Assembly: GCA_018970465.1 (NCBI GenBank)
Contig: JAGWWI010000004.1
Span: 1-45,927 of the forward strand
DNA from: Patescibacteria group bacterium
Lineage (GTDB): Bacteria > Patescibacteriota > Minisyncoccia > Phycocordibacterales > Phycocordibacteraceae
Length of the DNA: 45,927 nt
Direction: 5' to 3'
The position numbers and the translations under genes are program-made. The notes under the pieces are model-generated. The model saw nothing but the letters and a program-made list of their open reading frames with translations, had not been told where the DNA came from and did not search any database. Of the stretch, positions 1 through 45,927 are shown in pieces (position 1 is the first letter of the stretch; each line of letters begins with the position of its first letter).

Positions 1-123
1 AAGCATGCGCTATCATCAACGACAAGCCGAGGCGGATTCTCGGATACCGGAGTGCGCGGGAGCTTGCCTTAACGGCAGGTATTATCAAAAACGAGGGTGT
101 CCTAATTCAGGGGTGAATTTAGG
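1..123 (+). repeat. Left copy of ~123-bp inverted terminal repeat of the contig
   Basis: Bases 1-123 (aagcatgcgctatcatcaac...gggtgaatttagg) are the reverse complement of 45794-45916. Confidence 0.95.
3..116 (+). mobile_element. C-terminal fragment of IS30-like (rve-type) transposase, truncated at contig end
   Basis: Frame from position 3 translates to ACAIINDKPRRILGYRSARELALTAGIIKNEGVLIQG*, matching the C-terminal 'N.RPR..LGYR(T/S)P.E' signature of IS30-like transposases; the same sequence is present inverted at the right end. Confidence 0.8.
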
Positions 124-196
124 CAACTAACCTAAGTATCTATATAGCACGTCATATGGATACTGTCAAGTTCAAGTTCGGCTGGCAGCCGGTTAG

Positions 197-293
197 TGAG
201 ACGGGCGCTACTCCCTTTTTAAGGGCGTCTCATTCGTCTCATTTCTACGCCATTGAGCCGTATTTTTGAGAAAATGAGACGCGGCGCGTCTCA
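197..293. promoter_or_regulatory. Cluster of five TGAGACG/CGTCTCA heptamers, including a perfect palindrome TGAGACGCGGCGCGTCTCA
   Basis: Copies at 197-203(+), 226-232(-), 235-241(-), 275-281(+), 287-293(-); 275-293 is palindromic. Confidence 0.6.
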
Positions 294-322
294 GCTAATC
301 CGGCCGGCAAGCGCGGGATCGG

Positions 323-548
323 TGCGGTACCGTGCGGCCCGCTCCAAAACGCCCGACCATGCGCTGGAGCGCAAAAATATCCTTGAACTGCCTGCTAAAA
401 GCGGTAAATGCATACTGGGCCACGAAGAACCTGAGCGAGTCAACTTGTTTTGAAAATGACACAGACCGTGGGGCCTCTGGTGCAGACGATAGAAGCCGCT
501 CAAAATACCCTTGTGCTGCCTCGCCTGGTGCTCTGCGGTACCGTGCGG
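323..548. repeat. Segment bounded by 15-bp perfect direct repeats TGCGGTACCGTGCGG (323-337 and 534-548)
   Basis: Both 15-mers read directly from the sequence in the same orientation; each contains the palindrome CGGTACCG. Confidence 0.8.
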
Positions 549-568
549 GGGCACCATTCAAAAAAAGA

Positions 569-600
569 GAACCGCCCCATCGAGAACGCTGGGGCGGTTC
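569..600 (-). terminator. Rho-independent terminator of the LysE-like gene
   Basis: gaaccgcccca...tggggcggttc inverted repeat; followed on the minus strand by a T-run (complement of aaaaaaag). Confidence 0.8.
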
Positions 601-612
601 TCGATGGGGCGG

Positions 613-1332
613 CTAGCGAAGCGGCGCGGAGGAAAGCATCCCCGCCGCGATACAGAGCACGCCAAGGCATTTCGTAAGCGGCGGAGAAGACGCGATAAGC
701 GACCCGACGCCGCCGAACACGCGGCCACGACTCATCAGCCACTGGGCAAGGGCGCGCACTGCCGCCCTCGCGTAGTGGATGAACACTCCGACGCTCAGGC
801 ACCAGGTCGCGAATGCGCCGATGTAGACGCCCGCAAGAAAGGCGCCCGTGTCCGCATCGGCTCGCGCGAAGGCTTCCATCGCGAACCATGCGGCAGCGAA
901 CGTGTCGGGCCGGAGCGTCCCGAGGAACGAGAAGAGGTATCGCCCCCAGGTCTTGGTCCGCACCGTCGGCGTGCCGTTCGAATCCATCGTGAGCAAGACG
1001 GCGCCGATCATGACGAGCACCGCTACTTCGACCGGAGACCCGGCGAGCGATCGGGCGAAGTTCCCGATCGCTTGGGAAAGCATCCCGTCGTCCGCGCGCC
1101 GAACGAAAAGCACGCTGCTAACAAGGAACAGATCCCCCAAGCTCCCCCCGATAATGATCGGGAGCGCCTGTGTGGCTCCGTCTTTCAAGACGGCGGCGCC
1201 CCAAAACGCAACGGGACCAAGACTGGTCCCCACAACAGCCCCGACGAGGAGCCCTTCGATGAAACTCTCCACCACGCGACTCCCCGTTATTGAACCTCGC
1301 GCAATCCTATAGCACGCGTCTCGCCTTGTCAC
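613..1332 (-). CDS. LysE-family-like transporter (start may be downstream of the ORF start)
   Basis: ORF with GLLVGAVVGTSLGPVAFWGAAVLKDGATQALPIIIGGSLGDLF, multiple TM helices; followed by a terminator. Confidence 0.6.
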   Translation of the reverse strand: MTRRDACYRIARGSITGSRVVESFIEGLLVGAVVGTSLGPVAFWGAAVLKDGATQALPIIIGGSLGDLFLVSSVLFVRRADDGMLSQAIGNFARSLAGSPVEVAVLVMIGAVLLTMDSNGTPTVRTKTWGRYLFSFLGTLRPDTFAAAWFAMEAFARADADTGAFLAGVYIGAFATWCLSVGVFIHYARAAVRALAQWLMSRGRVFGGVGSLIASSPPLTKCLGVLCIAAGMLSSAPLR

Positions 1333-1379
1333 TTCGCGTTCGCGTAGAGCGGCCGCGTGCGGTATAACTCAAAGCGTCC

Positions 1380-1450
1380 GCTCTCATCGTTCAACGGATA
1401 GGACATCTCCCTCCGAAGGAGGAAATGCAGGTTCGATTCCTGCTGAGAGC
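1380..1450 (+). tRNA. tRNA-Arg (anticodon CCG)
   Basis: Acceptor gctctca/tgagagc, anticodon arm ctcc-ctCCGaa-ggag, T-arm gcaggttcgattcctgc. Confidence 0.85.
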
Positions 1451-1533
1451 ACCCGTTAGTGACAATTCAAGTGACCGAGCCGCAGAGTTGGCATCCAGGC
1501 TCAACCACTACAAGGTCGTGCTAGAGTGATGTC

Positions 1534-2289
1534 ATGCAAATAAAAGCTCGCGGCTTCATTTCGCCTCTCACCCTCATCTTTATCGTGGGAGCTATCATCC
1601 TTGTCGGAGTTGGGTGGCGGGAAAGCAGGCAGCCCCCAGAGTTTACTCAAAGAACACAGCCTGTGGCAGCACCAACAAGCGCGACAACAACGGCCAGTAG
1701 TGGGGCCGCGACCGAGACAGCAACAATCGATCAGGATGTGCTGCGGCAAGAGACGCCCCCTCAAGGATTAGATTGGGCACCGGCATTGAGTGGCTCTGCC
1801 TCCGGACTCGAAGGCGTTTATATTTACGTCAACGGCAAGCAGGCAATATACGCGAACGTTACCGATGGTCGCTGGAAGGCGGGGCTTCCAAACTCTAAGG
1901 CGAGTTATCCGTCCGGTACGTACGCCATTGAGATAAAGGATGAGCAAGGAAACGCGCTTGCTGCAGCGACGATAACGGTCATTGATGCCATTACGGTCGA
2001 TAAAGGATCCTGGGTGCCGCAAGGACGTGTTCTTAACCTCACAGGGACCGCCGCAAGTCTGAGCAAGCTCTTCATTGTGGTCTTCAATGAGAATCAGCCC
2101 CGTAATGTAGTCGCCACAAGCACAGTACTGGTCGCTAACGAGCGCTGGTCATACACCACCAACCTCTCACCAGGCACGTATTTTATATGGATTGAGGACG
2201 GCACTAAGCCGATTACTTGGTACGGCAATAGTCCACAAGGAATCCAACTTTGGGTTTCTTCTTCGGACGAACTCACTGTCGTTAAGTAA
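1534..2289 (+). CDS. Membrane-anchored secreted protein with Ig/adhesin-like repeats, hypothetical
   Basis: N-terminal TM helix (FISPLTLIFIVGAIILVGVGW), Ser/Thr/Ala-rich linker, two beta-rich modules. Confidence 0.6.
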   Translation: MQIKARGFISPLTLIFIVGAIILVGVGWRESRQPPEFTQRTQPVAAPTSATTTASSGAATETATIDQDVLRQETPPQGLDWAPALSGSASGLEGVYIYVNGKQAIYANVTDGRWKAGLPNSKASYPSGTYAIEIKDEQGNALAAATITVIDAITVDKGSWVPQGRVLNLTGTAASLSKLFIVVFNENQPRNVVATSTVLVANERWSYTTNLSPGTYFIWIEDGTKPITWYGNSPQGIQLWVSSSDELTVVK

Positions 2290-2485
2290 GTCCATTTTTG
2301 CGCTCATGCCACCCGACCGAGTGGCGTCGGTCTTGCTTTGCCCAAGATCGTCAAAAGCCCCTTGAAGTGCCTCACTGGGCTAGGTTCGCTACCGAGTCGG
2401 GGCACAGCAGTCAGAGACCGCGTTTGAGACCGTTTGGCCCTGAATACGAGCCGTGTTCGGTTCGATACCTTCCGGCCTGAAAGCC

Positions 2486-2521
2486 GCAAAACCGCGCGAT
2501 TCTCATCGCGCGGTTTTGCGC
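2486..2521. terminator. Hairpin terminator-like structure
   Basis: gcaaaaccgcgcgat-tctc-atcgcgcggttttgc, downstream of the recombinase remnant stop on the minus strand. Confidence 0.6.
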
Positions 2522-2526
2522 TTGCA

Positions 2527-3863
2527 CTAACCCTCAAGCGCGATCCTGCGATCCTTCAGGATAATCCGGCCCTTGAGATGGGAGAGCAGCTCCCGCTTCT
2601 CCGGCAGCGTGCCGTTCTCCAAGAGATACTTGGCATACCGCCGTATGTCCATCTCATCCGCCTTCACTTTCTCGCTCTTGTCGCGCATGGCGCTCCGCAG
2701 CTTATTGTATCGGGCCACCTCCTTCTCGATGAGGTGCCGCGCCCCGATCTCGTCGATGCTGACGTGCTCAAGGAGCGCGAGCAGCTGCTCGATCAGCCGG
2801 TCCTCGCGTATATACGGGTTCCGGCATTCGCGGTCTTTGGATTTGCAGCAGGAATAGTACACATAGGTGTTTGCGCCGCCGTCGACGAGACTCTTCTGCT
2901 TCTCCTGCGCCGTGATGCCCGAGCCGCATACCCCGCAGACCATGAGCTTGGTGAAGGTGAAATCCTGGAACTTCTTCTTGGGCCGGTTCTCCTCCGCGAG
3001 CTTCTCCTGTACCGAGGCGGACTGAGCGTTACATTACGGTCGAATAATACCAGCCCAGTCTTCAGACACGACAGCAGCTCCCTCTTCTCCGAAGGCGTCC
3101 CTTCCTTGAGGAGATACTTTGCGTAGGTGCGGATGTCGATGTCCGTGCCGCGCTCGCGTTTCGTCGCTCCGAGCACGCCCACGCGGAATTTGTTGTACCG
3201 AGCGATTTCCTCTTCGATCTTCCCGCGCATGCCGATCTCGTCGAGGTCGAGAGTGTCCATCAGGTTCGCCAGCTTCTCGATGAGCGCCATCTCGTTGATG
3301 GGCGGATTTGCGCAGTCAGTATCCTTGGCGTGGGTGCAGCGATAGTAGACGTGGCGGTTGGTGCCGCCGTCCTTGAGCCGCTTGAACTTTTCGTCTGCCG
3401 TGATGCCGCTCCCGCAGACGCCGCACTTTATGAGCTTGGTGAAGGCGAACTCCTTGCTCTCAGTCTTGGGGATGTACTGGTCGCGTATGGAGGCCTGCGC
3501 TCGATCAAAGAGGTCTTTGGTGATGATTGGCTCGTGCTTGCCTTGGTACCACTCGCCGCTCCCTACTGGGTACTCGAACTCGCCGTAGTAGAAGGGGTTG
3601 CGGAGGATGATGTAGAGATTTGCGAGCGAGAGACGCTTGCCGGTCCGGGTGCGGAAGCCGCTCTTGTCGAGCCACCGGTATGTCTGCCGACCGCTCCATC
3701 CTTCATCGCCGACCTTCTCAAAGAGCTGCCTGACGATGGGTGCGCGCTTAGGGTCGAGACGTGCCTGGCACTTCTTGTCCACGTTCTTCTCGGGCAGGTA
3801 TCCGGTCGGGAGACCTATCGCGGCTTCTTTCACTTCGCCTGCGCTCTGATTGCTGTGCGGGTA
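2527..3863 (-). pseudogene. Serine recombinase remnant: N-terminally truncated copy fused out of frame to the C-terminal part of a second, divergent recombinase
   Basis: ORF 2793-3833 has recombinase-domain and zinc-ribbon sequence ([15 protein letters not shown]...YYRCTH...C) but no catalytic resolvase domain. ORF 2527-2943, extended upstream in frame ([43 protein letters not shown]), repeats the zinc ribbon and C-terminus. Confidence 0.75.
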
Positions 3864-3875
3864 TTATTGAAATGA

Positions 3876-4109
3876 GTTCTAGACCACATCAACCCGACCC
3901 AGCCGGTCTTTATCAATGGATATAAAAGTTTCAAAGACGTTTTCACTGACCCGGTCTTTGCGGACGTCATTAGGGTCGAGGAAGACGACGGCGTTTGGAT
4001 AGGCACGATCGGCAGACATCGCTTTATTGGTCTCCCGTTCCTAAATCGTCCAAGGGGCGGCAAAGACAGGATTGTGGAGGTAGTAAAGCGGCATCTCGAC
4101 ACTCCATAG
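3876..4109 (+). pseudogene. Truncated open frame (77 codons), unknown protein C-terminus
   Basis: Open frame without an obvious start: VLDHINPTQPVFINGYKSFKDVFTDPVFADVIRVEEDDGVWIGTIGRHRFIGLPFLNRPRGGKDRIVEVVKRHLDTP*. Confidence 0.4.
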
Positions 4110-4112
4110 CTC

Positions 4113-4760
4113 ATGTCGCTCTCCGACAAAGCCGTAGAGGAGTTCAAGGTGCTGCTTGAGAAGCGCAAAGGCGAGCCCGTGACCGACGCCGAGGCGCGAG
4201 AGGGCGCGGAGAACCTATATCAGTTCTTCGAGCTCCTCTTGAAGGGAGCTGAGGAGGACGCACGGCGCAAACGTCGGTTACGACAGGAGCCGGACGGATA
4301 CGAACTCGAAGGTTCCTATTCATGCTGCATCTGCCGCAACACCGCACGTGGGACGAATCACCTCTATACCAAGTGGGGCATTCTCTGCCGCTCCTGTCAT
4401 TCCGCTATCCTAGTCGGTATCATCCCTCCGTACGTCGCGACCTCCCGCCACAGCTACTTCCTCGACTGGCAATTGCAGAGCGATTTCAAGATCCATCCCC
4501 AAACGATGCGTAAGTACGTGCGTCAAGGCGCCCTCAAGGCTCGTATCATCCTTACGCCCGATGGGAAGCCGTATGAGTACGTATTCCTCCGCCGAGAGAA
4601 CTCAGGCCTTGTCTCCCGCGAGAGTCCTGCCCGCAAGTCGTATGATCGGCACCGCAATAAGGTGTCGGATCGGCAGGTACGCGAAGAACGGGCGAGACTG
4701 CGCGCTGAATTTGCGGCTGAACATGCGAAGTTGAAGCGCCGACGTTCACAGTCCCACTAG
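4113..4760 (+). CDS. Hypothetical protein with zinc-finger-like (CCIC...C..C) region, likely mobile-element associated
   Basis: MSLSDKAVEEFKVLLEKRKGEPVTDAEAREGAENLYQFFELLLKG N-terminus, CxxC pairs, basic C-terminus; lies within the decayed phage-like island. Confidence 0.55.
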   Translation: MSLSDKAVEEFKVLLEKRKGEPVTDAEAREGAENLYQFFELLLKGAEEDARRKRRLRQEPDGYELEGSYSCCICRNTARGTNHLYTKWGILCRSCHSAILVGIIPPYVATSRHSYFLDWQLQSDFKIHPQTMRKYVRQGALKARIILTPDGKPYEYVFLRRENSGLVSRESPARKSYDRHRNKVSDRQVREERARLRAEFAAEHAKLKRRRSQSH

Positions 4761-5207
4761 CTAAGGAGGGTCGTCCTTCGGGGGCGGTTGCGTAACAGCC
4801 GGGGCCTCATACTGTTCAAGCCGCTTCCTGAGCTCTTCGTTCTCAGCCCTGGTCCAGTGATACATAACGTCCCGCTGTAGAGGCGTGAGGTCGGTGTTGA
4901 GGTGCGCCAGTTTAAAGTCCTCTGAATCTGGCGGTCGCAACAAAGATTGGCGTGCTTTGGGTGCGTAGTGGTCGGAGTTACGCTCAGCGAGGAACTTTGC
5001 GGCTGGGAAGCTGCCTTTCTTGGCGAGTTTGATCATCGACATTTCTGCTATGTCCGCAACGCCTTCGTGCCCTAGCCTAAGTGCGCGGTCGGCTGCCTGC
5101 GCGAATGCCGGGTCCGTCGCCCGCCAACGGTAGTAGGTCGCACGGACAATCCCAATCTTTTGGCACGCGAACAGCACGTTTGGCATCTCTGCCAATATCT
5201 CAAGCAA
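4761..5207 (-). CDS. Phage terminase small subunit-like HTH protein (possibly N-truncated)
   Basis: ACQKIGIVRATYYRWRATDPAFAQAADRALRLG...AAKFLAERNSDHYAPK resembles terminase small-subunit HTH proteins. Confidence 0.55.
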   Translation of the reverse strand: MLEILAEMPNVLFACQKIGIVRATYYRWRATDPAFAQAADRALRLGHEGVADIAEMSMIKLAKKGSFPAAKFLAERNSDHYAPKARQSLLRPPDSEDFKLAHLNTDLTPLQRDVMYHWTRAENEELRKRLEQYEAPAVTQPPPKDDPP

Positions 5208-5225
5208 GCGTTTTTGTCCTCGGCA

Positions 5226-5546
5226 TTACGAGCCATGGAGCTTAACCCTCTTCTTGCCCGTCCTCTTTTCCCAGCGGTCGAGGATGACCTCGGCATACAC
5301 CGGCGACTTCTCCATGATGTAGCAGCGGCGGCCGAGGGCGACGGAGGCGATCAAGGTCGAGCCCGAGCCGCCGAAGGGCTCGAGGACGAGCTGGCCGCGC
5401 TTCGTGAGCACCTTGATGTACGGGATAAGGATCTCGAGCGGCTTCACGCCAAAGATGACGCCTTGGCCAGACGACTTCTCATCGGCTGCGTTGAACTCAA
5501 TGTGGTCGGTCGGGCAGTACTTCTTGCCCTTCTCATAGGGCTCCCG
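5226..5546 (-). pseudogene. C-terminal fragment of a DNA (adenine/cytosine-N4) methyltransferase
   Basis: EPYEKGKKYCPTDHIEF...GVKPLEILIPYIKVLTKRGQLVLEPFGGSGSTLIASVALGRRCYIMEKSPVYAEVILDRWEKRTGKK with FGGSGST SAM-binding motif; in-frame stop at 5547-5549 removes the N-terminus. Confidence 0.75.
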
Positions 5547-5707
5547 CTATTGGCGGCATCCCTGTTGAGGTTGTACGAGACATCAATCCGGTCTGGTATG
5601 TTTTGATTTGGCTCGTTGCTATTTTTTGGACACTTGTTGCAAACCTTACTCTTAGCACGGCGGTAAAGCGGTACGAGAGTGGAAATTTGATAGGAAGTCG
5701 AGAGTAG
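5540..5707 (+). pseudogene. C-terminal fragment of a membrane protein
   Basis: APAIGGIPVEVVRDINPVWYVLIWLVAIFWTLVANLTLSTAVKRYESGNLIGSRE* with a TM helix and no start; begins where the methyltransferase fragment ends. Confidence 0.4.
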
Positions 5708-5711
5708 GGAG

Positions 5712-5742
5712 TTTTCGCCAAGCCCAGAAAAACTTGGCGAAA
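5712..5742. terminator. Hairpin, terminator-like
   Basis: tttcgccaag-cccagaaaaa-cttggcgaaa perfect inverted repeat. Confidence 0.5.
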
Positions 5743-5963
5743 AGAAATGAACTCTGCACACCACGCGCACGGGACGGGTGGGGCAAGGGGTGTGCTCCAC
5801 GGGTTGCGACCTCCCCTCCAAAAAATCCTCCCTCCAAAAAATCTTCGGCTCGAACCTGTCCATCCGAAACCGCGAAATCGTTTTTAGCCCCATTCCTCCA
5901 TACGCTTCGCTGCGCGAAGCGCGTAAAAATTTTTCTGAAACTGACCTTTGTACTTTTTGTGCC

Positions 5964-6224
5964 CTACTTGGCGGAGACGAGACGCGCGAGGCGGCTCTTC
6001 TTGCGCGCGGCGGTGTTCGCCTTGAGGACGCCGCGCTTGGTCGCCTTGTCGACCGCCTGATAGGCGGCCGGGAGGAGCTTCGCCGCTGCCGCCTTGTCGC
6101 CCGCGGCGAGTGCGCGCTCAAGCGCCTTCCCCGTGTCGTGCAAGGCCTTCTTGCGGCGGATGTTGACGACGCGCCGCCGTTCCGAGACGCGGATCGCCTT
6201 CTTTGCCGAGGTCGTGATAGCCAT
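5964..6224 (-). CDS. rpsT: 30S ribosomal protein S20
   Basis: MAITTSAKKAIRVSERRRVVNIRRKKALHDTGKALERALAAGDKAAAAKLLPAAYQAVDKATKRGVLKANTAARKKSRLARLVSAK. Confidence 0.9.
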   Translation of the reverse strand: MAITTSAKKAIRVSERRRVVNIRRKKALHDTGKALERALAAGDKAAAAKLLPAAYQAVDKATKRGVLKANTAARKKSRLARLVSAK

Positions 6225-6260
6225 GTGGGCGCATAGTACACGAGGCGGTATCATGTGTCC

Positions 6261-6806
6261 ATGATTCGAAGCATCCGCGGGCCGGTCATCTCCTTGAGCG
6301 CCGCAGGCGCGGTGATCGAGGTCGCGGGCTTCGGGGTCGAGGTCCACCTCGCTGACACGGCGGGCCTCGCCGAGGGGCGGGAGGCCGCGCTCGCCACCCA
6401 CCTCGCCGTGAAGCAGGACGGGATGGAGCTCTACGGCTTCGCCGACGCTCCCGACCGCGACTTTTTCGAGAAGCTGCTCGCCGTCCCGGGCGTGGGCCCC
6501 AAGACCGCGCTCGGGGTCCTGCGCCGGGCGCCGCGGCGGGCGATCGCGACTGCAATCGCCGCACGGGATCTCGGCTACCTGACGAAGGTCGTCGGCCTCG
6601 GCAAGAAGCTCGCGGAGAAGATGCTCGTCGAACTCGGCGAGAAGATCGCGCCCGGCGAGGACGCGCAGGGCCCCGATAGCGAGGTCTTCGAGACCCTCGT
6701 CGCGCTCGGCTACACCGAGCGCGAGGCGCGCCGCGCGGTGCAAGCTATTCCCCAGGGCATCGACGGCAAGGACGCGCGGCTCCGGGCTGCGCTTAGCGCG
6801 AAATAA
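6261..6806 (+). CDS. ruvA: Holliday junction DNA helicase subunit RuvA
   Basis: MIRSIRGPVISLSAAGAVIEVAGFGVEVHL...FFEKLLAVPGVGPKTALGVL...VVGLGKKLAEKMLVEL. Confidence 0.95.
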   Translation: MIRSIRGPVISLSAAGAVIEVAGFGVEVHLADTAGLAEGREAALATHLAVKQDGMELYGFADAPDRDFFEKLLAVPGVGPKTALGVLRRAPRRAIATAIAARDLGYLTKVVGLGKKLAEKMLVELGEKIAPGEDAQGPDSEVFETLVALGYTEREARRAVQAIPQGIDGKDARLRAALSAK

Positions 6807-6807
6807 T

Positions 6808-8085
6808 ATGTACGCGCTCGTCGAACGCATCGTCGCGCTCCTCAAGAAGGTCGTGCCGGACGCATGGGTGCGCCCCCTGCTGCCTCGCTACCATCGGACA
6901 CTCGCATTCGCATCTGCGCTCGCCTACGGCTTCCCCGCCCGCTCGCTCACGGTCATCGGCGTCACCGGCACCAAGGGCAAGTCCTCGGTCGCGGATATGC
7001 TCTTCACCGTCCTCCGGCATGCGAGATACCCTACCGCCGTCGCCGGCACGATCCGCTTCGCGATCAACGACCAGTCGGAGCCGAACCTCTTCAAGATGAC
7101 GATGCCAGGCCGCGGCTTCATCCAGCACTTCCTCGCGCGGGCGAAGCGGGCGGGCTGTCGTTACGCGGTCGTCGAGATCACGAGCGAGAGCACGCTGAAC
7201 TTCCGCCACCGCCACCTCGACCTCGACGCGCTCGTGTTCACCAACTTGCAGCGGGAGCACATCGAGCGCCACGGCTCGTTCGAGAAGTACGCGGCGGCGA
7301 AGCTCGAGATCGGCAGAGAGCTCGCGCGCTCCCCGAAGCGCCCCCGCGCGATCATCCCGAACGGCGACGATCCGGCCGCGGCGCCCTACCTCGCGCTCCC
7401 GGTCGAAGAGAAGCGGCCGTTCTCCTACGCCGAGGCGACGGCTATCGCCCTCGGCCCCGGGACCGCGGCGTTCACCTACCACGGCACGCGCTTCTCGCTC
7501 CAGCTCCCGGGCTCCTTCAGCATCATGAACTCTCTCGCCGTCATCAAGGCGGCGGAGTTCCTCGGCGTCCCGCTCCCGGCGATCGCCGACGCGCTCGCGA
7601 AGCTCGAGCGCATCCCGGGCCGCACCGAGCGCATCGAGGCGGGCCAGGATTTCACGGCCGTCGTCGACTACGCGCACACGCCCGACTCCCTCGAGGCGCT
7701 CTACGCCGCCTACCCGGTGCGCAAGGTCTGCGTCCTCGGGAACACGGGTGGCGGGCGCGACACCTGGAAGCGGCCCTTGATGGGCAAGATCGCTGACGCC
7801 GCCTGCGACCTCGTCATCCTCACGAACGAGGATCCGTACGACGAAGACCCGCGCGCGATCGTCGACGCGATGGCAGCGGGAATGGTGCGGCAGCCGGAGA
7901 TCGTGATGGACCGGCGCGAAGCGATCCGCAGGGCGCTCGCGGCCGCGCGGCCGGGCGACGCCGTCCTTGTGACCGGCAAAGGCACCGACCCCTACATCAT
8001 GGGCGCCGCCGGGGCGAAGGAGCTGTGGAGCGATGCACAGGTGGTCCGCGACGAGCTCAAGCGGCTGCTATCATCGAAGCCATGA
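6808..8085 (+). CDS. Mur ligase family protein, MurE-like
   Basis: IGVTGTKGKSSVADML P-loop, VVEITSEST, VFTNLQREHIERHGSFEKYAAAK, VDYAHTPDSLEALY, TNEDPYDEDPR. Confidence 0.85.
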   Translation: MYALVERIVALLKKVVPDAWVRPLLPRYHRTLAFASALAYGFPARSLTVIGVTGTKGKSSVADMLFTVLRHARYPTAVAGTIRFAINDQSEPNLFKMTMPGRGFIQHFLARAKRAGCRYAVVEITSESTLNFRHRHLDLDALVFTNLQREHIERHGSFEKYAAAKLEIGRELARSPKRPRAIIPNGDDPAAAPYLALPVEEKRPFSYAEATAIALGPGTAAFTYHGTRFSLQLPGSFSIMNSLAVIKAAEFLGVPLPAIADALAKLERIPGRTERIEAGQDFTAVVDYAHTPDSLEALYAAYPVRKVCVLGNTGGGRDTWKRPLMGKIADAACDLVILTNEDPYDEDPRAIVDAMAAGMVRQPEIVMDRREAIRRALAAARPGDAVLVTGKGTDPYIMGAAGAKELWSDAQVVRDELKRLLSSKP

Positions 8086-9134
8086 ATGAAGCGTGGTTTT
8101 TCGTCGGCCTCTTCGCGTTCATCTTCCTCCTCTGGATCGCGATCGGCGGCCCTACCCGCGGCGTCTCCTTCGGGCTCCCGGCGGTGACCGCGACGAGCGT
8201 CTCCGCTACGGCGGAGGGGTCGACGACGGGCTCCTACTTCTCGCTCCCGCAGGCGCCCTTCGCGATCGGGCAGACCGAAATCCACCTGCCGGGGTCTTCG
8301 AGCGGCTCGTCGTACGGCTATAGCTCCGGCAGCGGCTCTGGCTACGGCTACGGCTCGACGAACCCATTGATCACAGTGCCGGGCGTCACCTTCCCCGCGA
8401 CCTCGCCCTACCGCGGCCGCGTCTCGCTCGCGGGCTCGGTCGGGGACGCGAGCTCGAGCGACCCGGGCGAGGAGTACGTCGAGATCTACGCTGCCGACGA
8501 CGGCGGAGCGCCGATCGACATAACGGGCTGGGAGCTCCTCTCGGGCGCGACCTACAAGTACGCGTACATCCCCCAGGGCACCGCGATCCCCGCATCCGGG
8601 ATCGTGAATCCGACAAGCGATATTTACCTCCGGCCGGGCGACACGGCGATCATCACCTCGGGTGAGTCGCCCGTGGGCGGCTCCTTCCGCGAGAACGAGT
8701 GCACGGGCTACTTCGGGAGCACCCAGAGCTTCACCCCCTCCCTCTCGCAGTCGTGCCCCTCTGCCAACACCGAGATGACGACCTACTACGGCAAGCCATA
8801 TATCCACGACCCGGACTGCATCAACTACACGCGCTCCCTGGGCACCTGCCGGATGCCGACCGCTGCGGGCGAGGCGAACCTGAACCTCACCTGCCAGGAC
8901 TTCCTCGACACGTACCTCAACTACTCCGGCTGCCTCGCGGCGCACCAGGGCGACGCGGGCTTCGTCCTCCCCGACTGGCGCATCTACCTCGGCCGGAAGC
9001 CCCTCTCCGAACTCCCCGCCTTCGCGAGCGTGAACGAAACGCGCAAGCAAGGGCCCCTCTGGCGCGCGAGCTACGACGTCGTCGAGCTCCTCGACCGCGA
9101 GGGCCGCATCGTCGACGCGTTCACGTACGACTAG
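8082..9134 (+). CDS. Membrane-anchored protein with lamin-tail-domain-like region
   Basis: MNEAWFFVGLFAFIFLLWIAIGG TM helix; EEYVEIYAADDGGAPIDITGWELLSG...LRPGDTAIITSG resembles LTD folds; Ser/Gly/Tyr-rich linker. Confidence 0.6.
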   Translation: MNEAWFFVGLFAFIFLLWIAIGGPTRGVSFGLPAVTATSVSATAEGSTTGSYFSLPQAPFAIGQTEIHLPGSSSGSSYGYSSGSGSGYGYGSTNPLITVPGVTFPATSPYRGRVSLAGSVGDASSSDPGEEYVEIYAADDGGAPIDITGWELLSGATYKYAYIPQGTAIPASGIVNPTSDIYLRPGDTAIITSGESPVGGSFRENECTGYFGSTQSFTPSLSQSCPSANTEMTTYYGKPYIHDPDCINYTRSLGTCRMPTAAGEANLNLTCQDFLDTYLNYSGCLAAHQGDAGFVLPDWRIYLGRKPLSELPAFASVNETRKQGPLWRASYDVVELLDREGRIVDAFTYD

Positions 9135-9958
9135 TTCTTATAGGAAGCTATCGCCATCCGAAGAAGCTCTCGCTTCTCGAGACTTTTCTTCCATCGACTG
9201 TTTGTACGTTTACCGTTTATACAAACGCCTGGAGAGAAATTTATTTCTATCTCAAAGCGTTCGAGATTCTGTTTTCCGATAATCGCTATTTCATTTGGCT
9301 CCACGATCCGCGCTTCAACCCCAAAGTCCGCTAGGAGTGCCTTTACGATCCTGAGAATAGTAAGATCTTTTTGGTATCCGCGCACGCGTCTACGTTTAGA
9401 CGGCATAAAATCCATGCAGCCTTCGTCATCGAAAAAAGCCCTCAAGAACTCTCGCTTAAGCTTTTTCTGTAGCGTGACAATTTCTCCCAGTAACATACGC
9501 GCACGATCATGCAGATGCTCAGAAAGAGCGACGTTGAAATAGGCGATTCTGCCCACTCCTGTTTTTGTATTCCTGTATCGACTTGGCGCAAATGCATATA
9601 CGCTTTGCATTAGTATTTCTACCCGATTGCGGAGCGCCTCGCTGCGATTATTGTAGGCACATACTCTTCGCATAATTTCGCCGTCGAAGAGCAGGTGTCC
9701 GAGTAGCAGTACATTTTGTGGCGTCCACTTAGTTACAGGAATGAATTCGCGAGCACTTTTTCCTTTTCTCGCGAGTGCAAATTGGCGAATGCGTTGCCCT
9801 GCGGCTCTACGCACCACGGCAAGTTTTTCTGGGGCCAAGGGTAAATCTTGGATATGAAAATATACGGTGGTCTTTGAACGACCCGTGGCTCGCACGATCT
9901 CAGGAAGGGTATGCCCTTGCCGCCGCAAAGCGATGCATCGTTCTTTCAGCATATTCAT
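9131..9958 (-). CDS. HTH + double-motif LAGLIDADG protein (free-standing homing endonuclease or domesticated derivative)
   Basis: N-terminal HTH (HTLPEIVRATGRSKTTVYFHI) followed by LAGLIDADG-like motifs VLLLGHLLFDGEIM and EFLRAFFDDEGCMDF; visibly AT-richer than flanks. Confidence 0.75.
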   Translation of the reverse strand: MNMLKERCIALRRQGHTLPEIVRATGRSKTTVYFHIQDLPLAPEKLAVVRRAAGQRIRQFALARKGKSAREFIPVTKWTPQNVLLLGHLLFDGEIMRRVCAYNNRSEALRNRVEILMQSVYAFAPSRYRNTKTGVGRIAYFNVALSEHLHDRARMLLGEIVTLQKKLKREFLRAFFDDEGCMDFMPSKRRRVRGYQKDLTILRIVKALLADFGVEARIVEPNEIAIIGKQNLERFEIEINFSPGVCINGKRTNSRWKKSLEKRELLRMAIASYKN

Positions 9959-9959
9959 G

Positions 9960-10032
9960 TCCGCCCCCCGGGGAACGATCCCGGAACCTACCGCTTAAAA
10001 GGCGGTTGCTCTACCGATTGAGCTAGAGGCGG
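9960..10032 (-). tRNA. tRNA-Lys (anticodon TTT) with atypical T-loop (ATCGTTC)
   Basis: Minus strand: CCGCCTC TA GCTC AATCGGTA GAGC A ACCGC CTTTTAA GCGGT AGGTT CCGGG ATCGTTC CCCGG GGGGCGG A; all four stems pair. Confidence 0.8.
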
Positions 10033-10040
10033 GTGCCTTT

Positions 10041-10046
10041 ATTATA
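10041..10046 (-). promoter_or_regulatory. -10 box (TATAAT) of the tRNA-Lys gene
   Basis: Complement of attata, 8 nt upstream of the tRNA 5' end on the minus strand. Confidence 0.5.
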
Positions 10047-10054
10047 CACGAGCT

Positions 10055-10079
10055 GTTGGTTCGAATCCAACTGGGCGGA
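10055..10079 (+). other. Orphan tRNA 3' half (T-arm plus acceptor 3' strand)
   Basis: GTTGG-TTCGAAT-CCAAC-TGGGCGG-A with canonical T-loop; no matching D-arm or anticodon arm upstream on the + strand. Confidence 0.55.
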
Positions 10080-10153
10080 CTCGCATCGTCGAGCCTGTTG
10101 CGCTAGTTACCGTATAGAGGCCGTACCTTTCGGTCATATATACGGAGGACAAC

Positions 10154-11164
10154 ATGAAGGTAGTCACTATCGGCGGCGGTACAGGCCAGCACGCGGTCCT
10201 TTCGGCGCTCCGGCTCATTCAGGAGCGGTTCGGGCTCGCAATAACCGCCATTCCGACCGCGATGGACAGCGGCGGCTCGAGCGGCATGCTCCGGATCGAG
10301 CATCGCATCATTTCGCCCGGCGATATCGGGCAGTGCATACTGGCGCTCTCGGAGGACCAGGCGCGCGATGCGTGGCTTCTTGCCGGGCAGCGCTTCGGCG
10401 AGGGACGCGTCAACGGCGATACGCTCCGCAACTATCTCGTCCTCGCCGCCCTGAAGCACCACTGCGGGGATGGCGAGCGCGCGATGCGCGCTATCCGCGA
10501 GACGCTCCACCTCGCGGGGGAGATCGCGCCGGTCACGTTCGACGAGACGCACGTGCACGCGCGACTCGCCGACGGTACCGTTCTCACCCAAGAGCACGAC
10601 ATCTCGACAGCGGACCTCGTCGGCGCGGGCGGTATCGAGGAACTCTGGCTTGACCCGCTGCCGAGGGCGAACCCGAGCGCGCTCCGCGCGATAGCGGAAG
10701 CGGATGCAGTCATCGTCTGCCCAGGCACGCTCGCGTGCTCGGTGATACCCAACTTTCTCGTACCCAGCATCGTCGCAAGACTCCGCGAAGCAGGCGGGCG
10801 CAAGGCATACGTCGTGAACCTCATGAACGAGCGCCGTCGCGTGCCGGCCACATGGTCGGTGCGCGACTACGTCGCCTATCTGGAGCAGTACCTCGGCCCG
10901 CGCTTCTTCGATACGGTCGTCTGCAACACACAGCCGGTCACCGCGGAGCAATCCCGCGTATACGAAGAAGAGCGCGCAGCCGTACCGCTCCTCCACGACA
11001 TGCGCGACGACGGCCGCTCGGTCTACGCCGTCCCGCTCCTCTCTGCCGTTCCGGTCGTCACTGATCCGAACGACGCGATCGGCTCCCTGCGCGCCTCCGT
11101 CCGCCACGACCCAGCCAAGCTCGCGCATGTATTGTCGCAAGTCCTGGCGGGAGACCCGGCGTGA
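10154..11164 (+). CDS. YvcK/CofD-like gluconeogenesis factor family protein
   Basis: MKVVTIGGGTGQHAVLSALR...DSGGSSGMLR...PPGDIGQC-like segment, GPGTLACSVIPNFLV-like segment, YVVNLMNE. Confidence 0.85.
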   Translation: MKVVTIGGGTGQHAVLSALRLIQERFGLAITAIPTAMDSGGSSGMLRIEHRIISPGDIGQCILALSEDQARDAWLLAGQRFGEGRVNGDTLRNYLVLAALKHHCGDGERAMRAIRETLHLAGEIAPVTFDETHVHARLADGTVLTQEHDISTADLVGAGGIEELWLDPLPRANPSALRAIAEADAVIVCPGTLACSVIPNFLVPSIVARLREAGGRKAYVVNLMNERRRVPATWSVRDYVAYLEQYLGPRFFDTVVCNTQPVTAEQSRVYEEERAAVPLLHDMRDDGRSVYAVPLLSAVPVVTDPNDAIGSLRASVRHDPAKLAHVLSQVLAGDPA

Positions 11165-11670
11165 TGGCTCCCCTCTTCTCCGATCGGCTCTTCATCGTCG
11201 ACCTCGACGATACGCTCGCCAACACGACGCGCGACATGCGGGGGTCATGGGAGAACCTCCCGCAGCTCACGCTCGCGCCGGGAGCGCATCAGTTCGTCCG
11301 GCGGTATGGAGAACGCACGGTGCTACTAACTGCGGGAAACGAGGAGGTTCAGTTACGCAAGATCGCGCATCTCGGCCTCAAGGGAATACTGCGATTAGAG
11401 ATCGTCGTTCCCGAACCCGAGTTGAAGCAGGCGGCGCTTGAATCTCTTCTCGCAAGCTGTGCGCTTCCGCCGAGTCGTTTCGTCATCATCGGCGACCGAC
11501 TCGACAAGGAAATCGCCGCAGGCAATCGCCTCGGTTTCGTCACGGTACGAATGCGTCTACCACACGGGCGATGGGGTGCGTACGAACCCGCCTCCGAGGA
11601 GGAGCGGCCGCATGCGACTATCGAGACTTTCGACGAGCTCGAGGGAGCGCTCCTATCTCTGCCGTACTAA
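11161..11670 (+). CDS. HAD-superfamily hydrolase
   Basis: FIVDLDDTLANT motif I, LLTAGNE motif II, FVIIGDRLDKEIAAGNRLG motif IV. Confidence 0.8.
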   Translation: MMAPLFSDRLFIVDLDDTLANTTRDMRGSWENLPQLTLAPGAHQFVRRYGERTVLLTAGNEEVQLRKIAHLGLKGILRLEIVVPEPELKQAALESLLASCALPPSRFVIIGDRLDKEIAAGNRLGFVTVRMRLPHGRWGAYEPASEEERPHATIETFDELEGALLSLPY

Positions 11671-11672
11671 CT

Positions 11673-11697
11673 CGCCGCTGCGCCCTGCGCGGCGGCG
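11673..11697 (+). terminator. Rho-independent terminator after the HAD hydrolase
   Basis: cgccgctgcgc-cct-gcgcggcggcg followed by tctctttta. Confidence 0.65.
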
Positions 11698-11703
11698 TCT
11701 CTT

Positions 11704-13155
11704 TTATTTCGCCAGGTCGAGCACGTCGTCGATGCGGATCTCCCGGACGAACTCCGGCGCATGCGACACGAGGATCATCGCGCCTGCGTAGTCGCTCAAG
11801 GCCTTCGCGATCACCGGCAGATGGCGGAAGTTGATGTGGTTCGTCGGCTCGTCGAGGATGAGGAGCCCGGGGCGCGCAAGGACGAGCGAGGCGAACGCGA
11901 CGAGCCCCTTCTGCCCTTCTGAGAGATCGCCGATCTGCGTGCGGATCGTATCCGCGCCTATCAGGAAGCCCGCGGCCGTGGCGCGCATCTTCTCCTCGTC
12001 TCGCTCTTCCATCACCGCGAGGAGCGCGTCGTACACGGTCTTCGCGAAGTCGAGCGTCGAGAAGTCCTGGCGGTAGTAGCCCACCCGGACGCCCGGCGCA
12101 ATAGTCGCACCCCGAGCGGAGCCTCCTGCAATCGCTTCGAGCAGGGTGCTCTTGCCTATCCCGTTCGGGCCCGCCACGAGGAGGTGGCCGCCCTTGCGGA
12201 GCGCGACGTTCGCCCGCTTCTCGACCGGCTTGCCGGCTTTGAGGACGGCGTAGCCCGTGAGCTCGAGCACGACCGACCGCAGGCCCGGCTGCGCGGGGAT
12301 CGCGAAGGGGCGGATGGTCTTGTCCTCTTTGCGGACATCCACCTTCGCCTCCTCCATCTCCTCGGCCTCAGCGCGCATCTTCTTGGCGACGAGCCGCATC
12401 TTGCCGCCCTTGTGCGCGAAGAAGTTCGCCTTGTCTTTGTTCTCCTGGATCTTCTTCGCGAGGAGCGCGTTCTTGCGATTCTCCCGCTCGATCCGCGCCG
12501 CGACAGCTTCTTGGACGTCGGCATAGGTGCCCGCATACTGCTCGACCCGTCGCGTGGCGGCGTCGAGGTAGAGCACGCCGGTCGTGAACGCGTTCAAGAA
12601 CGCCGCGTCGTGCGAGATGACGGCCACGGTTCCCCGATACTCGACCAGGAAGCGCGTGAGATGCTCGATCCCTGCCTGATCGAGGTTATTCGTCGGCTCG
12701 TCCAAGAGGAGAAGCTCCGGATCCTGGATGAGCGCCGACGCGAGGAGGAGCCGCGCCTGCTGGCCGCCCGAGAAGCTCTGCACGAGCCGGTCGTGATCCG
12801 CCGCGAGATTCACGACCTCGAGAACGGCGTCGATCCGCGGGTCGATGTCATAGACCGGCCGCGCGAACTGTTTCTCGAAGAACGCGCGCACCGTGAGCGT
12901 GAGCTCGGCGCGCGGGATCACCTGCCGCGCCGTCGCGATGGTGAGCCCGGCAGCCCGGTGCACGGCGCCGCTCTCAGGCGAGCGAACGCCGGCCGCGAGC
13001 GCGAACAAGGTCGACTTGCCGGCGCCGTTCTGGCCCATCACCGCGAGCTTCGCGCCGCGCCGGATGGTGAAGTCCACCTCGTCGAGGATCGGCTTGTCGT
13101 CGCTGTAGCCGAACGAAACGCGCTCGAATCGCACCACACTCTCTTCTCTTGCCAT
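11704..13155 (-). CDS. ABC-F family ATP-binding protein
   Basis: Two ABC modules: GQNGAGKST...SGGQQARLLLASALIQDPELLLLDEPTNNLD and GPNGIGKSTLLEAI...LSEGQKGLVAFASLVLARPGLLILDEPTNHI; no TM segments. Confidence 0.9.
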   Translation of the reverse strand: MAREESVVRFERVSFGYSDDKPILDEVDFTIRRGAKLAVMGQNGAGKSTLFALAAGVRSPESGAVHRAAGLTIATARQVIPRAELTLTVRAFFEKQFARPVYDIDPRIDAVLEVVNLAADHDRLVQSFSGGQQARLLLASALIQDPELLLLDEPTNNLDQAGIEHLTRFLVEYRGTVAVISHDAAFLNAFTTGVLYLDAATRRVEQYAGTYADVQEAVAARIERENRKNALLAKKIQENKDKANFFAHKGGKMRLVAKKMRAEAEEMEEAKVDVRKEDKTIRPFAIPAQPGLRSVVLELTGYAVLKAGKPVEKRANVALRKGGHLLVAGPNGIGKSTLLEAIAGGSARGATIAPGVRVGYYRQDFSTLDFAKTVYDALLAVMEERDEEKMRATAAGFLIGADTIRTQIGDLSEGQKGLVAFASLVLARPGLLILDEPTNHINFRHLPVIAKALSDYAGAMILVSHAPEFVREIRIDDVLDLAK

Positions 13156-13202
13156 CTCGGCACCCTAGCGCACTTCTTGAGAAAACGAAAAAGCGCTGGC
13201 GC

Positions 13203-13904
13203 TCAGATCGCAAGCGCGAAACGCTCGAGCGCGAGCGCGAGGTCGAAGCCCTTGGCTCGCGCGTCCATGAGGAGTGCGATGAGGTCCGCGGAGAGCGTAC
13301 GCGCTTCGGCCGGCTTCCATTTCGCGCTCCCCTTCTCGAGGATGTCGCGCGCCTTCCAGTGGAGGAGGCCGTGGAGCTGCTCGGGCGCGTCGCCCTGCCC
13401 TAAGGCGCGCACGACCTCGAGCCAGAGCCGCTCGGGCGAGCGGGAGGCGAGCGCGTTCACGAGCGCGCTATTGAATCCGCGCTCCGCGCGCTTCGCGGCG
13501 AGGTCGAAGGCGTAGGCCTGCTTGGCTTTCGCGATGATCTTCTTCGCCTTCGCGCTCGCGAGCTTGGGCGCGAGGATCACGATCGCGTTGTCGGACGCCG
13601 CGAGGCGATCGAGCGCGTCCTCGACCAGGCTCCCGCTCGTGGGCGTTTCGCTCACGTCCGTTTCTGCCTCGCCCTCTCCCGCGCTCGCACGCGCCACAGG
13701 GAACGGATCGTCGAGAAGGATAAGGAGGCGCGAAACGAAGAGCCCGCCCGCATTCGCCGCATCGTCGAGAAGGCCGACGGAGAGCTCTTCGCGGGCGAGG
13801 CGCGCGTAGGAGAGCGCGGGATTTTTCGCGCGCGCCTTCGCCACCCACTCGAACGCCTTCGCGCGGACGCGTTCGGTATCCGAGCCGTGGAACAGGTAGA
13901 TCAT
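13203..13904 (-). CDS. DNA polymerase III delta subunit-like protein
   Basis: MIYLFHGSDTERVRAKAFEWV..., NAIVILAPKLASAKAKKIIAKAKQAYAFDL, helical C-terminus; HolA-like architecture. Confidence 0.6.
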   Translation of the reverse strand: MIYLFHGSDTERVRAKAFEWVAKARAKNPALSYARLAREELSVGLLDDAANAGGLFVSRLLILLDDPFPVARASAGEGEAETDVSETPTSGSLVEDALDRLAASDNAIVILAPKLASAKAKKIIAKAKQAYAFDLAAKRAERGFNSALVNALASRSPERLWLEVVRALGQGDAPEQLHGLLHWKARDILEKGSAKWKPAEARTLSADLIALLMDARAKGFDLALALERFALAI

Positions 13905-13906
13905 GC

Positions 13907-16318
13907 CTATTCGAGCGAGCCCCAGTCGGGCCCGGCCTTCATCGTCGCTTCGATCGGAACGCCGTGCGTGTCGTGGCCGTCGAGAACCGACTCCATCACC
14001 CGCTTGATCCGCGCGGAGAGCTCGTCGACGCGCGTCGAGCGGATCTCGTAGACGAGTTCGTCGTGCACCGAGAGGACGAGGTGCGCGTCCTCTGCGGCGC
14101 CTGCGCGTTCGAGCATCGCGTCGCCCGCGACCATCGCGAGCTTGATGATGTCGCCCTCGGTGCCCTGGATGGGCGCGTTGATCGCCATGCGCTCCGCCTG
14201 CGCGCGGACGTAGGGCAAAGGCGACTTCATCTCCGGGAACTGGCGGCGGCGGCCGAACAAGGTCTCGGTGTAACCGTACTTGCGCGCGAACCCTTTCGTC
14301 TCTTCAAGGTATTCGGCGAGGCGCGTGAAGGTGCGGAAATAGTCGTCGAGAAACGTATGCGCCTCCGCGGTCGTCGAGCCGAGTTGCTGCCGAAGCGCGT
14401 TGACGCCCATGCCGTAAAGGATGCCGAAGTTGATCACCTTGGCCCGTCGGCGCATCTCGCGGTCGACCGCCTCCGGCGCGACCGAGAACACCATCGCCGC
14501 GACCTCGCGGTGGACGTCCCGGCCCGCGCGGAAGATGTCGCAGAGCTTCTCGTCGCCCGAGAGGATCGCCGCGAGCCGGAGCTCGATCTGCGAGTAGTCG
14601 AGCGCGACGAGCGCGAAGCCAGGCGGAGCGACGAACGCGTGACGGATCGCCTGCCCGCGCGCCGAGTGGAGCGGGATGTTCTGGAGGTTCGGCGAGGCCG
14701 AGGCGAGGCGGCCCGTCGAGGTGCCCGTCTGGATGAATTCCGCGTGGAGGCGATGCTCGCTGTCGAGGAGGGGTGGGAGGTTCTCGATGTAGGTCGAGAG
14801 GAGCTTCTTCAGTTCGCGATACTCGAGGATGTCGCCGACGATCGGGTGGAGCTCGCGGATCTTCTCGAGCTCGCTCTCGCGGGTAGAGCGTTGGCCGCCC
14901 GCCGTCCGCTTCTGCCGGTCGGGGACGAGGCCGAGCTCGTCGAAGAGGACAACGCCCATCTGCTTCGGCGACGAGATGTTGAACGGGTGGCCGGCTGCCT
15001 TGAATATCGCCTCTTCGATCTTCGCGAGCTCGCGCGCATATTCGTGCGCGAGCCGCGCGAGTATCGCCGGGTCGACGAGCACGCCGCGCGCCTCCATCCG
15101 CGCGATGACCGGCACCAGGGGCTTCTCGATCGCTTCGTACACCTCGCGCACGCGGCCGAGCTTCGCGATCTCCGCCTCGAGCGCAGCGTAGGCAGCGTCG
15201 AACTCGCTCTGCTTCGTGAAGGCGAGGATGTCGTCGAGGGACGGGTTCGTGAAGTCGGAGGAGATGAGCCAGAGCATCGCCTTCGCTTCGGCGAGGCGCT
15301 CCGGAGCGATTGCCGGGCGCTTGGCGACGGCGCGCTCATCCGCTTCGTCTTCGCTCGCTGATTCGCCAGGCTCCTCTCCTGCGGCGGCGCCGAGCGCCTT
15401 CTTGGCCCGGTCCCGGAGCGAGCGGAATCCCATCGAGTCGAGAAGCGCGAGGATCGCCACCAGGTCGGCGTGCTCCTGCCACGGCGTCGCGGGAATAGCG
15501 AACGCGATCGGCGCGTCGGTGCGGATGGTCGCGAGCGCTTTGGAGAAGCGCGCGTCCTCTTCGTGATCGAGCACCAATTGTGCGTACCGCTTCTGGATTC
15601 CCGCCTTCGCCGCGACGGCTTCGACGCCACCCTTCTTCTTCAAGGCGGCAAGCAGCTTCTCGAGGGCGCCGTAGCTCGCGACGAGCTTCAGCGCGCTCCC
15701 CTCGCCTACGCCGGGCACGCCTTTGATGTTGTCGGAGGGGTCGCCCATGATGCTCTTCAAGTCCGGGATGAGCGCGGGGCCGAAGCCGAAGCGCTCCTCA
15801 ACCTTCTCCTCGTCGTAGAGGATGGTGTCGTTCAAGCCCTTCTTCAAGGTGTAGACGCGTACGCGGTCGTCGTCGACGAGCTGCAAGGTGTCCATATCGC
15901 CCGAGGCGATCACGACGTCGACCTTCCCTTTCGTCTCCCTGGCGATCGTGCCGAGGAGGTCGTCGGCCTCGAAGCCGGGCTTCTCGTACACGGGAATGGA
16001 GAACGCTTTGAAGACCTCGCGCGAGCGCTCGATCTGCTCGGCGAGCGCGTCGTCGAGCGCGGCGCGTGTGCCCTTGTATGCCTCGTACGCCTCGTGGCGG
16101 ACGGTGGGGACCGGGAGGTCGTAGCAGGCGGCGATGTAATCGGGCTCGAGGTCGTTCACCATCTTGATAAGCATCGCGACAAGGCCGTAGAGCGCGCCCG
16201 TCGGCCGACCGTCGGGGCCCGTAAACTCGGGCAGGGCGTGATACGCGCGATGGATGATCGCGTGCGTGTCGAGCAATACGAGCCGCTTGCGGCGCTTCGA
16301 GGTGAGTTGTCTAGCCAT
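13907..16318 (-). CDS. polA: DNA polymerase I (3'-5' exonuclease domain strongly reduced)
   Basis: 5'-nuclease domain (LLDTHAIIHRAYHALPEF...GDPSDNIKGVPGVG) and Pol A motifs (DYSQIELRLAAILSGD; RRRAKVINFGILYGMG; LVLSVHDELVYE). Confidence 0.95.
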   Translation of the reverse strand: MARQLTSKRRKRLVLLDTHAIIHRAYHALPEFTGPDGRPTGALYGLVAMLIKMVNDLEPDYIAACYDLPVPTVRHEAYEAYKGTRAALDDALAEQIERSREVFKAFSIPVYEKPGFEADDLLGTIARETKGKVDVVIASGDMDTLQLVDDDRVRVYTLKKGLNDTILYDEEKVEERFGFGPALIPDLKSIMGDPSDNIKGVPGVGEGSALKLVASYGALEKLLAALKKKGGVEAVAAKAGIQKRYAQLVLDHEEDARFSKALATIRTDAPIAFAIPATPWQEHADLVAILALLDSMGFRSLRDRAKKALGAAAGEEPGESASEDEADERAVAKRPAIAPERLAEAKAMLWLISSDFTNPSLDDILAFTKQSEFDAAYAALEAEIAKLGRVREVYEAIEKPLVPVIARMEARGVLVDPAILARLAHEYARELAKIEEAIFKAAGHPFNISSPKQMGVVLFDELGLVPDRQKRTAGGQRSTRESELEKIRELHPIVGDILEYRELKKLLSTYIENLPPLLDSEHRLHAEFIQTGTSTGRLASASPNLQNIPLHSARGQAIRHAFVAPPGFALVALDYSQIELRLAAILSGDEKLCDIFRAGRDVHREVAAMVFSVAPEAVDREMRRRAKVINFGILYGMGVNALRQQLGSTTAEAHTFLDDYFRTFTRLAEYLEETKGFARKYGYTETLFGRRRQFPEMKSPLPYVRAQAERMAINAPIQGTEGDIIKLAMVAGDAMLERAGAAEDAHLVLSVHDELVYEIRSTRVDELSARIKRVMESVLDGHDTHGVPIEATMKAGPDWGSLE

Positions 16319-16760
16319 ACGCGATCGTGCGCGAGCCGTCGGCCTGGAGCTCGAGGCGGACGCGCTCCGCGACGCGCGGGTCCGCGTCGAGCCCGACCTG
16401 CTCGGGCCATTCGAGGAGGATGAGGTTGCCGGCGTCCCGCATGAGCTCGTCGAAGCCGAGTGGTGCGAGCTCGGCCGCGCCCGCGAGACGGTACGCATCG
16501 ATATGCACCAGCCGGTCGAACCCGCGCTCGATGTCGCACACGGGAAGCGCGTAGATCTTCTCGAGGACGAACGTCGGGCTCGTGACCGCCTCGCCTACTC
16601 CGAGCGCCTTCGCGACCGCCCCGGCGAACGCGGTCTTCCCCGCCCCCAATTCCCCCGAGAGGGTGACGAGAGTCGCGCTGCGCTCTTTCGGCTTCACGGC
16701 GAGCGCGAATCGCTTCGCTTCTGCTGCGAGCTCCTCGAGGGTCCGGATGGTAGCGGTCAT
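16311..16760 (-). CDS. tsaE: tRNA threonylcarbamoyladenosine biosynthesis ATPase TsaE
   Basis: TLSGELGAGKTAFAGAVAKALGV...VTSPTFVLEKIY...LVHIDAYRL...LILLEWPEQV. Confidence 0.9.
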   Translation of the reverse strand: MTATIRTLEELAAEAKRFALAVKPKERSATLVTLSGELGAGKTAFAGAVAKALGVGEAVTSPTFVLEKIYALPVCDIERGFDRLVHIDAYRLAGAAELAPLGFDELMRDAGNLILLEWPEQVGLDADPRVAERVRLELQADGSRTIAYG

Positions 16761-16809
16761 GCCCCGATTGTACGCCCTCTCTCGAGGCACGCGAAGCGCG
16801 CCCGCACAG

Positions 16810-17703
16810 CTAGTCGAAGATGTTCGCGAGATACGAGTCGATATAGCGCTGGTCGAGATCGTAGAAATACTGGTGGCTGTTGTGGAGATACGTCGCGAGC
16901 TGGATACCAACGAAGCGCCAGTGCCACGGCTCGAAGATGTAGTAGGTGTTGCCGGGCGGATACGAGAGCGTGAAGCCGTACTTGTACGCGTTGTCGGTGA
17001 GCCACTGGTACGCGCTCGTCTTGGCGAAGTCGCCCGTAAGCTCGCCGCCCATACCGGTCGTCTCGAGGTCGACGGCCGTGCCGAGCTGGTGCTCGGAGTA
17101 GCCCTGGTCGGCGGAGAAGGAGCCAGCGGTCCCGGCGCCGAAGGTCACGACGTAGTCCTTCTTGAGCGCGACCTGGGTGTCGAAGGAGCGATACGCGCTG
17201 TAAGCGTAGAGCGCGACGCCGGTCGAAGACGCTGCGGAGAGCATCGCTTCGAGGTGCGGCAGGACCTGCGGGAGGATCTGGAGAGTCTTGCCCGAGAAGT
17301 AGTCGTACTGATCGGGGATCGTCGTGAGCGAGGCGGGCACGTAGTTCTCGTTCAAGAAATAGACTTTGGAATATTTCGCGAGGAGCTCTGGGTCGAGCGA
17401 TTGGAGCTTGGCGAGCATCGCGACCTGGCTCGAGACGCCGGCGACGTTCACCTTCTCGGATGAGAGCGTTGCGGAGATCGCGTCGGTCTGCGCAGTGTTC
17501 GCTGCGAGCGCGATCGTGGTCGAGGCGAGGTCAGCGTCGAGCCGAGCGACCTGCGCCGAGAGACGCGCGAGCTCGTGGTGGCCGTACCACGCGCCGAGGA
17601 CGCTCAGCGTTGCGAGGAGCGCGAGCGCCGCCGCAAGCGCGCGTACCGGGTGCGTATCCGAGAATAGTCGCTTCGCCCGGCTGCCGATCGTCATGCGCCG
17701 CAT
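16810..17703 (-). CDS. M15 family D-Ala-D-Ala carboxypeptidase (VanY-like), membrane anchored
   Basis: YSAYRSFDTQVALK...GYSEHQLGTAVDL...EPWHWRFVG, N-terminal TM helix. Confidence 0.9.
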   Translation of the reverse strand: MRRMTIGSRAKRLFSDTHPVRALAAALALLATLSVLGAWYGHHELARLSAQVARLDADLASTTIALAANTAQTDAISATLSSEKVNVAGVSSQVAMLAKLQSLDPELLAKYSKVYFLNENYVPASLTTIPDQYDYFSGKTLQILPQVLPHLEAMLSAASSTGVALYAYSAYRSFDTQVALKKDYVVTFGAGTAGSFSADQGYSEHQLGTAVDLETTGMGGELTGDFAKTSAYQWLTDNAYKYGFTLSYPPGNTYYIFEPWHWRFVGIQLATYLHNSHQYFYDLDQRYIDSYLANIFD

Positions 17704-17720
17704 TGTACCGCATACGAACG

Positions 17721-17752
17721 CGCGCCCGGTTCTCTCTCGAGAATCGGGCGCG
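17721..17752. terminator. Hairpin between lipoprotein and VanY-like genes
   Basis: cgcgcccggttctc-tctc-gagaatcgggcgcg (one mismatch). Confidence 0.55.
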
Positions 17753-17757
17753 TAGGT

Positions 17758-18081
17758 CTAGCGGTGCCAGTCGCGGCGGTGATGGTCGCCAAAGAGCCTG
17801 TGCAGCTCCCAGCTAAGCCGCGCCGCCTCGTATGGCAATGCCCATGGCAGCGGAGTCGGGGTCGCGTACACGACCGGCGGCGGATAGCTCGCCGACGGCG
17901 GACAGTTGCCCCGCCCCCAGCAACTGACCCAGCCGTTGCTGGACCAGTAGCCGGTTGGCGGCGCAGTATACGCCGCTGAGGGCAGTGCATATGTATACCC
18001 AGTCACTGGTGTGTATCCAGGGGGGTACGCATCGCAGCCGGCAAGCAGGACCGTAACTATTAAGATCAGCAAGAAGCGCAT
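17758..18081 (-). CDS. Small Pro/Tyr-rich lipoprotein
   Basis: MRFLLILIVTVLLAGCDAYPPGYTPV: lipobox LLAGC. Confidence 0.65.
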   Translation of the reverse strand: MRFLLILIVTVLLAGCDAYPPGYTPVTGYTYALPSAAYTAPPTGYWSSNGWVSCWGRGNCPPSASYPPPVVYATPTPLPWALPYEAARLSWELHRLFGDHHRRDWHR

Positions 18082-18175
18082 GTATTGCCTCCATGGCTGC
18101 GCTGGAACTGGATACAAAGTACGTACTAGTTACATACTTGTCAAGTCATGCTGTGCGGGCATGTAAAATGCACGC

Positions 18176-19864
18176 ATGCCAGACGACCCGAAGAAGCTCC
18201 CGTTCGACACGAGCAAGGAAGAGAGCGAGCTCGCCGCGATCCACGAGCGCGAGGAGGAGGATGTTGCGCGCATCCTCTCGGAGAAGTACGGGATGCCGTA
18301 CGCCGACCTCGCGCTGAAGACGGTCAACGCCGACGCCCTGCGGCTCATCCCGGAGGAGGAAGCGCGCGCCACGAAGGCGGCCGCCTTCGACGTCGTCGCC
18401 AAGAAGCTCTCGCTCGCCGTCAACGACCCGCATAACCCCGCCCTGCCCGCGCTCCTCGAAGAGCTCGCCGGCCGCGGCTACGACGTCGCCAAGTACCTCG
18501 TCTCGAAGAAGAGCTTCGAGAAGGCGCTCGCGCGCTATGCCGAGCTCTCGCACGCGATCGAGTCGAAGCCGGGCGTCTTCCGCGTCCCGCAGGCGGCCTT
18601 CGCCAAGCTCGCCGCGAGCGACCACTCGAAGCAGGCGCTCGCCGAGGAGTTCGACCGCGCGACGGCTGAGGAGTCTCTTGAGCGCGTCTCGCGCGTCCTC
18701 GAGATCGCGTTCGCCGGCGCGATCGCGCTCCGCGCCTCCGACATCCACCTCGAGCCCGAGAGCGAGAAGACGCGGCTCCGGCTCCGCATCGACGGCCTCC
18801 TGACCGACGCTTATTTCTTCGACGCGCGCACGTACCATCAATTGAATTCGCGCATCAAGGTGCTCTCGGGCGCGAAGCTGAACATCACCGACCGCGCCCA
18901 GGATGGCCGCTTCACCCTCGACACGGCCGAGAAGCAGATCGAGATCCGCGCCTCCTTCATCCCCGGCGCCTACGGCGAGTCGATCGTGCTCCGCCTCCTC
19001 GACCCCGAGACGACCCGCGTCTCGTACAAGGAGCTCGGCATCCCGGCGAAGCTCTTGGAGCGGCTCGAGGTCGAGATCCGGCGCGCGAATGGGATGCTCC
19101 TCAACACCGGGCCGACCGGAAGCGGCAAGACGACTACGCTCTACTCCTTCCTCCGTGAGATCCACACGCCCGAGATCAAGATCATCACGATCGAAGATCC
19201 GATCGAGTATCACTTCGAGGGTATCGTCCAGACGCAGGTCGAGGGCGAGAAGTACACGTTCGCCGAGGGGCTGCGCTCGATCGTCCGGCAGGACCCGGAC
19301 GTGATCATGGTCGGCGAGATCCGCGACGCCGAGACGGCCGGGATCGCGATCCAGGCCGCCCTCACGGGCCACTTCGTCTTTTCGACGGTACACACGAACG
19401 ATGCGGCAGGGACCTTCCCCCGCCTCGCCGACCTTGGCGCCGACCCGAAGTCCTTCGGTTCCGCGATCACCGTCTCGATGGCGCAGCGCCTCGTCCGCAA
19501 ACTCGACCCGAGCAACAAGAAGGCGCGCCCAACGACGGCCGCCGAGCAGGCGATGATCAAGAAGCTCTTCGAGAATGTCGCTGACGCGTCGCTCGCCCCG
19601 CAGCAGATCGACACCGTCTTCGAGCCGGCCGAGGCGACCGAGGAGAAGACCGGCTACAAGGGGCGCATCGGCCTCTTCGAGGCGATCTTCATGGACGACG
19701 AACTCGCGCACTTCCTCCGCGACAATCCGCCTGAGGGCGATATCCGCCGCGCAGTCGCGAAGCAGGGCTACCTCACGATGGCGCAGGACGGCGTGTTGAA
19801 GGCGCTCGCGGGCGTCACCTCGCTTGAGGAGGTCGCGGGGACGGTGGACCTCCCGCGCCCATAA
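18176..19864 (+). CDS. pilB: Type IV pilus assembly ATPase PilB/GspE family
   Basis: GPTGSGKTTTLYSFL, ITIEDPIEY, GLRSIVRQDPDVIMVGEIRDAETA, STVHTNDAAGTFPRL. Confidence 0.93.
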   Translation: MPDDPKKLPFDTSKEESELAAIHEREEEDVARILSEKYGMPYADLALKTVNADALRLIPEEEARATKAAAFDVVAKKLSLAVNDPHNPALPALLEELAGRGYDVAKYLVSKKSFEKALARYAELSHAIESKPGVFRVPQAAFAKLAASDHSKQALAEEFDRATAEESLERVSRVLEIAFAGAIALRASDIHLEPESEKTRLRLRIDGLLTDAYFFDARTYHQLNSRIKVLSGAKLNITDRAQDGRFTLDTAEKQIEIRASFIPGAYGESIVLRLLDPETTRVSYKELGIPAKLLERLEVEIRRANGMLLNTGPTGSGKTTTLYSFLREIHTPEIKIITIEDPIEYHFEGIVQTQVEGEKYTFAEGLRSIVRQDPDVIMVGEIRDAETAGIAIQAALTGHFVFSTVHTNDAAGTFPRLADLGADPKSFGSAITVSMAQRLVRKLDPSNKKARPTTAAEQAMIKKLFENVADASLAPQQIDTVFEPAEATEEKTGYKGRIGLFEAIFMDDELAHFLRDNPPEGDIRRAVAKQGYLTMAQDGVLKALAGVTSLEEVAGTVDLPRP

Positions 19865-19865
19865 C

Positions 19866-19914
19866 CAGCACGCAAGGCGCCGCGGCCCAGAGGGCCGCGG
19901 CGCCTTGCGTGCTG
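19866..19914 (+). terminator. 23-bp perfect stem, 3-nt loop hairpin following pilB
   Basis: cagcacgcaaggcgccgcggccc-aga-gggccgcggcgccttgcgtgctg. Confidence 0.7.
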
Positions 19915-19921
19915 CTACTGG

Positions 19922-20134
19922 CTAACCCCCACTCTCGTCCGCGTCGGCTTCGCCCTCGCCGCGACGATTCGCAAAGTTGCCGGGGTTATTCTCCTTGCCC
20001 TGGCTGTGGCCGCCCTTCCTGCCGATCTCGGAGTAGTACTCCGGACCGCGCTCTTTGGCGACCTTCTCGCCGCCCTTCCGGCCGGCCTCTCCGACCGACA
20101 TCTTGCCGTCGTGCGCCTGTTCCTCGCTGGCCAT
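19922..20134 (-). CDS. KGG-repeat stress-induced protein
   Basis: GEAGRKGGEKVAKERGPEYYSEIGRKGGHSQGKENNPGNFANRRGEGEADADESGG. Confidence 0.85.
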   Translation of the reverse strand: MASEEQAHDGKMSVGEAGRKGGEKVAKERGPEYYSEIGRKGGHSQGKENNPGNFANRRGEGEADADESGG

Positions 20135-20485
20135 AGCTCTAGTGAGTTATGTCTCCTAATACCGACGCTTACCACAGTATCTTCCGCGCCATGAATGGCG
20201 GATTAACCGAGAAGCGCTCCTTCATCGCCCAAAACGGAGCGATCCCGCCCATGCTCCCTCGGGCAAAACCCGCCAGAGGCGGGGTAGACGAAACGCTTGA
20301 GGGTAGCCCCAGCCACGCTGCCGAAGCAGGTACCAGAGCGCCCTTAGGGAGTCGCCCGAGGCCGTCAAGCCTTGCCCGAAGGAGTATGCGCAGGATCAAA
20401 AAGAAAATCCGCTCCATCCAAAGAGCAGACAGGACTGACTCATCGCCTTCCCGTGTGATAAAATGCTAGCACACGACCCCTTTTT

Positions 20486-21478
20486 ATGTCAAGCCCGTCC
20501 GCCGACCCCGCCCTCCCCGCCGCCTCGCTCGACGCCGCCTTGCGCCCGACTGAGTGGGAGGAGTACGTCGGCCAGCAGCAGGTAAAGGCGAACGTGCAGA
20601 TCGCTCTTGAGGCGGCCAAGAAGCGCGGCGGGATGCCCGAGCACCTCCTCTTCTACGGCCCGCCGGGGGTCGGGAAGACGACCTTGGCCCACCTCATCGC
20701 CCTCACGCTCGGCGCGCCGTTGAAGTCGACCTCCGGGGTCGCCGTCGAGCGCGCGGCCGACCTCGCCGCGATCCTCACGAACCTCGATCCGGGCACCGTG
20801 CTCTTCATCGACGAGATCCATCGCCTCCCCAGGAAGCTCGAAGAATTGCTCTACCCCGCCCTCGAATCCGGGCATCTCGATATCGTGCTCGGCAAGGGCC
20901 CCTCGGCGCGCACGGTCGAGCTCGCCTTGCCGCCCTTCACCCTCGTCGGGGCGACGACCCGCATCGCGGACCTCTCGGGCCCCTTGCGCTCGCGCTTCGG
21001 CGGCGGGACGTACCAGCTCGACTTCTACACGAGCCAAGACCTGCGCGACATCATCCGCCGCTCGGCGAAGCTCCTCGGGATCGTGATGCCCGAAGAGGTC
21101 GTCGAGATGGTCGCGGCGCGAAGCCGCGCCACCCCGCGCGTCGCGAACTCCCTCGTGAAGCGCATGCGCGATTATTCGGAGGTGAAGGAGGCACCGCTCT
21201 CGGCCGCCCTCGCCGAAGAAGCCTCCGCCCTCTTCGGCATCGACGCCCTCGGCCTCACCAAGGACGACCGTCGCTACCTCGACACCTTGCGCGAATCATT
21301 CCGCGGCGGCCCGGCTGGGATCCGCGCCTTGGCCTCCGCGCTCCACGAAGAGCCCGAGACCCTCGAGCACGTCTACGAGCCGTATCTGCTGCGCCTCGCC
21401 TTCATCGAGCGCTCCCCCCAAGGCCGCCTCCTCACGTCCAAAGGCCGCGGCTATTTGAGCGGCGAAACCCTTTTGTGA
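20486..21478 (+). CDS. ruvB: Holliday junction DNA helicase RuvB
   Basis: LRPTEWEEYVGQQQVKANVQIALEAAKKRGGMPEHLLFYGPPGVGKTTLAHLIA...LFIDEIHRL. Confidence 0.97.
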   Translation: MSSPSADPALPAASLDAALRPTEWEEYVGQQQVKANVQIALEAAKKRGGMPEHLLFYGPPGVGKTTLAHLIALTLGAPLKSTSGVAVERAADLAAILTNLDPGTVLFIDEIHRLPRKLEELLYPALESGHLDIVLGKGPSARTVELALPPFTLVGATTRIADLSGPLRSRFGGGTYQLDFYTSQDLRDIIRRSAKLLGIVMPEEVVEMVAARSRATPRVANSLVKRMRDYSEVKEAPLSAALAEEASALFGIDALGLTKDDRRYLDTLRESFRGGPAGIRALASALHEEPETLEHVYEPYLLRLAFIERSPQGRLLTSKGRGYLSGETLL

Positions 21479-21490
21479 TACGGTTTACGC

Positions 21491-22063
21491 ATGTCGGGGC
21501 ACAACAAATGGGCGCAGATCAAGCATAGGAAGGCGGCGACGGATGCGGTCAAAAGCCGCGAATTCTCGCGCTTCGCGCGGCTTATCGCGCTCGAGAGCAA
21601 GAAGGCGGGCGGGAGGGTAGACGCACCCGGGCTCGCCGCGGCGATCGCGCGGGCGAAGGCCGCGAATATGCCGAAAGACAACATCGAGCGCGCGGTCGCG
21701 AAGGGCACTTCGAAGGACGCGGGCTCCCTGGAGCAGGTAGTCTACGAGGCCTACGGCCCGGGCGGCGTCGCGCTGATCGTCGAAGCGCTGACCGACAACA
21801 AGAACCGCACGACCCAGGAGGTGAAGCACCTCCTCGGCAAGCTTGGCGTCGAGCTCTCGGCGCCCGGAGCCGCGTCGTGGGCCTTCGCGCGGCTCCCTGA
21901 CGGGCGCTACGTCCCCAACGAGCCCTTGGTTGAGCTCGCCGGCGAGGACGAAGAGCGGCTCGGCGCAATCCTCGACGCCCTCGACGAGCATGAGGACGTG
22001 CAACGCGCCTTCACCAACACGCGCGGCTACGAGTCGACCGAGAGCGAGGCGGAGGAGGAATAG
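21491..22063 (+). CDS. YebC/PmpR family protein (short form)
   Basis: MSGHNKWAQIKHRKAATDAVKSREFSRFARLI...KAANMPKDNIERAVAKG. Confidence 0.93.
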   Translation: MSGHNKWAQIKHRKAATDAVKSREFSRFARLIALESKKAGGRVDAPGLAAAIARAKAANMPKDNIERAVAKGTSKDAGSLEQVVYEAYGPGGVALIVEALTDNKNRTTQEVKHLLGKLGVELSAPGAASWAFARLPDGRYVPNEPLVELAGEDEERLGAILDALDEHEDVQRAFTNTRGYESTESEAEEE

Positions 22064-22556
22064 TATGCGCATCCTCGCGGTCGACCCGGGCTACGACCGC
22101 ATGGGGATCGCGGTCATCGAGGGTGACCCTTCAAGGCCGACTTACGTCTGGAGCGCCTGCATCACGCCGGAGAAAGGCGCGCGGGCGATGCGCCTCGCGC
22201 GCGTCTATGCCGCTGTCGCTGAGGCGCTTCGCGCGCACGCCCCTGACGCGCTCGCGCTCGAGACGCTCTTCTTCAGCACCAACGTGCGGACGGCGATCGG
22301 CGTCGCCGAGGCGCGCGGCGCCATCCTCGCCGCCGCCGGCGCGGCCGGCACCCCGGTCGTCGAGCATTCGCCCCAGGCGGTGAAGCTCGCGGCGACCGGC
22401 AATGGGCGCGCCGACAAGGCCGCCGTTGCCCGGATGATCCCGAAACTGGTCGCGCTCCCCTCCCCGCCCTCGGGTAAGCGGCTCGACGACGAGCTCGACG
22501 CCCTCGCGCTCGCCCTCTGCGCCCTGGCAGCCAGGCAATCCACACCCGCGCGCTAG
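22064..22556 (+). CDS. ruvC: Crossover junction endodeoxyribonuclease RuvC
   Basis: MRILAVDPGYDRMGIAVIEGD...ALETLFFSTNVRTAIGVAEARGAIL...LDDELDALALALC. Confidence 0.95.
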
Positions 22557-22596
22557 GGGCCCCCTTGCGCAGAAAAAAGTTTTTGTTCAAATACAG

Positions 22597-22620
22597 GAAC
22601 CCTACCGAGGGTTAATCATT
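22597..22620 (+). terminator. Terminator after ruvC
   Basis: aaccct-accg-agggtt followed by aatcattttt. Confidence 0.55.
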
Positions 22621-22641
22621 TTTAGAGCTAGACGCACTATC

Positions 22642-22815
22642 ATGGGAGACGAATACGATGAGGAGAAGAGTGATGAGCTGCCGGAAACGGGCCCCGGCCC
22701 GCTCGACGACGAGGATATGGACCCTGTTGAAAAGCAGAATATCGAAGCCGAAGGAGATGATTATGGTTTCCAGACCCGAAACGCCGACGGTGAGCTCGAG
22801 GAAGAGACCTTCTAG
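22642..22815 (+). CDS. Small acidic hypothetical protein (57 aa)
   Basis: MGDEYDEEKSDELPETGPGPLDDEDMDPVEKQNIEAEGDDYGFQTRNADGELEEETF*; below the supplied ORF length cut-off; followed by a terminator hairpin. Confidence 0.55.
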   Translation: MGDEYDEEKSDELPETGPGPLDDEDMDPVEKQNIEAEGDDYGFQTRNADGELEEETF

Positions 22816-22837
22816 CGCTTCTTACCCTGAACAAACG

Positions 22838-22866
22838 CACGCGCGGGCCCTCAGGCCCGCGTGTTC
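22838..22866 (+). terminator. Terminator
   Basis: cacgcgcgggcc-ctca-ggcccgcgtg followed by ttcgttt. Confidence 0.6.
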
Positions 22867-22886
22867 GTTTGTGCTAGCATTTGCCT

Positions 22887-25034
22887 ATGGAAAAACAGCC
22901 CTCCTGGCGCCACGTGCTTCTCTTCTCTTCGCTCGTCGTCGTCGGCGTGGGGCTCGTCCTCGCCGGCGCCTTCGCGCTCGCGGTCGCGCTCACGCCCACC
23001 CCGGATATCGCCTCCTTCGCGAGCCGCCAGGTCTCCCAGTCGACCAAGATCTACGACCGCACGGGGCAGGTGCTCCTCTACGACTACAACAAGGACGCGA
23101 AGCGCGTGCAGGTAACGCTCGGCGACATCAATCCGAACGCGATCAACGCGACGATCGCGATCGAAGACTCGAGCTTCTACGAGCACGGCGGTATCCGCCT
23201 CACGTCGATCCTGCGCGCGGCGATCGCCGACTTCCTCGGCGGGTCCTTCGCGCAGGGCGGCTCGACGATCACCCAGCAGGTCGTCAAGAACACCCTTTTG
23301 ACGAACAAGAAGAGCATTGTCCGCAAGGTCCACGAGTGGATCCTCGCGATCCGCCTCGAACAGGCGTATTCGAAGGACGCCATCCTCGAGACCTACCTCA
23401 ACACGATCCCCTACGGCGGCGTCCTCTACGGCATCGGCGCTGCGTCCGAGGCATACTTCGGCGTCCCGCCGAAGGATCTCGATCTCGCGCAGTCTGCGTA
23501 CCTCTCTGCCATGATCCAGGCGCCGTCCTACTACTCGCCCTACGGCGCGCATCGCGCAGATCTCGATACCCGCAAGAACCTCGTCCTCTCCCGCATGCAG
23601 CAGCTCGGGTTCATCACGGCTGACCAGGCTGCGAGCGCGAAGCAAGAGCAGGTCTCCTTCGCGGCGACCGGCGCACAAGGCATCATTGCGCCCCATTTCG
23701 TCTTCTACATACTCAACCAACTCGAGGATACCTACGGCGCGAACGCGCTCGAGTCCGGGCTCAAGGTGACAACCACCCTCGACGCAGCACTCCAGGCGAA
23801 GGAAGAGGGGATCATCAAGGCCGGCGCCTTGAAGAACGCGGCGAATGGCGGCGCGACGAACGCCGCCCTCGTCGCGATCGATCCCGCGACCGGGCAAATC
23901 CTCTCGATGGTCGGCTCGCGCGACTTCTTCGACACCACGATCGACGGCCAATACAACGCCGCGCTCGCCCTCCGGCAGCCTGGCTCCACCATGAAGCCGT
24001 TTATCTATGGTCTTGCGCTCGAGAAGGGGTACACCCGCGATACGGTCGTCTTCGACGTGCCGACGCAGTTCTCGACTGCCTGCCCGCCCTCCGCAGTCAC
24101 CGAGAACGCGTCGCCCTGCTACGCGCCGAAGAACTACGACAACACTTTCCGCGGCCCGATGACCTTCGAGACCGCGCTCGCGCAGTCGATCAATATTCCG
24201 GCGATCAAAGTCCTCTACTTGGTCGGGATCCAGAACGCGATCAACCTCGCGCGCTCCTTCGGCCTCACGACGCTCGGCAATGCGAGCCAGTGCGGGCTCA
24301 CGGTCGTGATCGGCGGCTGCGAGGTGCGGCTCCTCGACCTCGTGGGCGCCTATGCCGCCTTCGGCAACGGCGGGGTGCATAACCCCCCGACGGGACTTCT
24401 TGAGGTGGACGACGCGCAGGGGAATGTGCTCGAGAAGTACACCCCCTCCCCCACCCAGGTCATGCCGCAGAATTATGCGAACGATGTGAGCGCTATGCTC
24501 TCCGACCAGCAGGCGCGCATCCCGGAATACAACCCGGGTGGCGTCCTCGATATCCCCGGCTACGAGGTTGCGGTCAAGACCGGTACCACCGACAACTCGC
24601 GCGACGCGTGGACGGTCGGCTACACGCCCTCGCTTGCTGTCGGGATCTGGGTCGGCAACAACGACAACACCCCTGCCGCGTCTCTTGCCGGCCTTATCGC
24701 CGCCCCGATCTGGAAGCAGGCGATGGAGGCCGGGCTCCCCCTCTACCCGAAGACCTACTTCGGCGCACCCGACCCCATCCCCGCCACTGTCCCGCCGATG
24801 CTCCGCGGCGACTGGCAAGCATACGGTGTGCCCCATTCGCTCCTCTACGCGACGAACAAGGATAATCCGCAGGGCCCGCCGCCCGCGAACCCGGGCCAGG
24901 ACCCGCAATTCGCCGCGTGGGAGTACGGCGTCTCCGCATACGCAGCGTCGCATCCCGGACTCTTCGTCGACCCACCGCTCATGGTGCCGCTTTCGCTGGG
25001 GAGCGCAGAGAGCACCGCGAGCACGACGCCCTAG
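22887..25034 (+). CDS. Class A penicillin-binding protein (PBP1A-like)
   Basis: GT51 motifs (AIEDSSFYEHGGI; QGGSTITQQVVKN; AYSKDAILETYLN) and transpeptidase motifs (QPGSTMKPFIYG; VKTGTTDNSRDAWTVGYT). Confidence 0.95.
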   Translation: MEKQPSWRHVLLFSSLVVVGVGLVLAGAFALAVALTPTPDIASFASRQVSQSTKIYDRTGQVLLYDYNKDAKRVQVTLGDINPNAINATIAIEDSSFYEHGGIRLTSILRAAIADFLGGSFAQGGSTITQQVVKNTLLTNKKSIVRKVHEWILAIRLEQAYSKDAILETYLNTIPYGGVLYGIGAASEAYFGVPPKDLDLAQSAYLSAMIQAPSYYSPYGAHRADLDTRKNLVLSRMQQLGFITADQAASAKQEQVSFAATGAQGIIAPHFVFYILNQLEDTYGANALESGLKVTTTLDAALQAKEEGIIKAGALKNAANGGATNAALVAIDPATGQILSMVGSRDFFDTTIDGQYNAALALRQPGSTMKPFIYGLALEKGYTRDTVVFDVPTQFSTACPPSAVTENASPCYAPKNYDNTFRGPMTFETALAQSINIPAIKVLYLVGIQNAINLARSFGLTTLGNASQCGLTVVIGGCEVRLLDLVGAYAAFGNGGVHNPPTGLLEVDDAQGNVLEKYTPSPTQVMPQNYANDVSAMLSDQQARIPEYNPGGVLDIPGYEVAVKTGTTDNSRDAWTVGYTPSLAVGIWVGNNDNTPAASLAGLIAAPIWKQAMEAGLPLYPKTYFGAPDPIPATVPPMLRGDWQAYGVPHSLLYATNKDNPQGPPPANPGQDPQFAAWEYGVSAYAASHPGLFVDPPLMVPLSLGSAESTASTTP

Positions 25035-26135
25035 CTACTGATTCATCGGCGAGACGAGGTAGAGGAGCGAGGCGTCTCCTGCGCCGCGGATGATGAGTGG
25101 GCGGCCGACTCCCGCGACGGAGAAGGTAAGGCTCTCGGCGCCGGTAAGCGCGAAGATGGCCGCCAGATAGCGGTAGTTGAACGACATTTGCGCCGCTTCG
25201 CCCGAGAGCTGCGCGGAGACCGTTTCGGTCGATTCGCCGAGATCCTGGTTGCGTGCGGAGAGCACCAGTTCTTTTTTCTTCGGGTCGAAAGAGAGGCGGA
25301 CCTTCTGGAACGCGTCGGCGAAGATGCTGGTGCGCTTCAATGCGGTCTCGAAATCTTTGCGCAATACGGTCGCCTCGACGACCGACTCCTTCGGGATGAT
25401 CTGGCGATAGTCCGGATAGGTCGCATTCGTAAGGCGGGAGACGAGTATGAGGGTATTCGTGATGAACGCGCACTGATGTTCGTCGAAGGAAATGATGATG
25501 TCCTCCTCGGGAAGCGCCTGGGCGATCTCAAGCGCGTTCTTCGCGGGGATAAGGAAGGCGCCGCTCGTGGTCGATACGGAGACGGGTATTTTCTTCTCCG
25601 CGAGGCGGAAGGAGTCGGTCGCTACGAGCGTCACCGAGTCGCGCGCCATGGAGAAGAGGATGCTCGCGAGCTCAGGGCGGATCGTCGAGGTGGAGGCGCA
25701 GCTCGCGATCGCCGCCAAAACGCCGCGCAGGGTCGCCGCAGGAAGGATGAGTCGATGCGTCGGGTTCTCTGGGAATGGGATCGAGGGGAAATCCTCGTAC
25801 GGCGTCGTCTTCAAGGAGAGCTTGCTCCCGCCTACCGTCATCGTGAGCACGTCGCCCGCCTGTTCAAGCGTCGTCGAGCCCTCAGGTGAGAGCGAAGAAG
25901 CGACCTGCTGGAGGAGGGTCGCGGGGACGGCGACGGCGCCGGGCGCTTTGACCGATGCGGGGACCTTGAGGTCGATACCCGCTTCGAGGTTGGTCGAGCG
26001 CATCTTGACGCCTTCATCGCTCGCGAGAATGAGAATCGACGCGAGCGCGGGAAGGGTCGCGCTCCGGCGCTCGGCGAATCGCGCAGCGGTATGCACAGCG
26101 CTAATAAGATTCTTATTTTCTATGAGGATATGCAT
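25035..26135 (-). CDS. dnaN: DNA polymerase III subunit beta (sliding clamp)
   Basis: MHILIENKNLISAVHTAARFAERRSATLPALASILILA...YLVSPMNQ C-terminus. Confidence 0.95.
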   Translation of the reverse strand: MHILIENKNLISAVHTAARFAERRSATLPALASILILASDEGVKMRSTNLEAGIDLKVPASVKAPGAVAVPATLLQQVASSLSPEGSTTLEQAGDVLTMTVGGSKLSLKTTPYEDFPSIPFPENPTHRLILPAATLRGVLAAIASCASTSTIRPELASILFSMARDSVTLVATDSFRLAEKKIPVSVSTTSGAFLIPAKNALEIAQALPEEDIIISFDEHQCAFITNTLILVSRLTNATYPDYRQIIPKESVVEATVLRKDFETALKRTSIFADAFQKVRLSFDPKKKELVLSARNQDLGESTETVSAQLSGEAAQMSFNYRYLAAIFALTGAESLTFSVAGVGRPLIIRGAGDASLLYLVSPMNQ

Positions 26136-26340
26136 ACGATGCTTATTACGGGTGTGTGTATGAGGAAAACGTGAATACACCGAGCATCTGAGCGTTATTT
26201 TTCATGCGTGATTCATGATGAGCGGTGGATAACGCGTGCATACGATTCATACCAGGAGCGCGCGAATGTTCTGGATCTCCTTTGAGAGCTCGTTATCCAC
26301 GGATACTTCACGCTTTATCTTTTCGCAGGAGTGGATAACG
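26136..26340. promoter_or_regulatory. Candidate oriC-related region: dnaA-dnaN gap and dnaA 3' end with three TTATCCAC DnaA-box-like octamers
   Basis: gtggataa 26225-26232, ttatccac 26293-26300, gtggataa 26331-26338; AT-richer gap. Confidence 0.5.
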
Positions 26341-27605
26341 GTCGTGTGGTCGCGCCCGCCGAGCTTCACGCCGATTGTCGGATACGAAATGCTGAAATCC
26401 TCGCGCAATAGGTACATGATGATCTGACGCGGCCGCACCACTTCCCGCCGCCGCGTCTTCTCGTAGATACTGTCTTCGTCTATGCCGTAGAATTGCGCGA
26501 CCTTGTTCACTACATGCTTCACCGACACCGCTTTCTGCGGCCGCGCGAATGAGCGGAGCGCTTGGCGCACCTCTGCGATATCCGGCGCGCCGCCCTTGAC
26601 TTGGGCATAACAGACGATGCTATTGACCATACCCTCGAGCTCGCGGATCGAACCGGTCGAGGAGGTGGCAACGTATTCGATCACCTCGTCCGGAAGAGTG
26701 AGCTGGTGGAGCGCGGACTTCTTACGCACAATCGCCATCCGCGACTCAGCGTCCGGCTCGCTGATGTCGATCGTCATACCGCTCGCGAGCCGTCCAGCGA
26801 GGCGGTCGGCGATATCACTGATCGCGATAGGCGCGCGGTCGGAGGAGAAGATGATCTGCTTATTGGTGTCATGGAGGAAGTTGAAGAGGTGGAACAATTC
26901 CTCCTGCGTCTTGTCCTTCTTCGAGAGGAACTGCACGTCGTCCATGATGAGGAGGTCGTACTGGCGATACTTATCCTTGAAGCGGTTCGCCGTGCCGGCC
27001 TGGACGGCGTCGGTATAGTCGATCGCGAACTTCTCGGAGGTCAGGTAGAAGACCTTACGGCCCGGGAATTGCTTCTTGAATTGGTTGCCGATCGCCTGGA
27101 TGAGATGGGTCTTCCCTCTTCCGGTCTCGCCGTAGATAAAAAGCGGGTTATAGGTGATCCCGGGGCGCGCGAGCGCGGCCTGCGCGGCCGCATGCGCGAG
27201 CTCGTTGAAGGCGCCCACGACGAACGTATCGAAGGTATAACGCGGATTCAGATTATCCGATTTGTTGATGTAGAAATCATCAAGCGGGAGCTCAAGAGCG
27301 CCGCGCTCCGGCTTCATGACCGGCGGACGGACGGGCTTCTTGCGGTCGTCCTTCACGATCATATACTCGATATTGCGGAATTCATACGAAACAGAGCGAA
27401 GAATCTTCAAGAGAAGCGTGTGGAACTTCTTCATATACCAGTCCTTGAAGAACTGGCTCGGCACGCCGATGTATACGATCCCATCCTCGATCCGTACGAT
27501 CGAAGAGTCGCGGAACCAGGTATTGAAGTTCGCCGGAGAGACGGACAGTTCGACCTGTGTGAGCATATACTCCCAAAGCTCACGCGGAGAATCCTGTACC
27601 GGCAT
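26247..27605 (-). CDS. dnaA: Chromosomal replication initiator DnaA
   Basis: NPLFIYGETGRGKTHLIQAIGN, LLIMDDVQFLSKKDKTQEELFHLFN, FSSDRAP, GRDHTTVIHSCEKI. Confidence 0.97.
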   Translation of the reverse strand: MPVQDSPRELWEYMLTQVELSVSPANFNTWFRDSSIVRIEDGIVYIGVPSQFFKDWYMKKFHTLLLKILRSVSYEFRNIEYMIVKDDRKKPVRPPVMKPERGALELPLDDFYINKSDNLNPRYTFDTFVVGAFNELAHAAAQAALARPGITYNPLFIYGETGRGKTHLIQAIGNQFKKQFPGRKVFYLTSEKFAIDYTDAVQAGTANRFKDKYRQYDLLIMDDVQFLSKKDKTQEELFHLFNFLHDTNKQIIFSSDRAPIAISDIADRLAGRLASGMTIDISEPDAESRMAIVRKKSALHQLTLPDEVIEYVATSSTGSIRELEGMVNSIVCYAQVKGGAPDIAEVRQALRSFARPQKAVSVKHVVNKVAQFYGIDEDSIYEKTRRREVVRPRQIIMYLLREDFSISYPTIGVKLGGRDHTTVIHSCEKIKREVSVDNELSKEIQNIRALLV

Positions 27606-27674
27606 TGAACGCTAGTATACGCGAGCTACGGGAGCCGGAAAGAGTGGCGCCGAAGCAGAAATCTGGTACTATCC

Positions 27675-27683
27675 TGTGTATAA
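27675..27683 (-). promoter_or_regulatory. DnaA box (TTATACACA) in the dnaA-rpmH intergenic region
   Basis: + strand TGTGTATAA, reverse complement TTATACACA fits TTATNCACA. Confidence 0.5.
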
Positions 27684-27699
27684 CCCCTGAGAGACCTCT

Positions 27700-27840
27700 A
27701 TGTCGACGAAACGGACCTACCAACCCAAGAAGCGCAAGCGCGCGAAGACCCACGGCTTCCTCGCCCGCACGGCGACCGCCCGCGGCAAGCGCGTGATCCT
27801 CGCCCGCCGCCGCAAGGGCCGCGCGAAGCTCGCCGTCTAA
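27700..27840 (+). CDS. rpmH: 50S ribosomal protein L34
   Basis: Translation [46 protein letters not shown]; not in supplied ORF list because of length. Confidence 0.95.
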
Positions 27841-27842
27841 GC

Positions 27843-28160
27843 ATGTTCCCCCGCCGGGAACGCCTGCCAAGAGCAGCTTTCCCGCCGGGTGGAGGGGCCC
27901 GACGGCTCTCGAGCGAGCATATAAGCGCTATAACAGCGCCCCAAGGAAGGGGGATTGCCGTCGTTATCTCTAAAAAAACCCTGCGGCGAGCCGTCGATCG
28001 GCACCTTTTGAAGCGCCGAATCCTTGGGGCGCTTCGCCGCCCGCCCGCCCTGAAGCGCCCGAGCGCGCTCGTGCTCTATCCGCGCGCCTCGGCGCTCACG
28101 CTCGCCCCCGCAGAACTGCGCGCTGAGCTCGCCGCCCTCCTCTCAAAATGCGCTGGATAG
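27843..28160 (+). CDS. rnpA: Ribonuclease P protein component
   Basis: VISKKTLRRAVDRHLLKRRILGALR motif, position between rpmH and yidC. Confidence 0.85.
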   Translation: MFPRRERLPRAAFPPGGGARRLSSEHISAITAPQGRGIAVVISKKTLRRAVDRHLLKRRILGALRRPPALKRPSALVLYPRASALTLAPAELRAELAALLSKCAG

Positions 28161-28177
28161 CGTAGAATAGCCCTATC

Positions 28178-28909
28178 GTGCTCTCCGCCTTCTTCCACGT
28201 CGTCTTCTATAACCCCATCTATAACGCGCTTGTGGCGCTCGTCGCCCTCGTCCCGGGCGGAGATGTGGGCGTCGCGGTCATCCTCACCACGATCCTTATC
28301 CGCCTCATCCTGCTTCCCTTCTCGCTCTCGGCTGCACGGGCCGGTCGCGCGATGAAGGCCCTCGAGCCGCGTCTCAAGGAGCTGAAGGAGAAGCATAAGG
28401 ACGACAAGGAGGCTGAGGCGCTCGCCACCTGGGCCTTGTACCGGGAGGCGCGGGTGAATCCGTTCGCCGGCTTCCTCACCGTCCTCGTCCAGCTCCCCGT
28501 CCTTCTCGCCCTCTATTGGGTATTTCGCTACGAGCCGTTCACGATGATCGACTCGGCCCGTCTCTATACCTTCACCCCCGTGCCGGCGCACGCGTCGATG
28601 GAGTTCATCGGGCTCCTTTCGGTCGCGGGCAAGAGCGTTCTCCTCGCGGTCCTCGCCGGGGCGACGCAGTTCCTCCAGGCGCACTTCGCGCTCTCTAATG
28701 CGACGCCGGCCGCCTCCGGCGGGCAGGCGGACTTCCAGAAGGTGATGGGAACGCAGATGAAGTACGTCTTCCCGGTCCTGATCGGAGTCATTTCATACAC
28801 GACGTCGGGTGCGGTGGCACTCTACTTCATCACCACGAACCTCGCGGGCGCCTTGCAGGAGTGGCACGTCCGGCGCAAATTCGCCCTCCCGGCGGATCAG
28901 AGCGCGTAG
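28178..28909 (+). CDS. yidC: YidC/Oxa1 family membrane insertase
   Basis: GVAVILTTILIRLILLPFSLSAARAGRAMKALEPRLKELKEKHKDD..., VLVQLPVLLALYWVFR. Confidence 0.93.
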   Translation: MLSAFFHVVFYNPIYNALVALVALVPGGDVGVAVILTTILIRLILLPFSLSAARAGRAMKALEPRLKELKEKHKDDKEAEALATWALYREARVNPFAGFLTVLVQLPVLLALYWVFRYEPFTMIDSARLYTFTPVPAHASMEFIGLLSVAGKSVLLAVLAGATQFLQAHFALSNATPAASGGQADFQKVMGTQMKYVFPVLIGVISYTTSGAVALYFITTNLAGALQEWHVRRKFALPADQSA

Positions 28910-30147
28910 CTCCAGAGCGAACCGCCGTTCTTATTGATAAAGACGAGCGTCGAGCCCGTCGAGTCGAGCGTAAGCGACTCAGCGTCGAGAGAGCCCATCG
29001 ACGCCACGCTCGACGGGTCGAACGCAAGCTGCGCGAAGCGCCCGGCAACGTCTATCTTCCAGATCCGGTCGCTGAAGTGCACGGCGCCCTGGTACCAGTC
29101 GTCCGGGTAGTTGTAGCTCGTCGAGGGTTCGACCGGGATGCCGCAGTAGATCGCGGAGTCGTCCGCGCTCCAGGCGCATTTGTCGGCGATGGTCGCAACC
29201 GGGAGCGCAGTCAGCGCGCGAGTCGAGACATCGAGGATAGAGAGCTGCATCACGCCCGCATTCGCGCTCGAGATAAGCACCCTGTCGCCCTTGTGGTCGG
29301 GGAGCGCGACGAGGCCGGGCAGAGGGCCAGCGACGCGCGTGAAGCGGCCTGCGGCGGAGACAAGGAAGAGATCGCCGAGAATCGACTGCGACGGCTTGGT
29401 GAAGGCGAAGTAGGAGCCGTTACCACCGAAGGCGATGCGGAGCATCGAGAGCGGCGAAGACCAGACAGCCTTCTGGCCGGAGCCGTCCGGCTTCGCGAGG
29501 GTTGCGACCGAGCCGGTCGCGCCGGAGGCGAGCATGAGGACGGAGGTCGACGAGACGGCGAGGTCGGAGAGCCCTTGCGGGAGGAAGAAGCCGCGCGAGC
29601 CATCCGCGGCGAGGGCGTAGGTATTCGCGGTCGAGAGGTCGTCTGAGAGATAGGTCGCGAACGCTACCCGGCCCGAGGGGAGCCAATCGGCGCGCAGGAT
29701 GCCAGGCACCGTCTTGTTGCTCGTCCTTGTGAGGGTGCCCGCGCCAAGGAGGTAGGAGAAGATGTTGCCGCTTGCCCGCTCGACGAACTCCACTGCCGTA
29801 TCCGTGCCCGCGCCAACGCTTGTCGACGAGGCGGCCAGCGTCGAGCTCCCCGAAGCTACCGAGCTCACGACAGGCACGAGAGCGACGCCCGGCACGATCG
29901 GGCCGACCGCGATCTTGGTGAGGCGATCCGAGACCTTCACCACCTGTAACGCCGCAGCGCTCTCGGTGATCGAGAGGCTCGACTGCCCCGCGCCCGCAGG
30001 CGCCTGCCCCGCGGCGGGCAAGGTCGCGCTCGTCGCGGGTGGCGTGACAACGAGCGCCGGCCCGCCCGAGAAATATTTCCAGTAGACGAATCCTCCGATG
30101 CCGAGGAGGACGACGAGAACGGAGATAATGATCAATAGGCGTCGCAT
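28897..30147 (-). CDS. Membrane-anchored beta-propeller-like (WD40/PD40) protein
   Basis: MRRLLIIISVLVVLLGIGGFVYWKYF TM; repeated beta-strand pattern with WSADDSAIYCGIP. Confidence 0.6.
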   Translation of the reverse strand: MRRLLIIISVLVVLLGIGGFVYWKYFSGGPALVVTPPATSATLPAAGQAPAGAGQSSLSITESAAALQVVKVSDRLTKIAVGPIVPGVALVPVVSSVASGSSTLAASSTSVGAGTDTAVEFVERASGNIFSYLLGAGTLTRTSNKTVPGILRADWLPSGRVAFATYLSDDLSTANTYALAADGSRGFFLPQGLSDLAVSSTSVLMLASGATGSVATLAKPDGSGQKAVWSSPLSMLRIAFGGNGSYFAFTKPSQSILGDLFLVSAAGRFTRVAGPLPGLVALPDHKGDRVLISSANAGVMQLSILDVSTRALTALPVATIADKCAWSADDSAIYCGIPVEPSTSYNYPDDWYQGAVHFSDRIWKIDVAGRFAQLAFDPSSVASMGSLDAESLTLDSTGSTLVFINKNGGSLWSYAL

Positions 30148-30148
30148 A

Positions 30149-31282
30149 TTAGTACGGACCCGCTCCTTCATAGCAGCGATACACATCGCCGGGCTTGCAT
30201 TGTCCGGCTGCGGCCCCGGCTGCACCAGGATCGTACGTGAACGTTCCCGCAGTATTCAAGCAGCTGCTGGCAGTAGGATTGGGGCAGGCCGTTATTTGGT
30301 TCGCACAACCATCGCTCCCGCAAACGCTAGTGTTCGTGTTCCCGCCGCTAGGTGTGGTCTGCGAGCCCAGTTGCACCTGAATTGGCGCCGAACCATTCTG
30401 CCACGGCGTTTGGAGCGCGGGGAAATTGACGTCGAGGTTCAAGATCGCAGGATTGATGATGGCGAAGACGACCGCAGGGGCGAGGACGAGAACGAGGCCG
30501 TAGAGGGCGTTCTGGATCCGGCGCTTCCCTTCCGACTTCTTGGTGATCTCCGCGCTCGAGAGGGCGTACTCGATGCCGCCCCAGACGATCATGAGGACGG
30601 CGAGCGTGACGGCGATGCCGATCGCGAAGACGTAGAGGTTATTGAGGAAGTACGCGATACCCTGTGTGTTCGTCGGGATACTTTGGATGCAACGACCGGA
30701 GTTCGCGTCGATCGACAGGCAGTCGAGCCCCGGGACAGGCGCGATCGGGACGAAGCTTGTGTCTGTGGGCACAGTCGGGGCGGTGACTGTAGGAGGAGTG
30801 GGGGTGGTCCCGGTCGACCCGGTTCCTCCTGCCGAGCCCGAGAGGGTGGCGTTTGCTTGGGCGACAGCATTTGCGGATGGCGCCCCTGGCGGCAAGTGAC
30901 CGACGTCAATAACGGCCACTTTCGCGTCGATGGGATCCAGAAATTCATACTCGGTCTGGAGCGTGGTTACTGCATCGTTGTTATAGCCAGAGCAGCCGCT
31001 CAAACTCGGAGACGCGGCGCAGAGGCCGTATGCGTGGAGCCCCGTAACATAGAGCGAAGCCCTCTGGGAACAAGTGGAGGGATCATAGCCGGCAGCGGTG
31101 CATGTCGTGACGAACGCGCTGCAGTTGGCTTGCAGAGAGCTGTCTACCGTTGAGCAGTCGTTCGTTTGCGCCCGAGATACGGATGGCGCAAGCAGTGCGC
31201 CGCCGAGAGCGAAACAAAGCGCAAGAAGGAGCGCCGCGGTGTGCGGCAGACCGTTTTTCATGCGGACAGGTTTTGAAGTCAT
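30149..31282 (-). CDS. T4SS-associated VirB2/TrbC-like pilin domain protein
   Basis: Signal sequence; NNLYVFAIGIAVTLAVLMIVWGGIEYALSSAEITKKSEGKRRIQNALYGLVLVLAPAVVFAIINPAIL. Confidence 0.7.
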   Translation of the reverse strand: MTSKPVRMKNGLPHTAALLLALCFALGGALLAPSVSRAQTNDCSTVDSSLQANCSAFVTTCTAAGYDPSTCSQRASLYVTGLHAYGLCAASPSLSGCSGYNNDAVTTLQTEYEFLDPIDAKVAVIDVGHLPPGAPSANAVAQANATLSGSAGGTGSTGTTPTPPTVTAPTVPTDTSFVPIAPVPGLDCLSIDANSGRCIQSIPTNTQGIAYFLNNLYVFAIGIAVTLAVLMIVWGGIEYALSSAEITKKSEGKRRIQNALYGLVLVLAPAVVFAIINPAILNLDVNFPALQTPWQNGSAPIQVQLGSQTTPSGGNTNTSVCGSDGCANQITACPNPTASSCLNTAGTFTYDPGAAGAAAGQCKPGDVYRCYEGAGPY

Positions 31283-32016
31283 AAGCCGAAGAAGCCCCCG
31301 CCGCCCGCGGAGCCGAAGGAGACGGTGAGCGAGTCGGAGGCCGCGGGTGCGTCGATAGACCCTTTCGAGGCGGCGGTTACCGAGACGGTCGCCGTGCCCG
31401 CGCCCTGCCCCGTCGGCCGGAGCGTGATGAGATTCCCTGTCTGGCTCAAGGCGCCGCCGACGAACCACGAGAGCGCGGGCGCCCCGAGCGCAGTCGGGAA
31501 GGCATAAGGCGCAGCGTAGAGGGTCGCCTCGCTCCCCGCGAGGCTGAAGGTATCGGGGAGCGCAGCGTCGAAGCGGACGCCCATCAGAGGGTCGCGGTCG
31601 TAGATGCGCACGATAGGCTCCGCGGCGGCGAGATCGACGGATGCGTTCGCCGAGAGCGCGCCGTCAGCGCTCGTGACGCTCACGGTCACGGTGCTTGTGC
31701 GATATTCGAGCGGCGCATCGGCGATAAGGACGCGCTTGCCGACCCCTTCGCTCGCGAGCTGCTCCACGCCGTCGACATTCCAGGCATAGGAGAGGCTCGC
31801 CGGGTCGATCGCCTTGCCGGAGGCGCCGGTGAAGTCTGCGAGCGCGACGACGCGCGCCGACCCGCCAAGCGGGACCACAGGCTTCCCGGGGTAGAGAGGC
31901 GGCGCCGAGGAGAGCGGCTCGACGACGAGCGTGACGTCCGCAGAGCCCGCCGCGAGTGCGAAAGCGGGCGCGAGGAGAATCGCCGCAGCAAGCGTGGCTC
32001 GGAGCGCGTAGCGCAT
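31279..32016 (-). CDS. Secreted Ig/PKD-like protein in T4SS-like cluster
   Basis: Signal peptide MRYALRATLAAAILLAPAFALA; SYAWNVDGVEQ PKD-like segment; ATGA overlap with the next gene. Confidence 0.55.
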   Translation of the reverse strand: MRYALRATLAAAILLAPAFALAAGSADVTLVVEPLSSAPPLYPGKPVVPLGGSARVVALADFTGASGKAIDPASLSYAWNVDGVEQLASEGVGKRVLIADAPLEYRTSTVTVSVTSADGALSANASVDLAAAEPIVRIYDRDPLMGVRFDAALPDTFSLAGSEATLYAAPYAFPTALGAPALSWFVGGALSQTGNLITLRPTGQGAGTATVSVTAASKGSIDAPAASDSLTVSFGSAGGGGFFGL

Positions 32017-32045
32017 GCGCCAAGTATAGCTCGGCGCCCCTGATT

Positions 32046-32801
32046 CTACGCGGCCACCGAAAGCTCCTGGGGGATTGCGTTGTCATTCGCCGCCACAAGA
32101 GTTTCGTTATCGTTGGCAGCCTGTTCCCGCATCTGCTCGGAATAACCTTGTTGTTCAATGGCGATTCGCCGTTCAGCGATTTCGTCCTCGAGCGCGACGC
32201 GGGCGGCCTCCTGGGCCTCCGTGACGCGTAGCTGCCACGCGGCGTAGGCTGCGCGCTCGCGCTTGATCTGCGCGCGCAGAAGGATGGCTGTCGCGGCGAC
32301 GATGCTCGGTATCGTCCCGATGAGCGGGATCTCTGCGACGATGAGAGCGGCGCCGAACCAGAGCGTTGCCCGAATGTCTTCTTTGAAGAGGCGCAGGTCG
32401 ACCTTGAGCAATATGAGCCCGACCACGAGCCAGCCCAACAAGCCGATCGGCTCGGCGATACCCATGCCGAGCACCTCGAGCGCCTCTCCGCCGAAGAAGG
32501 CGGAGGCAGCCGCGACGCCCGCGCCGAACAATGAACCGATGAAGCTCCCGAGATAGCCCGCGAGCCAGGTGCCCGCGGCCGTGCCGATGAGCGCAGGGCC
32601 CGTGAACCCGAACCACTCGAAGAGCGCCTGGAGCACCCAGAATACGCCAGCAATCGCGATGATCGGGAGCGCTATCGCCCACGTCATCCGGCGCGGCGCG
32701 GGCCCCGGGTCGGGGGGCATCGGCTCGCGCGAGGCGCGCGCCATCCGGTCGGCCGTGTCTAACCGCGGCTCGTAGAGGAACCTACTGCGGCGCTCCGGCA
32801 T
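32046..32801 (-). CDS. Multi-TM membrane protein in T4SS-like cluster
   Basis: Several TM helices; start overlaps the upstream VirB4 stop; C-terminal ANDNETLVAANDN. Confidence 0.55.
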   Translation of the reverse strand: MPERRSRFLYEPRLDTADRMARASREPMPPDPGPAPRRMTWAIALPIIAIAGVFWVLQALFEWFGFTGPALIGTAAGTWLAGYLGSFIGSLFGAGVAAASAFFGGEALEVLGMGIAEPIGLLGWLVVGLILLKVDLRLFKEDIRATLWFGAALIVAEIPLIGTIPSIVAATAILLRAQIKRERAAYAAWQLRVTEAQEAARVALEDEIAERRIAIEQQGYSEQMREQAANDNETLVAANDNAIPQELSVAA

Positions 32802-34599
32802 GGCGTTCCTTCTCCGCCTTGATCGCGAGGAGCTGCGACGGGTCGGAGGTGATGATCTGGTCCTCGGTGTAGGAGGCGACGACCTTGATCGCGACGTGCT
32901 TCAAGCCCGCGAAGAAGAGCCCCTCCCCCACCCCGGCCTCGAGGAGGAGGTACTTCTCCTCGTCGGTTAGGTTGAAGGTCTTCTGGAGGACGTCGATGTC
33001 GGTGGGCGACTGCTTCATGAGGAGCTGGAGCGAGGAGTTCGTGAGGATTGGCCGGCCGTAGGCGCTCCCGAGGAAGTCGGAGACGTCCTGCGTGATCGTC
33101 GCGACGCCGAGGAAGTATTTGCGCCCGCGCTTCGCGATCGAATAGAGGAAGGAGGCGGTGTCCTCGCTCTTCATCATCCACCACGCCTCGTCGATGACGA
33201 GGAGGCGCTTCTTGAGCTCGTGGCGGATCGCGTTCCAGATGTGGTGGGTCACGATGTACATCGCTATGGGCTTCAGCTCGTCCTCCATATCGCGGATCGA
33301 GAGCACGATGAACTGCTGGTCGATCTTGATATTGGTCGGCTGATTGAGGAAGCCGGCCCACGTCCCGCGCGTGTACTTCGAGAGGCGCTCGACCAGGGAC
33401 GCGGAGCCCTCCATCCCCGAAAGGACGTTCTCGAAGTCGGAGAGCAAAGGCGGCTCGGCGTTCGTGAAGTCCGCCTCACCCGTGATGTCCTTCAATGCGT
33501 AGGTCTCGGTGATCGCGCGGTCGACGATCGCGTCCTCCTCGGGCGATAGGCCGCCGAGCATGATGCGGAAGAGCCCGACCAAGTTGATGATGTTCCCCCG
33601 CAGGATGTCCTTCGGGTTCTCGTCCTCCTTCACGGGCGGCAGGTCGAACGGGTTGATGTGGTGCTCCGAGGAGAGCGAGATGTGGAAGGAGCGCCCGCCG
33701 GTCGCCTCCGCGAGCTGCTCGTATTCGCGCTCCGGATCGATCACGATCACGTCCGCGCCGAACATGAGAGAGCGCAGGATCTCGAGCTTGGCCGCGTAGC
33801 TCTTCCCCGAGCCGGATTTCGCGAAGACGACGGAGTTGTAGTTCTCGAGCGAGAAGCGATCGAAGAGGATCAGGGACGCGTTGTGCCGGTTGATACCGTA
33901 GAGGATGCCGCGGTCGGAGGTGAGGTCGAAGGAGACGAAGGGGAAGATCGAAGAGAGGGGTGAGGAATTCAATTTGCTATTCACCAGGAGCTCGTCGGTA
34001 CCCAGGGGGAGGCACGAGCGATAGCCCTGCTCCTGCTCAAAGAGGGCCGGCTTCGTATAGACGAGTTTGGCGTCGAGGATCGAGCGGATCTCGCCCTCGG
34101 TGCGGTCGATCTCCTCTGCGCTCTCTCCGTAGAGCGAGAGGTAGAGCCCGACATCGAAGAGCTTCTCCTCCGCCTGCTGGAGAGAGTCGCGCAGATTCTC
34201 GATGTTCTGGTACCCCGCGTCGAGGACCGGGTCGCGCACGAGCCCGCGGCTCTCCCGCTCGCTGATCTGGCTCGCGACCTCAGCGACCTTCTTCTGGAGC
34301 GTGCGGAGCGCTTGTTCGGTCGCGATGGGGTGGATGAAGATCGATATATCGAGCACCTTGTCGAGATTGATGACAGGCGCGAACCAGCCGTCGGCGAGGA
34401 AGCGTGGGTACGAAATCGTGTAGAACGCGCGGGCGATCTTCTCCCCGAGCGTGATATCGCGCGAGCCGACCTTGAGGGCCGCAGGGGCGATCGTGTCGAG
34501 GAGGTCGAGGGTTCCGGCCTTGTAGATATCCGCAGGGAGTACCGGCGCGATCGCGGGCGCGTCCTCTTGCTTGCGATGGAAGAAGTCGAGAAGCGCCAT
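32782..34599 (-). CDS. VirB4/TraC-type conjugation-like ATPase
   Basis: VVFAKSGSGKSYAAKLEILRSLMFGADVIVIDPEREYEQLAEATGG; RLLVIDEAWWMMKSEDTASFLYSIAKRGRKYFLGVATITQD. Confidence 0.93.
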   Translation of the reverse strand: MALLDFFHRKQEDAPAIAPVLPADIYKAGTLDLLDTIAPAALKVGSRDITLGEKIARAFYTISYPRFLADGWFAPVINLDKVLDISIFIHPIATEQALRTLQKKVAEVASQISERESRGLVRDPVLDAGYQNIENLRDSLQQAEEKLFDVGLYLSLYGESAEEIDRTEGEIRSILDAKLVYTKPALFEQEQGYRSCLPLGTDELLVNSKLNSSPLSSIFPFVSFDLTSDRGILYGINRHNASLILFDRFSLENYNSVVFAKSGSGKSYAAKLEILRSLMFGADVIVIDPEREYEQLAEATGGRSFHISLSSEHHINPFDLPPVKEDENPKDILRGNIINLVGLFRIMLGGLSPEEDAIVDRAITETYALKDITGEADFTNAEPPLLSDFENVLSGMEGSASLVERLSKYTRGTWAGFLNQPTNIKIDQQFIVLSIRDMEDELKPIAMYIVTHHIWNAIRHELKKRLLVIDEAWWMMKSEDTASFLYSIAKRGRKYFLGVATITQDVSDFLGSAYGRPILTNSSLQLLMKQSPTDIDVLQKTFNLTDEEKYLLLEAGVGEGLFFAGLKHVAIKVVASYTEDQIITSDPSQLLAIKAEKERHAGAPQ

Positions 34600-34601
34600 A
34601 G

Positions 34602-35258
34602 CTAGCGTGGGGCGGCTGCCGCCGCGTCCGCGTCGAGACGGATCGGATTCTCGAGCTCGCCCGGGTTAAACGCGCGATAGAGGAGCTCGATGATCTCCTC
34701 GGTGCCAAGCGGGACGGCGCGCACGCCGGTGCCCGCGAGCCCCGCGGCGACAAGCGAGAGCCGCTCTTGGAGCTGGACGCGGCTCTCCTCGAAGTCTGTC
34801 TCGCCTCCGGCCGGAGCGCTCCGCCGGCTGAGGAGGCTCGCTGCCGTCGAGAGCGTCGGCCGGGGGGAATACGGGACGACGATGTAGAAGGACTTCGTCA
34901 TGATGTTCGTCGCCTCGGCGAAGGAGCGGATGAACTCGATATATTCGCGGAGCTGGAGCCGCAGGAGCTCGGTCTTCTGGAGAGGCGCCTTCTCCGCGAG
35001 GAGGGCGAGGTAGGGCCGGAGGTCCATCTTCCGCGAATTCACGACGATCTGGATCGAGAAGTCGAGCGTATTGAGGAAGTTCTGGAACCCTTCGGTGATC
35101 GCGCGCTGCTCGTCCGCGCTCTTAAGCGCGAAGTTGACCGAGGAGCACATCAGGATGCCGCGGTAGTCGCCGTCCTTCATGACGATGACGCCGTTCCTGA
35201 TCTCCCGGAGGGGGACGAAGGCTTGCGTCGGGCTTGCGGCGGGAGCGGTCATGGCCAT
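34602..35258 (-). CDS. TraC/VirB4 N-terminal-domain-like protein (separate ORF)
   Basis: FVPLREIRNGVIVMKDGDYRGILMCSSVNFALKSADEQRAITEGFQNFLNTLDFSIQIVVNSRKMDL. Confidence 0.75.
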   Translation of the reverse strand: MAMTAPAASPTQAFVPLREIRNGVIVMKDGDYRGILMCSSVNFALKSADEQRAITEGFQNFLNTLDFSIQIVVNSRKMDLRPYLALLAEKAPLQKTELLRLQLREYIEFIRSFAEATNIMTKSFYIVVPYSPRPTLSTAASLLSRRSAPAGGETDFEESRVQLQERLSLVAAGLAGTGVRAVPLGTEEIIELLYRAFNPGELENPIRLDADAAAAAPR

Positions 35259-35262
35259 GGCG

Positions 35263-35694
35263 CTAGGATTCGAGCTCGCTGACAGACGGCTTCTTGACGT
35301 CGAGCGACCAGGCGAGCTCGGAGAGCTTGCCGCGGGAGAGCCTCGGGGCGGCCGCTACGGGCGCCTGCGGCTTGAGCTCAACCTTCTTGGCGGGGGCCAC
35401 CTTCGCATCCTCGTGCTTCCAGAGGAAGAGCTTCGACCGTACGGAGTAGTTGAAGCCCGCTTCGACCATCTCGATAAGCGGCTTGCCATTAATCCGATAG
35501 AACGCGAGCGCGCCCGCGCCGCCCGCGACGAGCGCCATCAAGGGGAGCGCGAGCCAGAGCGGAAGATAGAGGAAGAAGATGACGCAGAGCCCGGCGCCGC
35601 CCGCAAGATAGATGAACTGCCGCAAGGTCAGCGGCCCGACGATCTTGTCCTCGACCTCGATGAATTGCGGCACCTGATACTCCATCGCATCCAT
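35263..35694 (-). CDS. PrgI-family (VirB3-like) membrane protein
   Basis: YQVPQFIEVEDKIVGPLTLRQFIYLAGGAGLCVIFFLYLPLW. Confidence 0.85.
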   Translation of the reverse strand: MDAMEYQVPQFIEVEDKIVGPLTLRQFIYLAGGAGLCVIFFLYLPLWLALPLMALVAGGAGALAFYRINGKPLIEMVEAGFNYSVRSKLFLWKHEDAKVAPAKKVELKPQAPVAAAPRLSRGKLSELAWSLDVKKPSVSELES

Positions 35695-35716
35695 CGTATC
35701 ACGATGAATGCGGTGG

Positions 35717-36352
35717 TTATGCGGAAACGCCAGTGAGAAGTGCGAAGAGGCGCGAGACGAGCGCGGAGAATGGTCCGGCGAGGAGATAGCTGAAGATAAT
35801 AAGGAAGAGGATGAGCGCAAGCATGCCCGACTGCGCCACCTGCATTTCGAACCGGCGCAGGCTCCGCGCAGCGTGCCACGGGAGGGCGGAGCGGAGCGCG
35901 GTGAATCCGTCTAACGGCGGGAACGGGATCAGGTTGAAGAGCCCCAAGAAGAGATTCACGAATGCGATCGTCGCAGCGACCGAGAGCGCAAGCGGCGAGA
36001 GGACCCCGGCGCCGAAGCGGACCAGGAGGCCGAAGACGATCGCGAGCGCGAGGTTGGTCGCGATGCCCGCGAGGGCGACCGCGGTCTCGCTCCAGCGGCC
36101 CCGCAGGTTGTCTGGGTTGTAAGGTACCGGCTTCGCCCACCCGAAGAAGATCGGCGAACCCGAAAGGACGAGGAGGCCGGGGATGAGGATGGAGCCGACG
36201 GGGTCGATATGCGGTAGCGGGTTCAGGGTGAGCCGCCCGGAGTAGCGGGCGGTGGGGTCTCCGAGCGCATCGGCGGCGTAGCCATGCGCCACCTCGTGGG
36301 CAATGATCGAGAGGATGAGGATCGCGAGCGACAGGGTGAGGCCAATCGTCAT
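35717..36352 (-). CDS. Site-2 protease family (M50) membrane metalloprotease
   Basis: IIAHEVAHGYAADALGDPTARYSGRLTLNPLPHIDPVGSILIP...LFNLIPFPPLDGF. Confidence 0.92.
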   Translation of the reverse strand: MTIGLTLSLAILILSIIAHEVAHGYAADALGDPTARYSGRLTLNPLPHIDPVGSILIPGLLVLSGSPIFFGWAKPVPYNPDNLRGRWSETAVALAGIATNLALAIVFGLLVRFGAGVLSPLALSVAATIAFVNLFLGLFNLIPFPPLDGFTALRSALPWHAARSLRRFEMQVAQSGMLALILFLIIFSYLLAGPFSALVSRLFALLTGVSA

Positions 36353-36392
36353 GAGTTGCGGCGAATGGGGCGTATGGTACCATACGGCGACT

Positions 36393-36635
36393 ATGGCACG
36401 CGCCTGCGCGATCACTGGCAAAGCGACCCTCGTCGGGGGCCGCTACAGCAACCGCGTCCGCGCGACGCAGTTCAACGCGACCGGCAAGGTCCGCCGCAAG
36501 GCCAACCTCCAGCGCCGTCGCATCTACGTCCCCGAGCTCGGCAAGACCATCATCGTCGACGTCTCGACGAAGGGGCTCCGCTCGATCAAGAAGCAGGGCC
36601 CGCGCGCCGCGCTCAAGAAGGCGGGCGTTATCTGA
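36393..36635 (+). CDS. rpmB: 50S ribosomal protein L28
   Basis: MARACAITGKATLVGGRYSNRVRATQFNATGKVRRKANLQRRRIYVPELGK. Confidence 0.93.
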   Translation: MARACAITGKATLVGGRYSNRVRATQFNATGKVRRKANLQRRRIYVPELGKTIIVDVSTKGLRSIKKQGPRAALKKAGVI

Positions 36636-37101
36636 TCGTCGTCGACCCGAGGTCGAACGTGCGGCCCGCGTAGGTAAGAAGAAGTCCCGCCCCCGGCGGG
36701 ACTTCTTGTATCGCGACTCCTGCGGCGCGCGCGGCCGCCGTAAGCGCGGCCTCGCGCGCCGGCGTCGCGCTGCCGCTCCGCACGAGGAGCGCCCCCACTC
36801 GGTAGCGCGCGAGCACGAATGGCGCGCCGCCCGCGACAGCCGCGCTCTCGTCCGGCAAGACGAGCGCGTCGATGTGTCGCCCCCAGAAGGGGAGCGCTTC
36901 GCCTAAGGCGCGCGCGATGCTCGCATCCTTCCCTGCGCCGACAAGGACGACGCGCCCGTTCGGGAGCCGGACGAGGCTCGCACTCCCCTGCCCTGCCGCG
37001 AGCGCCTCGACGCCAAGCGGCGCGCGGACGAACGCGCTCCCCAGATACGCGAGGACGCCGACGAGGATCACGAAGGCGATGAGGAGCACGCGAGTGGTCA
37101 C
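36628..37101 (-). CDS. Degenerate ComEC-associated metallo-beta-lactamase-fold protein
   Basis: ARALGEALPFWGRHIDALVLPDESAAVAGGAPFVLARYRVGALLVRSG aligns by eye with ComEC-type MBL proteins, but the expected THxDxDH motif reads LPDESAA. Confidence 0.6.
   Translation of the reverse strand: MTTRVLLIAFVILVGVLAYLGSAFVRAPLGVEALAAGQGSASLVRLPNGRVVLVGAGKDASIARALGEALPFWGRHIDALVLPDESAAVAGGAPFVLARYRVGALLVRSGSATPAREAALTAAARAAGVAIQEVPPGAGLLLTYAGRTFDLGSTTIR
36679..36707 (+). terminator. rpmB terminator, embedded antisense in the MBL-like ORF
   Basis: aagaagtcccgcc-ccc-ggcgggacttctt, 13-bp perfect stem. Confidence 0.7.
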
Positions 37102-37139
37102 TCACGCATTCTACCGGCAGGCCGTGCTAGAGTGGCGGC

Positions 37140-37739
37140 ATGAAGACGTACACCGCGCGAACATTCGACCTCCCGGCCCTTGAAGGGATCTCGGAGGATC
37201 AGGTCAAGGTCCACCTCGGGCTCTACGAGGGCTACGTGAAGCATGTGAATCTCATCCTTGAGCAGATCGAGAAGCTCAAAGAGAGCGGCACCGAGCCGTA
37301 CGTGATCGCCGAACTCCGCCGCCGGCTCGCCTTCGAGTTCGACGGCATGCGGATGCACGAGTATTACTTCGACCAGTTCGTGGGCGAAGCTGGCGGCAGC
37401 CCCGACTCTGCGCTCGCCAAAGCCGCCGTCGAGAAGTATGGCAGCGGCGAGAACTTCGTCGCGCATATCAAGGAGGTCGCGGGTACGCGCGGGATCGGCT
37501 GGGTGATCGTCTACTGGGATGCGGTGGCCGAGAGTCTCCACACGAGCTTCGTCGGCGACCACGAGCTCGGCCAGCTCGCGGGGCTCCCGATCATCCTCGC
37601 CCTCGACCTTTGGGAGCACGCCTACATGGTCGACCGGCGTCCGGCAGACAAGCCCAAGTATATCGACGCCTTCTTCGCGAATCTCAAGTGGCCGGTCGTC
37701 GAGGCGCGCTTCGACAAGGCGATCGCGAGCGCCGCATAG
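37140..37739 (+). CDS. Superoxide dismutase (Fe/Mn family)
   Basis: LEGISEDQVKVHLGLYEGYVKHVN...LALDLWEHAYMVDRRPADKPKYIDAFFANLKW. Confidence 0.92.
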   Translation: MKTYTARTFDLPALEGISEDQVKVHLGLYEGYVKHVNLILEQIEKLKESGTEPYVIAELRRRLAFEFDGMRMHEYYFDQFVGEAGGSPDSALAKAAVEKYGSGENFVAHIKEVAGTRGIGWVIVYWDAVAESLHTSFVGDHELGQLAGLPIILALDLWEHAYMVDRRPADKPKYIDAFFANLKWPVVEARFDKAIASAA

Positions 37740-39151
37740 GCGAGCGGCACGAACGCCGGGGGGAACGCGCCGATCGTATACGCCGCGCCTGGGAGCGCGG
37801 CGAATGCGCGCGCCAGGAGGATCAGGCATTCGGCAGCAAGGTACGCGGGCACTCCCGCGATGAACGCGAGCGCAGGCCAAAGAGCGCCCGCTGAAGCGCC
37901 CACGACGCCGGCGACGAACGCCGCGCCCATCGCGAGCGGCACAACGGGCGCAGCGAGGAGGTTCGCGGGGATCGCGACGAGCGAGAGATTCCCCGTCTCG
38001 TAGAGAAGGAGCGGGAGGACGGCGAGCTGCGCCGCCACCGTCGTCGCGAGAGCGTCTTGCCAGAACGGGCTTCCGAGCCAGGCGAGGCGCGTCTCGATCC
38101 GCGGCGCGATCCAGATAAGGCCCGCCGTCGCCGCGACCGAGAGCTCGAAGGACGGATCGTAGAGCAGGAGAAGCGGGTTCGCGAGGAGCATGATGAGCAC
38201 GGTCGCCGCGAGCGCCCGCGCGGCTGCATAGCTCCGGCCGGTCGCGCGGGCGTAGAGCGCGAAGAGGGCCATCAACGCGGCGCGAAGCGCCGTGGCCGAG
38301 AAGCCGGCGACGCCGACGAACGCGAGGAGCGCGAGCGCCCCGGCGGGCGCTGCTTGCCGCCGGGGTACCCGCAAGAACGCGAGCGCGGCCATGACCCACT
38401 CGGCGACGACCATCACGTTGTAGCCCGATAGGACGACGATCTGCACGAGGCCCGTCCGCGTGAACGCGTCTTGGAGCTCGGTGCCGAGCCCGCTTTTGCC
38501 GCCCACGACGATCCCGCCCGCAAGCGAGGCGGCAGGCTCGGGCAGGGCGCGATCGAGCCCGGCAAGAAACCAGTGCTTCACCCGCGCCAAGGCGGCCGGG
38601 AGCGACCACCAGGGCGCCTCCCGCTCGACACGGACGGATCCGTATTCGACGAGCGCGGTCACGCCGCGCGCGGCGAGGTACTCGTCATACGCGAAGACAC
38701 GCCCGTTGTCGCCCGCGAACGGCTGCGGCAGGAGGAGCGTGCCGGTGACGCGCGCGCGGTCGCCGACGGCGACCGCGCTTGTTCGCGGCACCACCGCGAG
38801 CACGGTCGCGTGCGCGCTACCCTTCCCCACCGTGACCGGGATGCGCGCGGAGGCGTCGCGCAGATCCGGGTCGCCCGTAACGACGCCTTCGTATGCGACG
38901 CGCTGGCGCACGTCAGGCGCGAAGGCGGCAGGGAGCCCCGCGTGCACGAATGCGGCGCGGGCGACGCCGAGCGCCGCCGCGATGAGACAGAGGGCAGCGA
39001 GGAGATACGTGCGCCGCGGCGCGAAGCGCCACGCCCCGAGCACAAGCGCCGCGAGGAGAAGCGCGAACAGTGCGACCGATAGCCCGCCCATACGCGATGC
39101 GAGCGCGATACCGAGAGCAACGCCGGAGGCGCTGGCGGCGAGCGGGCCCAT
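37622..39151 (-). CDS. comEC: ComEC/Rec2 competence membrane channel
   Basis: FTRTGLVQIVVLSGYNVMVVAEWVMAAL, AALMALFALYARATGRSYAAARALAATVLIMLLANPLLLLYDPSFELSVAATAGLI. Confidence 0.9.
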   Translation of the reverse strand: MGPLAASASGVALGIALASRMGGLSVALFALLLAALVLGAWRFAPRRTYLLAALCLIAAALGVARAAFVHAGLPAAFAPDVRQRVAYEGVVTGDPDLRDASARIPVTVGKGSAHATVLAVVPRTSAVAVGDRARVTGTLLLPQPFAGDNGRVFAYDEYLAARGVTALVEYGSVRVEREAPWWSLPAALARVKHWFLAGLDRALPEPAASLAGGIVVGGKSGLGTELQDAFTRTGLVQIVVLSGYNVMVVAEWVMAALAFLRVPRRQAAPAGALALLAFVGVAGFSATALRAALMALFALYARATGRSYAAARALAATVLIMLLANPLLLLYDPSFELSVAATAGLIWIAPRIETRLAWLGSPFWQDALATTVAAQLAVLPLLLYETGNLSLVAIPANLLAAPVVPLAMGAAFVAGVVGASAGALWPALAFIAGVPAYLAAECLILLARAFAALPGAAYTIGAFPPAFVPLAYAALAIALSKRASTTGHLRFAKKASIYLGLSAGRRSTM

Positions 39152-39168
39152 GCACTCTAGGCTAGCAC

Positions 39169-39588
39169 CTAGCTCCCGCGGTCCATCGCCTCGTTCGCGA
39201 GGGCGTCGGCGTCTTTATTCTGCTCGCGCGGGACGTGGGTGAAGGTGACAGTGCCAAAGGCGGCTATCGCCTGCGCGAGGCGGGCCTGCTGCGCCTTCAT
39301 GTCCGGGTGCTTCACCTTCCACTCCCCCTGCATCTGGCGGACGACGAGCATGCTATCCATCTTGACCTCGACGGCCGTGTCCGTGCGCTCCGCCGGCGGG
39401 ACGAGCTCGGCGAGCGTCTCGAAGGCGCGGATCACTGCCTCGTACTCCGCATAGTTATTGGTCTGGCGGCCGAGGAACGCCGAAACCGCCCCCGCAGCGT
39501 TCCCGAGCTCGTCGCGGATGAGAGCGCCGGCACCAGCGAGGCCCGGATTCCCCCGCGCGCCGCCGTCGGCGTGAATCGTGTAGCGCAT
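39169..39588 (-). CDS. rnhA: Ribonuclease HI-like protein
   Basis: YTIHADGGARGNPGLAGAGALI...NNYAEYEAVIRAFE...KMDSMLVVRQMQGEWKVKH...HVPREQNKDADALANEAMD. Confidence 0.92.
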   Translation of the reverse strand: MRYTIHADGGARGNPGLAGAGALIRDELGNAAGAVSAFLGRQTNNYAEYEAVIRAFETLAELVPPAERTDTAVEVKMDSMLVVRQMQGEWKVKHPDMKAQQARLAQAIAAFGTVTFTHVPREQNKDADALANEAMDRGS

Positions 39589-39595
39589 GTGCCTA

Positions 39596-41314
39596 CTATA
39601 CCGCCTCGAGGCCGACGAGCCGCAGGCGCACCGGCTGTCCGCGGGTGAAGGTGTCGCGCTCAAGGTGGGCGAGGAGGTTCGCGCGGCCGCCCGCGGCGAG
39701 GGCCTCGGCGCGCTCGACAACGGCGCCCTTCGCGAAGAAGGCGACCGCTTCGAGCGGGCGCTCGCACTCGCCGCGCGCGATCGCGATCTTGAGGTGCTCG
39801 GCGTTCTTGCCGAAGCGCGAGACGCGGAGAATCTCGGCCTCTCGGATGCGGAACAAGGGCTTCTCATTGCCCATCCCGAACGGCGCGAAACGCGCGAGCT
39901 GCGCGAGCGCTTCGAGCGTCACCTCCCGAGGCGCGAGCTCCGCGTCGGCGCGCGCCGCGCCGGCGTCCGCGACGGGCGCGTCCGCGAGGCGCTCCATCGC
40001 CGCGACGAGGCGGTCTTCGAGATCAAAGACGGCTTCAGGCGATACCGTGAATCCGCCCGAGGCCGCGTGGCCGCCGAACTCGGCGAACGCGCCCTCCGCC
40101 GCGCTCATGAGCTCGAGCGCGTGTACCGGCCCCGAGCGCACCGATCCTTTGATCGTCTGCCCGCCCTCCCGCCCCCAGAGGAACACGGGCCGCCCGTACT
40201 CCTCCGCGAGGTTCCCGGCGACGAGCCCCAAGAGCGCGGGGCGCCACTCCGGGTCGCCCATCGCGATCACGCTCCGGAGCGCGCGCTCCGCGAGGCGGGC
40301 ATGTGCGGCGCGGGTGATCGCGCCCGCCTGCCCTTTGCGCGCGCGATTCGCCGCCTCGAGGCGCTTGGCGAGCTCCTCGGCCTCGCGTTCGTCGCGGGTC
40401 GTGAAGAGCTTGAGCGCGTCATAGGCGTCGCCCATCCTCGAGGCGGCGTTCACTCGCGGGGCGATCATGAAGGCGACGTCGTCTTCCGTAATCCGGCGCT
40501 GGTCGACGCGGGCAGCGCGGCAGAGCCGGCTGAATCCGAGCCGCGGCGACTTACGCATCACGATGAGTCCGTACGTGGCGATGACGCGGTTCTCCCCCGT
40601 GAGGGGCACCATGTCCGCGATCGTCGCGAGGCCCGCGAGATCGAGGAGCCACTTCTCGGAGCCCTCCGGCACGCGCGCGCGGAGCGCTGGGTCGACGGCC
40701 AAGGTCGCGACGCAGAGCTTCCACGCGAGGCCGGCGCCGCAGAGCTCTTTGAAGGGATACGGCTCGTCGGCGCGCGCCTTCGGGTCGACGAGGGCATACG
40801 CCTCGGGCAAGGTCTCGCCCGGCAGGTGGTGGTCGGTGAGGATGACGTCCATGCCAAGCTCGCGCGCGCGAGCGACCGCGGCTACGTCGGTTATCCCGGA
40901 GTCGATCGTGATGAGCACCGTCGCGCCGCGCGCCGCGAGCTTCTCGACGCCCTCTTCGTTCACGCCGTAGCCCTCGAAGTGGCGGTGCGGGATGTAGTTC
41001 TCGAAGTCGGCGCCCGCCTTCTGCAAGAAGTCGTGCATGAGAGCGCCACCTGGCGCGCCGTCCGAGTCGTAGTCGCTCCAGACGGCGACGCGCTCGCCGT
41101 CCTTGATCGCGCGGGCGAGGCGCTCGGCGGCCTTCGGCATGTCCGCCATCAGCAAGGGGTCGTGGAGGTGGAGGTCGTAGGAGGGCGCGAAGAAGCGCGC
41201 GGCCGCCTCCTTATCCGCGAGGCCGCGGCGCGCGAGCAAGGCGGCCGTGAGGTCGTCGTATTCTGCGAGTTCCGCCCGGGTCGCGGCGTCGAGCGGATCG
41301 TGGAGCGCGAACAT
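39596..41314 (-). CDS. recJ: Single-stranded-DNA-specific exonuclease RecJ
   Basis: RVAVWSDYDSDGAPGGALM, LITIDSGITDVAAV, VILTDHHLPGETLPEAYALVDPKA, GGHAASGGFTV. Confidence 0.93.
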   Translation of the reverse strand: MFALHDPLDAATRAELAEYDDLTAALLARRGLADKEAAARFFAPSYDLHLHDPLLMADMPKAAERLARAIKDGERVAVWSDYDSDGAPGGALMHDFLQKAGADFENYIPHRHFEGYGVNEEGVEKLAARGATVLITIDSGITDVAAVARARELGMDVILTDHHLPGETLPEAYALVDPKARADEPYPFKELCGAGLAWKLCVATLAVDPALRARVPEGSEKWLLDLAGLATIADMVPLTGENRVIATYGLIVMRKSPRLGFSRLCRAARVDQRRITEDDVAFMIAPRVNAASRMGDAYDALKLFTTRDEREAEELAKRLEAANRARKGQAGAITRAAHARLAERALRSVIAMGDPEWRPALLGLVAGNLAEEYGRPVFLWGREGGQTIKGSVRSGPVHALELMSAAEGAFAEFGGHAASGGFTVSPEAVFDLEDRLVAAMERLADAPVADAGAARADAELAPREVTLEALAQLARFAPFGMGNEKPLFRIREAEILRVSRFGKNAEHLKIAIARGECERPLEAVAFFAKGAVVERAEALAAGGRANLLAHLERDTFTRGQPVRLRLVGLEAV

Positions 41315-41339
41315 GTCGCACCATTGTATACTGCCGCCC

Positions 41340-41750
41340 ATGGATACCTGCCTTTTCTGCAAGATCGTCCGCGGCGAGATCCCCGCCCACACGGTGTACG
41401 AAGACGACGCGACGCTCGCCTTCCTCGATATCCACCCGGTCAATCCGGGCCATACGCTCGTGGTGCCGAAGAGGCACTCGTTCAACCTCCTCGATATCGA
41501 CCCGGCCGACTGGGCCGCGGTCGCCGAGTCGACGCGCCACGTTTCGAAGCTCGTCCATGACGTCCTCGCTGCCGACGGCATCAACCTGCAGATGAACAAC
41601 CGCGAGCACGCGGGCCAAGACGTCGACCACCCGCACGTGCACATCATCCCCCGCTACCGGGGCGACGGCCTCCCCCACTGGCGCGGCAAGTCCTACCAAC
41701 CCGGCGAAGCCGAAGAAATCATCGCAAAACTCCGCGCTGCGCACGCGTAG
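41340..41750 (+). CDS. HIT family protein
   Basis: CLFCKIVRGEIPAHTVYEDD...NPGHTLVVPKRH...DHPHVHIIPR. Confidence 0.95.
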   Translation: MDTCLFCKIVRGEIPAHTVYEDDATLAFLDIHPVNPGHTLVVPKRHSFNLLDIDPADWAAVAESTRHVSKLVHDVLAADGINLQMNNREHAGQDVDHPHVHIIPRYRGDGLPHWRGKSYQPGEAEEIIAKLRAAHA

Positions 41751-42914
41751 CTACAGCCCCGTCGTATTCAAAGCGGCGAGGCCGGGGAGGGTGCCTTCGG
41801 CGAGGAAGTCGAGCATCGCGCCGCCCCCCGTCGAGACGAAGGAGAAGCGCGGGATGAGCCCGAGGTTCTCGATCGAGGCGACGGTGTCGCCGCCGCCGAC
41901 GATCGAGCGGGCGCCTGAAGCGGCGACGGCGCGGGCGAGGCTGTCGGTCGCGTCGATGAAGCCCGCTTCGTAGCGGCCCAGAGGGCCGTTCCAGAGGATT
42001 GTGCGCGCCTTCCCGGCGAGGTCGGCGAGCAAGGCTTCGGTCGCGGGCCCGGCGTCGAGGATCGTCTCGTCGGCGCGGACGCCGTCCGCGCGCGCGACGC
42101 GCGCCTTCGCGCGCGCGTCGAGGTCGGCGGCCGCAGCCGCAGGCAGCGCGCGCACATCGACGGGGAGCGCGAGCTTCGGGTTCGCGAGGAGTTCACCGAG
42201 CTTCGCGGGGTCGGCCGCAGGCGAGGCGAGCGACGCGCCGATCTCCCGCCCCTCGGCCTTCAAGAAGTCGTTCGCGAGCGCCCCGCCGACGAAGACGTGG
42301 TCGTAGCGCGCGAGCAGGGTCTCGAGCACAGTCTCCTTGGTCTCGAACTTCGCGCCGCCGATGACCGCGAGCGCCGGGTGCTGCGGCGAGAGAGCCTCCG
42401 AGAGCTCGCTCACCTCCTCTTCCAAAAGGAGGCCGGCGTAGGCAGGCAGGAGGGCCGGGAGCGCCACGATCGACGCATGCTTGCGGTGGCAGGTGTCGAA
42501 GGAGTCTTGGACGAACACGTCCGCGAGGAGTGCGAGCTCTTTGGCGAATGCCGGATCGTTCGCGACTTCGCCCGGGTTGCGGCGCAAGTTCTCGAGCACG
42601 AGGACGCTCCCGCCCGAGAGAGCGCGCACCGCGTCGCGCGCCGCGGGGCCTGTCGACTCAGGGCAGAAGCTCGTGCGCGGGACGAAGCGCGCAAGCGCCT
42701 CGGCGACCGGGGCAAGGGTCTCCGTACCCTTCTCGCCGAGGTGGCTTGCGAGGACAACCTTCGCGCCATGCTCGGCAAGGAAGGTGATCGTCGGGAGCGC
42801 CTTCTTGAGCCGGTAGTCGTCGGCGACGGCGCCGTTCTCGATCGGGACGTTGAGGGGTGTCCGCACGAGGATCGGGATATTCGCGAACGCGGGGATCTGG
42901 CGAACGCTCCGCAT
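41751..42914 (-). CDS. pgk: Phosphoglycerate kinase
   Basis: LVRTPLNVPIENG, VLASHLGEKG, ALAVIGGAKFETKETVLETLL, SIVGGGDTVASIENLG, FVSTGGGAMLDFLAEGTLPGL. Confidence 0.95.
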   Translation of the reverse strand: MRSVRQIPAFANIPILVRTPLNVPIENGAVADDYRLKKALPTITFLAEHGAKVVLASHLGEKGTETLAPVAEALARFVPRTSFCPESTGPAARDAVRALSGGSVLVLENLRRNPGEVANDPAFAKELALLADVFVQDSFDTCHRKHASIVALPALLPAYAGLLLEEEVSELSEALSPQHPALAVIGGAKFETKETVLETLLARYDHVFVGGALANDFLKAEGREIGASLASPAADPAKLGELLANPKLALPVDVRALPAAAAADLDARAKARVARADGVRADETILDAGPATEALLADLAGKARTILWNGPLGRYEAGFIDATDSLARAVAASGARSIVGGGDTVASIENLGLIPRFSFVSTGGGAMLDFLAEGTLPGLAALNTTGL

Positions 42915-42915
42915 G

Positions 42916-43656
42916 CTAGGCTACGGCGCGTACGAGGGCGGCGAAGGTCTCGGGCTCGACGGAGGCGTGCCCGACAAGGAACCCCGCGACGCCTGTCTCG
43001 CCTGCCAGGGCGCGGGCGTTCTCCGGCTCGACCGAGCCGCCGTAGAGGATGGCCGCGCGTGCGGCGCTCCGCCCGGGCAGGAATTCGGCGAGCACTTTGC
43101 GCAGATAGAGCGCGGTCTCGGCGAGGTCGGCGGGGGGGATCGCGTCGGCAGCAGTCTTCCCGATCGCCCAGACAGGCTCATAGGCGATGATGACGCTCGC
43201 CGCCTCCTTCGCCGTGAGCCCGCCGAGCGCGGAGGCAAGCGATTCGCGGAGCCTCGCGAGGTAGCGGCCATCTCCGTCGCGCGCCGTCTCCCCCACGCAG
43301 AGGATGGGTACGAGCTTCTGCGCGAGCGCGTGGCGGAGCTTCTCTGCGACGACGGTGTCGGTGTCGCCTGCCGCGCGCCGCTCGGAGTGGCCGACGATCG
43401 CGTAGCGCGCGCCTGCGGCGCGCACCGAGGCCGCGGTCACCTCGCCCGTCTTCGCGCCGCCGGTCGTCGCCGATACGTCTTGCGCCGCGAAGGCGACGGG
43501 CCCCGATGCGCGCGCGAGGAGACCGAGGAAGGGCGCGGGCGGCGCGAGCACGAGCTCGACCCCGCTCGTTCGCGCGAGGCGCTTCGCCGCAGAGGCGAGC
43601 GCGGCGGCCTTCGGCACGTCTTCGACATACGCCTTCCAGTTGGCGATGATGAGCAT
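42916..43656 (-). CDS. tpiA: Triosephosphate isomerase
   Basis: IANWKAY, AIVGHSERR, IIAYEPVWAIGK, ILYGGSVEPENA. Confidence 0.95.
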   Translation of the reverse strand: MLIIANWKAYVEDVPKAAALASAAKRLARTSGVELVLAPPAPFLGLLARASGPVAFAAQDVSATTGGAKTGEVTAASVRAAGARYAIVGHSERRAAGDTDTVVAEKLRHALAQKLVPILCVGETARDGDGRYLARLRESLASALGGLTAKEAASVIIAYEPVWAIGKTAADAIPPADLAETALYLRKVLAEFLPGRSAARAAILYGGSVEPENARALAGETGVAGFLVGHASVEPETFAALVRAVA

Positions 43657-43704
43657 CACCGAAATCGTAGCATGGCGCCCGTGCGTCTCGAGACGCACGG
43701 GGCA

Positions 43705-45432
43705 CTATCCAGAGGCCGCGCGCCGCGCTTCGTCGAGTGAGGTTGCTCCGCGTGCGGCGGCGTAGATGCCTTCCTCGAGCGCCGTGAGCGTGCCGGCGCG
43801 CTTCGCTGCCTGCTCGATCGCCGGTCGACCCTGCGCCAAGACGTCGCGCACGACGGATACGTCGAGGACCTCGTGAATGCCGATCGCCCCCGCGTATCCT
43901 CCCGCAGCGAGCGGGCGGTAGAACGCGAGTGCGTCGAGCGTGGTACCGGGCGCGACGGCACCCTCTTCTTTGAGTGCCCCTAGAACGGCCGCGAACGCCG
44001 CGTCGGGCGCGACCCCCGCGCGTTCTTCTGCCGTGAGCCGGTAGGCCTCGTTCGGCCCCGCGAGCCGACGCACCAGGCGCTCGCCAAGGATAAGACGCGT
44101 CGCAGAGGCGAGCAGTGCGGGGTCGACGCCGAGCTCTATGAGGCGCGGGAGCGCGTCCGCCGCGCAGTTGGCACGGACCGTTGCGAGTACGAGGCGGCCG
44201 GCAGCGGCCGCGCTCGCGGCGAGCGCGGCCGTCTCGGCGTCGCGGATCTCGCCGATCGCGATGATGTCCGCATCGTGCCGCACGAGCGCGCGGACCCCGT
44301 TTGCGAAGGTGAATCCGGTTGCCGGGTCGACCTGCGATTGGCTTACGCGCGCCAGCTGGTATTCGATCGGGTCCTCGATCGTGGCGATGCTGACATCCGG
44401 CGCATTGAGGACGTCAAGGAGGGTGTAGAGCGTGGTCGTCTTGCCCGATCCGGCCGGGCCGGCGATCAAGACGAGCCCGCTCGTTGCGCGCAGGGCCCGA
44501 TGGACCTGCTCGAGCCCGGCGCCGTGGAATCCGATGCTCTCGAGCGTGAAGCCCTCGCTTCCAGCCCGCAAAAGGCGCAAAACGACCTTCTCGCCGAAGG
44601 CGGTCGGGAGTACGGAGACGCAGAAGGCGGTCTGCGCCCCCTCCGCCTCCATCTTGAAGCGTCCTTCCTGGGGCAGGCGGCGTTCGTCGAGCTTGAGCGC
44701 CGCGAGCGCTTTGGTGCGCGCCGCGATCGCCGGAGCCGCGCGCTTCGGCAGGCTCATCGCGTCCCGCAGGGTGCCGCCGATTCGGTAGCGCACGACAACG
44801 TCGCTCTCTGTCGGTTCAATGTGGAGATCGGAGGCTCTCTGGGCCGCCGCGTGCCGCAAGAGCGCGTCGACGATCCGTACGGCGGCGGGATCCTCCGCCG
44901 CGCGCCGCAGCTCCTGGTCGGCAAGCGTGCCTTCTGCGCTCGCCGGCGCCGAGAGCCGGGCCACCTCAGTCGCGATGATGTCGCCGAAGGCGCTCTTGAG
45001 GAGCTGCTGGTATTGCAATAGCGCCCCGCGGAGGCTCTCGCCGTCGGCGAGACGGGGCTTCAAGGATAGGCCGGCACGCTTACTCACTGCCGCGACCGCT
45101 GCCAGATCGTCGATATCGAGGAGCGCGATCTCGAGATTCTCTCCGTCCCGCTTGTAGGCGATCGCATTATGGGCGCGCGCAATCGGCTCGGGGATCAGGG
45201 AGAGCGTCGCGGCGTCGATGCGGAAGTCCTTCAACGAGACGAAGGGGATGCCGAGCACATACGCCTGGATGCGCCGCAGCGCGTCCTCGGTCAGGGCGCC
45301 GCGCGAGACGAGCAGGTCGCCCACGGAGACGCCCTTCTTGCGCGCCTCCTCAGCGGCGTCGTCGATCTCCTTCTTCGCGACGAGGCCCGAGTCGGTGATG
45401 AACTCCTTCAACTCCCCTTCTGAAACGTGCAT
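43705..45432 (-). CDS. Second GspE/PilB family ATPase
   Basis: IAGPAGSGKTTTLYTLLDVLN, IATIEDPIEYQL, GVRALVRHDADIIAIGEIRDAETA; N-terminal MshEN-like region. Confidence 0.9.
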   Translation of the reverse strand: MHVSEGELKEFITDSGLVAKKEIDDAAEEARKKGVSVGDLLVSRGALTEDALRRIQAYVLGIPFVSLKDFRIDAATLSLIPEPIARAHNAIAYKRDGENLEIALLDIDDLAAVAAVSKRAGLSLKPRLADGESLRGALLQYQQLLKSAFGDIIATEVARLSAPASAEGTLADQELRRAAEDPAAVRIVDALLRHAAAQRASDLHIEPTESDVVVRYRIGGTLRDAMSLPKRAAPAIAARTKALAALKLDERRLPQEGRFKMEAEGAQTAFCVSVLPTAFGEKVVLRLLRAGSEGFTLESIGFHGAGLEQVHRALRATSGLVLIAGPAGSGKTTTLYTLLDVLNAPDVSIATIEDPIEYQLARVSQSQVDPATGFTFANGVRALVRHDADIIAIGEIRDAETAALAASAAAAGRLVLATVRANCAADALPRLIELGVDPALLASATRLILGERLVRRLAGPNEAYRLTAEERAGVAPDAAFAAVLGALKEEGAVAPGTTLDALAFYRPLAAGGYAGAIGIHEVLDVSVVRDVLAQGRPAIEQAAKRAGTLTALEEGIYAAARGATSLDEARRAASG

Positions 45433-45480
45433 TACATGAAGTATAACGCGTCGGAGATGAACTCCGGCGCGGTTGGCACA

Positions 45481-45735
45481 TCACTTCTCACTTTTCGGAC
45501 AAGGGAATGCGAGGTTCCCCCATCCGCCCGGAACTCGATCGGTCGCACCGCAGTTCACGCATATCTCGTCGTAGGTTGAGGCGTCGAGAGAAATGCGGGT
45601 CTCGTGGCTCGGATGCGGCCCGTGTGCGGCTGGAGCTGCACCCCGCTTTTCAAGAAGCGGCAGCACAGCTGCTTTTTCTTCGGGGGAACCAGAAAGAGCT
45701 ATGATTTTCAGTGCGTCGAGTACAGAGGTACCCAT
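45481..45735 (-). CDS. Small protein with C-terminal zinc-ribbon-like region
   Basis: MGTSVLDALKIIALSGSPEEKAAVLPLLEKRG...EICVNCGATDRVPGGWGNLAFPCPKSEK; strong SD (aggaggtttgag) before the ATG. Confidence 0.6.
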   Translation of the reverse strand: MGTSVLDALKIIALSGSPEEKAAVLPLLEKRGAAPAAHGPHPSHETRISLDASTYDEICVNCGATDRVPGGWGNLAFPCPKSEK

Positions 45736-45793
45736 CTCAAACCTCCTGAGGAGAATTGTTGCTCCTGTAGTATAGATTGAATTACCACCCCAA

Positions 45794-45916
45794 CCTAAAT
45801 TCACCCCTGAATTAGGACACCCTCGTTTTTGATAATACCTGCCGTTAAGGCAAGCTCCCGCGCACTCCGGTATCCGAGAATCCGCCTCGGCTTGTCGTTG
45901 ATGATAGCGCATGCTT
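45794..45916 (-). repeat. Right copy of ~123-bp inverted terminal repeat of the contig
   Basis: Reverse complement of 1-123. Confidence 0.95.
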
Positions 45917-45926
45917 GATTGATTTC
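45801..45926 (-). mobile_element. C-terminal fragment of IS30-like transposase, truncated at contig end
   Basis: Minus strand EINQACAIINDKPRRILGYRSARELALTAGIIKNEGVLIQG*, identical to the left-end fragment. Confidence 0.8.
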
Positions 45927-45927
45927 C

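Follow-up and report, generated by a model that had tools for sequence, protein, structure and literature searches.

The window, a stretch of 45,927 nucleotides from a patescibacterial genome, raises the question of how a gene of homing-endonuclease type came to be packed between the stop codon of one neighbor and the 3' end of another, a tRNA-Lys gene. The HTH-LAGLIDADG open reading frame (ORF) occupies positions 9131..9958 of the minus strand and encodes 275 amino acids. Directly upstream on the same strand is a tRNA-Lys(UUU) gene (9959..10032, discriminator at 9960), referred to here as tRNA' as its sequence departs from that of tRNA-Lys in genomes lacking the ORF. Only C74 (9959) lies between the discriminator and the ATG at 9958, which are two bases apart. 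On the other side, a conserved LTD-domain gene (8085..9134, plus strand; reading frame 8025–9134 from a GTG, homology over 8082–9131) runs convergently and serves as a marker of the locus. The two genes share the tetranucleotide CTAG (9131..9134, both strands), in which the minus-strand TAG is 9133–9131 and the plus-strand TAG is 9132–9134, and this overlap is seen again in most of the genus members that carry the ORF. The GC content is ~47% in the ORF versus 65–70% in the flanks. This layout and the AT-richness, both pointed out in a first-pass annotation, were confirmed in the sequence. The packing is not a matter of chance since every one of the 30 homologues whose upstream DNA is readable shows it too. 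The genome (G000; 799 kb, 37 contigs, 98.7% complete) contains no close second copy of the ORF. A pattern match on contig C27 that suggested a second tRNA-Lys was ruled out, as ARAGORN predicts no tRNA there.

A Pfam search of the protein returned LAGLIDADG_3 (PF14528, E = 3.8e-9, above the cut-off), sub-threshold HTH models over residues 5–38 and, beyond these, only a weak TatA match. The AlphaFold2 model (pLDDT = 91.8) presents the HTH, at about residues 3–36, followed by two LAGLIDADG halves, in agreement with the HTH and two LAGLIDADG-like motifs noted at first reading. Each motif contains an acidic residue, D92 in the first and E179 in the second (FFDDEG), that is invariant in 27 sequences and is assigned a catalytic role by its position in the motif. 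When the model was searched against the PDB, the best compact matches were structures of I-DmoI (E about 1e-6), and WhiA was also matched. A protein of homing-endonuclease type, as first proposed, is thus supported by the I-DmoI-like model and the invariant, putatively catalytic acids. The dN/dS ratio in the two closest pairs is 0.06–0.07, which supports purifying selection on the ORF. Several other origins were considered and set aside. An intron- or intein-encoded gene does not agree with an Rfam analysis of positions 8600–10600, which found the tRNA only, nor with an ORF that has its own start and stop and no fused extein. Pfam shows no GIY-YIG domain of the SegB type in the protein. A phage origin was rejected because no relative of the ORF was found in the viral contigs searched (viral_contigs) and the protein has no PHROG match, and a defense system because it has no PADLOC match.

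If the gene is linked to the tRNA by more than accident, its homologues should be found beside tRNA genes as well, a search that the first-pass annotation had proposed. Among 148 related genomes, orthologues were found in 16 genus-mates with ~54–64% identity, all on the same strand as, and directly 3' of, tRNA-Lys(UUU), with a junction that mostly reads '...AC|ATG'. A scan of GTDB genomes provided a further 13 loci with upstream DNA, some from bins named Nomurabacteria and Nealsonbacteria, and 13/13 follow tRNA-Lys(UUU). Taken together, tRNA-Lys(UUU) is directly 5' of the gene in 30/30 homologues with readable upstream DNA (17 in the genus and 13 beyond it), and the ATG usually begins at the base next to the tRNA 3' end; one exception among the 13 is L183, where the ORF is ~110 nt from the tRNA. 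At L182, the adjoining gene is dnaJ-like instead of the usual murE/LTD – holA/polA region. The relatives that bear names are Candidatus Kaiserbacteria and other Patescibacteria, and the sole match without a tRNA (L186) is archaeal, a remote relative with 24% identity. Judging by its span of several genera with 41–64% identity, the association between ORF and tRNA is an old one, contrary to the recent insertion that was first suggested. As a separate observation, unrelated genes in genomes without the ORF have their ATG exactly at, or a few bases from, the tRNA-Lys 3' end (L059, L069 and L071; nearby in L065 and L073). A start codon fused to the end of a tRNA is therefore not unique to the endonuclease gene.

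The tRNA-Lys(UUU) regions of nearly all of the 93 genus genomes were extracted and scored uniformly. With few exceptions, a genome has a single tRNA-Lys(UUU), nearly always adjoining the LTD gene, and the ORF is present in 17 of 90 genomes and absent from 73. Where the ORF is missing, genus-mates carry a single tRNA-Lys at this locus, and it usually points the other way. The tRNA is convergent with the LTD gene in 17/17 carriers compared to 9/70 genomes without the ORF (Fisher 6e-12), where it is mostly co-directional, and phylogenetically independent pairs give the same contrast at about 9.4 to 0. The sister genomes G063 (empty) and G068 (filled) are illustrative. Their sequences agree as far as the LTD stop and resume agreement just past the tRNA; in G068, ~975 nt comprising the ORF, tRNA' and a leader stand where the resident tRNA was. 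Several genomes without the ORF (G013, G028, G040, G084 and G050; L080, L081, L082, L137 and L144) have a convergent tRNA-Lys with the consensus anticodon stem, from which it is clear that the orientation of the tRNA can change without the element.

What the element does to the resident tRNA may be read from the sequence just beyond tRNA'. Positions 10055..10079 of the plus strand, GTTGGTTCGAATCCAACTGGGCGGA, correspond to the T-arm, acceptor 3' strand and discriminator of a tRNA-Lys encoded on the opposite strand to tRNA', and 23 of these 25 positions are identical to an allele present in genomes without the ORF (14–16 in shuffles). Similar scars are present at the same place in G001 (22/25), G018 (22/25) and G081 (21/25), where shuffled controls overall give 13–17; clear scars were thus observed in four of the 17 genus carriers, the window included. 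The scars of G018 and the window are collinear with the resident tRNA 3' half of G032 and G023, both without the ORF. The junction is located in the T-loop, where the resident sequence gives way to a conserved CGAACC of the element (GGTTCG in reverse complement). At L182, a tRNA-Lys 3' half (20/25) is found downstream of the ORF instead. From their alignment to alleles without the ORF, the scars indicate that the element took the place of a resident tRNA-Lys rather than simply inserting next to it. A simple insertion at the 3' end of the resident tRNA, the model of the first-pass annotation, is rejected since the adjoining tRNA has neither the sequence nor the orientation of resident alleles, and remnants of a second tRNA are present; tRNA' is best regarded as part of the invading unit, with the 3' half of the replaced copy left behind. 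Both the replacement of the resident tRNA and the lateral movement of the element are well supported by these comparisons.

The distribution of the ORF was compared to a host tree of 89 genomes built by a quick search from MurE, PolA, HolA and RuvA, genes which are linked to the locus. On this tree, the presence of the ORF requires 15 changes, at least 11 of which are forced by well-supported branches, and this is no fewer than with shuffled labels. The ORF tree conflicts with the host tree (AU p = 5e-4, 9e-5 and 2e-4). The earlier reasoning was that an ORF found at this locus in relatives, inherited vertically and with no empty site, would speak against insertion. Relatives do carry the ORF at the same locus, but empty sites are many and the gene and host trees disagree; patchy presence and spread to the same site are consistent with lateral movement of a free-standing LAGLIDADG homing endonuclease. 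ORF distance also correlates with host distance (r = 0.76); thus the pattern probably reflects both vertical descent with many losses and recurrent lateral gains. One fully supported clade contains G000 (a carrier), G031 (convergent tRNA, no ORF) and G023 (co-directional tRNA, consensus stem), which fits a cycle of gain and loss. The G031 tRNA is closest to that of another genome without the ORF, so loss of the ORF in G031 can be considered only likely. The copy in G018 (L048, 7481–8340) is split by a stop into two frames while tRNA' and the clear scar are kept, and is apparently a degenerating element.

The same data bear on whether the protein could be a host-beneficial, domesticated regulator of the tRNA-Lys locus, co-transcribed with its own tRNA. 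WhiA (DUF199), a conserved regulator, also joins an HTH to a LAGLIDADG fold and is among the structural matches; in WhiA, the LAGLIDADG region comes first, the HTH comes last and the catalytic residues are lost (PMC3781837). The protein of the window has the reverse domain order and has kept its acids, which are invariant among its homologues, and for these reasons it does not belong to WhiA as the first-pass annotation had allowed. The HTH domain, the low dN/dS and the long-lasting association across genera would all suit a regulator, and a conserved GAACC motif upstream of tRNA' could be an operator. However, the gene is absent from 73 of 90 genus genomes, scattered where present and laterally mobile, and domestication is considered improbable.

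The GAACC motif is part of a promoter-like sequence, GAACC-N-TATAAT, at 10041..10062 of the minus strand (TATAAT 10046–10041, GAACC 10062–10058), which the scar overlaps. In its general form, GAACC-N-TA(n)T, the motif was found upstream of tRNA' in 21 of 30 carrier loci compared to 3 of 73 loci without the ORF (shuffle mean 0.6/30). The anticodon stem of the tRNA has the genus consensus GCTCC in 51/72 genomes without the ORF versus 1/17 carriers (Fisher 9e-7; independent pairs 7.5 to 0.5, median p 0.02). When the full length of the tRNA is compared, 16.9 of 71 positions differ between carriers and the closest host relative without the ORF, while pairs without the ORF at similar host identity differ at 8.0–8.9 of 71 (p = 1.7e-7 for the carrier contrast). 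The alterations concentrate in the anticodon and T stems, and 17/17 carriers depart from the consensus A:T at the 7:66 pair. Stem pairing is largely kept by compensatory changes and the anticodon loop is kept.

Two features of the tRNA-Lys region were observed in passing. Unusual T-loops (ATCGTTC, ATCGTAA and ATCGTGG versus TTCRANY) are present in the window (9975–9985), in the tRNA-Lys of at least 12 genomes without the ORF and in a tRNA-Ile (L032), and look as though the 54–58 pair had been swapped from T-A to A-T. A two-hairpin leader is located ~80 nt upstream of tRNA-Lys at L054, L055, L063, L065, L067, L069, L075, L079 and others. Its first six bases match the tRNA 5' acceptor strand and co-vary with it (GCGCCC, CCGCCC, GCTCCC) in both tRNA orientations, and the leader could pair with the tRNA 3' acceptor strand.

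Are the changes in tRNA' selected, or are they by-products? An ordinary free-standing homing endonuclease beside tRNA-Lys might leave tRNA differences behind through error-prone repair of breaks, recombination between tRNA alleles or co-conversion of foreign alleles, with no selected rescue or resistance. The tRNA' sequences follow neither the ORF nor the host phylogeny. There is no overall correlation between tRNA' distance and ORF distance (Mantel p 0.14), and strict co-inheritance of the two as one block is therefore globally unsupported; even so, G000 and G051, with a host identity of 64%, have tRNA' sequences that match at all but 2 of 71 aligned positions. Non-consensus anticodon stems, found in 16/17 carriers, are also present in 21/72 genomes without the ORF, and free-standing tRNA-linked homing enzymes are known from phages (PMC13096335). 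Against this reading stand the size of the differences, the preserved anticodon loop and mostly preserved stem pairing, and the change of the 7:66 pair in every carrier; the loss of the sole tRNA-Lys(UUU) without a functional replacement would also be expected to be lethal. On balance, an ordinary endonuclease is considered unlikely.

An RNA-level system may also be envisioned in which the protein attacks tRNA-Lys(UUU) itself, in the manner of an anticodon nuclease or toxin, and tRNA' is the immune version. The tRNA is a known target of such an enzyme (PrrC), and the concentration of alterations in the anticodon and T stems is in keeping with this proposal. A LAGLIDADG fold joined to an HTH indicates a DNA substrate, however, and the replacement of a tRNA gene is a DNA-level event; together with the lack of a PADLOC match, these observations make an RNA target very improbable.

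The evidence in hand is a fixed linkage, a single-copy tRNA, patchiness, tree conflict, scars, an altered tRNA', purifying selection and an endonuclease fold. With these in mind, the promoter, tRNA' and the HTH-LAGLIDADG ORF are rather probably one free-standing, intron-less homing element aimed at the single tRNA-Lys(UUU) gene and equipped with an altered rescue tRNA. Transcription from the promoter of tRNA' would yield a tRNA-mRNA precursor with the ORF in its 3' portion. Processing of the tRNA 3' end would then leave a near-leaderless mRNA that begins with (C)AUG, an outcome that the gene arrangement supports. The protein would cut the ordinary tRNA-Lys gene of an element-free genome, and repair from an element-bearing copy, with homology supplied by the LTD flank and by the leftover 3' half or downstream flank, would swap the cut tRNA for the element, which would mostly be oriented the other way. 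The cell would survive because the element supplies its own working tRNA-Lys, in which compensatory changes would keep function and block cutting; the tRNA would be the rescue gene of a home-and-rescue scheme. Cutting, the target sequence, the resistance of tRNA', processing and leaderless translation are steps that we infer. Hosts are often only 65–80% identical in protein, and homologous repair between present-day species is therefore limited.

Weak matches in the search for orthologues led to a second family (class 2), which combines an HTH with a single LYWGEG motif. Only profile comparison links it to the first (class 1): the two are related across the HTH and the first half of the LAGLIDADG region (HHalign probability 98.7, E = 3e-16). 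The catalytic part of class 2 has no Pfam match. Class 2 was found in 101 of 380 sampled Patescibacteria genomes with up to eight copies each. Three are in the genome of the window, among them C21:3028–3645 beside tRNA-Val and C2:16322–16897 beside tRNA-Tyr. Seeds were chosen by sequence similarity and not by tRNA proximity. Among the 70 best-scoring loci, which were those checked (listed loci L187–L216 and L220–L259), 61 have a tRNA gene directly downstream on the same strand that starts −45 to +55 nt from the ORF end. The tRNAs include many isoacceptors, most often Ile(UAU), Trp, Arg(CCU) and Lys(CUU). A 10-nt overlap recurs, and several class 2 genes thus appear to use tRNA positions 8–10 (TAG, U8A9G10) as their stop. 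Displaced tRNA halves upstream of class 2 genes were not found as a trend, and the two best matches resemble neighboring tRNAs. Class 2 is apparently an undescribed and widespread tRNA-linked protein family in Patescibacteria. More tentatively, the two classes may be members of a phylum-wide class of intron-less tRNA-gene homing elements and serve as natural home-and-rescue drives that act on essential tRNAs, with one type replacing tRNA-Lys(UUU) and carrying a cut-resistant rescue, and the LYWGEG sister type abutting tRNA 5' ends. If true, this would account for why the stems of certain tRNA genes change so quickly.

Invasion of an essential gene by a mobile intron or intein is possible since splicing restores the gene. 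The unit described here appears to solve the problem of an essential target without splicing by supplying a working, altered copy of a single-copy tRNA. If confirmed, it would provide a natural precedent for engineered home-and-rescue drives and a selective explanation for how quickly a tRNA can be rewritten by compensatory changes, and nuclease pressure as a driver of tRNA sequence change would become directly testable.

Integrative elements insert at tRNA genes and leave a partial copy of the tRNA 3' end beside the working tRNA. A partial 3' copy beside a working tRNA is also found at the window locus; however, the unit has no integrase, the replacement extends to the whole tRNA and usually reverses its orientation, and the scar is a displaced 3' half and not an att repeat. 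I-DmoI and other archaeal intron-encoded LAGLIDADG enzymes, the best compact structural matches, have two motifs per chain as the window protein does, but they are encoded in rRNA introns and have neither an HTH nor a tRNA cargo.

The Seg and Mob enzymes are likewise products of free-standing homing endonuclease genes (intronless homing), but are phage GIY-YIG or HNH enzymes, whereas the element of the window is LAGLIDADG and bacterial. SegB of phages T4 and T6 is inserted between tRNA genes, its homologues are enriched near tRNA genes, and the reported target in T4 is a tRNA intergenic region (PMC2988022, PMC13096335). That association is one of location within 1 kb with no isotype preference, in contrast to the fixed junction with one tRNA found here, and no altered rescue tRNA is described in these papers. 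Closer in host are I-ShaI and other LAGLIDADG enzymes of CPR rRNA introns, which include patchily distributed LAGLIDADG_3 proteins with N-terminal extensions (PMC11270868). These share the superfamily, the bacterial group and the patchy distribution with the window element, but are encoded in self-splicing rRNA insertions and, for the most part, contain only one motif, while the window gene is free-standing, encodes two motifs and an HTH, and is tied to tRNA-Lys.

A homing element with a rescue tRNA is described in none of the papers found by searching open-licence PMC text, and the nuclease-plus-rescue arrangement appears to be known so far mainly from engineered gene drives. In home-and-rescue and cleave-and-rescue drives, a nuclease directed against an essential gene is linked to an altered, functional copy of that gene (PMC7968924, PMC7951863). 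At the present locus, an altered tRNA with an intact fold adjoins the endonuclease ORF and the resident copy has been replaced. The engineered drives are synthetic Cas9 constructs; the patescibacterial unit is natural and tRNA-based, and its nuclease would act by a cut that we infer.
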